A stretch of 64,000 nucleotides of DNA from Macrocystis pyrifera (taxonomy: Eukaryota; Sar; Phaeophyceae; Laminariales; Laminariaceae): assembly GCA_031763025.1 (NCBI GenBank), contig JASSKH010000028.1, forward strand, positions 9,749,359 to 9,813,358, in the 5' to 3' direction. Of this stretch, positions 1-64,000 are shown piece after piece. The stretch's first letter is position 1, and each line of letters starts with the position of its first letter. A program made the position numbers and the translations under genes. The notes beneath the pieces are model-generated. The model made no database searches. It was not told the origin of the DNA and saw only the letters and a program-made list of their open reading frames with translations.

Positions 1-435
1 GTGTTGCAAGCCTGCGAACGGGACAAGACAGGCATATAACCCGAGAAGAGAAGGCTGGAATGGGAGGGGTTGAATGAGCTTTTGACTGTACGCACACAGT
101 AGGCGACACAAGACAGCGGGGAAGACGTGGTGGTCCCGTTGTTTTGCGAAAGTGCTGGGTACGAAGGATAGCCCCGCGTTGAGGTCTGGTCTGTGTGTAG
201 ACAGACAGAGAGACCTTCCGCCCATCGACGCCTCCCGCCCCTCGCCCTCAAGTTCCCCCCCTCGTCCTCCTCCCTCCCTTCCCCCCTTCTTTTCGTCCTC
301 CCCTTGCTCCCTCCTCTCCTCCTTTGCCTCCTCCCGCCCCTCCTCCTCCTCCTCTTTTTCCTCCTCCTATGCCCGCTCTGAACCGCCTTCGTCGCGTGAA
401 ACCCCAAAACATCCCCTTATATATATACAACGCAG
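1..435. other. Intron or upstream sequence of the importin-like gene
   Basis: No exon was recognised here. A strongly pyrimidine-rich stretch (about 230-370, mostly CTCC and TCC) precedes the splice acceptor that opens the importin exon at 436, after the text ATACAACGCAG. The open frames on both strands here have low-complexity composition (Pro/Ser or Gly/Arg) and are not supported as genes. Upstream exons of the importin gene must lie outside the window. Confidence 0.5.
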
Positions 436-770
436 GCCGCTGAAAGGCCGGGAGAAGTCCCGCACCTGGTGCGCGCGTACTTCGAGCTCCTGTTCCGCTT
501 CCTTCTCTTCTGCCCCGCGGGACTGCTGACCGCTCCCGAGCTCGACACCGCGATCCGCCTCGCCGTGGCCTGCGTGGGCGCCTCGGACTTGGAGAGGGAG
601 TCGGCGCGGGCTGTGCTAGTATTCCTGGGGCAGCTGGCGGGGCGTTGCGGCGGGCAGCTGGATCGGTATAAGGGGGAGGTGGAGGCGGCGCTGGCTCCGC
701 ACGGGGAGGGGCTGACACGGCTCATGTTTGCTGCGCTTGCGGTGAGGGGATAGCGGATGGGGTGGGATGG

Positions 771-808
<38 letters not shown>

Positions 809-3230
809 AGGGAAGGGAAGGGAAGGGAAGGGAAGGGAAGGGAAAGAAAAAGAAGGGAAGTTGGGGTACGGAGGCGGAATCGAGAACGCCCGAGATGTAG
901 AGCGGGCGTGGACCTGGGCGTGGGCGCGTCTCCATTTTGGCGACCTGGCCCTCCACTCGAGGATTCGACGAACCGTGTGACTAGTTGTTTTGGAGGGCAG
1001 TGGAGGGCAAGAGTCTATTATCCAAGACGGGCGGGGGGCATGAAGAAGGCCCCCTCGTCATTGTCCGTAAGGTGCTTGGGAGTTTTGTGCTCCGATGGCT
1101 CCGTCTGACTACTGTAGCTGATTTGGGGATTGGGTCATCCCAGTGCGCCGTCACCGTCAACCCACGAAGGTCGACGTTGTGAGGCAGACCAGCAAGGTTG
1201 GATGCTTGTGCGGAGGCCGTATGGGCAGGCAATGTCCTGATACAGCACATTTTTCGGCAAGCACTCGGGCAAACGCGTACTATATATGTATGGGTCGAAG
1301 GCGTATGCATGCGCGTGTGTGTGAGATACACGCGTGCCCTTCCTCGCCCCCCCCCCCCCCCCCCCCATCGTAACCCTTGCTTTAAAAGTGATCGCCCAAA
1401 ATAAGCATCGTACGGCATTCAGCGCGGCGCCAGAGTGTTCATGATCACTACTGTATGTCTACCCTAAACAATTAATACCAGGCACCTGGTTTATATAAAA
1501 TATACCAGGTGCCAGGTAGCGGAGAACCCTGTCTCTCGTGTTTTGACCGCCGCGGACGCCGTCACTAGGGTTTCCCGCGGACCGCCCCGTCCCCCCGTCA
1601 ACGACAAAAAAACAACTTTCCTCGACATGCCCCCCCCCCCCCCCCCCCCCTTTGTGATGCCGTTTCGTGTCCGCATCACCGTAACGGCGCTTTTTTTTTT
1701 TTTTTTCCTCTTTTTTCTTTTTTTTTTTCTTTGTTCTAGGGTGCGTCGCCCTCCCTGCTCTGGCCGAACCTGATCGACGCGCTGTACGCCCTGCTGAGAG
1801 CCTTTTCGGACCCTCAGCACCAGGGGATGTCACACCAGTGGGTGTACGGAGCGTTGCGTGACGACCAAGTTTGTGCTGCCTTGGGCGAAGAGGTGCAAGA
1901 GGAGGGTGGGGGGTGGGTCTGGGGGCGAGGGCGGGGCGGGGCGAGGGGCGGTGGGGGGGGCGATGCGGGGGGGGGGGGGGGGGGGGGGGGGGGCGTACTC
2001 ATTTGTTGCTTGCCTTAGTCATTTGACCATTGACCACGCATCCCTTTCGAGACGGGTGTACTCTTTTGTTGCTTGCCTCAGTCATTTGACCATTGACCAT
2101 GCACCCCTTTCGAGACGGAACACCGCTAAGGGGGGGGAGGGGCAACGAGATCCGTGGCGGTCGGCGTATTTTCGTGTGTATACGCAGTAGGCAGTACGAA
2201 GACTGTACTACCGTGTTTTCAACCCACACAACATACCGTATACATATACCAACATTATTGCCCAGGTATCGGTACGATGTTTTCGGGTGGTCCCGCACGT
2301 TTTTTTCTTCTCAAGTCCCGAACGTGCGCGTTAGGGTTATATAAGGTTGGCATAGGGTCGGCAGCCTCTCGTGATTTTGTTTTGAAAACGAAAACAAAAA
2401 ACACATCCAAAACCGCTAATAAAACAAGACCTCCAAAATCGTTCGGTGAAGAAATACCTCTGGTTCTTTTCCCTGAATTTTTGTTTCGTTTAGTGCCAAG
2501 ACCGACCGGCAAAGCGACCTCTTGTGTAGGCGCTTTCGTGGGGCATTCTGATGCTGGACTTGCCCTTCCCGTGCCATAGAAGTAACATAAGGGCCCGTGT
2601 CCAGCGGTTGCCAATTTTCTTTCGGCGCTGAGTCAGGATAAGGATAAGGCATGCTGGGGCCCCCCGAGAGAAGGAGGATGACCACACGTGGCCTGTCAAG
2701 CGTGAGCGCACCGCTGTTTTTTCTTTTTGGGGGGTTGATATGCGTTTCCATCCGCCGACGTGCTACATGCGCTGGCTGCGGCCTGGTTGGGGGGTGAGGG
2801 GCGGGGGGGGGCTCTTTGTCGTGTATTTCGTCTGCTGCAACCGAAGCTGTCCACAACCATGTCCGAGATGGACAGTAGCCGAGCTGCATCCCAGGTGGAG
2901 ACGGAAAAGTCTCGACCGTTTTATCGCAGGACAAGTCGTGCTGATCCGCTGAGAGATCATCCCACTGTTTGGTAGGCTAACTGTTTCGTCCTCCCCCTTG
3001 CGTTCTCTCATCCCCTCCCCCGCCCGCTCCTTGCGCTGTCCCAAACAACACTTTTGGTTTTTTCTTTTTCTTTTTTCTGTCAAATGTTCCAGGAGCGGCA
3101 GCACGTGATGGACGCGGTATTACGACTGCTGAACGACAGCCGGTCCCGCTTCAAGGCGCTCATGCTAGACCTGGCCAAGATTTGCCACAACGAGATGACG
3201 AAAGACGGCCTTCTTGCGTACTTGTTGTAA
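436..3230 (+). CDS. Importin-13/transportin-3-like karyopherin, last three exons
   Basis: C-terminal part of an importin-beta family nuclear transport receptor, which carries cargo through the nuclear pore under Ran-GTP control. Exons: 436-741 (acceptor CGCAG, donor GTGAGG), 1740-1892 (acceptor TTCTAG after a long T tract, donor GTGCAA) and 3093-3230 (acceptor TTCCAG, stop TAA). All joints are phase 0, and the exons encode 102, 51 and 45 residues. The sequence reads as HEAT-type helices: LVRAYFELLFRFLLF, then an Arg/Leu-rich helix pair, then WPNLIDALYALLRAF, ending in a helical tail like the final residues of IPO13/TNPO3. The order and spacing agree with my memory of IPO13 from about the last 200 residues. 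The N-terminal cargo and Ran-binding part is outside the window. Other importin-beta members are possible; the IPO13/TNPO3 group fits best. Confidence 0.68.
774..807. repeat. Poly-G tract in importin intron 1
   Basis: An uninterrupted G run of about 33 bases starts some 30 nt downstream of the 5' splice site at 742 and is followed by six GGGAA repeats. Length is likely unstable and poorly sequenced. It is one of about ten poly-G/C runs of 14 or more in the window. Confidence 0.9.
1991..2118. repeat. 63-bp tandem duplication after a poly-G tract
   Basis: Two adjacent copies of a unit that begins TGTACTC(A/T)TTTGTTGCTT and ends CCTTTCGAGACGG, differing at a few positions, directly follow the poly-G run at about 1968-1991 in importin intron 2. 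The junction 'poly-G then (C/T)GTACTCA' recurs at 19.7 kb and 40.4 kb and, inverted, at 37.5 kb. Confidence 0.75.
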
Positions 3231-4003
3231 CAATCGAGATACTTAAAAAACAAAAGCAAAAACATGCCCCACCACTCGGTCCGAAAATCAAACGACCGTT
3301 TTGGTGTCGATATTCATACACAAAACAGTCCTTACAAGCCGGACAAGAGACAACGTAAGGACGCCGTTTTGATGTTATCATGAAAACCCTGACGGCCGTT
3401 TCATTTGTGGACGGAGTGGTAGTCGCCAAGTCTTCCTTCTCTCCTTCCTTCCTTCCTTCCTTCCTTCATTCCTCTACTTGGTGCCTTTAGGTGCCTCTCG
3501 CTAGCCCCGCGACGCGACGAGTCGTACTTACTATACGTAGCGTTCGGGAGCTATTTTTGTATATCCGCTAAGAGGCAAGAAGCAGCGTCTGCGGTCGAGG
3601 TGGATTCGGCATAATTTTTTCATGCATTATTACACACGGGGCGGCAGTAAGCCGGCCGTCCAATTTAGGAGCTGAGTGTGGATTTAGCGGTGATTGGCTG
3701 CTTTAGTGGAGCGTTGCGTGATGATTGGTTGCCTGTATTTGGGGCGGGGGCGTCGGTGTCCAGCGGAAGCTTGCCTTTCTTCTGCAGAGCCATCTTTCGG
3801 GGGCGCCATCGTGTTGACGTGGGTGGTGGTTGTGGGTTTGTTCGCTCTGCGCACAGGGAATATTTGAGGATGCTAGTTTTCCCGGAGTCTTCGGCGAAGC
3901 AGCTCTCGTAGCGGGCGTGTGTGCAACCCGCCTCGTCCCGTCCCCGTCCTTGTCCGTCCGTCGCTCCGTCGGCGCACCGATGCGAGGTAGTCGCTAGATG
4001 GAG
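3231..4003. other. Downstream of importin gene, no gene seen
   Basis: Presumed 3' UTR and intergenic DNA. A short TTCC run lies at about 3440-3465. A 77-codon frame at 3678 has no recognisable features and is not called. Confidence 0.4.
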
Positions 4004-4490
4004 GGGGGGGAAGGAAAGGACTGTTTTTCGTTGAAGGTGTTGTTGGAGATACAGATGGCACTACCGTCGAGCCACTTGCTGTGGAGGTTTCGGGTGAAGA
4101 TGGCACTGCTGTCGCGGCAATTTTCCCTGGAGGTGTTATTGGGAGATGGATGGCGCTGCTGTCGATCCGATTGCGTTGAAGGCATCATTGGGAGATGGTA
4201 CTGCTGTCGAGATCCTATTGTCTTGGGAGCGTTGTTGCGGGATGACGCTGCTGATTTGCTTCGAATGCGTTGTTGAGAGATGGCACTGCTGTCGATCCAC
4301 TCGCGTTTACGTTATGTTGTTGGACTTAGCACTGCTGTGTCGCGCCAATTTCCTAGAAGTTGTTGGGTGTAGACGGACGGCACTGCTGTGGAGCCAATTT
4401 GCGTTGAAAACGCTGTTGGAGATGGTACTGCCGTCGAGCTAATCCCGTTAAAGAAACATTGTTGGAGACGGCATCGCTGTCGAGCCAGGC
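4004..4490 (+). repeat. Degenerate minisatellite, about 46-50 bp unit
   Basis: About nine diverged tandem units share the core GAGATGGCACTGCTGTCGAG, followed by a variable half that often reads CCAATTGCGTTGAAGGC and then GTTGTTGG. Spacing between cores is about 46-60 bases. Several overlapping open frames on both strands run through the array because its unit length is close to a multiple of three; I do not regard them as genes. Confidence 0.8.
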
Positions 4491-7400
4491 TGTACGTCGC
4501 CGTCGTGCATAGGTGCCTGTCGTTGTGACGCGCTACTGCTGACGGGCGCTCGCGACGTTTGGGATTCCCCCAAGGTGCCGCTTTGAAAAGCCCCCGACTG
4601 GTTGGTCCCATGGCGACCTGCGTGCTGCCGTGTGGTACCCGCTGGCATTGACGAGGGTGTTTTGTCGGGTTGCGTTGCTTGTTGCCGTTACTGCCGCACG
4701 AGTAGTAGCAGTATATAGTAGTTGTGGTGGTAATAGTAGTCAGTCGTAGTAGTGTGGTGTTTCTTGTCGATATTTTTATTTTCTTGGGATTGTGAGGAGC
4801 TATAAGGAGGGCCTGTTTTCCCTTTCGACTCCGATTCCTCTGTAGGGGGTACCGTTTATGTATATGCATGTGGTGGAGGGTGAAAATTCGGCCTACCAAC
4901 TGTTGATTTTGTTTTTTTCTGGGCCTTGGTGACGAAAATGGCAGTGTCGCTGCGCCCGCGGAAATTGTCGGGCTGGATTGACGCTATCGATCATGAATAC
5001 ATTTGCGGCAGGAATAGAGGATCGCGGAGCTACGCCGGCGGCCGCCGGTCAAACGCCCCCGCCATTCCTTCCTCCCTCCCTCCCTCCCCTCGCCGTAGTT
5101 GAGGTATCGGTTTGACAGTTATTTGTTTCAAACTCGTCTCGAGTCGCAGAGATTTTTAGGGCACCCCGATCACTACAGTACTGTGTGCTGCGGCATTAAG
5201 TTGTCCGCGCGCGGGCAAGCTGGCCCGGCTGGCTCGTGGGAGATGCGAAGCGTCTCGAGGCTAGCCGGAGATAAATTCTGGCTGCTACTGCTGCTACTGC
5301 TACTGCTGCTGCTGCTGCTGCTTGTTGCACGTAGCCGGTGGAGGGTGGAGAGTTACTTTTTTTCTTGTTTTTTCTGGCCTACTTCGAGTTTCTCATGTAT
5401 ATTATGATAGCTGTCATCACATATAGCCATGTGGTGATGTGCTGGGCTTATCTCTTGGCATTGTGTTTTTTCTTCTCCAATGCTACTAGCTTGTTACGGA
5501 GAGCGCGGTAGGGCCTGCAGGAAAAGTCAAACGTAGCGCGTTCAACGTTCTGTCCACTCAACTCTCTGTGCTCGACAGAAGAAAAAAAATGTGGAGTGAC
5601 GAACGTTACTCAGCTCTTTTTCGGTGAAATAAGTAGTTTTTATAATATCCTTTTTGGATGGTTGATTTTCGGGTGTGTTCGATCAGCTTACACGCCGTCG
5701 TCGTGGCTGTGTCTTTCAAATGTTGCACTCGGTCGTATTCTTCTTTGTGTGCGTGGGCGCGTTTGGTGGGAGAAGTACCACTATATGATTAGTGATGTAC
5801 CACTTTGCTGTAGAAACGTGTCCAGTCCGGTCTTGTCTTGTTTTGTCTCGTTTTTGTCTTTTGTCTTGTCTGTTTATTACGTACATACATCTGTTTTGCT
5901 CATTTATAGGCATTGAAGAATGACGGATACGGGGATAAAAACAGAAACAAAAAAATGGGGACGCCTTCGGCAGTTTAGGTTGCAGGTTGTTAGTTGTTGT
6001 ATACTAGTAACGATGATCGTGAGCATCATTGATTCAGCGGGGGCCGCATGTGTTTGGGTCTCCAGCGATTCCAAGATAAACATACAATTTACTACTGTTG
6101 TACTGAAAACTCGAGTTTGTTCGCCTGCATGCGGCTTTAAAGACAGTTAAAATGAGTTGCGTTTGTTTTGTGTATCTTCCCGCGTTCGGTCTCGGTGTAG
6201 GGAGAAGGAAGTCGGGCAACGAGACGCTTAGCGTTGCTTCTGCTGCTACTACTGCTGTACTACGTTTTTCACCTGCGAAACAAGAGTTGATTTTTTTTTT
6301 CCCGCGAAAGCATTTATTTCGCATTTTTTATACGTATTTTATGCTTGGGGGGTGAGAGAGCGTTTTGACTACGTACGTTACGTTGTTAGCCAGGTGTTAC
6401 CGGGGAGCGGGATTGGAGAGATGTATTGTGCGGTGTATTTTTGGTACTACGGTACGTGTTTTACAGCTCTAATTTATTTCATGTTGTATATATATCGTCG
6501 TCATGGCGTGGGTGGTGACTAGAATGGGCTAGCTCTAGAAAAAGAGCTGGACTCATTTTCCTGCTGAGGAGGCATCTCGGAGATTCGGCGCGTGAGTGGC
6601 AAAGCGCAAGGCGTGACTCCAGCTACTCCGACGTTTGCTGTAGAGCGACGAGTGAGCCTCTTGATTCGAAAGGTACAGCTCAGAATGATTTATTTGCACA
6701 TGACGAAAGCACTACGAGTATTGCAACTTATGTTTCTATCAAACGAAGTATCGTTAGTGTTGCTACCCAATGATAAACACTACTACTGTAGAATTGTTGG
6801 GTAATCCTTAACGTACTACAGCAATAATAATCGTAGTGTACGTAGCGTATTGTTTTTGTTTTTTGTGTTCTTTCGTTCACACCCACACACTCGCCTCTGA
6901 AAAATTGCGCTCAAGCAAGTCCCCCAGTGTATTGGACTACTTGGGTCTCCTGAAACGCAAAATGCTCCCCGCCCCCCCTCCTCAACCGATCCCAAACGAC
7001 TGACGCCTATGCCGTGGTGCATATCGGTGGCTGGCACACCAACTACAATAGTAATAGCGGCCGGCACCAGCTATCAGCTTCTCGGGTGCCCGGTATAGCT
7101 GAGTTTTTACAAAGTACGGTGCTACCTGATGATGCCAACCCGCTCCCCACTTTTCCAGTAACTATGTCGTATCCCGTTCTTAGACTTGCCATTTTGGTCG
7201 TGTCCCATTTAGACTGCAGTCGAGCGCTCGGGTAGCTCCTTTTTTTGTAATTCACAAAGATGCTGCAAGCGTAACCACTCTAATTCCAAGTGTTCATAGT
7301 TTGCCACCATAACGAACAGGGGTGCAGTTGAAGTCGACATTGATCGCTAAAAGTAAGTGCAGAAGAAACGCAAGGAATGTCAGTCACAGCCAGTCGATGC

Positions 7401-9125
7401 AAAGACAGCTACTGCTAAATGGTGGGGTTTTAGCTGTTCGTCCACGAGAACCCTTCCTTATACCAGATATATACATCAGTATACGGACTCAACGTAGTAC
7501 CGGTATGTTTCAACGTAGAGAAAGGCAACACGCGCATACAACAGCAGCCATCAACGTACGTAACACCAGCGGTACTACAGTAGTAGTTGTGTCTGCAGTG
7601 CAGCAACTGGGTGGGACTTTCACTTCCTGTTCGGAGAGCGCCGCCAGCTACAGTAGTAGTAGATGACTGTTGTTCGTACCACGAGAGACAGGAGGGGGGG
7701 GCACACACTCAACACATGAAATGGAAACAAGTGCCGGCTGCCCAAGTATGAGCCCATGTACCGGCGGTGTATTGAGTCAACAAATTATTACCGCTCTAAT
7801 GGTTTGTTTCAACGTGGAGAAGTGTACAGTTCAACGTGAAATACAAAAATACAACATCATCAGCCACCAATGCCAAGTGGTCTATCTGCAGTGCAGCTGT
7901 AACTGTGTGGGGCTTTCACCTGTTTGAAAAGCCCCGCCACACTACGTACAGCAAATACCCAAGTAGGAGGACCGTTGTTCCTGTCAGGAGAGACAGGAGA
8001 GGGGGCTAGATGCCGGTACTCGTAGTCGAATTGCAACGGGACAATGCGCTGTGCCGCCTACCGAACGACGTAGGAAGTGTGGGTGAAAGCAAAAAAACTC
8101 GACGAAAAATAACACCAACACTGCTGTTTCTTGGCTTGGAAGATGCCAGGTAGAACAGACTTGTGTAGAGAAAGGTGAGCAGGTCCACATGGATACGAAC
8201 GAAACCCCATCGCGAAAACGAAGACACACACTTGCAGCAGCTACAGGTAGGTACTGGTATGTCGGAGGTACTGGCACTTTTGGTACTCGTACACCAGTAG
8301 TTGTGGGTTATATGTACAACACATACAAAACAATAAGTGTGGTAGAGTCTGCGCGTAGTACGCCCGTGACTCGTGTGTGTCGTCGGTTCGTCGATTCAAG
8401 GGACAAGACTGAAAAATTGGCGTTACATTCGTTTCATGTTCCGTTTCGAACTCTTACGTACGTACTGGGTGCTGGGTGCTGTGTTCTGCGTTTTTGGTCC
8501 TCAACGGGCAACCGAGCAGCAGCAGCAGCGCAATAAAAGACCTATGGTAGCAACGCCCCGTCAACGGAGCCGCGCGCCAAGCACCCAACTGAAGAACAAG
8601 AGAGGCAGCCCCGGAGACACCTGCCACCAGATGAAACAGGTGTGAGGTTCTTCCTCTTCTTTCTTGTTTGGTTTTGCTTTCTTCACGTTTTCGTTTTTCG
8701 GTTTTCGGTTTGCACAAAAGTATATATGATGAAGAAGAACAGAAGAAGAGGGGAGCGCCATTGCGGGCATCGTTCGTGCAGCCTGGAGGGGGAGGAGGAG
8801 GAATAATACCAGCAGCGTGTCCGTCCGTGGAAGCACATAATTACATCTATATACCCGCAGTCCCAACCGGCAATAATAATAGTGCAGCAATGAATGCAGG
8901 AAACGAGTCCGATCACGACTGACCCGGTCGCACACGGCATACCCCCAAGCAAACGCTTAGATACACTCGCAGCTACTTCCTGCTGTATAGGCCATTGTCC
9001 GCACATCAACCAGTCAGCTCAAAGGATTTTTTCTTCATAAATTTTAATTTTAGCAAAATATATAAATGAGGACTCTGCTGCAGCCAGCAGCACAGCAACA
9101 ACAACAGCTGCAGCAGCAGTACGGG
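4491..9125. other. Long non-coding stretch
   Basis: No supported gene. Visible features are an imperfect CTG/CTA trinucleotide run at about 5281-5325, T-rich stretches, recurring short palindromes of the ACTACTGTAG type, and a degenerate direct duplication of about 300 bp (around 7505-7697 against 7805-8006, sharing TCTGCAGTGCAGC and the GAGAGACAGGAG end). The open frames are short and show no domain signal. Confidence 0.45.
5281..5325. repeat. CTG-type trinucleotide microsatellite
   Basis: Imperfect (CTG)n/(CTA)n run of about 45 bases, with a pure CTG core near 5300-5322. It is not inside a recognised exon. Confidence 0.85.
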
Positions 9126-9127
9126 GT

Positions 9128-9290
9128 ACAGTGCTGACGAAGGGATTGGAACAGTCCCAGGTGAAAATCCGAGGTCCGGACCCCGGGTTGTGCTTTTCAT
9201 AGATATACCAACCACTACCACTAAGCTACCAGTCAGCACTGAGTTATCTGTCAGCCCTGACTGATAGCTCAGGGAGTTACCGAATACCGT
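9128..9290 (-). mobile_element. tRNA-derived SINE-like sequence
   Basis: Read on the minus strand, TGACTGGTAGCTTAGTGG resembles a tRNA D-arm/A box, and about 50 bases later GGGGTCCGGACCTC resembles a degenerate B box. The A-box half also exists as an inverted copy next to it (TGACTGATAGCTCAGGG on the plus strand at about 9260-9278), as in the tRNA-half palindromes at 11.5 and 51.3-51.7 kb. It does not fold as a full tRNA by eye, so I call a SINE-like relic rather than a tRNA gene. Confidence 0.4.
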
Positions 9291-10560
9291 ACGTATATAA
9301 CACGCAAGATAGCACACCTCCCCTGGGGATGAATTTCAGACACGAGTTTCTTCGAAACTTACTTGTAATAGTAGGAATAGAGGAGCACACACAACGAAAG
9401 AAAACGACAACTACTACTACTGTAGTGTTGGGGAACATTTCGTCGAGATCATCTGTCCATTGTCGTCCGCAGTTCCTACCAAGATATTAACACCGGTCGG
9501 CGTGTTTTGCATCCTCCCCGACCGTATTGTCGAGCAAATCAGCGTGGAAACAAATTCGTCGCAGATACTGTAAGTGGTGTGGTATCTACCAGGTACCTGG
9601 TATCTTGCGTCTACTCTCTTTCTTTGTGGCACGGCAAAAATAAACACAATAGAGTAGATGTATGTGCACAACAACATCAACAACGGCAAGCACGACGGCG
9701 GACGCGTGCAATGCTGATGATTCGAATTTTCTCGTCTGCGAAAAATTGAACAGTTCTGGGGGGCACGCCGCCGACGCTTTACTACTACTGCTGCAGCAGC
9801 TGTGTATCACGAGGCTGTGGCCGTGCGTGCGGTGCAGAAATTGAGAAGAGCCGTATTTTAGTGTGTGTGCTGTGTGCTTCCATCAAACGACGGTCGGTCG
9901 ACGAACCGCAAATAGATGACAATTCATGAATTAATTGCAGATTCTGAAGCTACGTTCATTCGTAGCAGCTGCGGAAATTTATATCTCCTCCATTCGTCGG
10001 ATGGATAGGCGGTATATTCTACTCTGTCGGTGCTCCTGCTGGCAGCAGCTGCTCTGTTCTCTGTTACCTGTTGTTGTTGTCGATTCTGGTGCAAAAAAAA
10101 CGAGTTGATCGACCCATCACGCCTCTGTTTGTGATTACTGATGGGCCGTTGGGGCATCAGGTATATTTCGGGTTTTGACTCTAAGACTTGTTGCTCAGCA
10201 AATAAATAGCAAAACAACTCTCTCTCTGTATCAATCTCGATGCCCCCGTGCCAGTAGAAAAAGGGTAGACCACGTATCGCCACGAGTTGGCCGCTCAAGC
10301 GTCTCGAACCAGGACAGAACGCGACACACGTCAACGGCTGGTACACCTGTGCCATACCGAAAGATATCATACCTGTCTGGATGTACCAAATGCCGGTTAT
10401 TACTGGGTACAACGGCATTCATTCCTGTTCATCGATTCAGAGTATACAGTCAGTAGAGTTTTTTGTGTAAGGTTCAAGGTCGGGACACTTTGTATCCCAT
10501 GTTAGCTTTGCATATTAAGCAGGTACTCGTTGGTACTCACGAGAGTTGAATGTTCGAAAT
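9291..10560. other. Non-coding stretch
   Basis: No supported gene. It contains one copy of the short palindrome TACCAGGTACCTGGTA at about 9587-9602, a motif scattered through the whole window. Confidence 0.4.
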
Positions 10561-10567
10561 CCTTAGG

Positions 10568-10690
10568 TTAAACCACTGAGCCACTCAGTCAGCGCTGAGC
10601 AAGTGGTCTAGCAGGTGGGAGTGCTATATAATTCCCAAGGGTGGGTCGGGGGTTCGAATCTCGCCGAATTCCAAATTTGTTCTTTTTCGA
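10568..10690 (+). mobile_element. tRNA-derived SINE-like sequence with partial palindrome
   Basis: AAGTGGTCTAGCAGGTGGG resembles the D-arm/A box of a long-variable-arm tRNA (Leu/Ser class), and GGGGGTTCGAATCTCGCC about 50 bases later is an almost canonical B box/T arm. The anticodon region does not form a normal 7-base loop, so this is a derived element. Its 5' side is an imperfect inverted copy of the head (ACCACTGAGCCACTCAGTC), centred on AGCGCT near 10593. Confidence 0.45.
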
Positions 10691-10790
10691 GCGTGCGCGC
10701 TGGAGACAATACGAATGATTATGATAGTGTGCCTCTAGGCACCACCAGTAGCGTTTGGCGCGGGGAGGGTCCCGGAAATCACTGTTACTG

Positions 10791-10895
10791 TTACGGGGGA
10801 CCATAGTAAATGGGACCAAATTTTGCTAGTAAAAATAGGGAAATATATAGGTTTTTGTGTGTACCATAGGTGCTATTTACTATGGTCCTCCGTAA
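10791..10895 (+). mobile_element. 105-bp MITE, copy 1
   Basis: Terminal inverted repeats of about 24 bp (TTACGGGGGACCATAGTAAA and its complement) enclose an AT-rich core containing AAATATATAGGTTTTT. Same length and structure as five copies at 58.3-61.0 kb. It interrupts a tRNA-SINE-like region. Confidence 0.85.
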
Positions 10896-11000
10896 CAGGT
10901 GGAGAGAACCGCGAACAAAAGAAGTCCGGGGTTGAGTCCCGCCAGACGTCGTATTTCCGCTTTTTCTGCCGTGGGTAGAAAAGGGAAATTGTTATGATAC
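10896..11000 (+). mobile_element. SINE body, copy A
   Basis: AAGAAGTCCGGGGTTGAGTCCCGCC (split here as AAGAAGTCCGGGG and TTGAGTCCCGCC) carries a B-box-like T arm and is followed by the body CAGACGTCGTATTTCCGC and TTTTTCTGCCGTGGGTAGAA. The same body stands at about 51370-51450 with only a few differences, so this is a dispersed tRNA-related repeat. Confidence 0.6.
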
Positions 11001-11323
11001 TGCTTTGTATGAGGTTGAAAGCCCGGTAATTACCTGGGTTCAGGCACTGGGAACGTATTTGCAGTACTTGGAAGGCGTATCTTAGGTGGAATACCAGGGG
11101 TTTTCCAGAGACACACGAGCTTGGTCTCAGTCTCTCCGTGCACGAAAGGAATAAAACTGCTCTTCTTCTATATCTAAGCAAACAACACACATGAGTACCA
11201 ACGAGTACCGACTTAATAGGCAGACCTGTCCAGGGATACGAAGTGCCCAGCCTGCATGATCATTGATCTTAACAAGTGGCGTCGACGGCAGGACAAAATA
11301 ACCACAATAAAAGAACACTCGAC

Positions 11324-11480
11324 CAGAGAGACTCAAAAGTGGAGCGAACCAATTGAGTGAAGAACACACCACTAGGGGGGGGGGGGAACCATATGAAGGA
11401 AAAACCAGGCGCTGATTCGGGGCTTGATCAAAACCCCGGAGAATGTTTCCCGGTGAACACTTAACTAAGTAAAAAGAGCA
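11324..11480 (+). repeat. Dispersed repeat shared with 51.44-51.56 kb and 17.67 kb
   Basis: AAGTGGAGCGAACCA, then GGAAAAACCAGGCGCTGATT and GGGGCTTGATCAA, match about 51450-51545. The end (GTGAACACTTAACTAAGTAA, about 11450-11470) is found inverted at about 17670-17695. It probably forms the tail of the SINE-like family. Confidence 0.6.
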
Positions 11481-11509
11481 AAGGGTACTTTTTTGGTTTG
11501 AAATATTTA

Positions 11510-11565
11510 CGTTAAACCACTGACCCACTAAGTCAGCGCTGACGAAGTGGCTCAGTGGTTTGACG
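11510..11565. repeat. tRNA-5'-half palindrome
   Basis: Arms of about 27 bases meet at AGCGCT near 11537. The right arm GCTGACGAAGTGGCTCAGTG reads like a tRNA D arm (A box), and the left arm is its inverted copy with a few mismatches. Same design as 51307-51356 and 51601-51681. Confidence 0.75.
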
Positions 11566-11699
11566 TTTATCAACGAACATTGAATGCTTAGAGATAGAAG
11601 AAGAGCAGCTTTATTCCTTTCGAGCACGATGAGGCTGAGAGCAAGGCTCGTTTTCGCTGGGAAAAACCCCTGGTTTTTCATCCAAGATACGCCGTCCAA

Positions 11700-12559
11700 G
11701 TCCTAAAAAATACGATCCTACTACCTGAACCCTGGTAATTACCGGCCTTTCGGCCTCATTCAAAGCAGTACCACAACACTAGCCCACTATGATGAGCCGG
11801 GTATGCAGAAATATGGGAAATTTATCGAAACCTCGATCCCACGAGCTAAAACATGAGTCCAAGATTCGGCTCCTCAAAACCCACTCCCACACCTCTGAAC
11901 GGCAAGGTTACGAAGCGGACAAGGGATGACAAAAAAAATAAAGAAGGGAAGGCCTACAGTAGCCGTAAGGGACAGGAATAAATCGTCAACGAAAGTCGTC
12001 GCCATACCATCCGCAAGGGGGGTGGGGCGAGAAAGTGTCTTCGGAAAAGCGAAAGGTGAGCACAAAAAGCGGGGCGGTCCTGTGCCCCAGTATGCGTAGT
12101 CAATTTTTTCTAGATCACCCCCGGCTCCCGAGCGGGGGGGGGGTCGGCACGACGAAGAAGGAAAATAACACGGAACACGCGATAAACCACCTAAACCCAG
12201 ACCAAAACTCCGGAAACGGGTCTTGTGCCACAAATGAGTGGCCCGATTGCCCAGACCAGCCCCGACACTGAGCGGGGGGTCCGGCAGGACGGACTATGCA
12301 AAAACCGTCCCCAACGCGACCCAAGACAGAAGAAGGAAACTCAGGAAACGCTCAAACATATTACCGAGCAGAAGAACCCCGACCCGAAAACTCGGAAAAC
12401 GTCAAAAGTGTACGACAATCCCCCAAAGCCCAGGAAAGCGGCAATAAAAAAAAAACGAGTGCAGCCGAGATGCGAAAATCAGCTATCCACGGCTGCGCTT
12501 CTAGATTGATCTAAGTTACGTTGAACCCCCCGTGCAAACGCGCTAGCCAAGTGTATTTG
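11700..12559. other. Non-coding stretch
   Basis: No supported gene. Open frames on both strands lack recognisable domains. The segment may include decayed flanking sequence of the Gypsy fossil that follows. Confidence 0.35.
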
Positions 12560-13912
12560 TAGTCACCAAAAACCTCGTATAGCTCTCGTCGAAGTCGTGT
12601 AGCGCGCCTGAGAAAGAGGAAGCTTGATCGGTCCCGGGTCATCCAAAAAGCGAACCAAACATATATCCCATCCGTCGGTGTAGTCGCGCTGGTTTTCTCG
12701 AGCCACCACAGATCGCCGTCGCCCTTGCATCAAAAGTGGGCCCCGTTTGGAACCACGGTGTTCTAGCATTTCTGAAGCCAATCGGCGTGCTATACACAGC
12801 CAAGCCGGGTGTCAGAAACCGCTCGCCGTTACTCCGACAAAGTTCCCGTTGTGCCGCGCCAATTCGCATCCAGCGGTACAGGCAGTTGGTTTGGCGGTGC
12901 TGGTTCGGGGTGCCGGCCCAGCAGCGCAAACTTTCGTGGCGAGAGAGCTGAAAGTCCTTTTCCCGTTCCCAGGACGGTCGGGAGAGGCCTGTCCAATGCG
13001 TCTCGTACATCATCGCGATGACGCGACCTGGACCTCGAACCGATTGGCGCCCGGTAATATTTTTCACTTCGAGTCGTTGAAGAGGAGTCGAAACGTCGTC
13101 TTGGGTGACATCGTACGTGGGAGATTTCTTGGAGAAGTTGTTGAGCACGTGTTGCGTCAACCCCGCTGGAAAATACGCCGGCATGTCGCCACGGTCGTGG
13201 GGGTTGACACAGGGCTTGCAGCGTTGAACCGATACAGGACGGCGAGCATCACCGTCGGGCATATCGGAAGGAAGATCCTAACACAGGAGCTTAGCCCCAA
13301 GAGGAGATCCGTCCGGAGTGTCCGCGGAGGAGCAGGGGCCAACGGCGAGGACTTGTAGGGGCCCGCCCAGTTGACTAAGAGTTTAGCCTTGAAGACTTTG
13401 GCGTTCGTGTCAGGCACCGCGCCCTGGAGGATGGTGGCCGCCGTATTGTACACCAACGCCCAACCGCCAACGGCGAATTTGGGGGGACTAGAAGCAGTGC
13501 ATCGAAGAGGGCCGAGTCGCGGCGGTTCACGCGGGCAACGATGAGGGCGTGGTGTTCGCGAACGATATCGTCCGCGCGCTGCTGGCGGTCCGTCGCAGTA
13601 GGCTAGGTGGTTGCGGGCCAAACTCTGGCGGCCGGGGACTCCTGCAAATTCGAAAATTGTGAGAGGGCGGCATAGCAGCCGACCCATATGGACCTTGTTG
13701 GGAGCCAAAACCATGGCGGCGCTGACGGAGGTGGTGTACGCAAATTCCACATGAGGGGGCTGTTCATCCCAGTTGTTTTGGAGCTCGTTGACGATCATTG
13801 CCAGCATCTGGGCCATGGTGTAGTTTATACGTTCCACCCCACCGTTGCCGTTTGGGTGGTAGGAGCTGGTGGCAATTTTCGGAAACCCTAGAAGCTGATA
13901 AACGGCGTGCAA
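12560..13912 (-). mobile_element. Ty3/Gypsy LTR-retrotransposon fossil, 3' pol fragment
   Basis: Fossil fragment, broken in several places. Recognisable parts, in minus-strand order, are the C-terminal half of a Ty3/Gypsy integrase (YHPNGNGGVERIN-type text, typical of the end of the catalytic core, then the following helical part) and a tail with chromodomain-like composition (YETHWTGLSRPSWERE) near the 3' end of pol. Reverse transcriptase, gag and LTRs were not found nearby. It is probably fairly old because of the breaks and missing parts; no LTR pair is available for dating. Confidence 0.7.
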
Positions 13913-15357
13913 AAGCTTGGAGCAGAACTGGAAGCAGTACCATAACAGTTGGATATCGTATCGAAAGTTCCGACATGTCGAAATATTGGAGTTTCGATAT
14001 ACGGTATTGAACGCGTTTGGCGTTTGGCCCTTCCTCGAATTTTTATATTATGATGATCATTCTGAACGACTTTTTGTATTGCGTAATACCGAGAATACGA
14101 TGATATATACGTACTGACGATGATATATACATACTGCTACAACTAATACCTGGTACGTATCAGGTATCGGCTGTACTAGGTATTGAAGTCGCATCGATTT
14201 TGTACTTTGAATATCGGCATTGTCTATATACAAGATTCCCCTTCGGGATATGGTTGACTTGGAATCTCGGGGGTTTCGCAAGTTGAAAAGGGGGACACAA
14301 TCGTTCCTATGTACATTAGCTTATGTGAGGTTCGCCGGTGTTGTATACCGATCGATGCTGCTGCTCATGTTGTACCGCTGCTGTAATACTGCGCGGGTGC
14401 TGTGGAAATTCAGAGCAAGGGTGGGTTGAAATAGTCCAACTCGTTATGTTCAGGATAGCACGCCCACAGAAGCACACTCACGCACAAACACATGACACCG
14501 TTCGTAGCTGTGTCATGAAAATGAGACTTTTAAGTATTGTTACTACTGCATGTACCGTGGATGCCACAGCGTCAAAACCTAGGGCTTATACAGCAGCAGT
14601 GTGATGCCTGTACAGGTACACCGCGGAAGAACCAGATAGCAAGATGAAAACCAAAAAAAAAGAAGCTGAAATTGCACCTGACCTGTTTTAAGGCTTAGAT
14701 TGGACAGGCGATTGGTTAACCTTTTACTAGTAGCACGGCGATACGTGTACCCGGTCCGTTCCAGGGGGGAAGAGTGTTATGAGGCTTAGACTGGGTAGGC
14801 GATTGGTTAACCTTCTACCAGTAGCCCAACGGACTAAGACCTTAACACCTCTCGGTCCCTGCTGCCGTAAGATACACACACGCACAGGCGCTCACACACA
14901 CGCAGCAGCACCGTTCGTAGCTGTCACGAAGGGAAACGTTTAAAGCCGCGTCTGCCATACAGTGGCTGCCTAGCCTTTGAGGGCTGCTCCGGTACCCGAG
15001 AAGCAGCAGCAAGCAGCAGTCTGGTGAAAAAACAAAATGGAAACATGACAGTCGGATTTTCCATGGGCTTGCTTGGCTCTATCTGGGCGGAAAGTCTCCC
15101 CGCGATTCGCGGCTTCAAATGCCCAGAGCACGCGCCACGGAGCCCGGCCGGGGCCCACACTTTCGCCGTGATGTACTCGCGAGCCCCCTGCGTGTCCCGC
15201 AGCCGAGAGCGCGCGAAAATACCGGGGACCGGAGGATAAAAGTAAAAGTGTTTTGGACAAAAGTAGATTCGGTACGTAGTAATACAAACGGAGCTTCGCC
15301 GCGGCTCCGGTATGCCCGCGATGATCGAAGATGCAGAAAAATCGAGGCTGTAATTGC
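13913..15357. other. Non-coding stretch with local duplications
   Basis: No supported gene. Two pairs of local repeats are visible. GGCGATTGGTTAACCTT occurs at about 14707 and 14798 within a unit of about 90 bp. CACCGTTCGTAGCTGT occurs at about 14500 and 14910, flanked by CA-rich text. The segment just before the hAT-like element (about 15290-15345) resembles 16573-16620 beyond that element. Confidence 0.4.
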
Positions 15358-16478
15358 CAGGGCTGTTCACGGGTCAGATCAAACCTCACGGGTCAGGTCG
15401 GGTCGGGTCTGGGTAACCGATCCGACCCGACCCGACCCACGAGATTTTCGGAAGCTTCCTGACCCGACCCGACCCGAATCGCGAGATTTGAAAACCTCTT
15501 GACCCGACCCGGCCTGACCCGTGAGATTTGAAGACCTCCTGGTCCGACCCGATCCGACCCGCCAGATTCTGATTGACCCGTGAGATACGGGTCATATCAC
15601 GGGTCGGGTTACGTCAACCCGCGAGACTACTTCTCTCGACCCGCGGATTCGACTCGCGGATCCGGCCAGTGGGTTAACAACTTAAAAACAATTAGTTCAT
15701 TTTTGTACCCCACAGTGATACGCTGCCTGACTGTGCTCGTAGTGGGTATGGATGGATGCGGAAATGCGTATGTAGATTTGGTGGTCTTTCATTTCTTGAA
15801 TATGATACCAAAGGAGTGTTATTCAGCGTTAGTACGAGAAAAGTCTTGGGCAGCAGGTGGAAAGTTTTTGAAGTGTCGGGGGGGCCGTGGGCCAGATGCG
15901 CGAGTTCGACCAGCGGGTCAGCACAAAAAAACTCGCCAGTCATGCTGGCCCGACCCGCGAGTGACCCGTTTCTCGCGTGACCCGACCTTGTGCGATTTTT
16001 CATCACCTCTTGACCCGACCCGACACTGCCCAACCCGACCCGTGAGATTGAAAAAACTCTTGACCCGGCCTGACCCGACCCGCGACATTTGAAAACCCCT
16101 TGACCCAATCCGACCCGACCCGGGAAATATTGAACACTTTCTGACCCGCGAACAGCCCTGGAAATGTTTGAAGTGTTGGGTCCGCGGGTCGGGTCAGCAG
16201 ACAAAACTCGTGGGTCATGCTGGCCCGACCCGCGAGTGACCCGTTTCTCGCGGGTCATGGCCTGACCTGACCCATGAGCTTTTCATGACCTCTTGATCCG
16301 ATTCGACCCGACTCGTGAGATTTGAAAAACTCTTGACCCGACCCGACCCAACCCGTGAGACCAAACGAACTCTTGACCCGACCTGAGCCGACCCGCGACA
16401 TTTGAAGACCCATTGACCCGACCCGATCCAACCCGTGAGGTTTCGAACACTTCCTGACCCGACCCGCGAACAGCCCTG
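15358..16478. mobile_element. hAT-like non-autonomous element with GGGTCGG subterminal arrays
   Basis: Terminal inverted repeats CAGGGCTGTTCACGGGTC (left) and GACCCGCGAACAGCCCTG (right) have the CAGGG-type ends common in hAT transposons. The flanking 8-mers GTAATTGC and GTACATGC match at 6 of 8 positions, as expected for an old 8-bp target duplication. Inside both ends are tandem units of about 40 bp: GACCCGACCCGACCC, then (G/C)(T/C)GAGATTTGAA, then AACCTCTT. The unique middle (about 15670-15900) has no transposase. A second copy of the right end lies at about 16140-16160, so the right side looks duplicated. No coding capacity was seen; the family assignment rests on the ends only. Confidence 0.65.
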
Positions 16479-16689
16479 GTACATGCGATAGCACTGCCAA
16501 GGGGCACACTAAAAATAGTCTCGTTTGAGTGAACCAAAAGAAAACACTGGAATCAGATTCAATAAACCAGCAAGAAATGGAGCTTCTCGCATGCCCGTAA
16601 TGACCGAGGATGTAGGCAATATTAAAGATAGACCTTTAAAGAATAACCACAAATCATGGTGCTAGTTCTTGTTAATTTACACGTTACCA

Positions 16690-17480
16690 CTTACAACCAT
16701 GGTCCGGAACTGTACGATAGGACGAACGCACCGCTTAGTCTGAAAGTCCGGATGCTGAAGGCCGAGGTGATTGAGACCGTGCTGTACGGTTGCGTGACGT
16801 GGACCCTCAATGCGGACCACTTCGCCAAGCTTCGATCAGCCCACCACGAAGTCCTTCTGCGAGTCATTGGCTTCCAGCGCCGACTACGCACCGACCACAC
16901 CACCCTCTCGTATGCGAAGGCGCTCAGGATAACACGATGCGAAAGTATCGAAACGACCATCCGTAAACGGCGACTCTTCTTTGCGGGCGCTCTGGTGCGG
17001 CAACACGAGGGGCGATTGCCCAGTCGGTTGATGTTCGGGACGATCGCTGGTGGGGGGAGCCCGAAACCAGGCGGGCAGCCCAAGACTTGGCCTAGGGCCA
17101 TTGCTGAGGACCTTAGAGTGTTCAAAGCCACCGAGGGATCAACGGAAGACTCCCCCTTAGTCTTTGGAGTTGGGACCGCACTATGGCTCTCTGCAGCAAA
17201 AACGGACGGAAAAATGGTACTGGAGAATCCTCGAAGCAGCTGAACAGTTCATGGGCAGGTGGCACGAGGCTGAGGCAAAGCTGAGTAGACAGCGCCGTGC
17301 ATCCGCTGCGGGTAGTGTTAGAGGGAATGGGGGGAGGGGTAACAGCATGAGGGGTAGAAGGAACACCGTACAAGTGTATGGGGGCAGGGGGGGGGACAGG
17401 AGGAGTAGAAGGGAAACCGCGGTAGAAGAGAGTAGCAGAGAGACCGCAGATAGGGTAGCAAGGTACCAGACCGACTAATA
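16690..17480 (+). mobile_element. LINE (non-LTR retrotransposon) 3' ORF2 remnant
   Basis: The frame at 16690-17205 reads like the region after the reverse transcriptase of LINE ORF2. It contains LKVRMLKAEVIETVLYGC and WTL, then a block with RRLRTDHTTLSYAKAL, IRKRRLFFAG and RLPSRLMFG, and a final WP.AI.EDL motif. After an A-run near 17205-17215 the sense continues in the next frame (WYWRILEAAEQFMGRWHEAE) to about 17478, so one indel is present. The palm motifs (YADD region) are missing, so the copy is 5'-truncated, as is usual for LINEs. It lies about 210 bp beyond the hAT-like element. Confidence 0.72.
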
Positions 17481-17984
17481 GGTTGGACTTTTCTTTGCTA
17501 CTCGTACCGCCAACTGCTGCGGCCGTTCGGTATATGTATTGGCTTGGTGCTTTGATTTTTTTTCCCTGAATTAACTTTTTCCTATATTTTCCCCTTCTTA
17601 TCCTTATGAAAGAAGTACTACATAGTGGGTGGGTGACGAGCGTATTTTGGCCCACTCATTATTTCTCTTTTTACTTAGTTAAGTGTTCACCGGGATGCAT
17701 ATTATAGTTCCCTTTTTCCTTCTCGTTTCTTCCCCTTGCACGTCCCTTTTGGCTCATGCTCGGGGTAAGTATGTGTGTGAGCTTTGGCTTCCCATTTTAT
17801 TTATTTAGCTGGGATTCTTCTCATTTTCTTTTTCTTTTTCGGTTTGGTTTCTTTGTTGCTTCTCTTTCTTTATGGTGTATTTTGGTTGCTGGCGTATGTA
17901 TGTGTGTTGTGTCGGCCGCACCTAGTGCGAAGGCATGGTATTGCGTAGGCTATTAATGCATTAGGGTGTGTTATCTCTGTGTAG
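17481..17984. other. Non-coding T-rich stretch, possibly LINE 3' tail
   Basis: No gene. The text CTTTTTACTTAGTTAAGTGT (about 17669-17688) is the inverse of a segment at about 11450-11475. The remainder is T-rich. Confidence 0.4.
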
Positions 17985-18140
17985 TAGTCTGTGACCACAG
18001 AGCTCGTATCTTTCTAGGGTCAAGAATCAGCACGGACACTGGGCTTGCTGGATGTCGACGAGTAGAAGAACGGTTTAATGTGAAGAACACACACATAGAG
18101 TATTGCGGGCTAATCGAGCTGAAAAACACGCGCAGAGAAA
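17985..18140 (+). repeat. Dispersed repeat R3, copy 1
   Basis: Shares GTGACCACAGAGCT, CAGCACGGACACTGGGC and GTGAAGAACACACACA blocks with 62018-62115 (+) and with 63060-63235 in inverted orientation. No coding content was recognised. Confidence 0.65.
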
Positions 18141-18211
18141 CCTCACGCCTTACCCCCGCCCGTGATCCCTCTCCCTCCAATATCAACTTCTGTCTTGGGT
18201 TGTTTACTCGT

Positions 18212-18312
18212 GGCAGGTGGTCGAGCGGTCAAAGAGCGGCGGGATGCCCTCCTCTGTACCGTGCCGCACGGGAGAGGGTACTGCAAACGATGGTCCTGGC
18301 CCCGCCCTAGGA
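18212..18312 (+). other. tRNA-like sequence (pseudo-tRNA or SINE head)
   Basis: GGCAGGTGGTCGAGCGGTCA resembles the 5' end and A box of a Leu/Ser-class tRNA, followed by GGCGGGATGCCCTCC and a GC-rich long-arm-like stretch. The B box is degenerate (ATGGTCCTGGCCCCGCC), and I could not pair a complete acceptor stem. Not called as a functional tRNA. Confidence 0.3.
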
Positions 18313-19151
18313 TCTAGGCGGTATGTGAACAAAGATCAGCTTGACTTCCTGACCAAGGCACTGCTGACCGTGGCTGGCCACCTAAAGTCGTGAGTGCTTT
18401 CTTGCGTCGCGTGTTTTTTCTGGGAGTTCGAGTCATCACCTTCTAGAATAGACCTACTACTGACTGTAGGATACATACTTGTCATACACTGTCACTCGGA
18501 ACCCCTTGTGAGCTGCTAACGTTTCTTTTGGGGACGAACTACTGTAGTTGTTGTATTTTCGGCATGATAGTGGCTGGGGAGTGAAACACAGTACAGCTAC
18601 GTACTCGTACATATCTGCCTCCAGGTTCACTCAATTCACATACCGAGTAGGTCCCGTTGTATGCCTCACATGCGCCGGTGTGTTGTAGTACTATTAGTAG
18701 AGCACCTTTTTGTGTCAACCAACCTGGTGCTCCCCATTGACGACTGAACAGGTGGGGGTCGTGAACCCCGATCCCGACACGAACAAGCCTTCCGGGTGAT
18801 ACGCTATACGTCCCGTATACTCTAAGGAGGGATATAATCTGTCTTTAGAGGGTAATACCATTCAATATCATAGAGCACCGCTACTACAGTAGTTATCTCA
18901 CTCTGATGAGCCTCGCTCACATATACTCACAATATCCAAACAAACAGAGATTCCACCTACGAAAACGTGAAAGTGAAGATGCCAATGAGGTTCCTCAAAC
19001 CCACTCTCATACCTCTATATGACCTGTGAGGTTAGTTAATGCACAACACCGACTGAAAATAATATCGAGAAAGAAAGGAGGAAAAAGCCTACCTGTGAAG
19101 AGCGGGAATAGTGCCAGGCACCTGACAGCAATCACCATGTCCCCTAACCCC
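18313..19151. other. Non-coding stretch
   Basis: Nothing supported. Several ACTACAGTAGT-type short palindromes are present. Confidence 0.4.
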
Positions 19152-19575
19152 CAATAGAGGGGGAGGACGGGAGTGCACTCATTCTCATGCATGGCCGTAG
19201 TCGTATGACCATAGACCCTCGCATCCCTACAATGCCGGGACGAAGCACGTCGGGTTTTTTACCGACCTGGCAGACGTTGCTCGCACCAAGCGCGAAGCGC
19301 CGTGAGGTGTTGGGCGAGTCGCATGAAGGGTGAGCTGCATCCTACGGAGAACCACTTTTTGAGGCGGACTCTCTCCTGCATGGATGACAGCGTCAACGGA
19401 ATTATTTAATTTCTGATGTAGCCACTTCCAGAGACAGCCTTGGGTTTACTACGCAACTGCCTTGTGGGTGCCTTGCCGTATACATACTTCGTTATGCGAT
19501 CATCCCCCTTGTGCGGAGTAAAGGTTCTCCCCGCACAAAAATGATCCAACTCGACCGCCAGCCGTGGTGACCGCG
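19152..19575 (-). repeat. R1 dispersed repeat (about 410 bp, C-rich 3' end), copy 1
   Basis: Read on the minus strand it runs from CGGTCACCACGGCTGGCGG through TGTCTCTGGAAGTGGC, GGATGCAGCTCACCCTTCAT, CTTGGTGC and CCCGACGTGCT to GCATGAGAATGAGTGCACTC, ending in C-rich text. It is near-identical in order to 28720-29130 and 40405-40805. No terminal inverted repeats and no coding frame were seen. Confidence 0.85.
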
Positions 19576-20168
19576 TAAAAAAAAAACGGTAACCTGGATA
19601 TATAGTTGTCTAGCTTACGAAGTGAGAGGCGTGTTTTATAGCGTCGTCACCAATCGACGCCAACTCAACCTATAGATGTACCAGATATATAATATAGAGG
19701 GAGGGGGGGGGGGGTGTACTCAAGACATGCATGACCGGAGGGCGTCAATATAGCTAAAATCCGTGACATACGCGTGGCCGACGATAGAGGCACTACCGCT
19801 AAACACGCAAGACGCACCTCTTAAGAATTTCCAGCTGGTTTTCCCGACGACGGGGAGAACGCAAACGCCGAGCAATGCGTCTCTCTGTGCTTTAAAATAA
19901 TCCAGCGGAGGTTTTTCAGATCTAATGTTTTGGTCCTGTGTGCCCCCCTTGCTTTGGAAAATATCGACTGAGAAGTCCATCTCAGCGTGTGTGTTGTCTT
20001 GCGTGTTGTACGGTACGTGCGGCAACATTAATAGCATCTGCTGATGATGATATCGTCTACGTGCACTTGGTGCAAATTTGATGATGGGTAGCCTACACCG
20101 AATGGTGTATTACACTCTCAGAAGGCGTGTGCGCCACCCCATGAGTGCGGTTGTAAAAAAGCTCTCGG

Positions 20169-20199
<31 letters not shown>

Positions 20200-21047
20200 C
20201 GTGGGACTTACCCTAGACACAGTTGCACATACAGTTAAGTTTCATGTTGGTGTTCCCACGGAGTGTGTTGAGAAATTGTCTCAGACATCACATGTCACAC
20301 CTCCCTGCAGGTGGAACTGTGCTTTGGGGGACTCAGTCTGAACCGGGCGCAGCCGTGGGGTGATTGTGCAGGCTGGAAGATCTCTCGGCGCCTTTCGATA
20401 AGCTGACTGAACAAAGAAACGCCCATTTATATCCGAAACCCCTCACAAAACGGTAGATCATTCGCAAACTGCTTCATTTCCGATTCTAAACGTCCAGTTG
20501 ACGTTCCCTTTAGCCCCTTTGTACAATTTCACCCACGTTTTAGCTACAAAACACTAGGAACAACAGTGAATAAAGAGATCATGTCTCCAGTGGTAACGGG
20601 GTCAAGAACTTAAAGATGTTACACGTACCTGGTACATCCATTATTTCCTCAGACCTCAACTACTCTGAATCCTTGTGAAACTACTAGGAATGAGGTCTAA
20701 CCGGAGAAGAAACGCAGCCGCCCTAATATACGATCTTGAACGGCAGGCATGCAGACCACACTACCGGTCTTTCGATATAACGCCGACGTACAGAGACGGG
20801 GCTGGCGTGGAACCTGAGCACCTCATTGAATACACCTGCGCACAGGGAAGTAGTTTCTAACGAGCATCTCCTTCTGCCCTCCGCCCGGCCCACGTAAAAA
20901 GGCCGAAGAATGTCTCGAATGGACTCTTCAACGCTGGCCTGGGGATCGTTCTCATTAACCAAGCCGACTCGCGTACTTCGCCAAGGTATCAGCAGCTACA
21001 GGCAGCTTCCGGCTTTGACCGCGGGAGGGCGGCAACTGGTAGCATAA
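19576..21047. other. Non-coding stretch with poly-G tract
   Basis: No supported gene. A truncated R1 end (G-run followed by TGTACTCAAGACATGCATG) lies at about 19701-19735. A poly-G run of about 30 bases lies at 20169-20199. Confidence 0.4.
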
Positions 21048-22061
21048 CGAAATGGGCTATGGAAATGTGCCGAAGATCCAACAAACGCGAGCTTACCTTC
21101 GAGCTTTTGCGTAAAGCGGAAAAAAAAAAAAGCCTCCTCGGCCACGAAGGCGAGCCTTTTGAAGCGATTTGGCTTGGTTCGAAACCCGGTTTCTATCTGC
21201 CGGGAGCTGGGCACTGTGGTGAACGCGTTGATGAGAGCGCTGGCCGACGTCGAGGTGGTGGGAGACCACTCCAACGAGACTAGGGCGGCCACCGCCGGAA
21301 TCGTCCCTCCCGCCAGCGAACTCTCGTCCTTACCCGCTGGTGAAGCGTTGATGTCTGAACAGGGAGAAAAATCTCATATCCAGTCTACGCTCAACAGTGG
21401 ACAACACGCGCAGGAGATCAGGGTACTCGGCACTGCGGCTACCACCAGTATCTCTACAGTACCCGAATGCGCCGTCGCGGGTGCCTGCGAAGGCGTAACG
21501 GCTGGCGGCTTGATCGGAGTAACCGCTACCCAAGCTGATGGCGATGTTGCCGCTGTGGGTGGTGTTGATTCTGTGGGTGGTGCAACCATGCAGGACAAGA
21601 CCGCGACGCCTAGATTGAAGGGAGTCGCTGTCCATGTAACGACAGATTTGGACAGCAGCCCGCGCTGCGGGGCTGATGAAAGGCGTTCTCTCCGACCGAC
21701 ACGAGATAAAGACCCTCTTCGCAGCCATGTTCGAGAAACCCATCCTGTGTTCGACAAGCATTCTCGCTCTCCAGCACCAGAGTGGAGAGTCGGGTGCGGG
21801 GGTGCGGGTGGGGATGAGGTCAATATTGAGCTCAATCAGGCCATCAAGGGGGGAGCAATGGCCTCCCTTTTGCTGAACCGGGAACGGCAACTGCGAAAGC
21901 AGGACGCCGATAGGTACAAGGCTGAGTTGGAGAAGGTGAGGCTAGATGCTATCGAAAGTGTCTGGTTGGCTTGCGGTTTCCCGCACGCCGCCGCCACCGA
22001 AGTATCTACGGATGCCGTCGCTGGTGTACAGTGTACAGTGTGCAGCCTCGGTAATATCTGA
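21048..22061 (+). CDS. Uncharacterised protein with C-terminal coiled coil (member of a local repeat family)
   Basis: An open frame of about 337 codons with a basic run (KRKKKK) and no recognised domain. The first in-frame ATG is at 21231, giving about 276 residues; a start in an upstream exon is equally possible. The C-terminal part (NIELNQAIKGG through ELEKVRLDAIESVW) is amphipathic and likely coiled coil, and the protein ends in a short Cys/Val-rich tail before TGA. Nucleotide similarity to 25230-25920 (+) and 24340-24880 (-) continues past the stop for more than 100 bp, so this may be a multicopy gene or part of a mobile element. I do not recognise the family. Confidence 0.35.
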   Translation, partial: RNGLWKCAEDPTNASLPSSFCVKRKKKKASSATKASLLKRFGLVRNPVSICRELGTVVNALMRALADVEVVGDHSNETRAATAGIVPPASELSSLPAGEALMSEQGEKSHIQSTLNSGQHAQEIRVLGTAATTSISTVPECAVAGACEGVTAGGLIGVTATQADGDVAAVGGVDSVGGATMQDKTATPRLKGVAVHVTTDLDSSPRCGADERRSLRPTRDKDPLRSHVRETHPVFDKHSRSPAPEWRVGCGGAGGDEVNIELNQAIKGGAMASLLLNRERQLRKQDADRYKAELEKVRLDAIESVWLACGFPHAAATEVSTDAVAGVQCTVCSLGNI

Positions 22062-22504
22062 CGCGAGCTACGGTATAGACGGGTATTTCTGTATTTATAG
22101 CACCCAAAGTTTCTGAAGCTTCTGACGTGAGGAGCTCTAAACATACCCTACACACCAAATATACCCCAACAACCGATTTTCAAAAGAAAAATTATGAAAG
22201 CTAGTGGGCCCGATGCTCGACCCCATAAGCTAGTCGTTTAAACAAAAATGTTCTGTAAAAAAAATTCACATCAGATCCAAAGGACACTACAGTAGAAGGA
22301 ACTCCATCAGTGAAAAATGTTTGAGCTATACATACTATAGTCAAGGAAGAACTGCCGTAGCACGATCGCCTGCAAATTTTGGTATCGATTGTCTATCTGC
22401 GGCGACTGTGATCGGTGATGGAAGTTACGGTCCTGACCTCACTGCACGTAATCCTCACAGTACCCAACCACGTATACTACGTGTCACACACAGGTACACG
22501 GTGT

Positions 22505-22682
22505 TGCAGAGAGCAGGCGTGAAGAAATCCGCGAGTGCGAGTCAAGCCTGGAGCAGATGCGCATCAAACTCGCAGCCACCGAAGGTGAGCTCTCCAAGAG
22601 CCAGTACCTCGTTTCTGCGCTGAGGGAGCAGCTGGGAGCACGGTCACCAGCACCGGCCAACATTTCCGCGCCTCCCATTCAG
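22505..22682 (+). CDS. Candidate coiled-coil exon
   Basis: After a TTGCAG acceptor, the frame encodes an acidic/basic heptad-like stretch (EEIRECESSLEQMRIKLAAT, then LVSALREQLG) and a Pro/Ala-rich end. It runs exactly to CAG followed by GTAAAT, a good donor. Composition is unlike the surrounding repeats and suggests a real exon, perhaps of the same gene as 21048-22061. The exact acceptor (22509 or 22516) and the partner exons are unresolved. Confidence 0.4.
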
Positions 22683-22719
22683 GTAAATGCCGAAGGAAGA
22701 GCTCGTTCAAGGTCACACT

Positions 22720-23420
22720 GTCGGGTCGGGCTACGGTAGGGGTTTCAATCGAGGAGTTCTAATCAGGGGTTCCAATCAGGGATTACAATTAGGGGTTGCA
22801 TTTGTGAGGAGGCGTGCTACGGTAGGGGTTCCAAAAAGGGGTTGCAAGTAGGGGGTTCTGGTCAGAGGCTACAGTTCGTGGTTGCAATTAGGGGCTGCAA
22901 CTACGGATTGCGTTTAGGGGGTTGCAATTAAGGGTTGCACTTATGAGGAGGCGTGCTACGATAGGGGTTGCGCTACGGGGCCGGGCCACGGTAGGGGATG
23001 ATGAAATTAGGGGTTGCAATTAGGGGGTTGCACTTATGAGGAGGCGTGCTACGATAGGGGTCGCACTGCCGGGCTAGGCTACGGTAGGGGATGAAATTAG
23101 GGGTTGCAATTAGGGGGTTGCACTTATGAGGAGGCGTGCTACGATAGGGGTCGCACTGCCGGGCTAGGCTACGGTAGGGGTTTCAAATAGGGGGTTCAAG
23201 TCAGGGGTTACGGTTAGTGGTTGCAATTAGGGGGTTACAAGTGGGGGTTGCACCTATGAGGAAGTATGCTACGATAGGGGTTGCGTAGCGGGGCAGGGCT
23301 ACGGCAGGGGTTTAACTTAGGGGTTGCAATTAGGGTTTGCACTTGTGAAGAGGCGTGCGATAGTAGTCGCACTGCCGGACCGGGCTACGGTAGGGTCGGC
23401 TATTAGGAGTTGCATTTATG
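22720..23420 (+). repeat. G-rich tandem array, about 90-bp units
   Basis: Units combine GGGGTTGCAATTAGGGG, GTTGCACTTATGAGGAGGCG, TGCTACGATAGGGGT and GCTACGGTAGGGG blocks. Two units (about 22996-23085 and 23090-23180) are almost identical over 90 bases; the flanking ones are diverged and rearranged. It follows the donor of the coiled-coil exon, so it probably lies in an intron. Confidence 0.85.
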
Positions 23421-24339
23421 AGCTCAAACAACTTCTTACTGACGGAGGGAAGCCTTCAACGCTCCAACTAGCCTATATATTTGGATATGATGCTACGTTT
23501 GTTGAATTAATTCGTCAAGTGACCTAGCCTCCTATGGGATAGGTTGTGTGTCGGGCTTAGCCTACTATTTTTTCCACAGAGGTTGGCTGTTGCTGGTTGA
23601 GGTTATAGAGCTGCTCGAGCGAGGAGCCTCAGAAAAAATAGGCGCTATATACCCCTACACACCGTACGTACACATCTGGCCGCCTCGTCGAAATAACATG
23701 GATGGCAAGCTTTTCAGTCAAACCAGCACTTGTCTCCCCTTGCCACCGATGGTTGAGCAATGACCACGAATAACCACATTCACGATACGGTTAGTTTGTG
23801 CTATCGCGCGACAGATATTGTACGTGCGGCGACAATCCGTGGGTTGTAGATATGAGGCGATGTGCCTTAGTCGGCGACAGTTAGTTGTCCAGCACCACCA
23901 CCACTTGGATGCAATTTTTTCAGCTGTGTTCAGCCCCAATCTGTCTGTGCTGTTTCCTTTGCTGGGGGAAAACAGACTCGTTCCAACGGGAGTGGAGCGC
24001 AAGCACCGGAGGACGTAGCGCGATCGCAATGTGCGGCCCGCCTGGAAAAGCTGACGGCGACGTGGATCGCGTTCCAACAAACCCAAGCCAGGTGCGAAGT
24101 CTCTCCAGCATGTGTGTATGTTAAGATGAGAGTCGCCTTATATATCTTCTTGTATTTTCTCCCGACGAAGGAGAAAACTCATACCCGAGAAGGTATTCAG
24201 ACATAGGTATGTCCTGTTTGGTGACAGGTGGGATTTCGGTGGTTCAAAGGGTGTCTTTGTTGGCTTAACTTTTTTCTGATTGTCTTTTGGTGGGTAGTTT
24301 GTGTATAAAGAGCGCCTCACGTCAATAGCCTCAAAAACG
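23421..24339. other. Mostly non-coding, one weak exon candidate
   Basis: Around 23960-24091 a frame ending ARLEKLTATWIAFQQTQA runs into a GT donor (GTGCGA) and follows an AACAG acceptor, with coiled-coil-like composition. It could belong to the same gene as 22505-22682, but support is weak. Nothing else was recognised. Confidence 0.25.
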
Positions 24340-24880
24340 TTGGATGCTATGAATACATAAATATCCCTATGTACCGTACAGTAGCTCGCGTTAGATCTTA
24401 CCGAGGCTGTACACTATACACGGTAGACCAGCGACGACATCCATGGAAACTTTGGTGGTGGATGCATGAGACAAGACACAGCCAATCAGGGTACTATATA
24501 AGGTAGCATCTAGCCTCATTTCCTTCAATGTTACCAGGTGCCTGTCGGAGTCCTCCTTCCGGAGATTATCTTCCTTGTTCAACAAGAGGGCGGCCATTGC
24601 TTGCCCCTTGGTGCCCTAGTTCAGCCGAGACGTGACGTGTTCGAGCTCGTACTTGGAGAATCGAGTCGGACACCTGAGCGCACGGCTTACTAGCGTGAGC
24701 AGCGGCAGGGCGGCCGGCGGCTACCTCTAGCCTGACACCTTCCAGCTCTTTCTGTGTATTTGCTGCGTTGGAGCCCGCACTCCCACCTCGACCCCCACAC
24801 CCGACTCTCCACTCTGGCGCTGGAGGGCGAGATGACTAGTGGGAGTGATGGGCCGCTCAGATGTTGTCGCGACAAGGTAG
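24340..24880 (-). pseudogene. Coiled-coil family fragment, inverted copy
   Basis: Minus-strand counterpart of the C-terminal part of 21048-22061 and of 25230-25920. It shares the ALLLNKE, LRKEDSDRHL and KEMRLDA text, the CCAGCGCCAGAGTGGAGAGT block and the downstream flank. The frame is not continuous across the copy, so it looks like a decayed duplicate. Confidence 0.5.
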
Positions 24881-25229
24881 AATTTAGTCGAGTACAGCTT
24901 CGGCAACCACGGTTGGTCTACGAAGCAGATTTTAGTGTCGTCTGCCCATTGAATTCCCGGTCGCGCGGGGGGAAATTCCCCTAGGCGGTCGACCGAAGTT
25001 AATCTCCACGGGTGACGGGCTACAGAAACTGGTGGCTTCGAACCGACAACGACGGTTTTTATACCGACGACACCCTCTGTTTTATCTTACTTTTCTACAC
25101 CCCTCACCTTTCATCTCGTGCCAGTTGGCTTGGAGATACAAGTTGCGAGGGTGCCGAAAAAGAGTTAAAACGAGGGCGTCGACGACAAAAACAAACGTCG
25201 TTTGCTCCTCGCGAAACCGGGAGTATAAT

Positions 25230-25920
25230 GGGCAGACAACAACAAAATCTACTCGGTGGAGCAACCGTGGCTGCAGAAGCTGTCCCTAAGAAAATACATG
25301 CTCGTCGTGCAACATTCGAGCGGCCCACGTCTCCCACAAGAATGCTCCCCCTCCAGCGCCAGATTGGAGAGTCGCGTGCGGGGCGCGGGTTCAGAGTGGG
25401 GACTCCAATGTGTCAGAGGTACAGAAAGAACTGGAATATCTCAGGCTAGAAGTAACCGCCGGCCGTTTTCGAGCTGGTAAGCCGTGCGCTCGGGTGTCCG
25501 ACCCCCTTCTCCAAGTCCGAAATGTTCAGCTCAAACGCGTCAATTTCCAGCTGAACAAGGCTATCAAGGGGCGAGCAATGACCGGCAGGAACAGCATCTC
25601 CGGAATGAGGACGCCGACAGGCACCTGGTAGAATTGCAGGAAATGTGTTACTGTAGGTGCCTGGTTGGCTCTAGGTTTCTCGCACGCCGCCGCCACCAAC
25701 GTATGTACGTATGTCGTCGCTGGTGTACAGTGTACAGTGTACAGTGTACAGTGTACAGTGTACAGCCTCAGTAATATCTCACGCAAGCTGCGGTAAAATA
25801 TAGGAGTAGCAATGTATTTATAGCACCCAAACTTTCTGAAGCTTCTGACGCGAGGAGCTCTTTACATACCTTATATACTCCAACAACCGACGTTCAGAAA
25901 AAAAAAGGGGTGAAAGAGAA
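25230..25920 (+). pseudogene. Coiled-coil family fragment, direct copy
   Basis: Similar to 21770-22200 through the CTCCAGCGCCAGATTGGAGA block, a VQKELEYLRLEVTAG-type coiled-coil stretch, a NKAIKG segment and the shared downstream flank (TTTATAGCACCCAAACTTTC). The frame shifts relative to the other copies. Near its end a GTACAGT microsatellite (25727-25767) expands a motif present only about twice in the first copy. Confidence 0.5.
25727..25767. repeat. GTACAGT microsatellite
   Basis: About five to six tandem GTGTACA/GTACAGT heptamers lie inside the coiled-coil family copy. Each heptamer contains the palindrome GTAC. Confidence 0.9.
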
Positions 25921-26424
25921 GACCCGACACACGATCCCATCGGGCTACGTATACACACCTGGTACGTATCTAACGAATAATAGTAGTATGTTGTAAAATA
26001 AAGCGCGTACACACCGCATCCGAAGACACCACGCATAGTAGGTAGCTCCTCAGTTCAGGAGTTCCAATCGTCGCTGGGATTTGTTTTCGGGCTCGAAAGG
26101 GTAACCCCCACCGTGGCACGACATGCGCCCGACGGACTACCATCACGGAATTAGTTTCGTGAGACATGGCTGCTGTTGGTAGTCGATTGAGGCTGAACCG
26201 TACCATTCTTTAGGGTCTTCTTCGTGCCAATAATGCCGTCTGCGGATTATCGCGCTCATACCCCGGTTTTTACTCGTACTCCAGTCCCCGTAAATCCCTT
26301 TTCACTACGGAAACAACGACTCAACTCCAATTTCAAGTTTTTTTTCCCCTAAAACCGTGGGTGATATTCTAATGGGGTGAATAAATAAAACGAGCCCCCT
26401 GCAAAACGACAATGCCGACTACAG
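25921..26424. other. Upstream of kinase exon 1, no gene seen
   Basis: No supported feature. It may hold the promoter or a 5' exon of the kinase gene, but I could not identify either. Confidence 0.35.
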
Positions 26425-29400
26425 GTCGAAGAGGCAACCATTGGCAGCCGTCCACACGAACGAGGCGACGATCACCTGCGATGGACATGCGGACGACGGA
26501 GACGTGGCACCGAGGCCTTCTTCGTCTTCGTCACCGAATCCTCCGACGTTTCCCACCGCTGTTACGAAGACCACAGCGGAAATGGCTTCTTCGGAATTCG
26601 GTGCATCCGACCTGTTTTCCGGACCTCTCGTCAAGACGAAAGCAGCGATGGCTCCGAAAACGGAAACTGGTGGTGCTCCCGACCCGTCAAGCCCCGTTGC
26701 TCCTTCATCTCCAGACAAGGAGCAGTTATCGTGCGAAGCGACAGCCATTTGCAGCACCTCCACCTCACCTTCAGCCCCCCCAGCCCTCCAATCTGACTCT
26801 GAACGATCGACGGCAATAAATGGCGCTTCAGGCGAGGAAGACTCCTACAAGTACGACTCCAACAAGGATGATTCCGGCAAGGATGATTCAGAGGAGGACG
26901 TTTCAGACCACGAGGAGGCGGAGGTTTCTTCCACCACACCCGCTTCTTCCTTTTCCTTCATTCCCCGGGCGCAGACCGACAACGATCTGCCTCCGCACAT
27001 CGTGAACAACTGGGCGTCTTGCTCGTCCTCGTCCTCCATCCCCCAAGCGCAGGCCGAGAAGGACTTACCAGCGCACATCATGAGCAACTGGGCGTCTTGC
27101 TCCTCCCCCTCCTCCTCGTCCTCGTCTTCTTCTTCTTGTTCTTCTTCTTGTTCTTCCTTGTCGTCGGAATGCTCCGAGGATTACGAAGATTCCGAGGAAG
27201 TACGGGCTACCCTCGCCAGGGAACAGGTCCAAGCAACGTCGGCTCGCACGGAAGTGCTGCACCAGGCGGAAGGCGTGGGCTTCATGGCGTCGCTTAGCGA
27301 CATGAACGAGGGCGAGGTGACGAAGGGAAAGAGGATTGGAGGTGGGGGGGGCGGAGACATATTTGAGCTCGAGATGGTGGACTCTGATCTGCAGGAAGAA
27401 TTGCTGAGCTTCACCGCGGGCGCCGGTGTCGTTCTTAAGACATTTAAAAAGGTGAACACCATATTACTTCGAACGACTGCGAGTTGTTGTTTTTGACGGC
27501 GCCGGACACATACATCATGAACCCCTTTCGTGCCCGAATAGTCAGCCATACGCCATATCAACGCTCACAAATTTACTACAGCTACAATTATCCTTTGAGT
27601 TCCTTGCGTCGGCTATGCGGCGACGTTCGCACGACTGAGGTCGTGTCAGAGGAATAGACGGACCCACGTAGCCCGTGCAATGGTGGCAGACGGTTTATCG
27701 CTTCCGTGTATACGATGAAGCTTGTTGATCTATGTCGAGCAATCTCGACCATCTAGAGTTGGCACTTGAGGCTGACGTTGGTGACGGCCATATTTAGGTA
27801 CGTCGGTACGGTATATACGAGCGACGACGCCGTGGTTGTCGCACAAGCGTAATGGTACACGCTTTCTTCGACGTTACAGCCTTTGGAGCATTCTGAGCGT
27901 GCGTGTAGTGCGGGGCGTCATTCCGTCTTCATGGGATGATTCTTGTTCTGAGTCAGAGCGCCACGGGGTTAGATTGTTACGTCGCGAGCGGACAATGGCT
28001 GTGATATTCCCTCTATATGAGGCCGAATCGTTCCTATCATCATGCCAAGCTTGAGTTTTACGTATTGCATCGGCGTCGTGCTTGCGCTTTACGCATACAC
28101 TCCATAAAGTGTATTTAGTTTGCATCCGAATCATTCACGAAGCCTTTCGTGCCCCCATGCAACGTCTCGATCTTGATGCACTATATATGACCCTTGCACT
28201 GCTGCTGTGGACGGCCAACGCAGGGAGAGGAATCCAACGGTTTGAGGGAGATTCGCGCGATGGCAAGGTACGATTAGCACGTAGTCCGTTCTTTTATTGT
28301 TCGTCTTCAATTACTTACGGGTTGCCTCTTGCCACATAAATGTATATCCGGGATTTTACAGTGGTGATGGACTGCAGTACATAGGCAATACAGCGCCATC
28401 GCGCAGTCTCGCTCGCCACTCCGGTAAAATCCGTCATTTCGTAAAAGGTTTATAGCGTGTAAACGGCACGAAACGACGACACGAGTGCAACGCAGCACCC
28501 CGGGCGTCTAACTCTGCTCGGAATCGCCCTCTGAAGTGAAAATAAACCAAGTATAGAGCGCGTTCATGCCCCTGCTATTACCGTCTTGACTTCCCTCCCC
28601 GATCGTACATATACATTTATTATATATGGTTTCGGTTGGCGCCGGCTGGCAACGACACCGTCAAACATGCCACCCACTACGTGAGCTACACAACCAGGGT
28701 ACCGTATAGTTTTTTGGCGGTTGGTCACAGCTGGCGATCGAGGTATAGATTATTTTTTCGGGGTGGAGAACCTTTTCTCCGCTCAAGGGGAATGATCGCA
28801 TCACGTAGTGTTTATGGTTTGGCATCCACGAGACAATGGTATAGTACCCCGATTGCTGTCTCTGGAAGTGGCCACACCGGAAAATAAATGAGCTCATTGA
28901 AGCTGTCATCCATGTGCAAGTCCGCATCACAAGCGGTTCTTAGTAGGATGCAGCTCGCCCTTCGTGCGACTCGCCGAACACCTCACAGCACCTTGCGCTT
29001 GGTGCATGCAGTGTCTGTCTGGCGGGTGAAAACCCGACGTGCTCCGTCCCGGCATTGTAGGGATGCGAGGGTCTATGGCCGTAGGACTACGGCTCCGCAT
29101 GATATTGAACACACTCCCCTCCCCCTCCAGCAATCAATTAGACGCTGTCATCCAGTGCAAGGAAATGCACCTCACAAGCGGTTCTTAGTATGATGCAGCT
29201 CACCTTCATGCGATTCGCCTAACACCTCACGGCTCTTCGCGCTTGGTGCAACCAGTGTCTGACTGGTCGATAAAAACCCCGAGGTGCTGCGTTCTGGCAT
29301 TGTAGGATGCGAGGCTATATGGCCAAACAACTACTGTACAACCGCGCATGACAATTCGTACACTCCCCATTCGGCTTCTTTCTCGACAGGTTGATGCCGC

Positions 29401-32400
29401 TTTGCCACCCGAACATTATTGACGTCTTCTCCACCAACATCACGAAGAGGGCGATCGTCATGGAGAAAGTGGCTAGGGACCTCCACGCACTGCTCAACGA
29501 CAAGCGTGTCCTCGACAACACATCTGGGGAGAAGATGGTTCGGTGAGGAATACCTGCGGGGCTCGACGCCCGGAAAAAGCAGATAATCTCGGGTTTAGTT
29601 CGAACTTGCTTGTGCTCCATTCGCAAACGGGGACTTGTGAAAGGAACATCGGTTTTTCGTGTTATGATCGGAGAGTGTCAGTACTGCAAGGGAGAGGCAA
29701 GAAACAATATGTTTTTGGAAACTTGTTGTAGCAGGCCGGCACAACCTCAATGTTGACGTTGACCCTACCCCTAGCCTCAGCCCTAGAGAGCGACTGTTTA
29801 TGGAAACGCGCGCTATCGTGCGACTTGAGGAAACCCTGGGTGGTTTGGGTTGGTAGAGTTTTTCGTATTGCCACCCTTTCGTCTATCCGAAATTATGTGA
29901 AATGTAAACACGGAAATCCTTCATTTCCCGGAAATATACGACACCTAGAGCCTGTAGCTCCTACACCCAGTATAGGTCGTGCCCGCACCCCTTTTTTCAC
30001 ACCTTACGTTGGAAGCCTATTTCGGCGGAGGCCTTGGGTCATGTGAACTTCCGGGGGGCATTCAGTCGATTTTGTTGAGCTGATACACATTTTTCCTTCT
30101 GGTGGATTGGACATTTCGCTGGTCGAGCGTTCGGCGAGCCGCAAAAAAGTGTACCAGGTACAGCTTACTATTAATAAAGCGCATTGTGAGTGATCGTATG
30201 TAGAATGTTTTGTTGATGTGGTGCAGAGTTGTCACAACAAGTCAAAACGTGGTTTGCGATACCTGTTTTCAGGAGTGTTTACCTCCGGCAAGTAATTGGC
30301 GGTTGAGAGTAACCGCTTCCTAGTGCGGCACAGAGTGCCTGCTTATTTGTGCACTACAGTTTTTGATAAACCTGGGCCGATCTCTTTTTCCGCGGCGTCA
30401 GGCCCCGCAGATATTTCTCACCCAACCATCTACTCCTCAGATGGGTTGTCTAGTAGAGGCTTGTCCTCGAGCAGCGCCTGGAGATCCCTGGACACTTTCT
30501 CCATGACAATCACGGAGAAAGTGTCCAGGGATCTACAGGCGCTGCTTGGGGACAAGCATTTACTGGACAACGCGTCCGGGAAGCAGATGGTTGGGTGAGA
30601 AATATCTGCGGGGCCTAACCATCTGCTCCCGAGACGCGTTATCTAGTAGACGCTTGTCTTCGAGCAGCGCCTGGAGATCCCTGGAAACTTTCTCCACGAC
30701 AATCACGGAGAAAGTGTCCAGGGATCTACAGGCGCTGCTTGGGGACAAGCGTTTACTGGACAACGCGTCTGGGAAGCAGGTGGTTGGGTGAGATATCTGC
30801 GGGGGCCGACGCACGCGGAAAAGCGGATCGGCCCAGGTTTAAGTCGCACTTACTTGTGCCCCATTCACACCCGGGAACTTGCGAAACGAACAGCACGTTT
30901 TTGTGGTCCGTTCAGAGATTGTCATTGCTGCAAGGGAGAGGGCGGAAATATTTGTGTTTGTAAACCACTGTATTTCTTTCTTACATGTGGCAGGCCGGAT
31001 CAACCCTAACGTTGACATTGAACCTAACCCTATGCTCAGATCTCGAGAGCGATTGTTTATTGAACCGCGCCCCATCCCGTCCTTGAGGAAACCCTGAGTG
31101 TCTTGGGTCGGTGGGTTTTTTGTATCGTCATCTTTTCGTCTAGACAATGTTGAAGATAAAAATGGACATCCTTCATTTCCCGGAAACGCTCAAAGCTTAG
31201 AGCCTGTAGCTCCTACACCGGGTTTTTATCACACCCGCACACGTTTTTTCACACCTTAGGTTGGAAGCCATTTCGGCGGGGGCCTTATGCCATGCGACAC
31301 CACGGGGGCATTCAGTCCATTCTATTGTGCAAATACACTTTTTTAGTTCTGGTGGATTGGGCAACACGCCGGTCGGGCGTCCGACGAGCCGCAAAAAGTG
31401 TACCAGACACAGCTTACTATTAATAAAGCGCGTTGTGAATGATCGTAAAAGGAATGCTGTGTTTGTATGGAGGAGAGTTGTGTGACGACGGCATGAAACG
31501 TGGTTGGGGTACATGCCTTTTCCCACAAGCGTTTTGTCTCCGGGAAGTGATTGGCGTTTGAGATTAACCGCTCCTCAGTGCGATACAGAGCGGTTGCTTA
31601 CTATTGCACTGCAGCGTTCCCAGTCCACGGAACCTGAACTCAACCCCGTCTCCTTCGGTTTTTTGTTCCGTTATTGGGACGCGGGGCTCAGCGTCCCAGC
31701 GACGAAAAAGGCAGAAGAACCTCACTACCTTCGGCACAGCGCCGACACCGACGACCAAACAATGACCTGCGAACAGCCCGTTTTTTTATCACTCCGTGTG
31801 TACGCCTCCCCACACTGCCTCCTCCGTACCAACTCCTCCCAAATCAATCCTTCCTTGTTTTTTATTCTAGACTGTGTTTGGGTGCAGCGAGAGGCTTGGC
31901 ATACATGCACGAGAAGTCCTTGGTCCACGGCGACGTGAAGCCGAAGAACATTGTTGTTTCCGACGACTTGCAAACCGTGAAGATCATCGACTTCGGCTCG
32001 ACCGGAGGTAAGTACTCGCCAAACTGCGGAATGCACATACAGACACGTACCAGGTATACTCTATTTATATTTGTCGCGTAGAGAGTTAAGCATTCTCACT
32101 CTGTGTCGGTTGGCATCGAGTTTTCTTACCAACTCGCGCTCTTTGGCACTTTCGGCGACGGAGGAAGACTCAGAAAAAAGTCCTGTGAATAATGAAATAC
32201 GCTAGCCGAGAAATCGCGCTACCCGGTGCACACCACCGCTACCGCCAGCAGGGATGGCAGCCTACCTGCTGACCCATAGTCGAACCACCTGCGTGCGAGA
32301 AAAGAGAAAAACACCGCGTGGTTGTTGCGTTTCCGCACATAATCATGGTGGGTACAGGAATACTCCAATTTATCGCATTTTTGATACTCAAAAAGGATTT

Positions 32401-35400
32401 TCACACGCGTATATATCGCTGTGAGGAGTGGGCATAGCGCACGGGGGAATGGTCGACCTTGCGACAAAATGCTTATTGGGGCTTTCAAGTGCCTAACACT
32501 GGCCTTGTCTGCCGCATCTCGTTCAAGTAGACGGCAGTCGCGTGGTGCGCGTGTTTTGGCCTTGGTCGCTGACGATTAAACGTGTAGATCTACTCCTTTG
32601 ATTTAGTGGGGCTGTGTCACACCAGCGACGCAGATTTATCGTTTGACCTTGTATTCACAAGCGTTGTAGAGTAGGAAGGTGTGGTGTTGTTGTGGTGGCG
32701 TTTATGGTCGCCGTAACGTTCGCGTATTCGCGAGGCGGTAAATAGGTAGGCTCTGATAATCCATAAAGCCCGCAGCCTTGCCCTGCCCTTCTTTGGCCCT
32801 CGTTCTACACTACCAACATGAGCGACACAGGTAAGCCTTCACAATAGGAATCGTACTTCCGTGTACAGACCCGTACTATTCAACATATATGTGTGTTTCT
32901 TGCCGTTGGGATAGCTCTATCGCCCGGCTTACGTCAGTATGTTTGCCCGGCGTTCGACAGAAGCCGGCACCGACAAAGTGGCGATGATAACGATGGCCTA
33001 CGCAGCCCCGGAGGTGATGAGCGCCATGTTCGGCAAGGTCGTGACTCTCGATGGGTCTATGGACGTGTGGGCGATGGCTATCGTCATACTGCAGGCTATC
33101 ACCAGGCGGACGGCGGGACCCACTGACGGCGACGTGAGTATTGACAGTGCACGTTGTTTCGCCCGATGAATCGTCCAAACACATGTTATCAACTGCAGCG
33201 ACGGTATGATATCAACTTACAGCAGTACTATAGCCATTCGACAAACACCGCGTGCAACCCGAACACGTGACCCGGTTTTTCCTTTTCCGACGGCATCGCT
33301 GTAAGCTGTTTTTGTCACCACTTGGATTACGACCATTTCCTATATATTTGCACGACATGATGCGTTTTTGTTATGTCTACTCAGGGGGTAGATGAAGTCC
33401 CAGGAAAGCGCCAAATAAGTTTTGCGTTGTTGCTGTTCAAGCGCATTTGCCGTGGCATCATAGTTGCAGCGCGCGCGTACGTTCTGTTTCCGCAAATATT
33501 TGGCACCGGCAGGTTCTATCGCGCCACCATGGCATTATCTGCCCTCCCGAAGATGCCGAGGCTTTCCGCATCGCCGAGGCCAACGTGGAAATCCTCCTCG
33601 CACGAGCTAAAAACTCTAAATCTGAAGCCGACAAGAACGCCTTGGGCGAGGCCAGCCGGAACCTCGTGAGGCTGATCGTGAGTTGCCTCAACCTGCGCTG
33701 TGTATAAGCATCTTTGACTGTGTTGCTATGTTACCGTGGTGTCAGGGCGATTTTCGTCCACAAGGGGTCGTTGTCGTTTTCGTTGACGCGTTGGCCTGCT
33801 TGCGTTTATGACTGAGCCGTAGGCGGGTTGGTGTTGTACAATAGAGAGACTACGTTGCGCGGAGGGCTCGTCTAAAGTAGAGTTGTATCCGGCACAAACC
33901 CTTGAAAGTGTCGAACGCAGCAGTTTGTTTCGTCGGCAGGCTTCTCGTGCTCCATTTCGTCTCCCCGATAAAAAAAAAAAAAAGTTACTAGGCAAGCATA
34001 TCGTTTTTTTACGTCTCAAACTCTATAGCAAATTACCACGAATAAATTGCTATCATTTCGCGTGGGGCACATTCACACGAAGTAACGAAGCACAATCCAC
34101 ACTGGTATCTCAACGATATACCGGGACACTGGCTGTTGGGGTTCAGCATTTAGGTGTCTGACCATGACTTGGTTCGTGGGCACTACTCCACGAACAATAT
34201 CTCCTAAGCAACCACAAGACAACTGCACGTGAGGTTGCGAATCATGTGTTCAACGACCCACTAAGGAACAAACGACATCTGGCCAGATATTTAAATGGTA
34301 GTGGGGTGTGGTGCAACGGTGCTGACTACAAGTACTCCCAGGGCTAAGGCGACGTCGACAACGAACGATACTGGAGCTTGTTTCAGGGTGACGAGGCGAC
34401 AACGTCTCGCTTACGTTTGGGACGATCAAATGCATGCGGATCTTCAGCTAGGATCCTCGTACGATACGCTCTGATCATCTCATGACATTGCGGCACGATA
34501 TTTCCATGTCTCCAAATACCCAAACTAGACGGTTTATCTTTAACGAGAAAGTGGAAATTAGTCGGCGAGGCCTTACCAGGACCACGCTTTAACGCATGTT
34601 TTCTTGAAAAAAAGTAGGCTCCAACCCACTCCTTTTTTGTCGCACCCCGCTTTGCATCCGGGTGATTAATTGGGACTAATTCGAAGCGGCAGGTGTAGGA
34701 TAGCGCTTAGTGGCCTTACCCTCTGCCATCCATATATCCACACAACGCACGTCACACCTAGTAATAGCACATTTTCGCTCTTGGTGCCTCGCTTGATCGT
34801 CTTCGACAAAAGGGCCTCCACGCAGGAATGCGAGCTAAGATGAGCCCTCCGAGGGAATACATGCTGTCGCCCCGTGTCTGGAAGGAACAGTGGGGGCTGG
34901 GGCATCTTGGCGAGGTGAGTCTTGACGACGTCGGGTGATGGCTGCAGCCTCTTCCCAGCATTAATTGGACTCTCGAAGCATGGCCTTTTGAGGCACTTTG
35001 GCGAATCTGTGTAGTAGGTCGTCGATCCGACCAGTGTCCAGCCCAGCTGCAAACGAGCGCCCCCGGTACACCCATGCACTGCAGGAGCCTCAGCCTATTT
35101 ATCGATGCTGCACATTGGTCACACACTTGCATCGGAGCTCTACATTCCAACACCGGTGGAGATCGTGATATGTTGACTGGGAAGTATTCCTCTGTTAGAC
35201 GGATGGAATAGCGTTTAATCGAATCTCCTGCTGGAGCAGGTACCCGAAGGCAGCGCACCATTATTTCCCGCGCAGGAATTACTGCTATGCTGGAACATTT
35301 TATCTTCCCTCAGGTCGGGCCGACGTACTCACGCGTCCGAGGGTACGGCAGGCAGCACGGTTGGGTACTACAACAACCCGTTCGCTGTGTGTCACAACAG

Positions 35401-35954
35401 AGTTAAAACTGACACACGGCATACATACTATGTGTGGAAGCTTTGTGAACTAATACCAAGGGTTGTTTCCCACCTATCCGCCGCAGAATAAGAAAAACAA
35501 AAAAAGGTGACCCCTTGTTCCAACGCCGCGATTTTTTCTTTTCCGCCATCCTACGGTGCGTACGTGCTATCACGTGCTGTCACCGCAGGTACGGAACATT
35601 CTGTCAGTGATGCTGAACCGCGACCCTCGCAGTCGCATCTCCATGCAGACTGTGGTGCATGCTCTCGAACAACCCGAGCTGTGGATGGAGAATCCCGCAC
35701 TCAGCAAGGCCATGGAATCCTTTGACACCGGAGCAACCAGCGCACCGGCCGCGGAGGCCATGCAGATGAACCATCGGAACGAGATAGCGGCAAGGGTAGT
35801 GAAGCCTTTGCCCCGTGACGTGGTGGCCCTGCTCGGCCGCATTGAAGATGCCACCGGTGGCGAAGCACTCGTCGGACCGTCATGGTCAGAGTTGGCGGGC
35901 GAGGACTTCAAGGAGTGGTGGACTAAGGTACCGGCCGTGACAGCGCTGGAGTAA
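26425..35954 (+). CDS. Protein kinase with long acidic/Ser-rich N-terminal region, seven exons
   Basis: Predicted Ser/Thr (TKL-like) protein kinase. Exons: 26425-27451, 28224-28267, 29390-29542, 31871-32007, 32961-33133, 33513-33677 and 35589-35954 (TAA). Every joint agrees in phase (0, 2, 2, 1, 0, 0), giving about 687 residues. Exon 1 holds a Ser/Asp/Glu-rich region with a duplicated NWASCSS motif, then the kinase start: a GGGGGG loop and VVLK (subdomain II Lys). The 44-nt exon 2 supplies the alpha-C helix (LREIRAMA, E for the salt bridge). Exon 3 starts with HPNIIDVFS. Exon 4 has HGDVKPKN and DFG, where the HRD Arg is replaced by Gly. Exon 5 has AAPEV and DVWAMAI. The last exon has RDPRSRISM and a tail of about 100 residues. 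The start is uncertain: no in-frame ATG precedes 26582, and CTACAG before 26425 looks like an acceptor, so an upstream exon is likely. Confidence 0.75.
28720..29130 (+). repeat. R1 dispersed repeat, copy 2 (kinase intron 2)
   Basis: Same order of blocks as 19152-19575 and 40405-40805: TGTCTCTGGAAGTGGCC, GGATGCAGCTCGCCCTTC, CTTGGTGCATGCAG, then CATGATATTGAACACACTCC and a C-rich end that finishes CCCCTCCAG, which itself looks like a polypyrimidine tract plus AG. Confidence 0.85.
29131..29368 (+). repeat. R1 dispersed repeat, truncated copy 3, abutting a splice acceptor
   Basis: Contains GCTGTCATCCAGTGCAAGG, CGGTTCTTAGTATGATGCAG, GCTTGGTGCAACCAGTGTCT and the terminal TTCGTACACTCCCC. It follows copy 2 head to tail and lacks the first 170 bp or so. 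Its end lies about 20 bases before the TTTCTCGACAG acceptor of kinase exon 3. Confidence 0.75.
29390..31615 (+). repeat. Segmental duplication of kinase exon 3 end plus downstream intron
   Basis: The 3' part of exon 3 with about 0.8 kb of following intron (about 29465-30345) is repeated at about 30705-31615. Shared landmarks are GGAAACCCTG, CCTTCATTTCCCGGAAA, TAGAGCCTGTAGCTCCTACA, CAGCTTACTATTAATAAAGC and TTGAGA(G/T)TAACCGCT. Divergence is roughly one base in six by eye. Copy 2 lacks the first half of the exon and its acceptor, so it cannot replace exon 3 as a whole. Confidence 0.85.
30363..30842. repeat. Nested palindrome built from a kinase exon fragment
   Basis: Four copies of the exon 3 end alternate in orientation: inverted (30363-30505), direct (30506-30603), inverted (30604-30705), direct (30706-30842). 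Each half is itself an inverted repeat meeting at CTCC(A)(T/C)GACAATCACGGAG, and the two halves are inverted copies of each other. The outer ends mirror one another (AAACCTGGGCCGATC at 30371 and GGATCGGCCCAGGTTT at 30826). Direct copies keep a coding-like frame (KVSRDLQALLGDK) and a GTGAG donor. Confidence 0.9.
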
Positions 35955-36840
35955 CCACTGTGTACTGTATACGCATTGCGACGGCGTGCCTTGTTTATAC
36001 GGCGGGGTATGTGGTAAGAGTTGAGACAGTGAGGGGGGGTACGTTCCAGGAGTCCCTTGTGGCGTGGTACGATAGATAACGATACACAAGAGAACCCCGA
36101 GATTGAGAGCCACCGCGACGAGGAAGAAGTATCGACTAGCGTAGGTTGGTGACGGTCCCGTCATAGGATTGCCACATACGTGTGCCAGCGGTCTGTGGCG
36201 TGCCAGATGGGTAGTGGGAGATAGTAGTATAGCAGGGTTCTCTCGTAGCTCGTAGTAAGACGCAATGGGCTCCTGGAGAACGAACACCACTGTCGGCGAC
36301 CGCGGTGATCAGGTAGTAGTACCAGCTGACTACAGTAGGTTCGGTTGTCGCCAGGGGATCGAAAGGAGGCGAGATATGCGCACACCGCAGCCTCGTAGCC
36401 AAGGGTATGATAAGGTCTATACGGGACGTGGTAAACTGTGAAGTTTCACCTCGCTTTTACCCGCGGGCAACATAGTAGAAGGCAATCCGCATCTATGACG
36501 TCGTTTTGGGCTACTGTACACGAGGACGTGGACTAAATTCCCTCCCTCCTGGTGCTTTTTCTTCAGAGGAATGTATTACTTGGTGCTTTCTCTTCCGGTA
36601 AATTTATTCTACATCTTAAATCGTTTTACCATTGTGCGTAGAAGTTCACTCGCCCCTAAAGTCGCTCAGCCCCGCTAGCTCTTTTAGGGGGGCGGGAGGG
36701 GGTGGTATGAGTAAGGTGCAGTCCTGGGCAGGGCAACGGTCAACTTTTAATCCTGTAATTGATACCAGGTAATAGTTGCTTAGTGAACTAAAAACTGCTT
36801 GCTGGGTCCTGCCGAAGTCGAAGAAGGAGTTTGTCATCCG

Positions 36841-36966
36841 GACCCTTGCACGGGTTATCTTGTAATAATATGTCCAACACCCCCCGGGCGTCTACATCCA
36901 AAACCCTTGCACACACGAGTTGTCTTGGATTAATAATACGTCCAACACCCCCCGGGCGCCTTCGTC
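36841..36966. repeat. 61-bp direct duplication
   Basis: Two adjacent diverged units share CCCTTGCAC, TAATAATA(T/C)GTCCAACA and CCCCCCGGGCG. Confidence 0.75.
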
Positions 36967-37529
36967 CTAAAACTGTCTGCCGCGTGGATGGCCTCCTTGC
37001 CGTTTGGTTCATGCCAGGGGCGGCAAGTGGGTTCGACTGGCTTATTGGTGGAAGCTCTTCGTACGAGTTTTACGATAGTACGGAGGCTCTCGCTGCCTCC
37101 TCTTCCCTCTCCCACATAAAGGCCCCTCGCGTAGCTTGGTCGAAAAGACGCGATCGCTTGGTCTCATCATCAAAGGCTTCCTCCGGAAACCAAACCCCAG
37201 GACGCACCTTATCCGAGACGCGAGTGAGCGGGAGGGAAAATGACACAACACAGCAGTTGAACAGTAGAGATAGGTGTTACTACCGTCGTACAAGACATAT
37301 TTTTTCGGTGATTTTTCTTCCGCTCCAGCTTTTGGAACCTGTCCTGTGACTACGGACTCAACATCCTGGACATGAGTCAATGCGAGAACAACAACAATAA
37401 CACAAGGATACACATCGCAAGGTGCGACCTTCGGGTTGTTGATGGCAACGTCGGTCGCAAGCACAACTCGGACGCACTCAGGGGGTTGCATGCACTTTGC
37501 GGCCTCAACCCCGTCTTGGTCATACGACT

Positions 37530-37582
37530 ACGGTCATGCATGATATCGAGTACACACTCCCCCCCCCCCCCCCCCCCCCCCC
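37530..37582 (+). repeat. R1 terminal fragment with poly-C
   Basis: CGGTCATGCATGATATCGAG and TACACACT followed by a C run of about 23 equals the last 30 bases of the R1 repeat. TTTTGTGCTGCAG, an acceptor-like text, follows about 15 bases later, but no exon is supported downstream. Confidence 0.7.
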
Positions 37583-38602
37583 CGTCGGGTTTTGTGCTGC
37601 AGCAGGGCGGCTTTAGGCAGGGTGATACGTGGTACTCGACTTGCTATGGTAAGGGTATATATACCTGGTTTAAAGCACATTCTGGCCAAAATATTTTAGA
37701 ACTGACTGGGGTCCCTCGACCTACCGTAGGAACTACCGTACCCAATATCGCTGAATGACGCGTGCTTGCCTTATGGGGTTAGCGCTTATTTTTTCTGAGG
37801 CCCCTCACTTGACTACAGTCTAGGAGCTCTGCACCCCACCTAAATTTTGTTTTGAGCGAAAGATGAAAGAGCAGGCCGACGGACAATCAATCCCGTAGTT
37901 TATACTACTCTACTGTAGGTGTATATCGAAAAAAAATGCAACAGTACTGTATCTGTGGCATTCCAGCGATATTGGGTTAAGGACCCGGTCAAGTCAGAAA
38001 TATTCTTGGCCGAAAAGTGCTACCTCGCACCTCTATCGCTGTACGCCCCGAATACAGGTACCAGGTAGTGCGTTGCAGCTATTATTGGTCATATACCTAT
38101 CTACAGTAGGTTAAAGCGGTGTTCACCGGGTAAAACAATCATTCAAGTATCAAAATCAGTTTTCAGCGAGGTAGGTGGTGTAAAGCTGCTCAAGCGAGAA
38201 AGGGGCTTCAGAGAAAATGTTGGCTGCAACCCTACGGCAGCACGAGTCTGCCGCATAGTCACAATAGCGCGTCGTTGCATCAGTAAAAAAAGGGAGCTAC
38301 GCGATTGAACCGCGGCTGTAGTCCTAAAAAACCCCAAGCTATCGTGCCTCGCAGATGTGTGTGCTGTGCACAGCCAAACGCTCGAACCCCCCCCCCCCCC
38401 GAAATATCAGTGCTACCGGTTGCGGTAGAGCTTGTGTTGCTCCGCAACCAGAGCATCAACATCACATACGCCATACAGGGGAGAAGCTGAGCAGGCAACC
38501 AAAATGACGCATGTTTTTTGTTTGGACGAAGAGCGACCATCGCAGTCGAGGCGTCGTCAACGGCGAAGGAGGGGGGGGGGGGGGGCGATCACACGTACTC
38601 AC

Positions 38603-41600
38603 GTCTCCTCGCAGCGTCGCCGCGACGAAAGCAGCTGTTGCGATGCCCACGCAGACCTCGAGATCCTCGTGGGCGTACTTCAGCACAACCTTCCTTCCGT
38701 CCTTCGCCACCGCTTCCAGGCGCATGGCGTTCGTCGCCCCGACCTGGAAAAAGGGCCGTGTCTAGCGTTGAGAGCACAACCTAGCTAGCTTTCCGTGTCA
38801 GCGCTGTGTTCTGAGCAGAGCATAAGCGATTCAGCACCATGCAAATCATACCCCAGCACTTGCATGCATACATGCTTACGCTATGGTTGCTCCGCACACG
38901 AGACAGGCACGGCCACTCCGTGCGCGGTGTGCCCGCTAACGTCGAACGCGTGATCGCTACCTTCCGCCCACAGGCCTGACGTCGGTCTCGCCACAACTAG
39001 TCCCCGTAACCAGCGATGCGGACTTGAGGGCCAGTGGGTGGGTAGGTGGGCAGGCGGGTGGGGAGTGGGGATATTCCGCTACCCGACAAAAGTAGGCAGA
39101 GGCATTTCATGCATGCATGCATGCCAGTGGGACCTTCCAGCGGCAGTGACGGTAACAAGGGCCTTGAGCGATGTCCGGAAGGCGCACCATACGGAAACTT
39201 CACTGACCTGACGACCTCAATCCCACAAGTCAAAAGAAAACGCCACAAAACAGTAAGCTGTCTCTTCTTACCAGCTTATCGGTTATTCGAACCAAAGGCT
39301 CCGAGAACTCCGCGAGAGCCTGCATGAGGTCGCGGTTTCCCATGATGCTATCGGGCAGCAGCGTCATGCCCTTCAGAAGGTAGTTCCACGGCTCGGGCGA
39401 AGTGCCGAAGTGCCTGCGAAATCGGAGGGTGGCGGCGTTTGAAAAAAATGATCGAATCGTCGGTCCATGAACCCATGCTCACAAACACGTTTGGGGAGCG
39501 AAGTTCTCGGAATTAAATTTGTACTGCATATGTTTTTTGGCAGTAGCAAACGAGAAAAAAATAACGCCACTTTCCAGGTATAAAACGCTCATGAGATCTC
39601 TCCTTATGCAAGGGGCACACGCAGCTCAAATCTCCATCTGCATAAAATCCTATGAATAGCGTTAGAAGCACGCCGGTACTACTTAATTCGCCTCAAAACG
39701 AGCGACGTGACCCCAGGGCACGACGGGCTTGGCGGAAACACTCACGTGCTGATGTTTGGGACGCCGAGCACCTGGTTGCAGGTGAAAGACTCGATGAGGT
39801 TCATCCTGAACACCTGTTCGTTGCGCGTTCGTGCAACGCACACGATCACATCGGCGTTGCATCAGTTGTGAGGATGTCAGCTCTGGCGTGGCCGGGGCAC
39901 GACACATATCTGTAGCGGGAACAGTCCGCCCACCGCAACTGTTGCTGTACAAGTAAGCCGTCGGCGCCACAGGTAAGGAGCACGAACCGGTTGACGGATT
40001 ACACCGTCACAAGCGCCCACAAGGGGAAGCGATAATCGTACAACCACCGAACGCAAAATGCTTAGAACAACACTACGCTCCGCCGTGCACGAGGCCAGAG
40101 CTAAGACAAATGCGAGCAGCAGGACACTTTTATCGTCTTGTTTGCGAGCTTATGGCGGCTCAATGCTCGACGTACGAACAACCTACCGAATTTAACAGCA
40201 AAACATCTGGTACCCTTACACACAACCCATTTGTGTTCGACCGTGGTCGCAGATCGCTGGCAAGCAGCTCACCGTTTTTTCTCCGATGGACTCGCCGAAG
40301 TCAACCTTCTTGAAGCCACTGGCGGGCTCGTGGAAGATTTTCTTGCCGTCCTTGAACCCGAGCACTTTTTCGCAAAGAATGAGAAACTGTTTTGCACGGG
40401 GTCGGGGCGGGGAAGGTGTACTCAATATCATGCATGGCCGTAGTCATGTGACCATAGACCCTCGCATCTTTACAATACCGGGACGGAGCGCGTCGGGTTT
40501 TCACCGACCAGGCAGACATTGCTTGCACCAAGCGCGAAGTGCCGTGAGGTGTTGGGCGGGTCACATGAAGGGTGAGCTGCATCCTTCAAAGAACCACTTT
40601 AGAGGCGGATTTTCTTGCATATGGATGACAGCATCAATGAATTGATTTAATTTCTGGTGTGGCCACTTCCAGAGACAGCAATGGGTTTACTCTGTAACTG
40701 CCTCGTGGGTGCTTCACCATATACACACTACGTGATGCGATCATCCCCCTTGTGCGGAGTAAAGGCTCTCCCCGCACAAAAATGATCTAACTTGACCGCC
40801 CAGAGCCCAGGGGGGGGGCGTAGGGAAAAAAACAACACTAGGGACCAAACAGTGGTTGGTACGTGTGTTTTGAACGCAAGTTGGACAATCTGTTCACCTC
40901 TAAGACACCGCGTGCCTCAGGAAGGAGGGTTGAACCGACAACACAACCCTGACTGGTCGCGGAGAAGAAACACCTTCACATCCATGATAGTTTCAAGCGC
41001 AGAATGGGTACACGGGCCCTCGCCCACCGCCAACGAATAACCGCACGACAGGTGTCGATTTTTTTCACCCAAAACTATGACACTGAATGGGTTCCTATCA
41101 AGGGAGCTTGGCGTGCGGAAGAACAGCAGCAGCACAATAATTCGCGTGCCATGGCCGGACGCATCGACTGCCAACACGGGAAAAATTGTCTCACCGTCGC
41201 GCTTAGGATTGTCGTGCCCGCATTTCCCGTTCCTGCCGTGTATGCGGAAAAGTCTATCGACTCGACCTCGCTGGCACCACCTAATAGTTCACACGCCTGC
41301 GGTGCTCGTACCATAGCGTATAGGCATTGGAGTCGGGGCAAAACGGGTGGCGGGATCACACGGGCATTGAATTCATCAGGCAACGGACCATTGAACAGCG
41401 CAGCAAAATATAAGTGTACTTTCTGCGCAAGGATGGTATCGGCGGCGCGCGCCCACGCCCAGCCTTAGCGCTGAAAAACGCATAGCCCTCGGGGCGTATG
41501 ACGGCGCGGATGGTGCGCAAAATGCAGTATACTGGAACGCTGCACGTCACACCGCGCCACGCCACACCACGCTACAGCACGGGTGTGGGGGATATCGCGT

Positions 41601-44600
41601 CTTTCAGCACATCAAAGCATAACCACTCCTACTGTAGCGCCTGCGGAGGTGCTTTGGGCGCATACGCAGCTTGGGGTTGTCCCTTCTACACCGCAGGAAT
41701 TGCGTTAAACGCTGCGTACACACCTCGACAGCCATTAGTTGGTCCACCCCCGGCCAGATGCCCGCCGATATCGTCGCCGCGACCCCAGCTTCCTGCGCCC
41801 TTTCGTTCAGCTCCTTCGCCACGGTCGCCAAACCGGCGTCATCGCAAACGTCAACGTAAGGGATCTGCGCGATATGAGGACGCGAAATCACGAAAGCGCG
41901 GAACGATTTACATCGTTCGTGCGCAGGGTTCGTGCGTGGGGTTGCAAGTGCAGCCCACAGAAGCGCCGGGGAGTGGGAGATCAATTGTGCAAAACATCCC
42001 AACGACTTATATATGGCGGTTGCATCGTCTGACCGCTCCGTTGGGTTGAGTGGGAAACCCCCGTGGTTCGTGGCCAGCCTTGTGTTTGGTCTTGGGGGCG
42101 TTACTTGCTTGCCGATGTTTAGACACTGTACGTTAGCAGATTTCTGCAGACGTATAGAACATACCGCGTGCAGGGCGTAAAGGGCGAGGAAGCACTCTTA
42201 CAGCAGAATGGATGAGTGCAGGGACGGGTTGATGGAAGGAGGAAACGTTATGCAGTATTTATGGTAGGTCAGCGGAGAGGGGGGATATTCTGCGACCCAG
42301 GATGTAACCGTAGGGACAAGGGCGGATAAAGAAGCTACGAAAAAAACTGGAACAGATCATTTACAGTCACGAAAAAATGGTAGCTACACACAGAGATGTG
42401 CGTTATCTTACGTTCCTGTCACGTGCTTTAGAGTTGCCATACTAACTTTCCCGGGGGGGGGGGGGTAGGGGGGGGGGGGGGGGGGGGGCAGGAGTCCCGA
42501 GTGGCACTAGTAACGCTACGCTGCAAAAATACGCTACACCACCCAACTATTCCACGCCATCACGATGTCTTTGTCTTGCCTTGGCCTGGATGGCGGCCTC
42601 CAGCACCTCGGGCCTACGTTTCCGTTGAAAAGGCCCCGCCGTGTGCACGACCAGATCGCAGCCTGAGAGAGCCTTGGTCAGCGACGAGGCGTCCCCAAGG
42701 TCGATCTCGCAGAACTTCACGTCCGAGTAATCGCACCCGTCTGGTGCTCCCGGCAGCGTACGCCATCGCTGTCGCAAGAACAAGGGAGAGGCGGTTCAAA
42801 ACGTGCACGGTTTGGCTCGGCGATCGAGGGGGCAGAACAAGAACAAGCGATGTTATCTGATGCTGAGGAACAAAGCACGAGGGAGGAATAACAGTACGCG
42901 TCTGACTTTCGCAGCCGTTATTTTCACCGGGGGAGGGGTCGGGCAAGATTATATGCACGTCTCACAACACCCACGACCAACGACTATTCCCAGCACTGGA
43001 GTGCGCCTCTCTTTCCTTCACTGATACTACACGATTGTCCCGTACGCAAGTTGGGATGTTCATACTGTTGAATAGTGCATACAACGTTAACGTTCTTGCT
43101 CAGAAAACGACTATGTGCGCACCCGGACGCTACTTTGCAGCCCCACTTTAGCCTCGTGTTTCGTTTCTAAATCGAAAGAAAATCATTAAGATAGTCGTCA
43201 ACGTTGTTAACGACCCATGCAGCCCCACTCCCGATACCAAAGAGGACTTTCGCGAGAACGAGAGCCCGGAAATCTTCGCTGCCGTTTATCGTGACTCCCG
43301 CCGCCACGATGATTATGGCACGTCCGCCGCTATAGCCGTCGTGGCTGTCACGTGTCACTCCCGACGACAGCGTTGGTAGGCGCCGGCCTTTGCTTTTGGG
43401 TACTACAGTACGTACGTACGTGGGCTGACGGCGCGGTTCGCCCAAAGGTGAGATACTCCTTCGCCATGACCGCCCGCCGGCGGACCCACTTGTACGATCT
43501 CAGACACCTACCGGTACTGACAACTACCGGTACCGCTGTACCGCTGCTGTGTTCGTACTGTGTCTCCTAGCCTGCTTCCAGGATGATAGCACAGGTGTAT
43601 CAGGTAAAACAATACGAGTAGCTTCACGAAAACGTATACCCCGATTATCGAGTATCCGAACGTCGCAAGGTACCGTAAGGTTGAGCTCTGCGTACAGTAA
43701 GTACTACAGCGATTACTGCCGGCAACCAATCGTTAATGTTGCAGCACTGCAGAGTAGCCGACGTAGAGCAGAGGCTGGTATTGCGCAAGGGTACGATCAC
43801 GCAGGAGCGGCTTATATACGCTGTGCCAGCCTACCTGGCAAAAACCTTCGGCGGGAAACAAGAGACGAAGCTGAGAACGTCTATTAATACGAGGACCACA
43901 CGCAGCTTGCAAAGATGAGTTTCGAGGAATTTTCGATCTCCCGGTTAAGGTTCTTTTAACTTGACCCGGGCAGCATCCAGGGGAGCCGCTGGCCTATATC
44001 TTTGACAAGGAATCACATATAGAATACGCGCGTTTGGTTTATCACAATACATGTAAAATTCGGTAAAAAATGGAATATAGACGAGGCGTATTACGCAGCT
44101 TGCAAAGTTGAGTATCAACTATTTAATTAGTCGAACTCACAGCTGACGTATTTCAAAATTTGTAAAATACATACTGTTTGCATTGCTGTACAGCAGTACG
44201 AACATATAATAGTGTTTACCGCACCTCGACGCTCTTGACGAAATTCCTCTCGCTCCGCCCACCGACGACGAGCTCAGCATTCGGGCCCAGGAGATGACGT
44301 AAAGCTCGGACAGTACTGCCTCCGACTCGACCCGAGCCCCCGATGACGACCACCTTCTTGGTGTCCTGCACGGCGACGTCTTCGATTGTCCCTCTTGATT
44401 GCAACGACACCAGGCTGCGTTTCCGGGTCTCGCCGCGTATAGTCGTCGTAGTCGACGCGCGACTCCGACTGGGTCATCATGTTAAACGGGGAAGCAGCGC
44501 CACATCAGAAGAACATGAGCCGTCGACATGAAGTCAACCCGTTATCTACTACCAGGTAAATGCTGCTGTAAGGCATCACTAGGTATACTCGTTGGACTGC

Positions 44601-45821
44601 ACAGAGGTGGGCAGGGCCCCAGCAGACATACACGGGACCTTGCACGTTCTTTTACGCCTACTCGACGCTGTCCGACAAGGGTCTCACGTGCGTCAAGAGG
44701 AGGTCCAATCACCAATCAAGCGCGATCGTGAGTCGTGGGTTCCATGAGATGGGATTACAACACGCAGCAGGAGCAGTACTCGTACAACAGCAGTCCTACA
44801 CCTGTGCTGACTCGTACCTGTGATGGTCGTATCACATGCACGAAAAGACATGTTTTAATTGCGCCGCGTTTTGGGCGTGCGTGTATTTACCTTCGGTATT
44901 CCACCTCGGGCGGGCCGAGCAAACCGCCAAATGCTCCAGCAGGCGGAGGCAGCAGGCCTACGATTGCAGCTATCACGATAAGAGCGACCATCTTAACAGA
45001 AGCTCTCTGGGAACCTCGGCAAATGCACACTGAAGTCCAGCTATTATTTTGGTCACAACAACAGGAAATAAAAATTATCTCGCCAGCCCCCGCCAGCCCC
45101 GTTTTAAAAGCCCGTTAAATTTGAATTGAACTCCATTCACAATCTACAGCAGTACTCTGAAGTACTCCAGTTCAACTACTCTGTACAGCAGTACGAGTAG
45201 TACATCCGAACTGCCTTCATCAGGCATCATCACAGCATCACACAGCTCCAGCCTCTCCAGTGGTGTCATATTCTGCGGTCTGCTGTAACTTCAATCCATA
45301 TCAGGACAACGGGAGAAATGTAAGCTATATAAATTTGACGATATACACCCTATGCTGGCTTGTTTGGTTATTTCGAGGCAACAGAAGATACACTCTGTTG
45401 GCACGACCCATAGGGGCAGTATGTCACCCCTTCCAACTGGCGTAAATCTTTGTTGCGTGTGTAAAAGCCGTGTAGGCGTGGATGTTTCAGACCCCGTTGA
45501 TTTCTCTCGTACGCCAACACGGACGCCTTTGCCGACGTAAATAATCGCTGAGCGTTTGTACAACAGCAGTAGTGTAACAGCAATATATGATACGAAAGTT
45601 GTATCGTACCAGTTTGTATGACAGACATAAAAGTACCTACTCGTATGATGATCCTCAGCCATACCTGATCCGTTCTTCGTCGGCAGATTTCTCCCGCCTT
45701 TGACCGTCTTTCCGCGCGGTTTTTTCGCCGGGGCGTGCCCCCTCCACGCCTGAAACGGCCGGCGTCGGAGGATCCGCCTCTTCGTAGAGTTCAAGCCTGG
45801 ATGCCCTGACCACCACGTGGT
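38603..45821 (-). CDS. Saccharopine-dehydrogenase-like (LOR/SDH family) oxidoreductase, nine exons, both ends missing
   Basis: Probable NAD(P)-dependent oxidoreductase similar, from memory, to Arabidopsis At1g50450. Minus-strand exons in order: 45821-45665, 44414-44225, 42768-42580, 41864-41724, 41296-41195, 40386-40273, 39813-39746, 39413-39272, 38743-38603; all joints agree in phase and most are phase 0. Exon 1 seen is a charged, Pro-rich extension. Exon 2 has the Rossmann core VVVIGGSGRVGGSTV and VVGGRSE. Exon 3 has CDLVVHTAGPFQ and ends at a GC donor (AAG|GCAAGA). Exon 4 has VDVCDD and AGIWPGVDQLMA; exon 5 AYTAGTGNAGTTIL; exon 6 VDFGES; exon 7 NQVLGVPNIS; exon 8 HFGTSPEPWN; exon 9 VCVGIATAAFVAATL. 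About 414 residues are recovered. The start and the last 50 residues or so were not found. Plastid targeting is possible but unproven. Confidence 0.78.
40405..40805 (-). repeat. R1 dispersed repeat, copy 4 (LOR/SDH intron)
   Basis: Same family as 19152-19575 and 28720-29130. In the sense of the host gene (minus) its C-rich end, GAGTACACCTTCCCCGCCCC, lies about 13-20 bases from the acceptor GCAAAACAG of the exon at 40386, and so provides the polypyrimidine tract. Confidence 0.88.
42449..42488. repeat. Poly-G tracts
   Basis: Two G runs (about 14 and 22) are separated by TA. They lie in the LOR/SDH intron downstream, in gene sense, of the GC donor at 42580. Confidence 0.9.
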
Positions 45822-46349
45822 CTGATGAGATTATTTATAGTCGTTGTATTAGAGGACAGAGGAGGGGAGAGAGAGCGGAGCCTAGCTCGTAGCTCGGAGC
45901 AGGGAACGGAGTGGAGAACGGAGTGCTCAAACTCTCCTCATGAACACACTGCATAATTCATAATAACGCCTGCGAAGATATACGAAACCCTCTACAACTT
46001 GTAACCGCCGCTGCTGGAACGATCCAAACGAACACCCTCCCTGGCTCTTCACAGCAGTGACGAGATCGAAAAGACATTCAAGACTTGCTAGGACCTAAGA
46101 ACAGCCAACGACAGTCCCGCAGGAGGAAACCCGGCCGCCGGGTCAAAACCCCCTGTATAACACATACACTCCAAACCATTGCAATTGAAACAACGGCCGC
46201 ATTCCAAACAATGACCATGGCCAGAAAATAAAATGCCAAGCGGTGCCCTACTCCCCCATGCCCCTCAAAGTAGCGCAGGGTTGGCGACCTGACAAATTAT
46301 TCCTCGCATCACTCAAACATGGTACTCATCGAATAATGCTCATACCCCC
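45822..46349. other. Between LOR/SDH exon and Copia fossil
   Basis: No gene. This probably includes the 3' flank or decayed terminal repeat of the Copia element, but I could not define an LTR boundary. A short GGAGC-rich stretch lies at about 45860-45930. Confidence 0.35.
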
Positions 46350-49300
46350 TTACTCACCCTCCAAAGGCAGATTCAAGAAGAACCTACGGTGAGACTTAAA
46401 AGGGGTCGCAGCAAGGGATTTCGTCAAAATATCCGCGTGCCGCTCTTCCGAAGCTACGAACTGAATGTCGATCTTCTTAGTACGAAGTAGCTCTCTGACA
46501 AAATGAAAACGCTCGATATGCTTACTCCGAGCAGAACTGAGAGGGTTTTCAGCCAACGCTATGCCCCCCTGGTTATCCTCGATAACCCGGACACATGATC
46601 CGCTTAGCTCTGGACAGATAAACGACAACACCGCGCCCGTAAACAAAGCTTCCTTCACCCCTTCACCCAGGGCGACATACTCTGTTCTGCTGTCGACAAG
46701 GTAACACACCTCTGCGCGCTACTTGCCCAACTGACGGCCGCACCCCCTAGGGTAATTACCGTCCCCGATACCGAGCGCCTATCGTTCGACTTATCCGCAT
46801 AAACAGCATCACTATACGCAGTCAAATCCAATCCCGAGCCCCGCACAGGAGTCAATCCCATAAACCTGGTCCCGTGGAGGTAAGCCATGATCTTCAAAAC
46901 TGCCTTCCAGTGCCTCTCCGTTGGGTTGTGGGAGTGGCGCGCCACAGCACGCACAGCGTTCGAGATGTCCGGCCTCGTCATGGTCGACAGCCACATCAAG
47001 CTGCCCACAGCCTCCCTGTACGGCCAGTCTCCTCCAAGTTCGCCCTCCTCTCTTGGACCTAGTTCCACACCGGGGGTCGCGGGGATGTCAGGGGATGAGT
47101 TAACACCAAAACGATTGAGCATGCTCTCAATGAACGCCTTCTGCGTACTCTCCAATGTCCCCAGTTCCCAGTCGCGTTTGAAAGCACAACTAGTGTACCA
47201 AGTCAGTTCGCCGAGGTTATTCGTGGGAAATTTCATAGCTAGCGCGGCATGGAAATCTTTGCATGCCTCATCCGATCCTGCGATCACGATGCCATCTACA
47301 TGAACGGCCATGATCAGTTCTACCTTGCCCTCCACAACCATGCGAAACACACGCGGGTCAGACCTACACTGCTACGGACTGTGGGGGCTGTTCTACGTCT
47401 TCCGGAAAACCACTCGGCATGCACACGCTCAACTCCCCTTTGTTCTCCACAGCAGGTCCTCCGTCCATTGAAGCCACTGCGTCCTCCATCGTCCAGGACG
47501 TACGATTCAGCATACTCCCAGGCTTCGTCCACGACTCGTACGCTGCCGCAAGCAGCGCGTCTGCGACTCCTTCATCCATCCCTTCCTGGTGCACGGCAGG
47601 TTCACCCTCCAGGCGTTAGCTCTGACCCCGGGTCCGGCCCCGTACTGTCGGGGGGAGCCGGCCCCAGCTGCTGAGCTCGTGTGATGTCCTCCCCGACAGG
47701 ACCGCGGGGAGATCCTCACCGTTCCCTTGGACAGAGTCGGAGGCTGATGCTGCGTCCGGGTCGCTTCCGGCCTTCCCTGCTGGGACCGAGGAGGCGTCCA
47801 CGGCGCCCCCTTGAGACGAACCCATCGTCTCGGGTGTTTCGCCGGCGGCAGGTGCCTGCTGTGCGCGCTCCAGCATAAACGCGTCCAGGTCAAAACCCCA
47901 CGTCACGTCGAGGTCGTGCAAGTGAGCCAGACCGTCGTCCAGCTCATCCATCACCCCCCCACCACCTCGATCCGACGTGCTCACGTCGTCTGCCTCTGAC
48001 CCCCCCTTTTCCGTAGACAGGGAATCATTCGCCTCGGCAGGTACAGGTGGTGCAGGTGATACGCGTTGCCAGGTGACTTTGCGCGTAATTAGCACAGTGC
48101 GTTTCTTCGTCAGTACTCGTACTGACTCTCGGGGGTAGTTTGGTGCGGGCCAAGGTAAAAGCACTCTTGTGCTTTCGCCTGCGACTTGTTTTCCCTGTTC
48201 ACCTTGCAGTAGCCAGGCTTGACGAAGGGCAGTAGTACTACCGGGGGGGGCTACCATGCCACATCTCATGCGGCGACTTGCTCTGCGGGTCAGCTGTTGT
48301 TGCTGTGCGGTTCAAGGCGTCACACGCCCAGTGGGACGCTTCCGCCCACAACGACGTCGTGGCCGGGAGTTTCGCGCCAGGAAAAAGCTCTTGAGCCTTG
48401 ATTCGGCCCGCCATTGCGGCCGTCTCTATCAAACCTAGCGCGCGCTCTGCTACTCCATTGAATTGGGGACTGTCGGCCGTCGTGAATTCCTGCTTGATCC
48501 CTCGTGATCTACACAGGTCGCCAAACTTTCCCCCGCGGAATTCACTACCCCCATCAGATCGGACGATTACCACTGTAGAAGGGACACCGTCTGCACGAGA
48601 ATCCGCAAGGAACTGCTCGAATATTTCCGCGGCGTCCGACTTGTGGCGCCTAAAGTACTCACACGTATACCGTGAAAAATCGTCTCGCACGATGAGAGTA
48701 TACCGCTTCCGCCCGAGAGACTCCACCACCTTTGGTCCACTCAAATCCACAAAAACCCTCCCGAGCTTCTTATCTGCTCGTGTGTGTGTGGACTGCTTGA
48801 TACCTTTGCGGAGACCCTTTGCCATGGAGCACCCTTTGCACTCCAGCAGCTCTCCCTCGAGGACAATCCCTTGCTGCTCCGCGGTCTTGCGAAGTAGTAC
48901 CTCGTGGGAGTGTCCAGCAGCGCAATGGAAATCGTTGATGTTTATTGCAGACTTATTGGGCAGTTGCCCCGGGGCGAGTACAGCACAGGCATTTTCCCCA
49001 CAACTGCGGTCGACCCGGTAGCCGTACAGGCTATAGAGGGTCCCACTCAACGGAAACACGATCGAACGCTCTGACTTGAGCCTGACTACAACCCCCGTGG
49101 GGCGCTTTTTGAAAGTATGGCCGTTTTTGACGAGAGTGGGCAGGGAAAATAAGTGGTAGCGGAGATCCGGCACGTGCGCAACGTTCGTAAGCAGCACTTG
49201 CACGGGACCGTTCCCGGACCGAAAGACAACGCTCACGTCACCGTAACCTTCGATCGCTCGGGTGGATCCGTCAGCGATTCGGAGAGTCAAGTTGCATTCT

Positions 49301-51015
49301 CTATAGTTGATCATGCAGTCTGCGTAGGGCGTCATGTGAGTAGACGCACCACTATCGCATATCCAGGCCTCGTCTCCTACCTGTCAAGCAGACTCCCCTT
49401 CCCCTGAACCATCGCTGCACTTGCCTGTCTCTTCGGCCTTGAAAGCTGAGGCCTGGACCGTACCTTTTTCTTGGTCGTCGTCCCTTGCCCCAGCCTCGCT
49501 CGTCACCGCCATGACAACGTCTTCTTTCGATGAGAGGCAGACATCAGCAGCGTGCCCCCGCCCGTTGCATCGACTACATCGATCCGTGGACGTGGGACAG
49601 GCATCGGCAGAGTGCCCGCGTCCCTGGCATCGGCTGCATAGCTTCGCCGTGCACTCGCTCTTCCAACGGCCCTTCTCGCCACACCTGTAACACTTGCCCA
49701 CTGGAGTACTTCCGCTGGCGGCTTTGGCGTTGCTGCCATTGCCACCAGCAGCCGCGGCCGAGCCACCACCGTCCTCGTTGGTGCCTCTACCGCCTCGTCC
49801 GTGACCCCGTCGTCCACCTTTTTTTCTGCCATTTCCTCCACCTTTCCCGCGACCACCGCCACCGCCGCCGCCGACGGCGTACATAGCATGGCCTGCGTGG
49901 CCAGCGTTGGACCCCTTCTCCCTGTTTCCAGAAAGTCGGTGATGCCGTTCTCGAACAGCCTTGATGATGTCATCTCGGCCGATGCTGTCACGTGATGCCA
50001 GGTTCCGAGCCTCCACCTCGTATTCGGCAGGCAGAGCGTCAATAAAGATGGTGTACAGCATGTGGTCGTCTACTGACATTCCTGCTGTGCGCATTTCCGC
50101 GGCAAGATCCTCGATCCTGCCCATCTCCTCGAGCGGGTTGCTCCCCGGCACCATCTTAAAACTGTTGAGGCGTCGGGCGAGGTCTGATTTGGCCCCCGTC
50201 GTCTGAGGGCCGTACCACGCAAGGAGAGCGTCCCACGCTTGCCTCGGCGAGGTACACCAGTGCAAAATACTTTTATCGCTCTTGCTCTTGAGGGCCGTCG
50301 ACAGGAAATTCCACGCCAGTGTATGTCTGTGCACACTTTCGCGGCTGAACCCCCTTGCGACAAGCATCGAGTTTTCGGTGTCTAATTCCCCTACGGGAAT
50401 GTACTGCGGTGGATCCGACATGAAAGCAGACAAGAAACCAACTCCTTTGGCGTAATACCGAGCGTCTCTTGTCCAGGGGTTGAACTCAGATTTTAGCCCT
50501 CTAAACGACGGCACAGGAGTGTGTTTGAAGGCCAAATGGCGCGATAGAGGCAGATCAAATCCACCACCCAACTCACCGCTAGGGTATGCACCCCATCCTC
50601 CTGTCCTCCCATGCAGGTCTGGCTGACCCCTCGGTGTGCCAACCTCGACAGGCAACGCAGTTCCTCCGCGTCCAGTTGCTCCCAAATCTGGCGAGGCGCC
50701 CTCACGCAAATTGGTCTCTTGTTCTGCTGCAATCTCTCTTACAGCAGTGGGTACTGCCCCTTGTGGGCTCTCCCCTACAGCAGCGCTACCCTCAGCGCTG
50801 CCGGACTCCGATCGACCAATGCCTGCTTCAACAGCAGCAGTAGTCTCTCGTACTTCAGCAGTGGGTACTGCCCCTCTTGGGCTTTCCCCTACAGCAGTGG
50901 TTCCTACCTCTGCTGGACTCTCTCCTACAGCAACGCTGCCTTCAGCGCTGCCTGGCTCCGATCGACCGTTGTTCCTCATGAACTCGGCCATCATGCTCCT
51001 CATGGCATTCATCAT
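46350..51015 (-). mobile_element. Ty1/Copia LTR-retrotransposon fossil
   Basis: Broken element on the minus strand with parts in Copia order (integrase before reverse transcriptase). A gag-like region (about 49.4-51.0 kb) has an Ala/Glu/Ser-rich N terminus, a capsid-like middle and three CCHC-type zinc knuckles near its end. An integrase region (about 48.2-49.3 kb) has a zinc-binding segment and catalytic core, with further pol sequence to 47.3 kb. The reverse transcriptase/RNase H region (about 46.35-47.35 kb) includes the tail of the polymerase and ADKSNDRRSVSG-type RNase H text. It appears interrupted a few times, but long readable stretches suggest moderate rather than great age. No clear LTR pair was found. 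It lies upstream, in gene sense, of the first LOR/SDH exon found, in the same orientation. Confidence 0.85.
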
Positions 51016-51146
51016 CGATGCCTACCTCTGCTCCAACGCCAGCTTGATCTCGCGTCGCAGCGTTTCAACGTCACTCGGAGAGTCGTGCTCTTCTTGAGCC
51101 GATCCCTTCGAGGGCATCGTGGGCTTCTTGTACCAGACCTCAAACG

Positions 51147-51285
51147 TTCAAGTCACTAGTGTGTTCGATCGTGTTTCCGTTGAGTGGGACCCTCTACAGC
51201 CTGTATGGCTACCGGATCGACCGCAGTTGTGGGGAAAATGCCTGTGCTGTACTCTCCCCGGGGCAACTGCCCAACAAGTGTGCTT
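51147..51285 (+). repeat. Inverted partial copy of the Copia element
   Basis: About 115 bp here is the reverse complement of about 48955-49075 inside the Copia integrase region, with few differences. It lies just outside the gag end of the element, where a 5' LTR would be expected. Confidence 0.75.
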
Positions 51286-51306
51286 CTTTTGTTCGAATAT
51301 TAAGAT

Positions 51307-51356
51307 TAAACCACTGAGCTACCAAGTCAGCGCTGACTGAGTAGCTCAGTGGTTTA
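51307..51356. repeat. tRNA-5'-half palindrome joined to a SINE head
   Basis: Arms of 25 bases meet at AGCGCT. The right arm GCTGACTGAGTAGCTCAGTG is a tRNA-like D arm with a good A box, and the left arm is its inverted copy (one or two mismatches). The right arm continues into the SINE-like element. Confidence 0.85.
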
Positions 51357-51560
51357 TCCTTTATATCTCGAACAGAAGAAGTCCGGGGTTCCAGTCCCGC
51401 CAGACGTCGTATTTCCGCTTTTTCTGCCGTGGGTAGAAAAAGGGAAATCAAGTGGAGCGAACCACTTCATTAAAAGAATGCACGACTAGCGAGGGAGACA
51501 GTAGGAAGGAAAAACCAGGCGCTGATTAGGGGCTTGATCAACCCCGGAAGATGCTATCAG
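51332..51560 (+). mobile_element. tRNA-derived SINE, copy B
   Basis: The head GAGTAGCTCAGTGGTTTAT (A box) is followed 35 bases later by GGGGTTCCAGTCCCGCC (B box, T arm), then the body CAGACGTCGTATTTCCGC and CCGTGGGTAGAAAAAGGG, then AAGTGGAGCGAACCA and AACCAGGCGCTGATTAGG. The body matches 10896-11000 and the tail matches 11324-11455. Length is about 215 bp, typical of a SINE. No poly-A tail was seen. Confidence 0.6.
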
Positions 51561-51600
51561 CGGGAGGCCGAGGCCGTGTCGAGCCCAAAGGTACTTCTTT

Positions 51601-51681
51601 GTTCGATTATAAAGGATAGACCACTGAGCTACTCAGTCAGCGCTGACTGAGTAGCTCAGTGGTCTATCTTTATAATCGAAC
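51601..51681. repeat. tRNA-5'-half palindrome, near-perfect 40-bp arms
   Basis: GTTCGATTATAAAG..., inverted, equals ...CTTTATAATCGAAC. The arms are identical apart from one extra G on the left and meet at AGCGCT (51629-51634). The central 20 bases of each arm are the tRNA-like GACTGAGTAGCTCAGTGGTC text; the outer half is AT-rich. No B box follows. Confidence 0.9.
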
Positions 51682-51724
51682 ATCGGCAAGGAGGCATGTT
51701 TCTCCTATCATTTTTTGGTGAGAG

Positions 51725-52515
51725 GACCATGCACTGGGCCTTCATGGCACTGCCATGGCACTGCTGTGACACTGCCACGGATGTGCTTTGAAAACCCATG
51801 AAAACTGCCATGGGATTAGCCATGGCAGTGGCATACCACTGCTGTCATGGGATTTTTTGCAGAGAGGCGGAGAAATTGCACGTACGTGCAAGGCTCTTCA
51901 GATTTGCACGTACATTCAACACGGTTGTATATATGGCAGGAGTTGTTGTAGATATATATGGCCTACATGGTACAAAATGAGATCAGGGTGTCAGGTGGGC
52001 CTCCGGCGGCTCCTGCGGAAGGTTGATAATCTTTCTGCACCACTAAGTAGGAGTAGGGTGCCAAATGGGATGGGCCCGCTGCGGGGTCAAAGCACCAAAT
52101 GGGAACAGGGTACCAAGTGGCATACGAATTACGTGCAAATCTCGGAACCTTGCCCGTACGTGCAACTTCTCCGCTGTTGCAATTGCCACGATTTGTCATG
52201 GCATCTGTCCGCCATGGTGCGCTACACACAGATTCAGCGCCACGGATTTTTATTGCGCTGCTATGGGCTGCTGTGGCTGGACTGCCTTTTTGCGCCTTTT
52301 CATCTGCTGCCCTGGACTTTCATGCCACATGGCCCTGCCATTGAGCTTTCAGGAGGCAGTGTCATGACCTTAGCACGGGAGGTGCCATTATACTGCCAGG
52401 AGACCCATGGCGGTGCCATGATTGTGGCATGAAATGCCATAGAAGTCCATGGCAAATGCCATGGAAAGAAACACCATGGATGGGGGTTGAAATGAAAGCC
52501 CATGAAAAAGGGAAA
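51725..52515. mobile_element. Foldback-type element rich in TGCCATGGCA
   Basis: The two ends are diverged inverted copies. A clear inner pair is GGAGAAATTGCACGTACGTG with CTTCAGATTTGCACGT (51868-51912) against ACGTGCAAATCTCGGAACC and GTACGTGCAACTTCTCCGC (52130-52175). The outer arms are full of CCATGGCA and CATGGCACTGCC motifs. The centre (about 51960-52130) is unique and has no transposase. It could be a foldback or Mutator-like non-autonomous element; I could not fix target duplications. Confidence 0.6.
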
Positions 52516-52893
52516 TCATGTGCCGGGTACACCCCCCAGCATTGGCCACTGCTTAGTTAGCGGATGATAAAGCTTGATGTCCGAACTACAATGCAAGGGG
52601 GCTGTTCGACACGGGCGTAGCATGACCCTGCTCCTACTACTGTACGCTAAATCTGCAGTAGCACAATACACGAACATATCTGGCAATAGACGGCACAGCT
52701 ACACGAACCCAACCCCTTTTGAACAATGCGAATAACGTTAAACACCCCATGTACGATTTGGGAAAACTCGCACAAGAGGCCACTCGTAAATGGTTGATGC
52801 GACCGTGTCTACATACTGTAGTTTGGTCGGTATAACTTGAACTTACCTACACCGATACCTGGTGCCTGGCATAAAATATGAATATTTGGGCAG
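52516..52893. other. Upstream of TANGO2
   Basis: No gene recognised. It should contain the TANGO2 promoter or first exon. A motif CACCTGGTGCCTGG-like palindrome is near 52856-52870. Confidence 0.35.
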
Positions 52894-55800
52894 GTGCATA
52901 ATTTTCCTCTACCATGCACTTGGTGGAGACCCAGCCGAGGGCAGGAATTCGACGAGGCACGAGGCTCTGAGCGGACTTGGAGGGCGATACAAGCTGATCG
53001 TCGCTTCCAATCGCGACGAGCTCCAAGATCGAGCATCGGCCCCGCTTCACTTCTGGCAGGATGCCGGGTCGGATATACTGGCAGGTATTATATCTATGGA
53101 ATGTGGCCAGAACACGGTACAGCGGCTTCTGGCCAATGAGCTCTTCCGACATACTCTGGTGTGGTGTTTCCTGTGGCGGATCTCTCCTATTCCGTCACCT
53201 GGCAGCGAAACACCCCCCAGTGTACCGTTTTCTGGACAGTTTAGACTACGTTCTTACAACACGGTTTCAAAAAGCAAAACGTCGTACCAGGTACGATATT
53301 TACGTTGTCGTCATGGGTCCTTGGTCGTAAAATGCATACCTGGCTCCTGGATTCCCCGTTGGTATCTGAATCAATCGAAACTGCACCAAATAAATTTACC
53401 CCCACTCTTCGTGCGTATTGAGACTAAGACGCCCCGCCCTGTGAATAGTCGTTTTGCAGTAGATGGTTGTGAGTGGGCGTGCGGACGGACGTGCTGACGC
53501 CACTCTTCCGTCATTCATAATGTATTCACATTGTCTTTAGACCTATTCCGGCCGCGCCGTTTTCTCGGAGCGCCTCTGTATCTGCCGTCTTCCGCACCGC
53601 TTGTTGATATTGTTGAACAGGCCGCGACTTGATGGCGGGGGGGACCTGGCTGGGTGTAAGCCGCTCGGGAAAGCTCGCCGCCATCACCAACAGCCCCTCC
53701 GAGTGGGATAATTATATGGCCTCGATAGCGGGGCGACTGAAGTCGATCGTCCTAAGGTCTGCGGCTGTAATGGCGGCCGCCTCAGCCGCAGCCGTGGCTT
53801 CGAGGCGGCAGGAGAGTGGACGGGCGGCCTCGCTGGGACTTATCTTGACGGGGGCGGTCGCGGGATCGGTCGGCCTGGCGGTGGCGGTGACCATGGCGAC
53901 TCGCAGGAGCCGCGGGGCGCTCGTGACCGACTTCTTGGAGGGGAAAGAAGACGCGCGGACGTACAGCACTCGCCTTTCGCAGGCAAGTTTTTTTTTTCCA
54001 TGCACCCAGCCGCGTTTTTTTTTGTGGGCTCTTGTCGGGAGCTGCTCGTTTGAGCTTCAAAGATCACAGTGTTGCAGATCGAGGACAGCACGAAGCATAT
54101 GGGTGCTATCTCCGCTACAGGAGAATCCCGCACGCTCTGCCATGACCGCTTGATGGACCGATCGAGATCCATTGATCGAATATGAGCCGGAATCGCTTGT
54201 TCGGTGTGTTGGTTTGTCCGCTTTTATTAAAAAAAATGTTGTCGTCACGTTTTTTTTTTACAATCTAGATTGAAAAAACATCTCCGTTTCTTTGTCTGAT
54301 AATGTGATGTGGCTGCGGCAGGATTGCTGGCAATACGCTGGCTTCAACCTTGTCCTGGTGGACCCGGATAGCGCCTGGTCGGTCAGCAATAAAACTAAGC
54401 TGGGGGCGCTACACCTCCCCCGTGGGTTTTACGGCCTCAGCAACGTCACTCTGGACACACCCAATGCGAAGGTGTGCTGGTGATTTTGTTTGTTTTTTGT
54501 ATCCAAACGGTGGGGGGTTGTTTTGTGCCTGCCTGCCCGAACCCGAGCCAGACGAAGCCGAGCGCCTACTTACCGTGGTACTCAGGCGCAATTCGACGCG
54601 AGCTAACAAGGGAAGGAAATATTGAAGTCTTGCTCCCGATAAAAAACGCAAGGGACGAATCGTGGTGGGAAGGGGGAAGAAGAGTCTCTTAGGTTATACC
54701 CCGGATCTGAGTCACGGCTAGGTAGGAGAGAGAAAGAAGGGCGAACTTAACAAATGGGATGCGAAAAATACGAGGAAGTGTATACCCAAGGACGAGAGCA
54801 CTACAGTAGTGTGCTATATCGCGTGGTCTCTGTATCGGTGTACGTGGCGAGCGCTCCAACGTCTTTCAACGTTTGCCGGGGCGGGAGGGACTGCCGATCG
54901 TTTCCTGATATTCGATTCTCACTACATTACGTACTGTACGCTGGCGTTTCCGATGATTTCTGTGCTCGCGGTGTGCTGTTGTGGTTAGGAACGCCGCGGC
55001 CCACGCGCGCGGCGCAAAAAGACGGCTACCGTTTGTTCTGGACAATAAAAAACGTAAAACGTGGTGCTTGGTGCTTCGCTGCCGTGTTGCTTCCTGCCGC
55101 AGATGGTCTACGGGAAGTCTCGCATGCTGCAAGTGTTGCTCAGGATGGCCGCTGACCCTAGGCTAGCGGAAGACGCGCTGGTGGACCTTCTGATGGACGT
55201 GCTCGCCGACGAAACTCCCTGTCCGCTCTCAGAGAAGGAGTCCTGTGAGTTGGTCGCGGTATATCGAGTTTTTACCCAGCGGGCTGTTTCATACCAGGCA
55301 GGAATCGCGACACTTGAGGGTGGCTTACCAGTTATTCGAGAAAATGGTCGACACACACTGTGCGAGACGAATATTAACTGACCCTAACCCTAACCCTCAG
55401 CCAGTCAGAGCCACCCTGCTCTACTTACTGCCTTGAAGGCCGCCACGGGGCTCGTGTGACAGCCGTATCATTCAGGTGATAAGACAACACACCCCCTGCG
55501 ACGAGTTTCCGCGCCAAAGCTATCAAAACCCAAGGGACACATACACTCAACGAAAATGGTAGCTTTGGAAAGGTTTCGACGAGATGTTTCCAGTGGAGGC
55601 ATCACTTGGCGTTTACACCTTTTCCCGATATTGTCGAGAAAAAATCAGTTCCGAAATTCGTCACAGGGGGGGGTGCTCGTGTGATACGGCAGTATGTTGT
55701 ATCTCGCTCTACGTACAGTCGGGCTTTTCGACTTCTTTTGTTGGGGTGGACAAACGTTGTCCCCTCTTTTAGCAAAGTCGTTTGTGCACAATTGCACGTG

Positions 55801-56616
55801 CTGCTGGCGTTTTCGTTTTTATCGTTAAGGCGGAGACTAACGAGCGATGTGATGATGTCATCGGGAGCCCCCGTGGTGTTACCGTGGCTCAGCGTAGGTT
55901 TGCGCTATATGCCATGCCCCGACTCCGTCTCAATGGACGCGCTGTTTTGCATTGAAACATCGACCTGCCGGTTCCCCTGAATTGAAAGTGCCCACGCAAG
56001 CGCACAAGCTTTCTCCGCCAAAATGATCACCTACATCCAAAAACACCCTCGTTCCCCTCCGCCGCTGCGGCTTCTGCTGCTGATGATGATCCACAGTAAC
56101 GCCATCGGTTGCGTGTCCACTTTTTTCGACCTCTGACCGACCTTTCATTTACTTTTTATGTTTTACCGTCGGCGGCCTAACGCCCCCCTCATACGGCTGC
56201 GGCCATGCATGATAATGAATACCCCCCCCTTTCCCCCTTTCCCCCCCCCCCCCCCCCCCCCGCAACCCCGGTTCACGCCCGGCCGTATTTTCGTGTGCCC
56301 CCTATCCTCCCGTATATCCTATCCTATCCTCGCAATATCACAAGCGAGCCACAGGTCATGGTGGTGGCATGCCATAGCTCGAGTCTGCGTGCCTATGACG
56401 CCCGCGCATGTATCGTTGTGGGCGAGCTGGCCGTGGCAGTGGAGTAAGTCGCGGCCGACGTCATCGACCGTGCCATCGTACGGCACCCGAACTTCGACAG
56501 TTGTTCTTATAGACGCCTCCGGGAGGACAAGGGTGGTGGAGCGCAACCTCGGGGACGAAAAGGGGGCCTCCATGCGCGACGCCGAGAGTACGAGCGTCGA
56601 GTTCTGCAACGTATAG
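52894..56616 (+). CDS. TANGO2: TANGO2 family protein (NRDE domain)
   Basis: TANGO2/HRG-9 proteins act in heme trafficking and ER-Golgi/mitochondrial homeostasis. Exons: 52894-53084, 53621-53982, 54322-54471, 55103-55244, and a last one ending at TAG 56616 (acceptor unresolved, placed near 56440). Visible family motifs: CIIFLYH at the start; YKLIVASNRDE with PLHFW; GGTWLGVSRSGKLAAITN; RGALVTDFLEG; YAGFNLVLVDPD; GFYGLSNVTLDTPNAK; KSRMLQVLLRMA; and YGTRTSTVVLIDASG with VERN before the stop. Exon 2 to 3 uses a GC donor (CAG|GCAAGT). If the cag at 52893 is the acceptor, the start ATG would be split by an intron (AT|G). Exon 2 carries about 60 extra residues with two hydrophobic Ala/Gly/Val stretches. 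The joint between exons 4 and 5 did not resolve in phase, so a small exon may be missing. Confidence 0.82.
55379..55401 (+). repeat. Short interstitial telomere-like CCCTAA repeat
   Basis: CTGACCCTAACCCTAACCCT lies in TANGO2 intron 4, about 2.7 units of CCCTAA. It follows a GACACTTGAGGGTGGCTTAC segment that resembles, inverted, 61650-61700 and 63000-63045, so it may be part of a dispersed repeat. Confidence 0.7.
56205..56262 (+). repeat. R1 terminal fragment with poly-C in the last TANGO2 intron
   Basis: GGCCATGCATGATAATGAAT followed by C-rich text and a long C run matches the end of R1. It lies upstream of the last TANGO2 exon. Confidence 0.65.
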
Positions 56617-57155
56617 GAGGTCCCTGCACTGGTTTGTAGACTTTCGGGAGTAGTACACAGGTGGCCAGGACCCCCCCCCCCCCCCCCCCCTGCACATGGT
56701 GGACGTACGAAATCCTTGTGAAGACATGACATTTCACCATGTAAGCAAACTCCACAAGGTGTGGACAGCCTCTCAATTCGGTATGCCTAATGATGTGCTA
56801 CGTTGCTCAATGTCTCCGCAAGGATTATTTGACACCCCCCATTGTGTATGGGAGGGGTCCCAGCCACCTATGCAGTTGTAGTAGTAGTGGTTTTGGGGTG
56901 CGCGAGGTTTGGCTTCGGCTCTCAACGCCTGGTAGCACAGGGTCTAGACTATGTGCTTCACAAGCTCATGTGTGGGGCGTCGCCCAGTGCGCGGCCGGCC
57001 TCTTATCCATCTTTTTTTCTTGTTTGGTTTTGCGTTCGTAGATTAAGTACTTCTTGTCGTTTGGCTCCAGTTTTGGTTTTCGTGTGTAAAACGTTTTTGT
57101 TCAAGGCTTTTCACGGTGTACATAGCACCGAACCGCTGTGCTTGTTTCCTCTTGG
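56617..57155. other. Downstream of TANGO2, no gene seen
   Basis: Contains a C run of about 20 at 56671-56690. No supported gene. Confidence 0.4.
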
Positions 57156-57560
57156 CAGAATCGTACGGTGCGGTGCGGTGCGGATTTTAGTTTTTGACTT
57201 TCGTATATACGAGCGGCGCGGTGCAGTCCGGTGCGGTTTGAATCTTAAGGTGCGGTGCGGTGTGGTGCGGTGCGGTGCGGTAAAAATCCCCGGTAAAAAC
57301 CGCACCGCACCTCACCGTAACAAACAACTTGATTTTAAAGGCCTCTAAGCCTATTCACGCGCATTTATTTTTCCGGGAGTCGAGCCGTGCGGTTCCTTGA
57401 GGATTTAAGTTTTTTCAGAATCGTACGGTGCGGTGCGGCGCGGATTTTTATTTTCGGGAATCCTACGGTGCGGTTCGGTTTTGATAGTGGCAATATCTTA
57501 CGATGCGGTGCGGTTCGAACCGCACCAAACCAAACCGCACCGATCCGAACCCGTCAGAAA
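57156..57560. repeat. GGTGCG-rich repeat element
   Basis: CAGAATCGTACGGTGCGGTG occurs at 57156 and again at about 57416. Between and after them are arrays of the 5-mer GGTGC/GTGCG in both orientations, ending near GCACCGATCCGAACCCGTC. The design, an AT-rich core with GC-rich subterminal pentamer arrays, recalls the GGGTC element at 15.36-16.48 kb. Exact boundaries are unclear. Confidence 0.6.
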
Positions 57561-58311
57561 AAAAAAAACGCATCCTGAAACGCCTTTGCTTTTCGTTTTG
57601 TCGTGGGTTACACTTACTGCAGTTAGTTGTGTCATGTTCGACCCTATTATGTATCAGGTATATACTTCGTGTAGCGTATTGCGCAATAGTATTGGTTGAG
57701 ACTTGCGGGCTAGCTTGCGACTGCGGACCAAATCGACCAGCTCGCATTTTCTTCGTTGTCGACAGAGCGTCGATGCCCTGCTCGAGGTTCTGATCATGCT
57801 TGAAAAAGGCGGTGTTTTTGCAACCGGCGCATGTATTTTTATGAATCCACTTGATCGTGGGAGCGTGAGCCCCCTTGCAGTGTCCGCGAGAGACCTACCT
57901 CATGGACGTTGTTGCAGCAGATAGATTGACCACTGCCGCCGCCCCGTCAAGCCGAGACGGTTGTTTGAGAGAGCCGGAGGGACGTGTCGGACTTCTTTTC
58001 CCGTATAGGACAGAAACGGATGTTTTTTTTTTTTGCTCGAAAAGGCTGTCTGAGGTGTTGTCAGTGATCTTTTGATCACTTTGTGTTATTTGTCTTCGAT
58101 TCTGTGAAGAATATAACTTGAGTTAATTGAGCACACGATGCACCTCTTCAAGGCCGTGGCCAGCGCCGACGGAAGAAACATGAGGTGTTCTACGATAGAG
58201 GTTCACCCTAACTTTTCCGAGGCTCCTCGCTTAAGGAGCTCCATACCTCACCCGAAAACTGACGTCAGCAAAAATCAAATTGCATCCCGATGAAGAAATC
58301 CCATGGCCCTA
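57561..58311. other. Non-coding, one weak exon-like frame
   Basis: A minus-strand frame near 57725-57895 reads with closely spaced Cys/His and Lys (HCKGAH, then NTCAGCKNTAFFKHDQ) and could be an exon of an unknown zinc-binding protein. No splice partners were found and it is not called. Confidence 0.25.
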
Positions 58312-58416
58312 TTACGGGGGTCCATAGTTAACAGGACCAAATATTGTTGGTAAAAATACCTAAATATATAGGTTTTTATGTATGCCACAGGTCCTGTTAA
58401 CTATAGACCCCCGTGA
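58312..58416 (+). mobile_element. 105-bp MITE, copy 2
   Basis: Ends TTACGGGGGTCCATAGTTAA and the near-complement GTTAACTATAGACCCCCGTG; core AAATATATAGGTTTTTATG. Same orientation as copy 1. Confidence 0.88.
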
Positions 58417-59035
58417 TAGTATACGAAAATATCATTTTTCGAAAAACTAGATTGGCATTCCAACGATTTTGGTTCAGGAACCCCATCATTCTGAAAAAAA
58501 AAAATAGCGGAAATATGCCCTCTCTATCGTAGAACGCGTCACATGCAGAAAGCGTGTACACCGGTACGTATTTAAAAAAATCAGGCTTTCCTGGTATTAA
58601 TATTAGCACTACTGTAGGCTCCCAGATACCTGGTATATACGATGCCTATTTTTTTTTGTGTGTATCTGAGATTTCTTCGGGACGGAACGGTACCCAGCGA
58701 CCACGGAGTGCGCTTGTCGGGATTGCGAAGGACTCAGCCTCCGTGGTACTCTCGTGCGGGGCCCAACCCCATCCGGGATTTCACCTTGGGGGACTGCACA
58801 AGGGCTGACCACCACGGTAACTTACTGTACGTGTGGGATTGGGACTGCGCGGGACTCGCGACACTGCGGTTTTACACGGGTGGGATCGGGCCGCGCCGAA
58901 ACGAAATGTTTCGAGGCCATGTGAGGAGACCCTTTCACGTGCGGAGGGAGCTCCATGCCACCACGTGGCGCTTGTTTTTCTTGTTCTTCCTGCACTGTTT
59001 AGGGCTGGGCACTGGCACGGTATGTACTGATCGTA

Positions 59036-59140
59036 TTACGGGGGACCATAGTAAATAGGACCTACGGTACACACAAACTATATATATATTCCCTATTTTT
59101 AAGAACAATATTCGGTCCTATTTACTGTGGCCCCCCGTAA
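59036..59140 (-). mobile_element. 105-bp MITE, copy 3
   Basis: Ends TTACGGGGGACCATAGTAAA and TTTACTGTGGCCCCCCGTAA; the core is in the opposite orientation to copies 1, 2 and 4. Confidence 0.88.
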
Positions 59141-59405
59141 TAGTATTCTACTGACTGACCTGGCCAGTATGTTCGCCAGTAATTTTTATCGTACGTACGC
59201 CCTAGAAACATGCCATACTATAGTACGAAAATCCACCGCTTGCGCTTCGGGACGAGGGAGTAGAGAGGAGGGACAGTATACTGCTGCAATCCTGTACGTA
59301 TGCTGATTGATCTTGACGGCAGTACAGTCGCTACAGATCGAGTCAGCCAGTCCCCAGCCCTAGCATTGTTGGTGTATAATAACAGGTCGTACGCAAAAAG
59401 TACTA

Positions 59406-59518
59406 TTATGGGGGTATGGGGGTCCATAGTTAACGGGACCAAATTTTGTTAGTAAAAATAGGTAAATATATAGGTTTTTATGTACACCGTAGGTCCTATT
59501 AACTATGTATCCCCGTAA
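59406..59518 (+). mobile_element. MITE, copy 4 (113 bp)
   Basis: As copies 1 and 2 but with a short repeat at the left end (GGGGGTATGGGGGTCC) that adds 8 bases. Confidence 0.88.
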
Positions 59519-60232
59519 TAGATCTGGTATATATACCGCTTTGGGCGGGAATGCAAGGACCGTTTCATTTTTCATATTCCGTCGTTACGTTTCCGTCAAG
59601 AACGGCAAGCTCCATTGAAATTTCTCAACAGGGACCAAGATGAGAGAACAAACAATCGTACGAAAAAAAAATACGATACATACTACTTGAGGTATATGCA
59701 TGATGCGTACTAAAGTCAAAATACAATTAATACCGAACAGGGCGTGTCGATCTGCAAAAAAAAAAAAGCATCCTCTCCGTTTTCCGCGTGTATTCGTGTG
59801 GCCTCTTCAGGTACTTCGGGGGCCGGCATATATTCTACCTGCCCGCTGCCTGCTGCCTGTGGAGTGCCTGTCTTCAGTTGCTTGGCCCGAAAGGTGCGAG
59901 GAGACTGGATTGAGACTGTTTTACGGCGTGGGATCGGCCCTCACTCGTTGTACCGAAGCAAAAATCGGACCTCATTTTGTTTTCGAGAGCTAGACAGGAG
60001 GGTATACTAAAACCAAGTTCAAAAAGTTAAAAAAAAAAGAAGGTGTGTATGATTTTCTCGGTTCATGTATACAGACAACGCTCCGATTTTTCTTCTTTTT
60101 GCCTTTCTAGGGGTATGGCTCCATTTTCTCTTGTTTTCTTGCTCCCCTGGTTGAACGTATACTACGATACCGAGGACAGGAATGCGCGTAAACAGGTTAA
60201 TTATTATAGGAGTTATGGTGATGTTTTATATA

Positions 60233-60337
60233 TTACGGGGGTCCATAGTTAACAGGACCTATGGTATACATAAAAACCTATATATCTGCCTATTTTTACT
60301 AACAATTTTTGGTCCCGTTAACGATGGACCCCCGTAA
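60233..60337 (-). mobile_element. 105-bp MITE, copy 5
   Basis: Ends TTACGGGGGTCCATAGTTAA and GTTAACGATGGACCCCCGTA. The core is opposite to copies 1, 2 and 4. Confidence 0.88.
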
Positions 60338-60897
60338 TAGTAAGGTGTGGGAACAGCAGTAGATCAGCTTTCGCCCGCATTCACCGAAATCACTGTTCCG
60401 CCGAAAAAAAAAACGCTGCCGGGGTCTCTGTTCCCGAGCAGTGTCGACTCGAGCGTAAGGAGGAAAGGAAGGCACTTTACCCCGAAAGAAAAAAACAATC
60501 GCGCTTGAATATGGCGTGAGAGCCTCGTAAACGGCAGATGTAGTAACAGAGAGGGCACCTTATCCTCCAGAAGAGCTTACAACTTATTCGAGAACATAGT
60601 TTGCACACATTTTGTACGAGACGTAGGGAATATTGCTAACCAGTGGTAGATTGGGTCTGATGGTGATCTGGTATCCCCTCTCTCCCCTGTTGCGGCATTA
60701 TGATTTGTAGCAAGCGTCCCCTCATCATACCTGGCAGGCGTTATCGCCTGCCTGCCTTACTGATGAATGCCTCGCCTCGTCGTTCAGAAGACATCTGGCG
60801 AGGCAAGCAGCAACTAATACAAGAGCCTATAACTTCTAACATCATCAAGCAACTTCTTGTGTGAGTGACCAGAGCGGAGCCAAAGGCACACCTGCTA

Positions 60898-61002
60898 TCA
60901 CGGAGGACCATAGTAAATAGCACCTACGGTATACACAAAAACCTATCTATTTCCCTATTTTTACTGACAAAATTTCGTCCCATTTACTATGGTCCCCCGT
61001 AA
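60898..61002 (-). mobile_element. 105-bp MITE, copy 6
   Basis: Ends TCACGGAGGACCATAGTAAA and TTTACTATGGTCCCCCGTAA. Closest to copies 1 and 3, which share the ATAGTAAAT form of the end. Confidence 0.88.
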
Positions 61003-62017
61003 TAATAATCGGTCCCTAGCTTCATACTTCCCTATACGCTTAACGCTGGCGTCGTCGGCAGGACACTTTTGGGACGAGGTCTGTTTTTTTTTTTTCGACG
61101 ACAATTTTGGCTTTTCGCTCTTGAAGCCTGCTTTTTTGGCCTCTACTTGCTGTTTATTCGATGTCCTCTCTTTTTGGTGATTGCGCTCGAGAGTATGATA
61201 TCCGCCGCTTCCCCAGCGCGTCGCGCGGTGAGACTGGTACAGCAGCCGCTATAGGCTCATGCGATGTTGGCCCGTGCGACCTAGGGGATTTTTTGTACTC
61301 TCCCGGCCCGCCTGTTTATCCACTTGTTGGTAGCACGAGCATCTGTGTCACTGCTGCTATTTTTGGTAGTGTCACAGCCCCTCTGCCACTGCTTGCAACA
61401 GATAGACCCTCGTTCCTTTCACCCACGCTTGCCGCTGGTTCGAGCTGCAAGCCCGGACACAGTGAAACGCGCGCTGGCTCCAGAACAGCGCTCCGGGCAG
61501 CCAGTTCCGTTCTGGGCGCAGCAGGATAGTCGTCCGAGCCTTTCTCGGGTGTATGTTGCCCGTCACGCTAAAAGTCCGACTATTTTATTTCGTGATCGGC
61601 TCGGCCGCCCATGTCCATTCTTAGGGTTTGACTATTTTTCGTCTCTTCACATAATTGACCCTCAACCGTTTTTTCGAATAAGTGGTAAGCTCCCCTCGCG
61701 TTGCTACCTTCTTCGGCGCTATGGTTGATGATTGCTGTGTACGATACGAACATAGCTATTACCCCTAACCCCCACCGAGCCAACCAAAGCTGTACCAGGT
61801 ATGGATTTAATCATCCTCGTGTCGTACGTACGCAGTGTGCGCCTACCATAGTATCGAATTAAGTGGTGAAGTATCTGTTAATACTGGGGTTGCTGGCTTG
61901 TGCGTGTTTTGTACTTGTCGTATCCAGTACGTTGGCATGGCATTGCGTTTCCTACTCTCCTGAGCTGAGTCTTCATGCTTCATTGCGACTGAAAATATTT
62001 AATGTCTGTATCGTAGT
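61003..62017. other. Non-coding stretch
   Basis: Two overlapping frames at 61161-61728 (122 and about 134 codons) lack domains, and only the first has an ATG. A block TGACCCTCAACCGTTTTTTC and AGTGGTAAGCTCCCCTCG (61650-61700) recurs at 62999-63045. Confidence 0.35.
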
Positions 62018-62115
62018 TTTGTGACTGCAGAGCTTCTATCTTTTTGGGATGAAGACCCAGCACAGACACTGGGCGTGCTGAATGTCGACGGTAGAGATAC
62101 GGTTAAATATGAACA
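62018..62115 (+). repeat. Dispersed repeat R3, copy 2
   Basis: GTGACTGCAGAGCTTCTATC, CAGCACAGACACTGGGCGTG and GAACAACACACACA match 17985-18095. Confidence 0.65.
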
Positions 62116-62998
62116 ACACACACAGCTTGATTGAGTGGGTGTTCTCCTTGGTGTATTTTCCTGGTCACCCTGGGCTATGTCTCGCCGGGGAGGGTGCTAT
62201 CTATGCCGCGGGAAGGACCCTGTGGTTGGTGCTTTTATGGCAGGCGATCCCGGAAATAAATCCTCAGTTAGTTGACTTCACGTTGACGGCTGATTTGTCT
62301 CTGTGAGGGGTTCAGAGTTCACTACTTATTCGACCCTGTGTGTGGTTAAAGGTCACTGTGTACGATGCGACCATAATAACTAACCCTGACCCCACACCCG
62401 AGTAACCAATGTATGTAGTTTTGTTAGTCGTCTTTGCCTCCCTTTACAGTGCGCGCAACCACATACCACCCAGCGTAAAGAAGTGTAAAATAAACAGGTC
62501 ATGAAACTCTACTTTTACTATTTCATTTTTATTTTTCTCCGCCCCATTTAATATGTTTTATGTTCACCCTTCTTGCTCCTGCTTCCTCCTTGCAGTCGTA
62601 TAACTCAGATCCGGGGTCACTAATTCCCCCCCCCCCCCCCGCTACTGTACGTGCCTTGCGTTTCTTATCGCGAGAAGAGTTCTGCACTTTCTTCCCTCGC
62701 CGACTCGCGTCAAGTTGTGCCTGGATGAGGTTATGTTTCTTTCACAATAGCTATGTACATCAAAAGGTACACGAAAAGCAAAAGAAGTCGACACCCTCAC
62801 ATTTTTTTTCAAGCCCCCAGACAGGGGGGGGGGGGATTAACTAAAACCAGGAAAAAACAAGCTGAAAATAAAACAGGTTCTTGTTTTATTTCTGACAAAA
62901 ATCCCTACCCGCAAGCTTGTTTTTGAGTTCCGACATGGTGGCGAGTGTGGCTCCGATTTTCTCTTTTTTTCGTTTACTCGGGGTACAGTAGTGTACAC
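62116..62998. other. Non-coding stretch
   Basis: No supported gene. It contains a C run (about 62626-62640) and a G run (about 62825-62835). Confidence 0.4.
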
Positions 62999-63235
62999 AG
63001 TGACCCTCAACCTTTTTCTCGAAAAAGTGGTAAGCTCCCCTCGACGAACTAGCCGACATCGATCTCTTGCTTTTTGTGTCAGACCTCCAGTAGGCCACAC
63101 ATGCCTTGCTGTGTGTGTTCCTTCACATTTCACCGTTCTTTCTACCCATCGACATCCAGCACACCCAGCGTCCGTGTGCCAATTCTTCAATCCTAGAGAG
63201 ATACGAGCCCTGTGGCCACAAAACTAAGGCACAAG
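62999..63235 (-). repeat. Dispersed repeat R3, copy 3 (inverted)
   Basis: On the minus strand it reads GTGGCCACAGGGCTCGTATC, ACACGGACGCTGGGTGTGCT and GTGAAGGAACACACACAG, matching copies 1 and 2. It extends on its other side into the AGTGGTAAGCTCCCCTCG block shared with 61650-61700. Confidence 0.65.
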
Positions 63236-64000
63236 AGATACTACTGTACGTTGTTATGCACTAAGCAAGAGTAGACAATGCAATGCCATGTCATCATGCT
63301 GGATACGACAGGCATCACACACACATTCTAGCATGCATGCGTTGAAAGAGCCGAAACCTAAATATGATTATAATTCCAAGCGTTTTGACCCCACAACGGG
63401 AGTTCGGTCCCAAACGGGTTAGCTCGTTCAGGTTTGGTTTGTATGTGTCGTATTCATGCAGCAGAACCCGAGTATCGTGGTGAGGGGATGGAATGCAGGA
63501 ACTATTTGAACTGGCTAGGAAGGCAGCTTCTTTTGTTTAGGACACTTCTTGTGTCGTGGTTGTACTATTAATAGTCCTCTTCATGATGAGGGATTGAAGG
63601 GAGCTGTTGAGAATGATTCGGTCGGGGCTTGATTCGAGGCATCAAGCCCTCTCTGCTCTCCTTCCATTCATCCGCTGGACGAGTGAAGACACTTGTCCGA
63701 GGAACTTTCCTCGGGCGCTTATGTACTCTTCTCCTGTCGGCTACCCCGACCATCGTACTGCAAGGAAAACTTCAGAGTCCCGGGAATACTCTACGGGTGT
63801 TTCAGGACTTTGATGCTACGGGCTATTTCATAACTACTTTTATAGCCCAATACTATAGCATACCTGTATCACATTAGCCCACCCTGAATAGTCGTATATG
63901 TAGACCACACGATGGTTAAAGGATGATACTGGAATTATCCGAAAATACCGGAAAAGGAGGTCCAAGATGTGGCTATTCAAAACAAAAAATGAGGCTATAG
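63236..64000. other. Non-coding stretch
   Basis: Nothing supported. Open frames at 63568-63877 are short and overlap on both strands without domain signal. Confidence 0.4.

Follow-up and report, generated by a model that had tools for sequence, protein, structure and literature searches.

A nested palindrome of kinase exon 3 ends within intron 3 of a Macrocystis pyrifera protein kinase gene and its possible template-switch history

The region analysed here (the window) is a stretch of 64,000 nucleotides of the Macrocystis pyrifera genome, located at positions 9749359-9813358 of its contig (C209). Genome searches covered 537,376,219 bases in 223 contigs. The assembly is described as 537 Mb in 223 contigs, the largest of 26 Mb, obtained from one haploid female gametophyte with PacBio reads at ~100x and a mean read length of 15.8 kb (PMC10498591). 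The window contains a protein kinase gene whose joined exons match the Pfam Pkinase family at 1.9e-27. Exon 4 by itself also matches this family, and exon 3 on its own matched no Pfam family. The exon borders are our reading of the sequence from AG/GT sites and the reading frame, with no transcripts used. Intron 3 spans positions 29543-31870, and the features within and around it are listed in Table 1.

At 30363-30842, inside intron 3, about 90-95 bp of the end of kinase exon 3 is present in four copies of alternating orientation (E1', E2, E3' and E4), which confirms the arrangement put forward in the original prediction. In three of these copies (E1', E2 and E4) the sequence extends through the splice donor into the intron, so the repeated unit is an exon end plus the start of the intron that follows it. 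Each half of the block is an inverted repeat, as had been predicted, with the inner inverted pairs exhibiting 86.4% (30397-30619) and 82.6% (30614-30788) identity. Both pairs have an identical 3-nt spacer between arms that are 82-87% alike. Each inverted copy therefore lies head to head with its source around a 3-nt centre, as is expected of a template-switch inverted duplication. Compared with its own reverse complement, the block at 30367-30841 is 81.8% identical, so the two halves can be read as inverted copies of each other as originally described, but they fit better as direct repeats of a 193-bp unit (91.7%). Because the halves are 91.7% identical as direct units and about 82% as inverted ones, the last step was a direct tandem duplication and not the second of two rounds of inversion-duplication that had been suggested.

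Table 1. Features of kinase intron 3 and its flanking exons, in window positions
Feature	Position	Strand	Basis or content
Kinase exon 3 (working copy)	29390..29542	+	AG/GT sites and frame into exon 4
Segment A: working exon 3 end and ~820 bp of intron	29457..30362	+	Diverged from paralogue 9452
E1'	about 30363-30506	-	Inverted exon 3 end, donor and ~50 bp of intron; in-frame TAG
3-nt centre (CAA) of the first inner palindrome	30507..30509	.	Sequence
E2	30510..30613	+	Forward exon 3 end, donor and ~17 bp of intron
E3'	30614..30699	-	Inverted exon 3 end
3-nt centre (CAA) of the second inner palindrome	30700..30702	.	Sequence
E4	30703..30842	+	Forward exon 3 end with donor; runs unbroken into segment B
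Direct tandem repeat of the 193-bp [E' E] unit	30421..30804 (30421-30613 and 30614-30804)	+	91.7% identity
Segment B: relic exon end and second copy of intron 3	30703..31614	+	Counterpart of the paralogue 9452 intron
Kinase exon 4, catalytic loop (HGDVKPKN) and DFG	31871..32007	+	Pkinase 2e-11; borders read from sequence

Compared two by two, the four copies are 82-94% identical (six pairs), a difference of 6-18%. E2 and E4 share 102/108 sites, E1' and E3' share 73/83, and the four cross pairs agree at 82-86%. The corresponding stretch of the working exon, placed in one alignment with the four copies, matches them at 112/146, 83/110, 65/83 and 112/149 sites (75-78%). The copies are thus closer to one another than to the working exon, in keeping with the earlier observation. 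Recent gene conversion between the arms had been offered as one explanation for this, and it is at odds with arms that are 14-18% diverged.

Segment B (30703-31614) matches 29458-30359 at 75.1% over 933 columns and represents a ~900-bp duplicate of intron 3 headed by E4. The left border of segment A is uncertain and lies at about 29453-29480. The palindrome centre maps to exon position 29453-29458, which is the left edge of segment B, so the inverted copy and the tandem copy have a junction in common, as would be left by one event. This ~900-bp duplicate, the location of the palindrome centre at its left edge and the better match of the halves as direct repeats were absent from the original prediction.

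The window carries several other repeats. A dispersed ~400-bp repeat occurs in both orientations, 75-90% alike, at 28754-29325, 19159-19559 and 40405-40800, as well as at L021 3536-3955, and has a ~245-bp internal tandem copy at 28918-29334. Four related 74-nt units (51288-51361, 51598-51671, 10550-10623 and 11494-11567) have a near-perfect self-complementary core of the CAGTCAGCGCTGACTG type, and from their sequence they look like small palindromic elements. A ~110-bp repeat family with direct and inverted copies, 61-91% alike, is found at 58310-61008 and 10785-10898. At 22704-23418 there are degenerate repeat units, roughly 60-114 bp long, that have a motif like CTACGGTAGGGG. Long G runs on the plus strand at 736-837, 1919-1999 and 42420-42491 are possible quadruplex or assembly-sensitive spots.

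The exon 3 peptide has eight matches in the genome. Seven are the query exon, the four copies and two further complete exons, and the eighth, on another contig, is weak. The two full paralogous exons are on the same contig at 9452 kb and 8285 kb (2.1e-19 and 2.9e-16, respectively). Each of these paralogues has a single exon 3 end, and neither has an inverted repeat with arms of at least 50 within 300 bp. The 9452 locus repeats the region around the kinase gene in inverted orientation, with large pieces that are 85-94% identical and smaller ones nearby that are 75-82% identical. The paralogue in this copy (within contig positions 9446000-9455999, minus strand) is interrupted by a stop in its exon 2, and its exon 5 is broken. 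Its exon 4 is without a match, and the stretch where exon 4 is expected is unmatched to window positions 31519-32598. Paralogue 9452 therefore looks like a pseudogene. For paralogue 8285, all five of the exon pieces tried gave matches free of stops.

The paralogues change how the similarity among the copies is to be read. A peptide difference between the copies and the working exon had been taken as a sign of one founding copy. The exon 3 peptides of the paralogues, VSRDIQALLDDK and MSRDLQSLLDDR, both carry the S and Q that are also found in VSRDLQ of the copies, so these residues are the ancestral state and it is the working exon that has changed. The only copy-specific residue is the G or E before DK. 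The working exon matches that of 9452 at 63/67 sites before the break and at 66/85 after it (P 0.006), and the two paralogues match each other over the corresponding parts at 56/72 and 63/85 (P 0.71). Since the identity with 9452 drops after the break and that of the paralogue pair does not, the end of the working exon together with the segment A intron belongs to a different lineage than the front of the exon. Copies that are more alike than any is to the exon can thus reflect a changed exon, which in this case was revealed only by the paralogues.

The intron tree groups segment B with paralogue 9452 at 100% bootstrap, with segment A outside. Quartet sites across the exon end and intron point the same way, with 32 joining B and 9452, 13 joining A and B, and 6 joining A and 9452. 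Segments A and B have nearly the same identity to paralogue 8285 (70.9% and 70.4%, respectively), so A is not simply changing faster. Paralogue 9452 matches B from the first shared site, 29480. In the exon tree, E2 joins E4 at 99%, E1' joins E3' at 57%, the four copies group at 88% and 9452 follows at 60%; the sequences are short and the nodes with low values are weak. The tail of E1', scored at the 14 sites where A and B differ, is B-like at 10, A-like at 2 and like neither at 2. Segment A branches before B and 9452, and the copies cluster later, so the copies do not all date from a single event. Segment B exhibits 82.3% identity with 9452; B may be older than the split between the window and 9452, or the intron may change faster.

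The RNA of the block is predicted to fold at -389.7 kcal/mol, and 100 shuffled sequences have a mean of -171.5 kcal/mol with none so low (z -33.3). This bears out the predicted strong hairpin. Folded separately, the halves give -190.5 and -144.2 kcal/mol. On the basis of this model, a hairpin RNA would likely form if the intron is transcribed. Selection on pairing is expected to raise G-U above A-C mismatches on the transcribed strand, and the ratios are 6:6, 7:5, 5:6 and 9:5 in the four arm pairs (not independent of one another). The two inner hairpins together have 13 G-U and 11 A-C mismatches, which gives no sign of upkeep (P 0.84) in a comparison with few sites and low power. With G-U about equal to A-C and an in-frame stop (TAG) in the copy E1', there is no sign of selection on the hairpin.

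The 920 possible 21-mers of the block were scored for pairing as mismatches plus half of the G-U pairs, with no shuffle control. On the kinase's own exon the best score is 1.5, with 9 of the 920 at or below 2, 134 at or below 4 and none at or below 1. On the intact paralogue 8285 the best score is 2.5, with 6 at or below 2.5, 92 at or below 4 and none at or below 2. The broken paralogue 9452 has 4 exact matches (best score 0) and 18 of 1 or less, and its exon 3 has a 24-nt exact antisense match to the block. Searching 29300-32000 against Rfam at E up to 1 gave eight matches, all below the gathering scores, of which seven are to miRNA models (best mir-605, 4e-11). The genome has five matches to the Piwi domain over the cut-off, all at a single locus and one with an internal TGA, and one partial match to RNase III; from these matches, a small-RNA pathway seems to be present in part.

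The arms may also carry a trace of coding history. In every one of the 21 pairs among exon-end copies and exons, including the six copy pairs, dS is greater than dN. Differences between the arms are rich in synonymous changes when compared with a neutral simulation in which the branch lengths were set by us (0.55 and 0.27, P 0.007), and 4 of the 6 fixed arm differences counted are synonymous (P 0.05). If this synonymous excess is real, the arms would have diverged in part as coding exons, before they were brought together.

The nested palindrome is genuine. Copies that differ by 6-18% make a long-read hairpin artefact unlikely, and arms that are 14-18% diverged are not the expected product of a read with a missed adapter. 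The window has many dispersed inverted repeats, as would suit a mobile element of the foldback or miniature inverted-repeat type that captured exon sequence. The search of the genome with the block gave seven matches at three loci, these being the kinase and its two paralogues, a lower bound as repeats may be missed; the mobile foldback element is rejected on this copy number, without copies at unrelated loci. Among the 25 longest of 26 inverted-repeat pairs in the window with arms of at least 60, only the two in the block are less than 390 nt apart, and none of the six loci examined (47 kb in total) has an inverted repeat with arms of at least 50 inside 300 bp. A mobile element or an assembly error, the latter also opposed by the ~100x long-read coverage (PMC10498591), is the most improbable of the readings. 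The dS/dN pattern in all six copy pairs, the splice donors retained in E2 and E4, and the frames of E2, E3' and E4, open across the exon end, would be in line with relics of a once-used duplicate (alternative) exon 3, or with parts of one still in use. All of the copies are missing the front half of exon 3 and its acceptor, E1' has a stop, and the synonymous excess is borderline on the fixed differences, which leaves a duplicate exon very improbable. The block could also be a nascent microRNA or hairpin-siRNA gene, in which the kinase exon end, inverted and doubled in its own intron, would give with each kinase transcript a hairpin cut by Dicer into small RNAs that damp the kinase family, along the inverted-duplication route to MIRNA genes. 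The very stable fold, the origin of the hairpin from inverted copies of coding sequence, the Piwi and partial RNase III matches, the 24-nt antisense match and the seven Rfam miRNA-model matches are consistent with this, as is the location of 75% of the miRNA loci reported for Ectocarpus inside protein-coding genes, mainly in introns (PMC4513859). Against it are the equal G-U and A-C counts, the lack of 21-mers at or below a score of 1 on the kinase's own exon and of 2 on 8285 (scored with no shuffle control), and the broken appearance of the best-matched gene, 9452; the Rfam matches are of a kind that any long hairpin may give by chance. The nascent gene is accordingly improbable, a small-RNA function of the block is unlikely, and the suggestion that the hairpin supplies small RNAs against the kinase exon is not supported.

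Whatever the history of the block, it very probably has no selected role. The reading that we favour, tentatively and at a little under an even chance, is a DNA rearrangement scar of this kind produced by template switching. During replication of exon 3, synthesis would have switched template and run along segment A, a diverged version of the exon 3 end and intron, before rejoining the exon end of the gene itself, on the wrong strand, to make E1'. A turn within about 3 nt would then have sent synthesis forward once more, across the exon end and the intron that are now E2/E4 and segment B. The older exon end and its splice donor would be stranded as a relic in the lengthened intron 3, head to head with its own inverted copy, and the working exon 3 would have become a hybrid of the old front half and an A-type end. 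Later, the [E' E] core would have doubled directly as a 193-bp unit to give the four alternating copies. The block would most likely be part of the kinase transcript and be lost when the intron is spliced out. Against this history, the search for a donor of segment A returned none in the genome besides B and the two paralogues (a search that may miss repeats; a B query returned the same four places), so the donor would now have to be lost. The weak exon-tree nodes (57% and 60%) and a B-9452 identity below that of the large flanking pieces also count against it. An older tandem duplication would avoid the lost donor, B being the closest match of A in the genome. The exon 3 end and ~900 bp of intron would have doubled into A and B ahead of the gene duplication that gave the copy at 9452 kb, the 9452 locus would later have collapsed to one copy, and the inverted copy would have arisen later and separately at the A/B junction, again with no selected role. 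The equal order of A and B in tandem over ~900 bp and an A/B branch that precedes the B/9452 split both agree with it. However, 9452 is B-like from 29480, so the collapse must have crossed over before that site, within about 25 bp of the ~900; the inverted copy would have had to land at the A/B junction a second time by coincidence; and E1' is nearer to B than A is. The old tandem duplication is a real possibility, short of probable. Since template switching explains the shared breakpoint and the collapse of 9452 must fall in so narrow an interval, the template-switch history is held to be somewhat likelier.

The palindrome resembles several known systems in part. Template switching is described as able to create hairpins in one step (PMC8794818). 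Like the hairpin mutations of that report, the kelp block has a reverse-complement copy that is head to head with its source and capable of forming a stem; it differs in its arms of ~100-140 bp, in carrying an exon end with a donor, and in the addition of a foreign-looking segment and a later direct duplication. In human rearrangements, inverted copies between tandem copies are known from the cases described in PMC4352052. The kelp locus likewise has tandem copies that flank an inverted partial copy, as in duplication-inverted triplication-duplication, but it spans hundreds of bases where the human events are of disease scale, and its segment A is older than E1' and B. No publication on the kelp kinase palindrome locus was found in titles and abstract openings, which is no proof that none is in print.

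MIRNA genes are reportedly born by inverted duplication of their target gene, an origin said to have been set out by Allen et al. in 2004. The kelp hairpin is similar to the inverted-duplication MIRNA genes considered in PMC3237417 in that it derives from inverted coding copies with homology along both arms; in contrast to these, it is inside an intron of the very gene that was copied, and no upkeep of pairing was seen. It also resembles the intronic miRNA loci of Ectocarpus, being a hairpin in a brown-algal intron on the strand of the host gene (PMC4513859). By the search made in that study, the Ectocarpus loci exhibit no trace of an origin from protein-coding genes, whereas the exon origin of the candidate kelp hairpin is plain. 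Should the improbable nascent gene prove true, it would represent the inverted-duplication microRNA route in a brown alga, for which the Ectocarpus study reports no evidence (PMC4513859), with self-regulation built into an intron. The locus is a clear case, with a readable order of steps, of a long intronic hairpin made from coding sequence by an inverted copy and then a direct doubling. Many brown-algal microRNAs are intronic, which makes loci of this type material for testing where these microRNAs come from.
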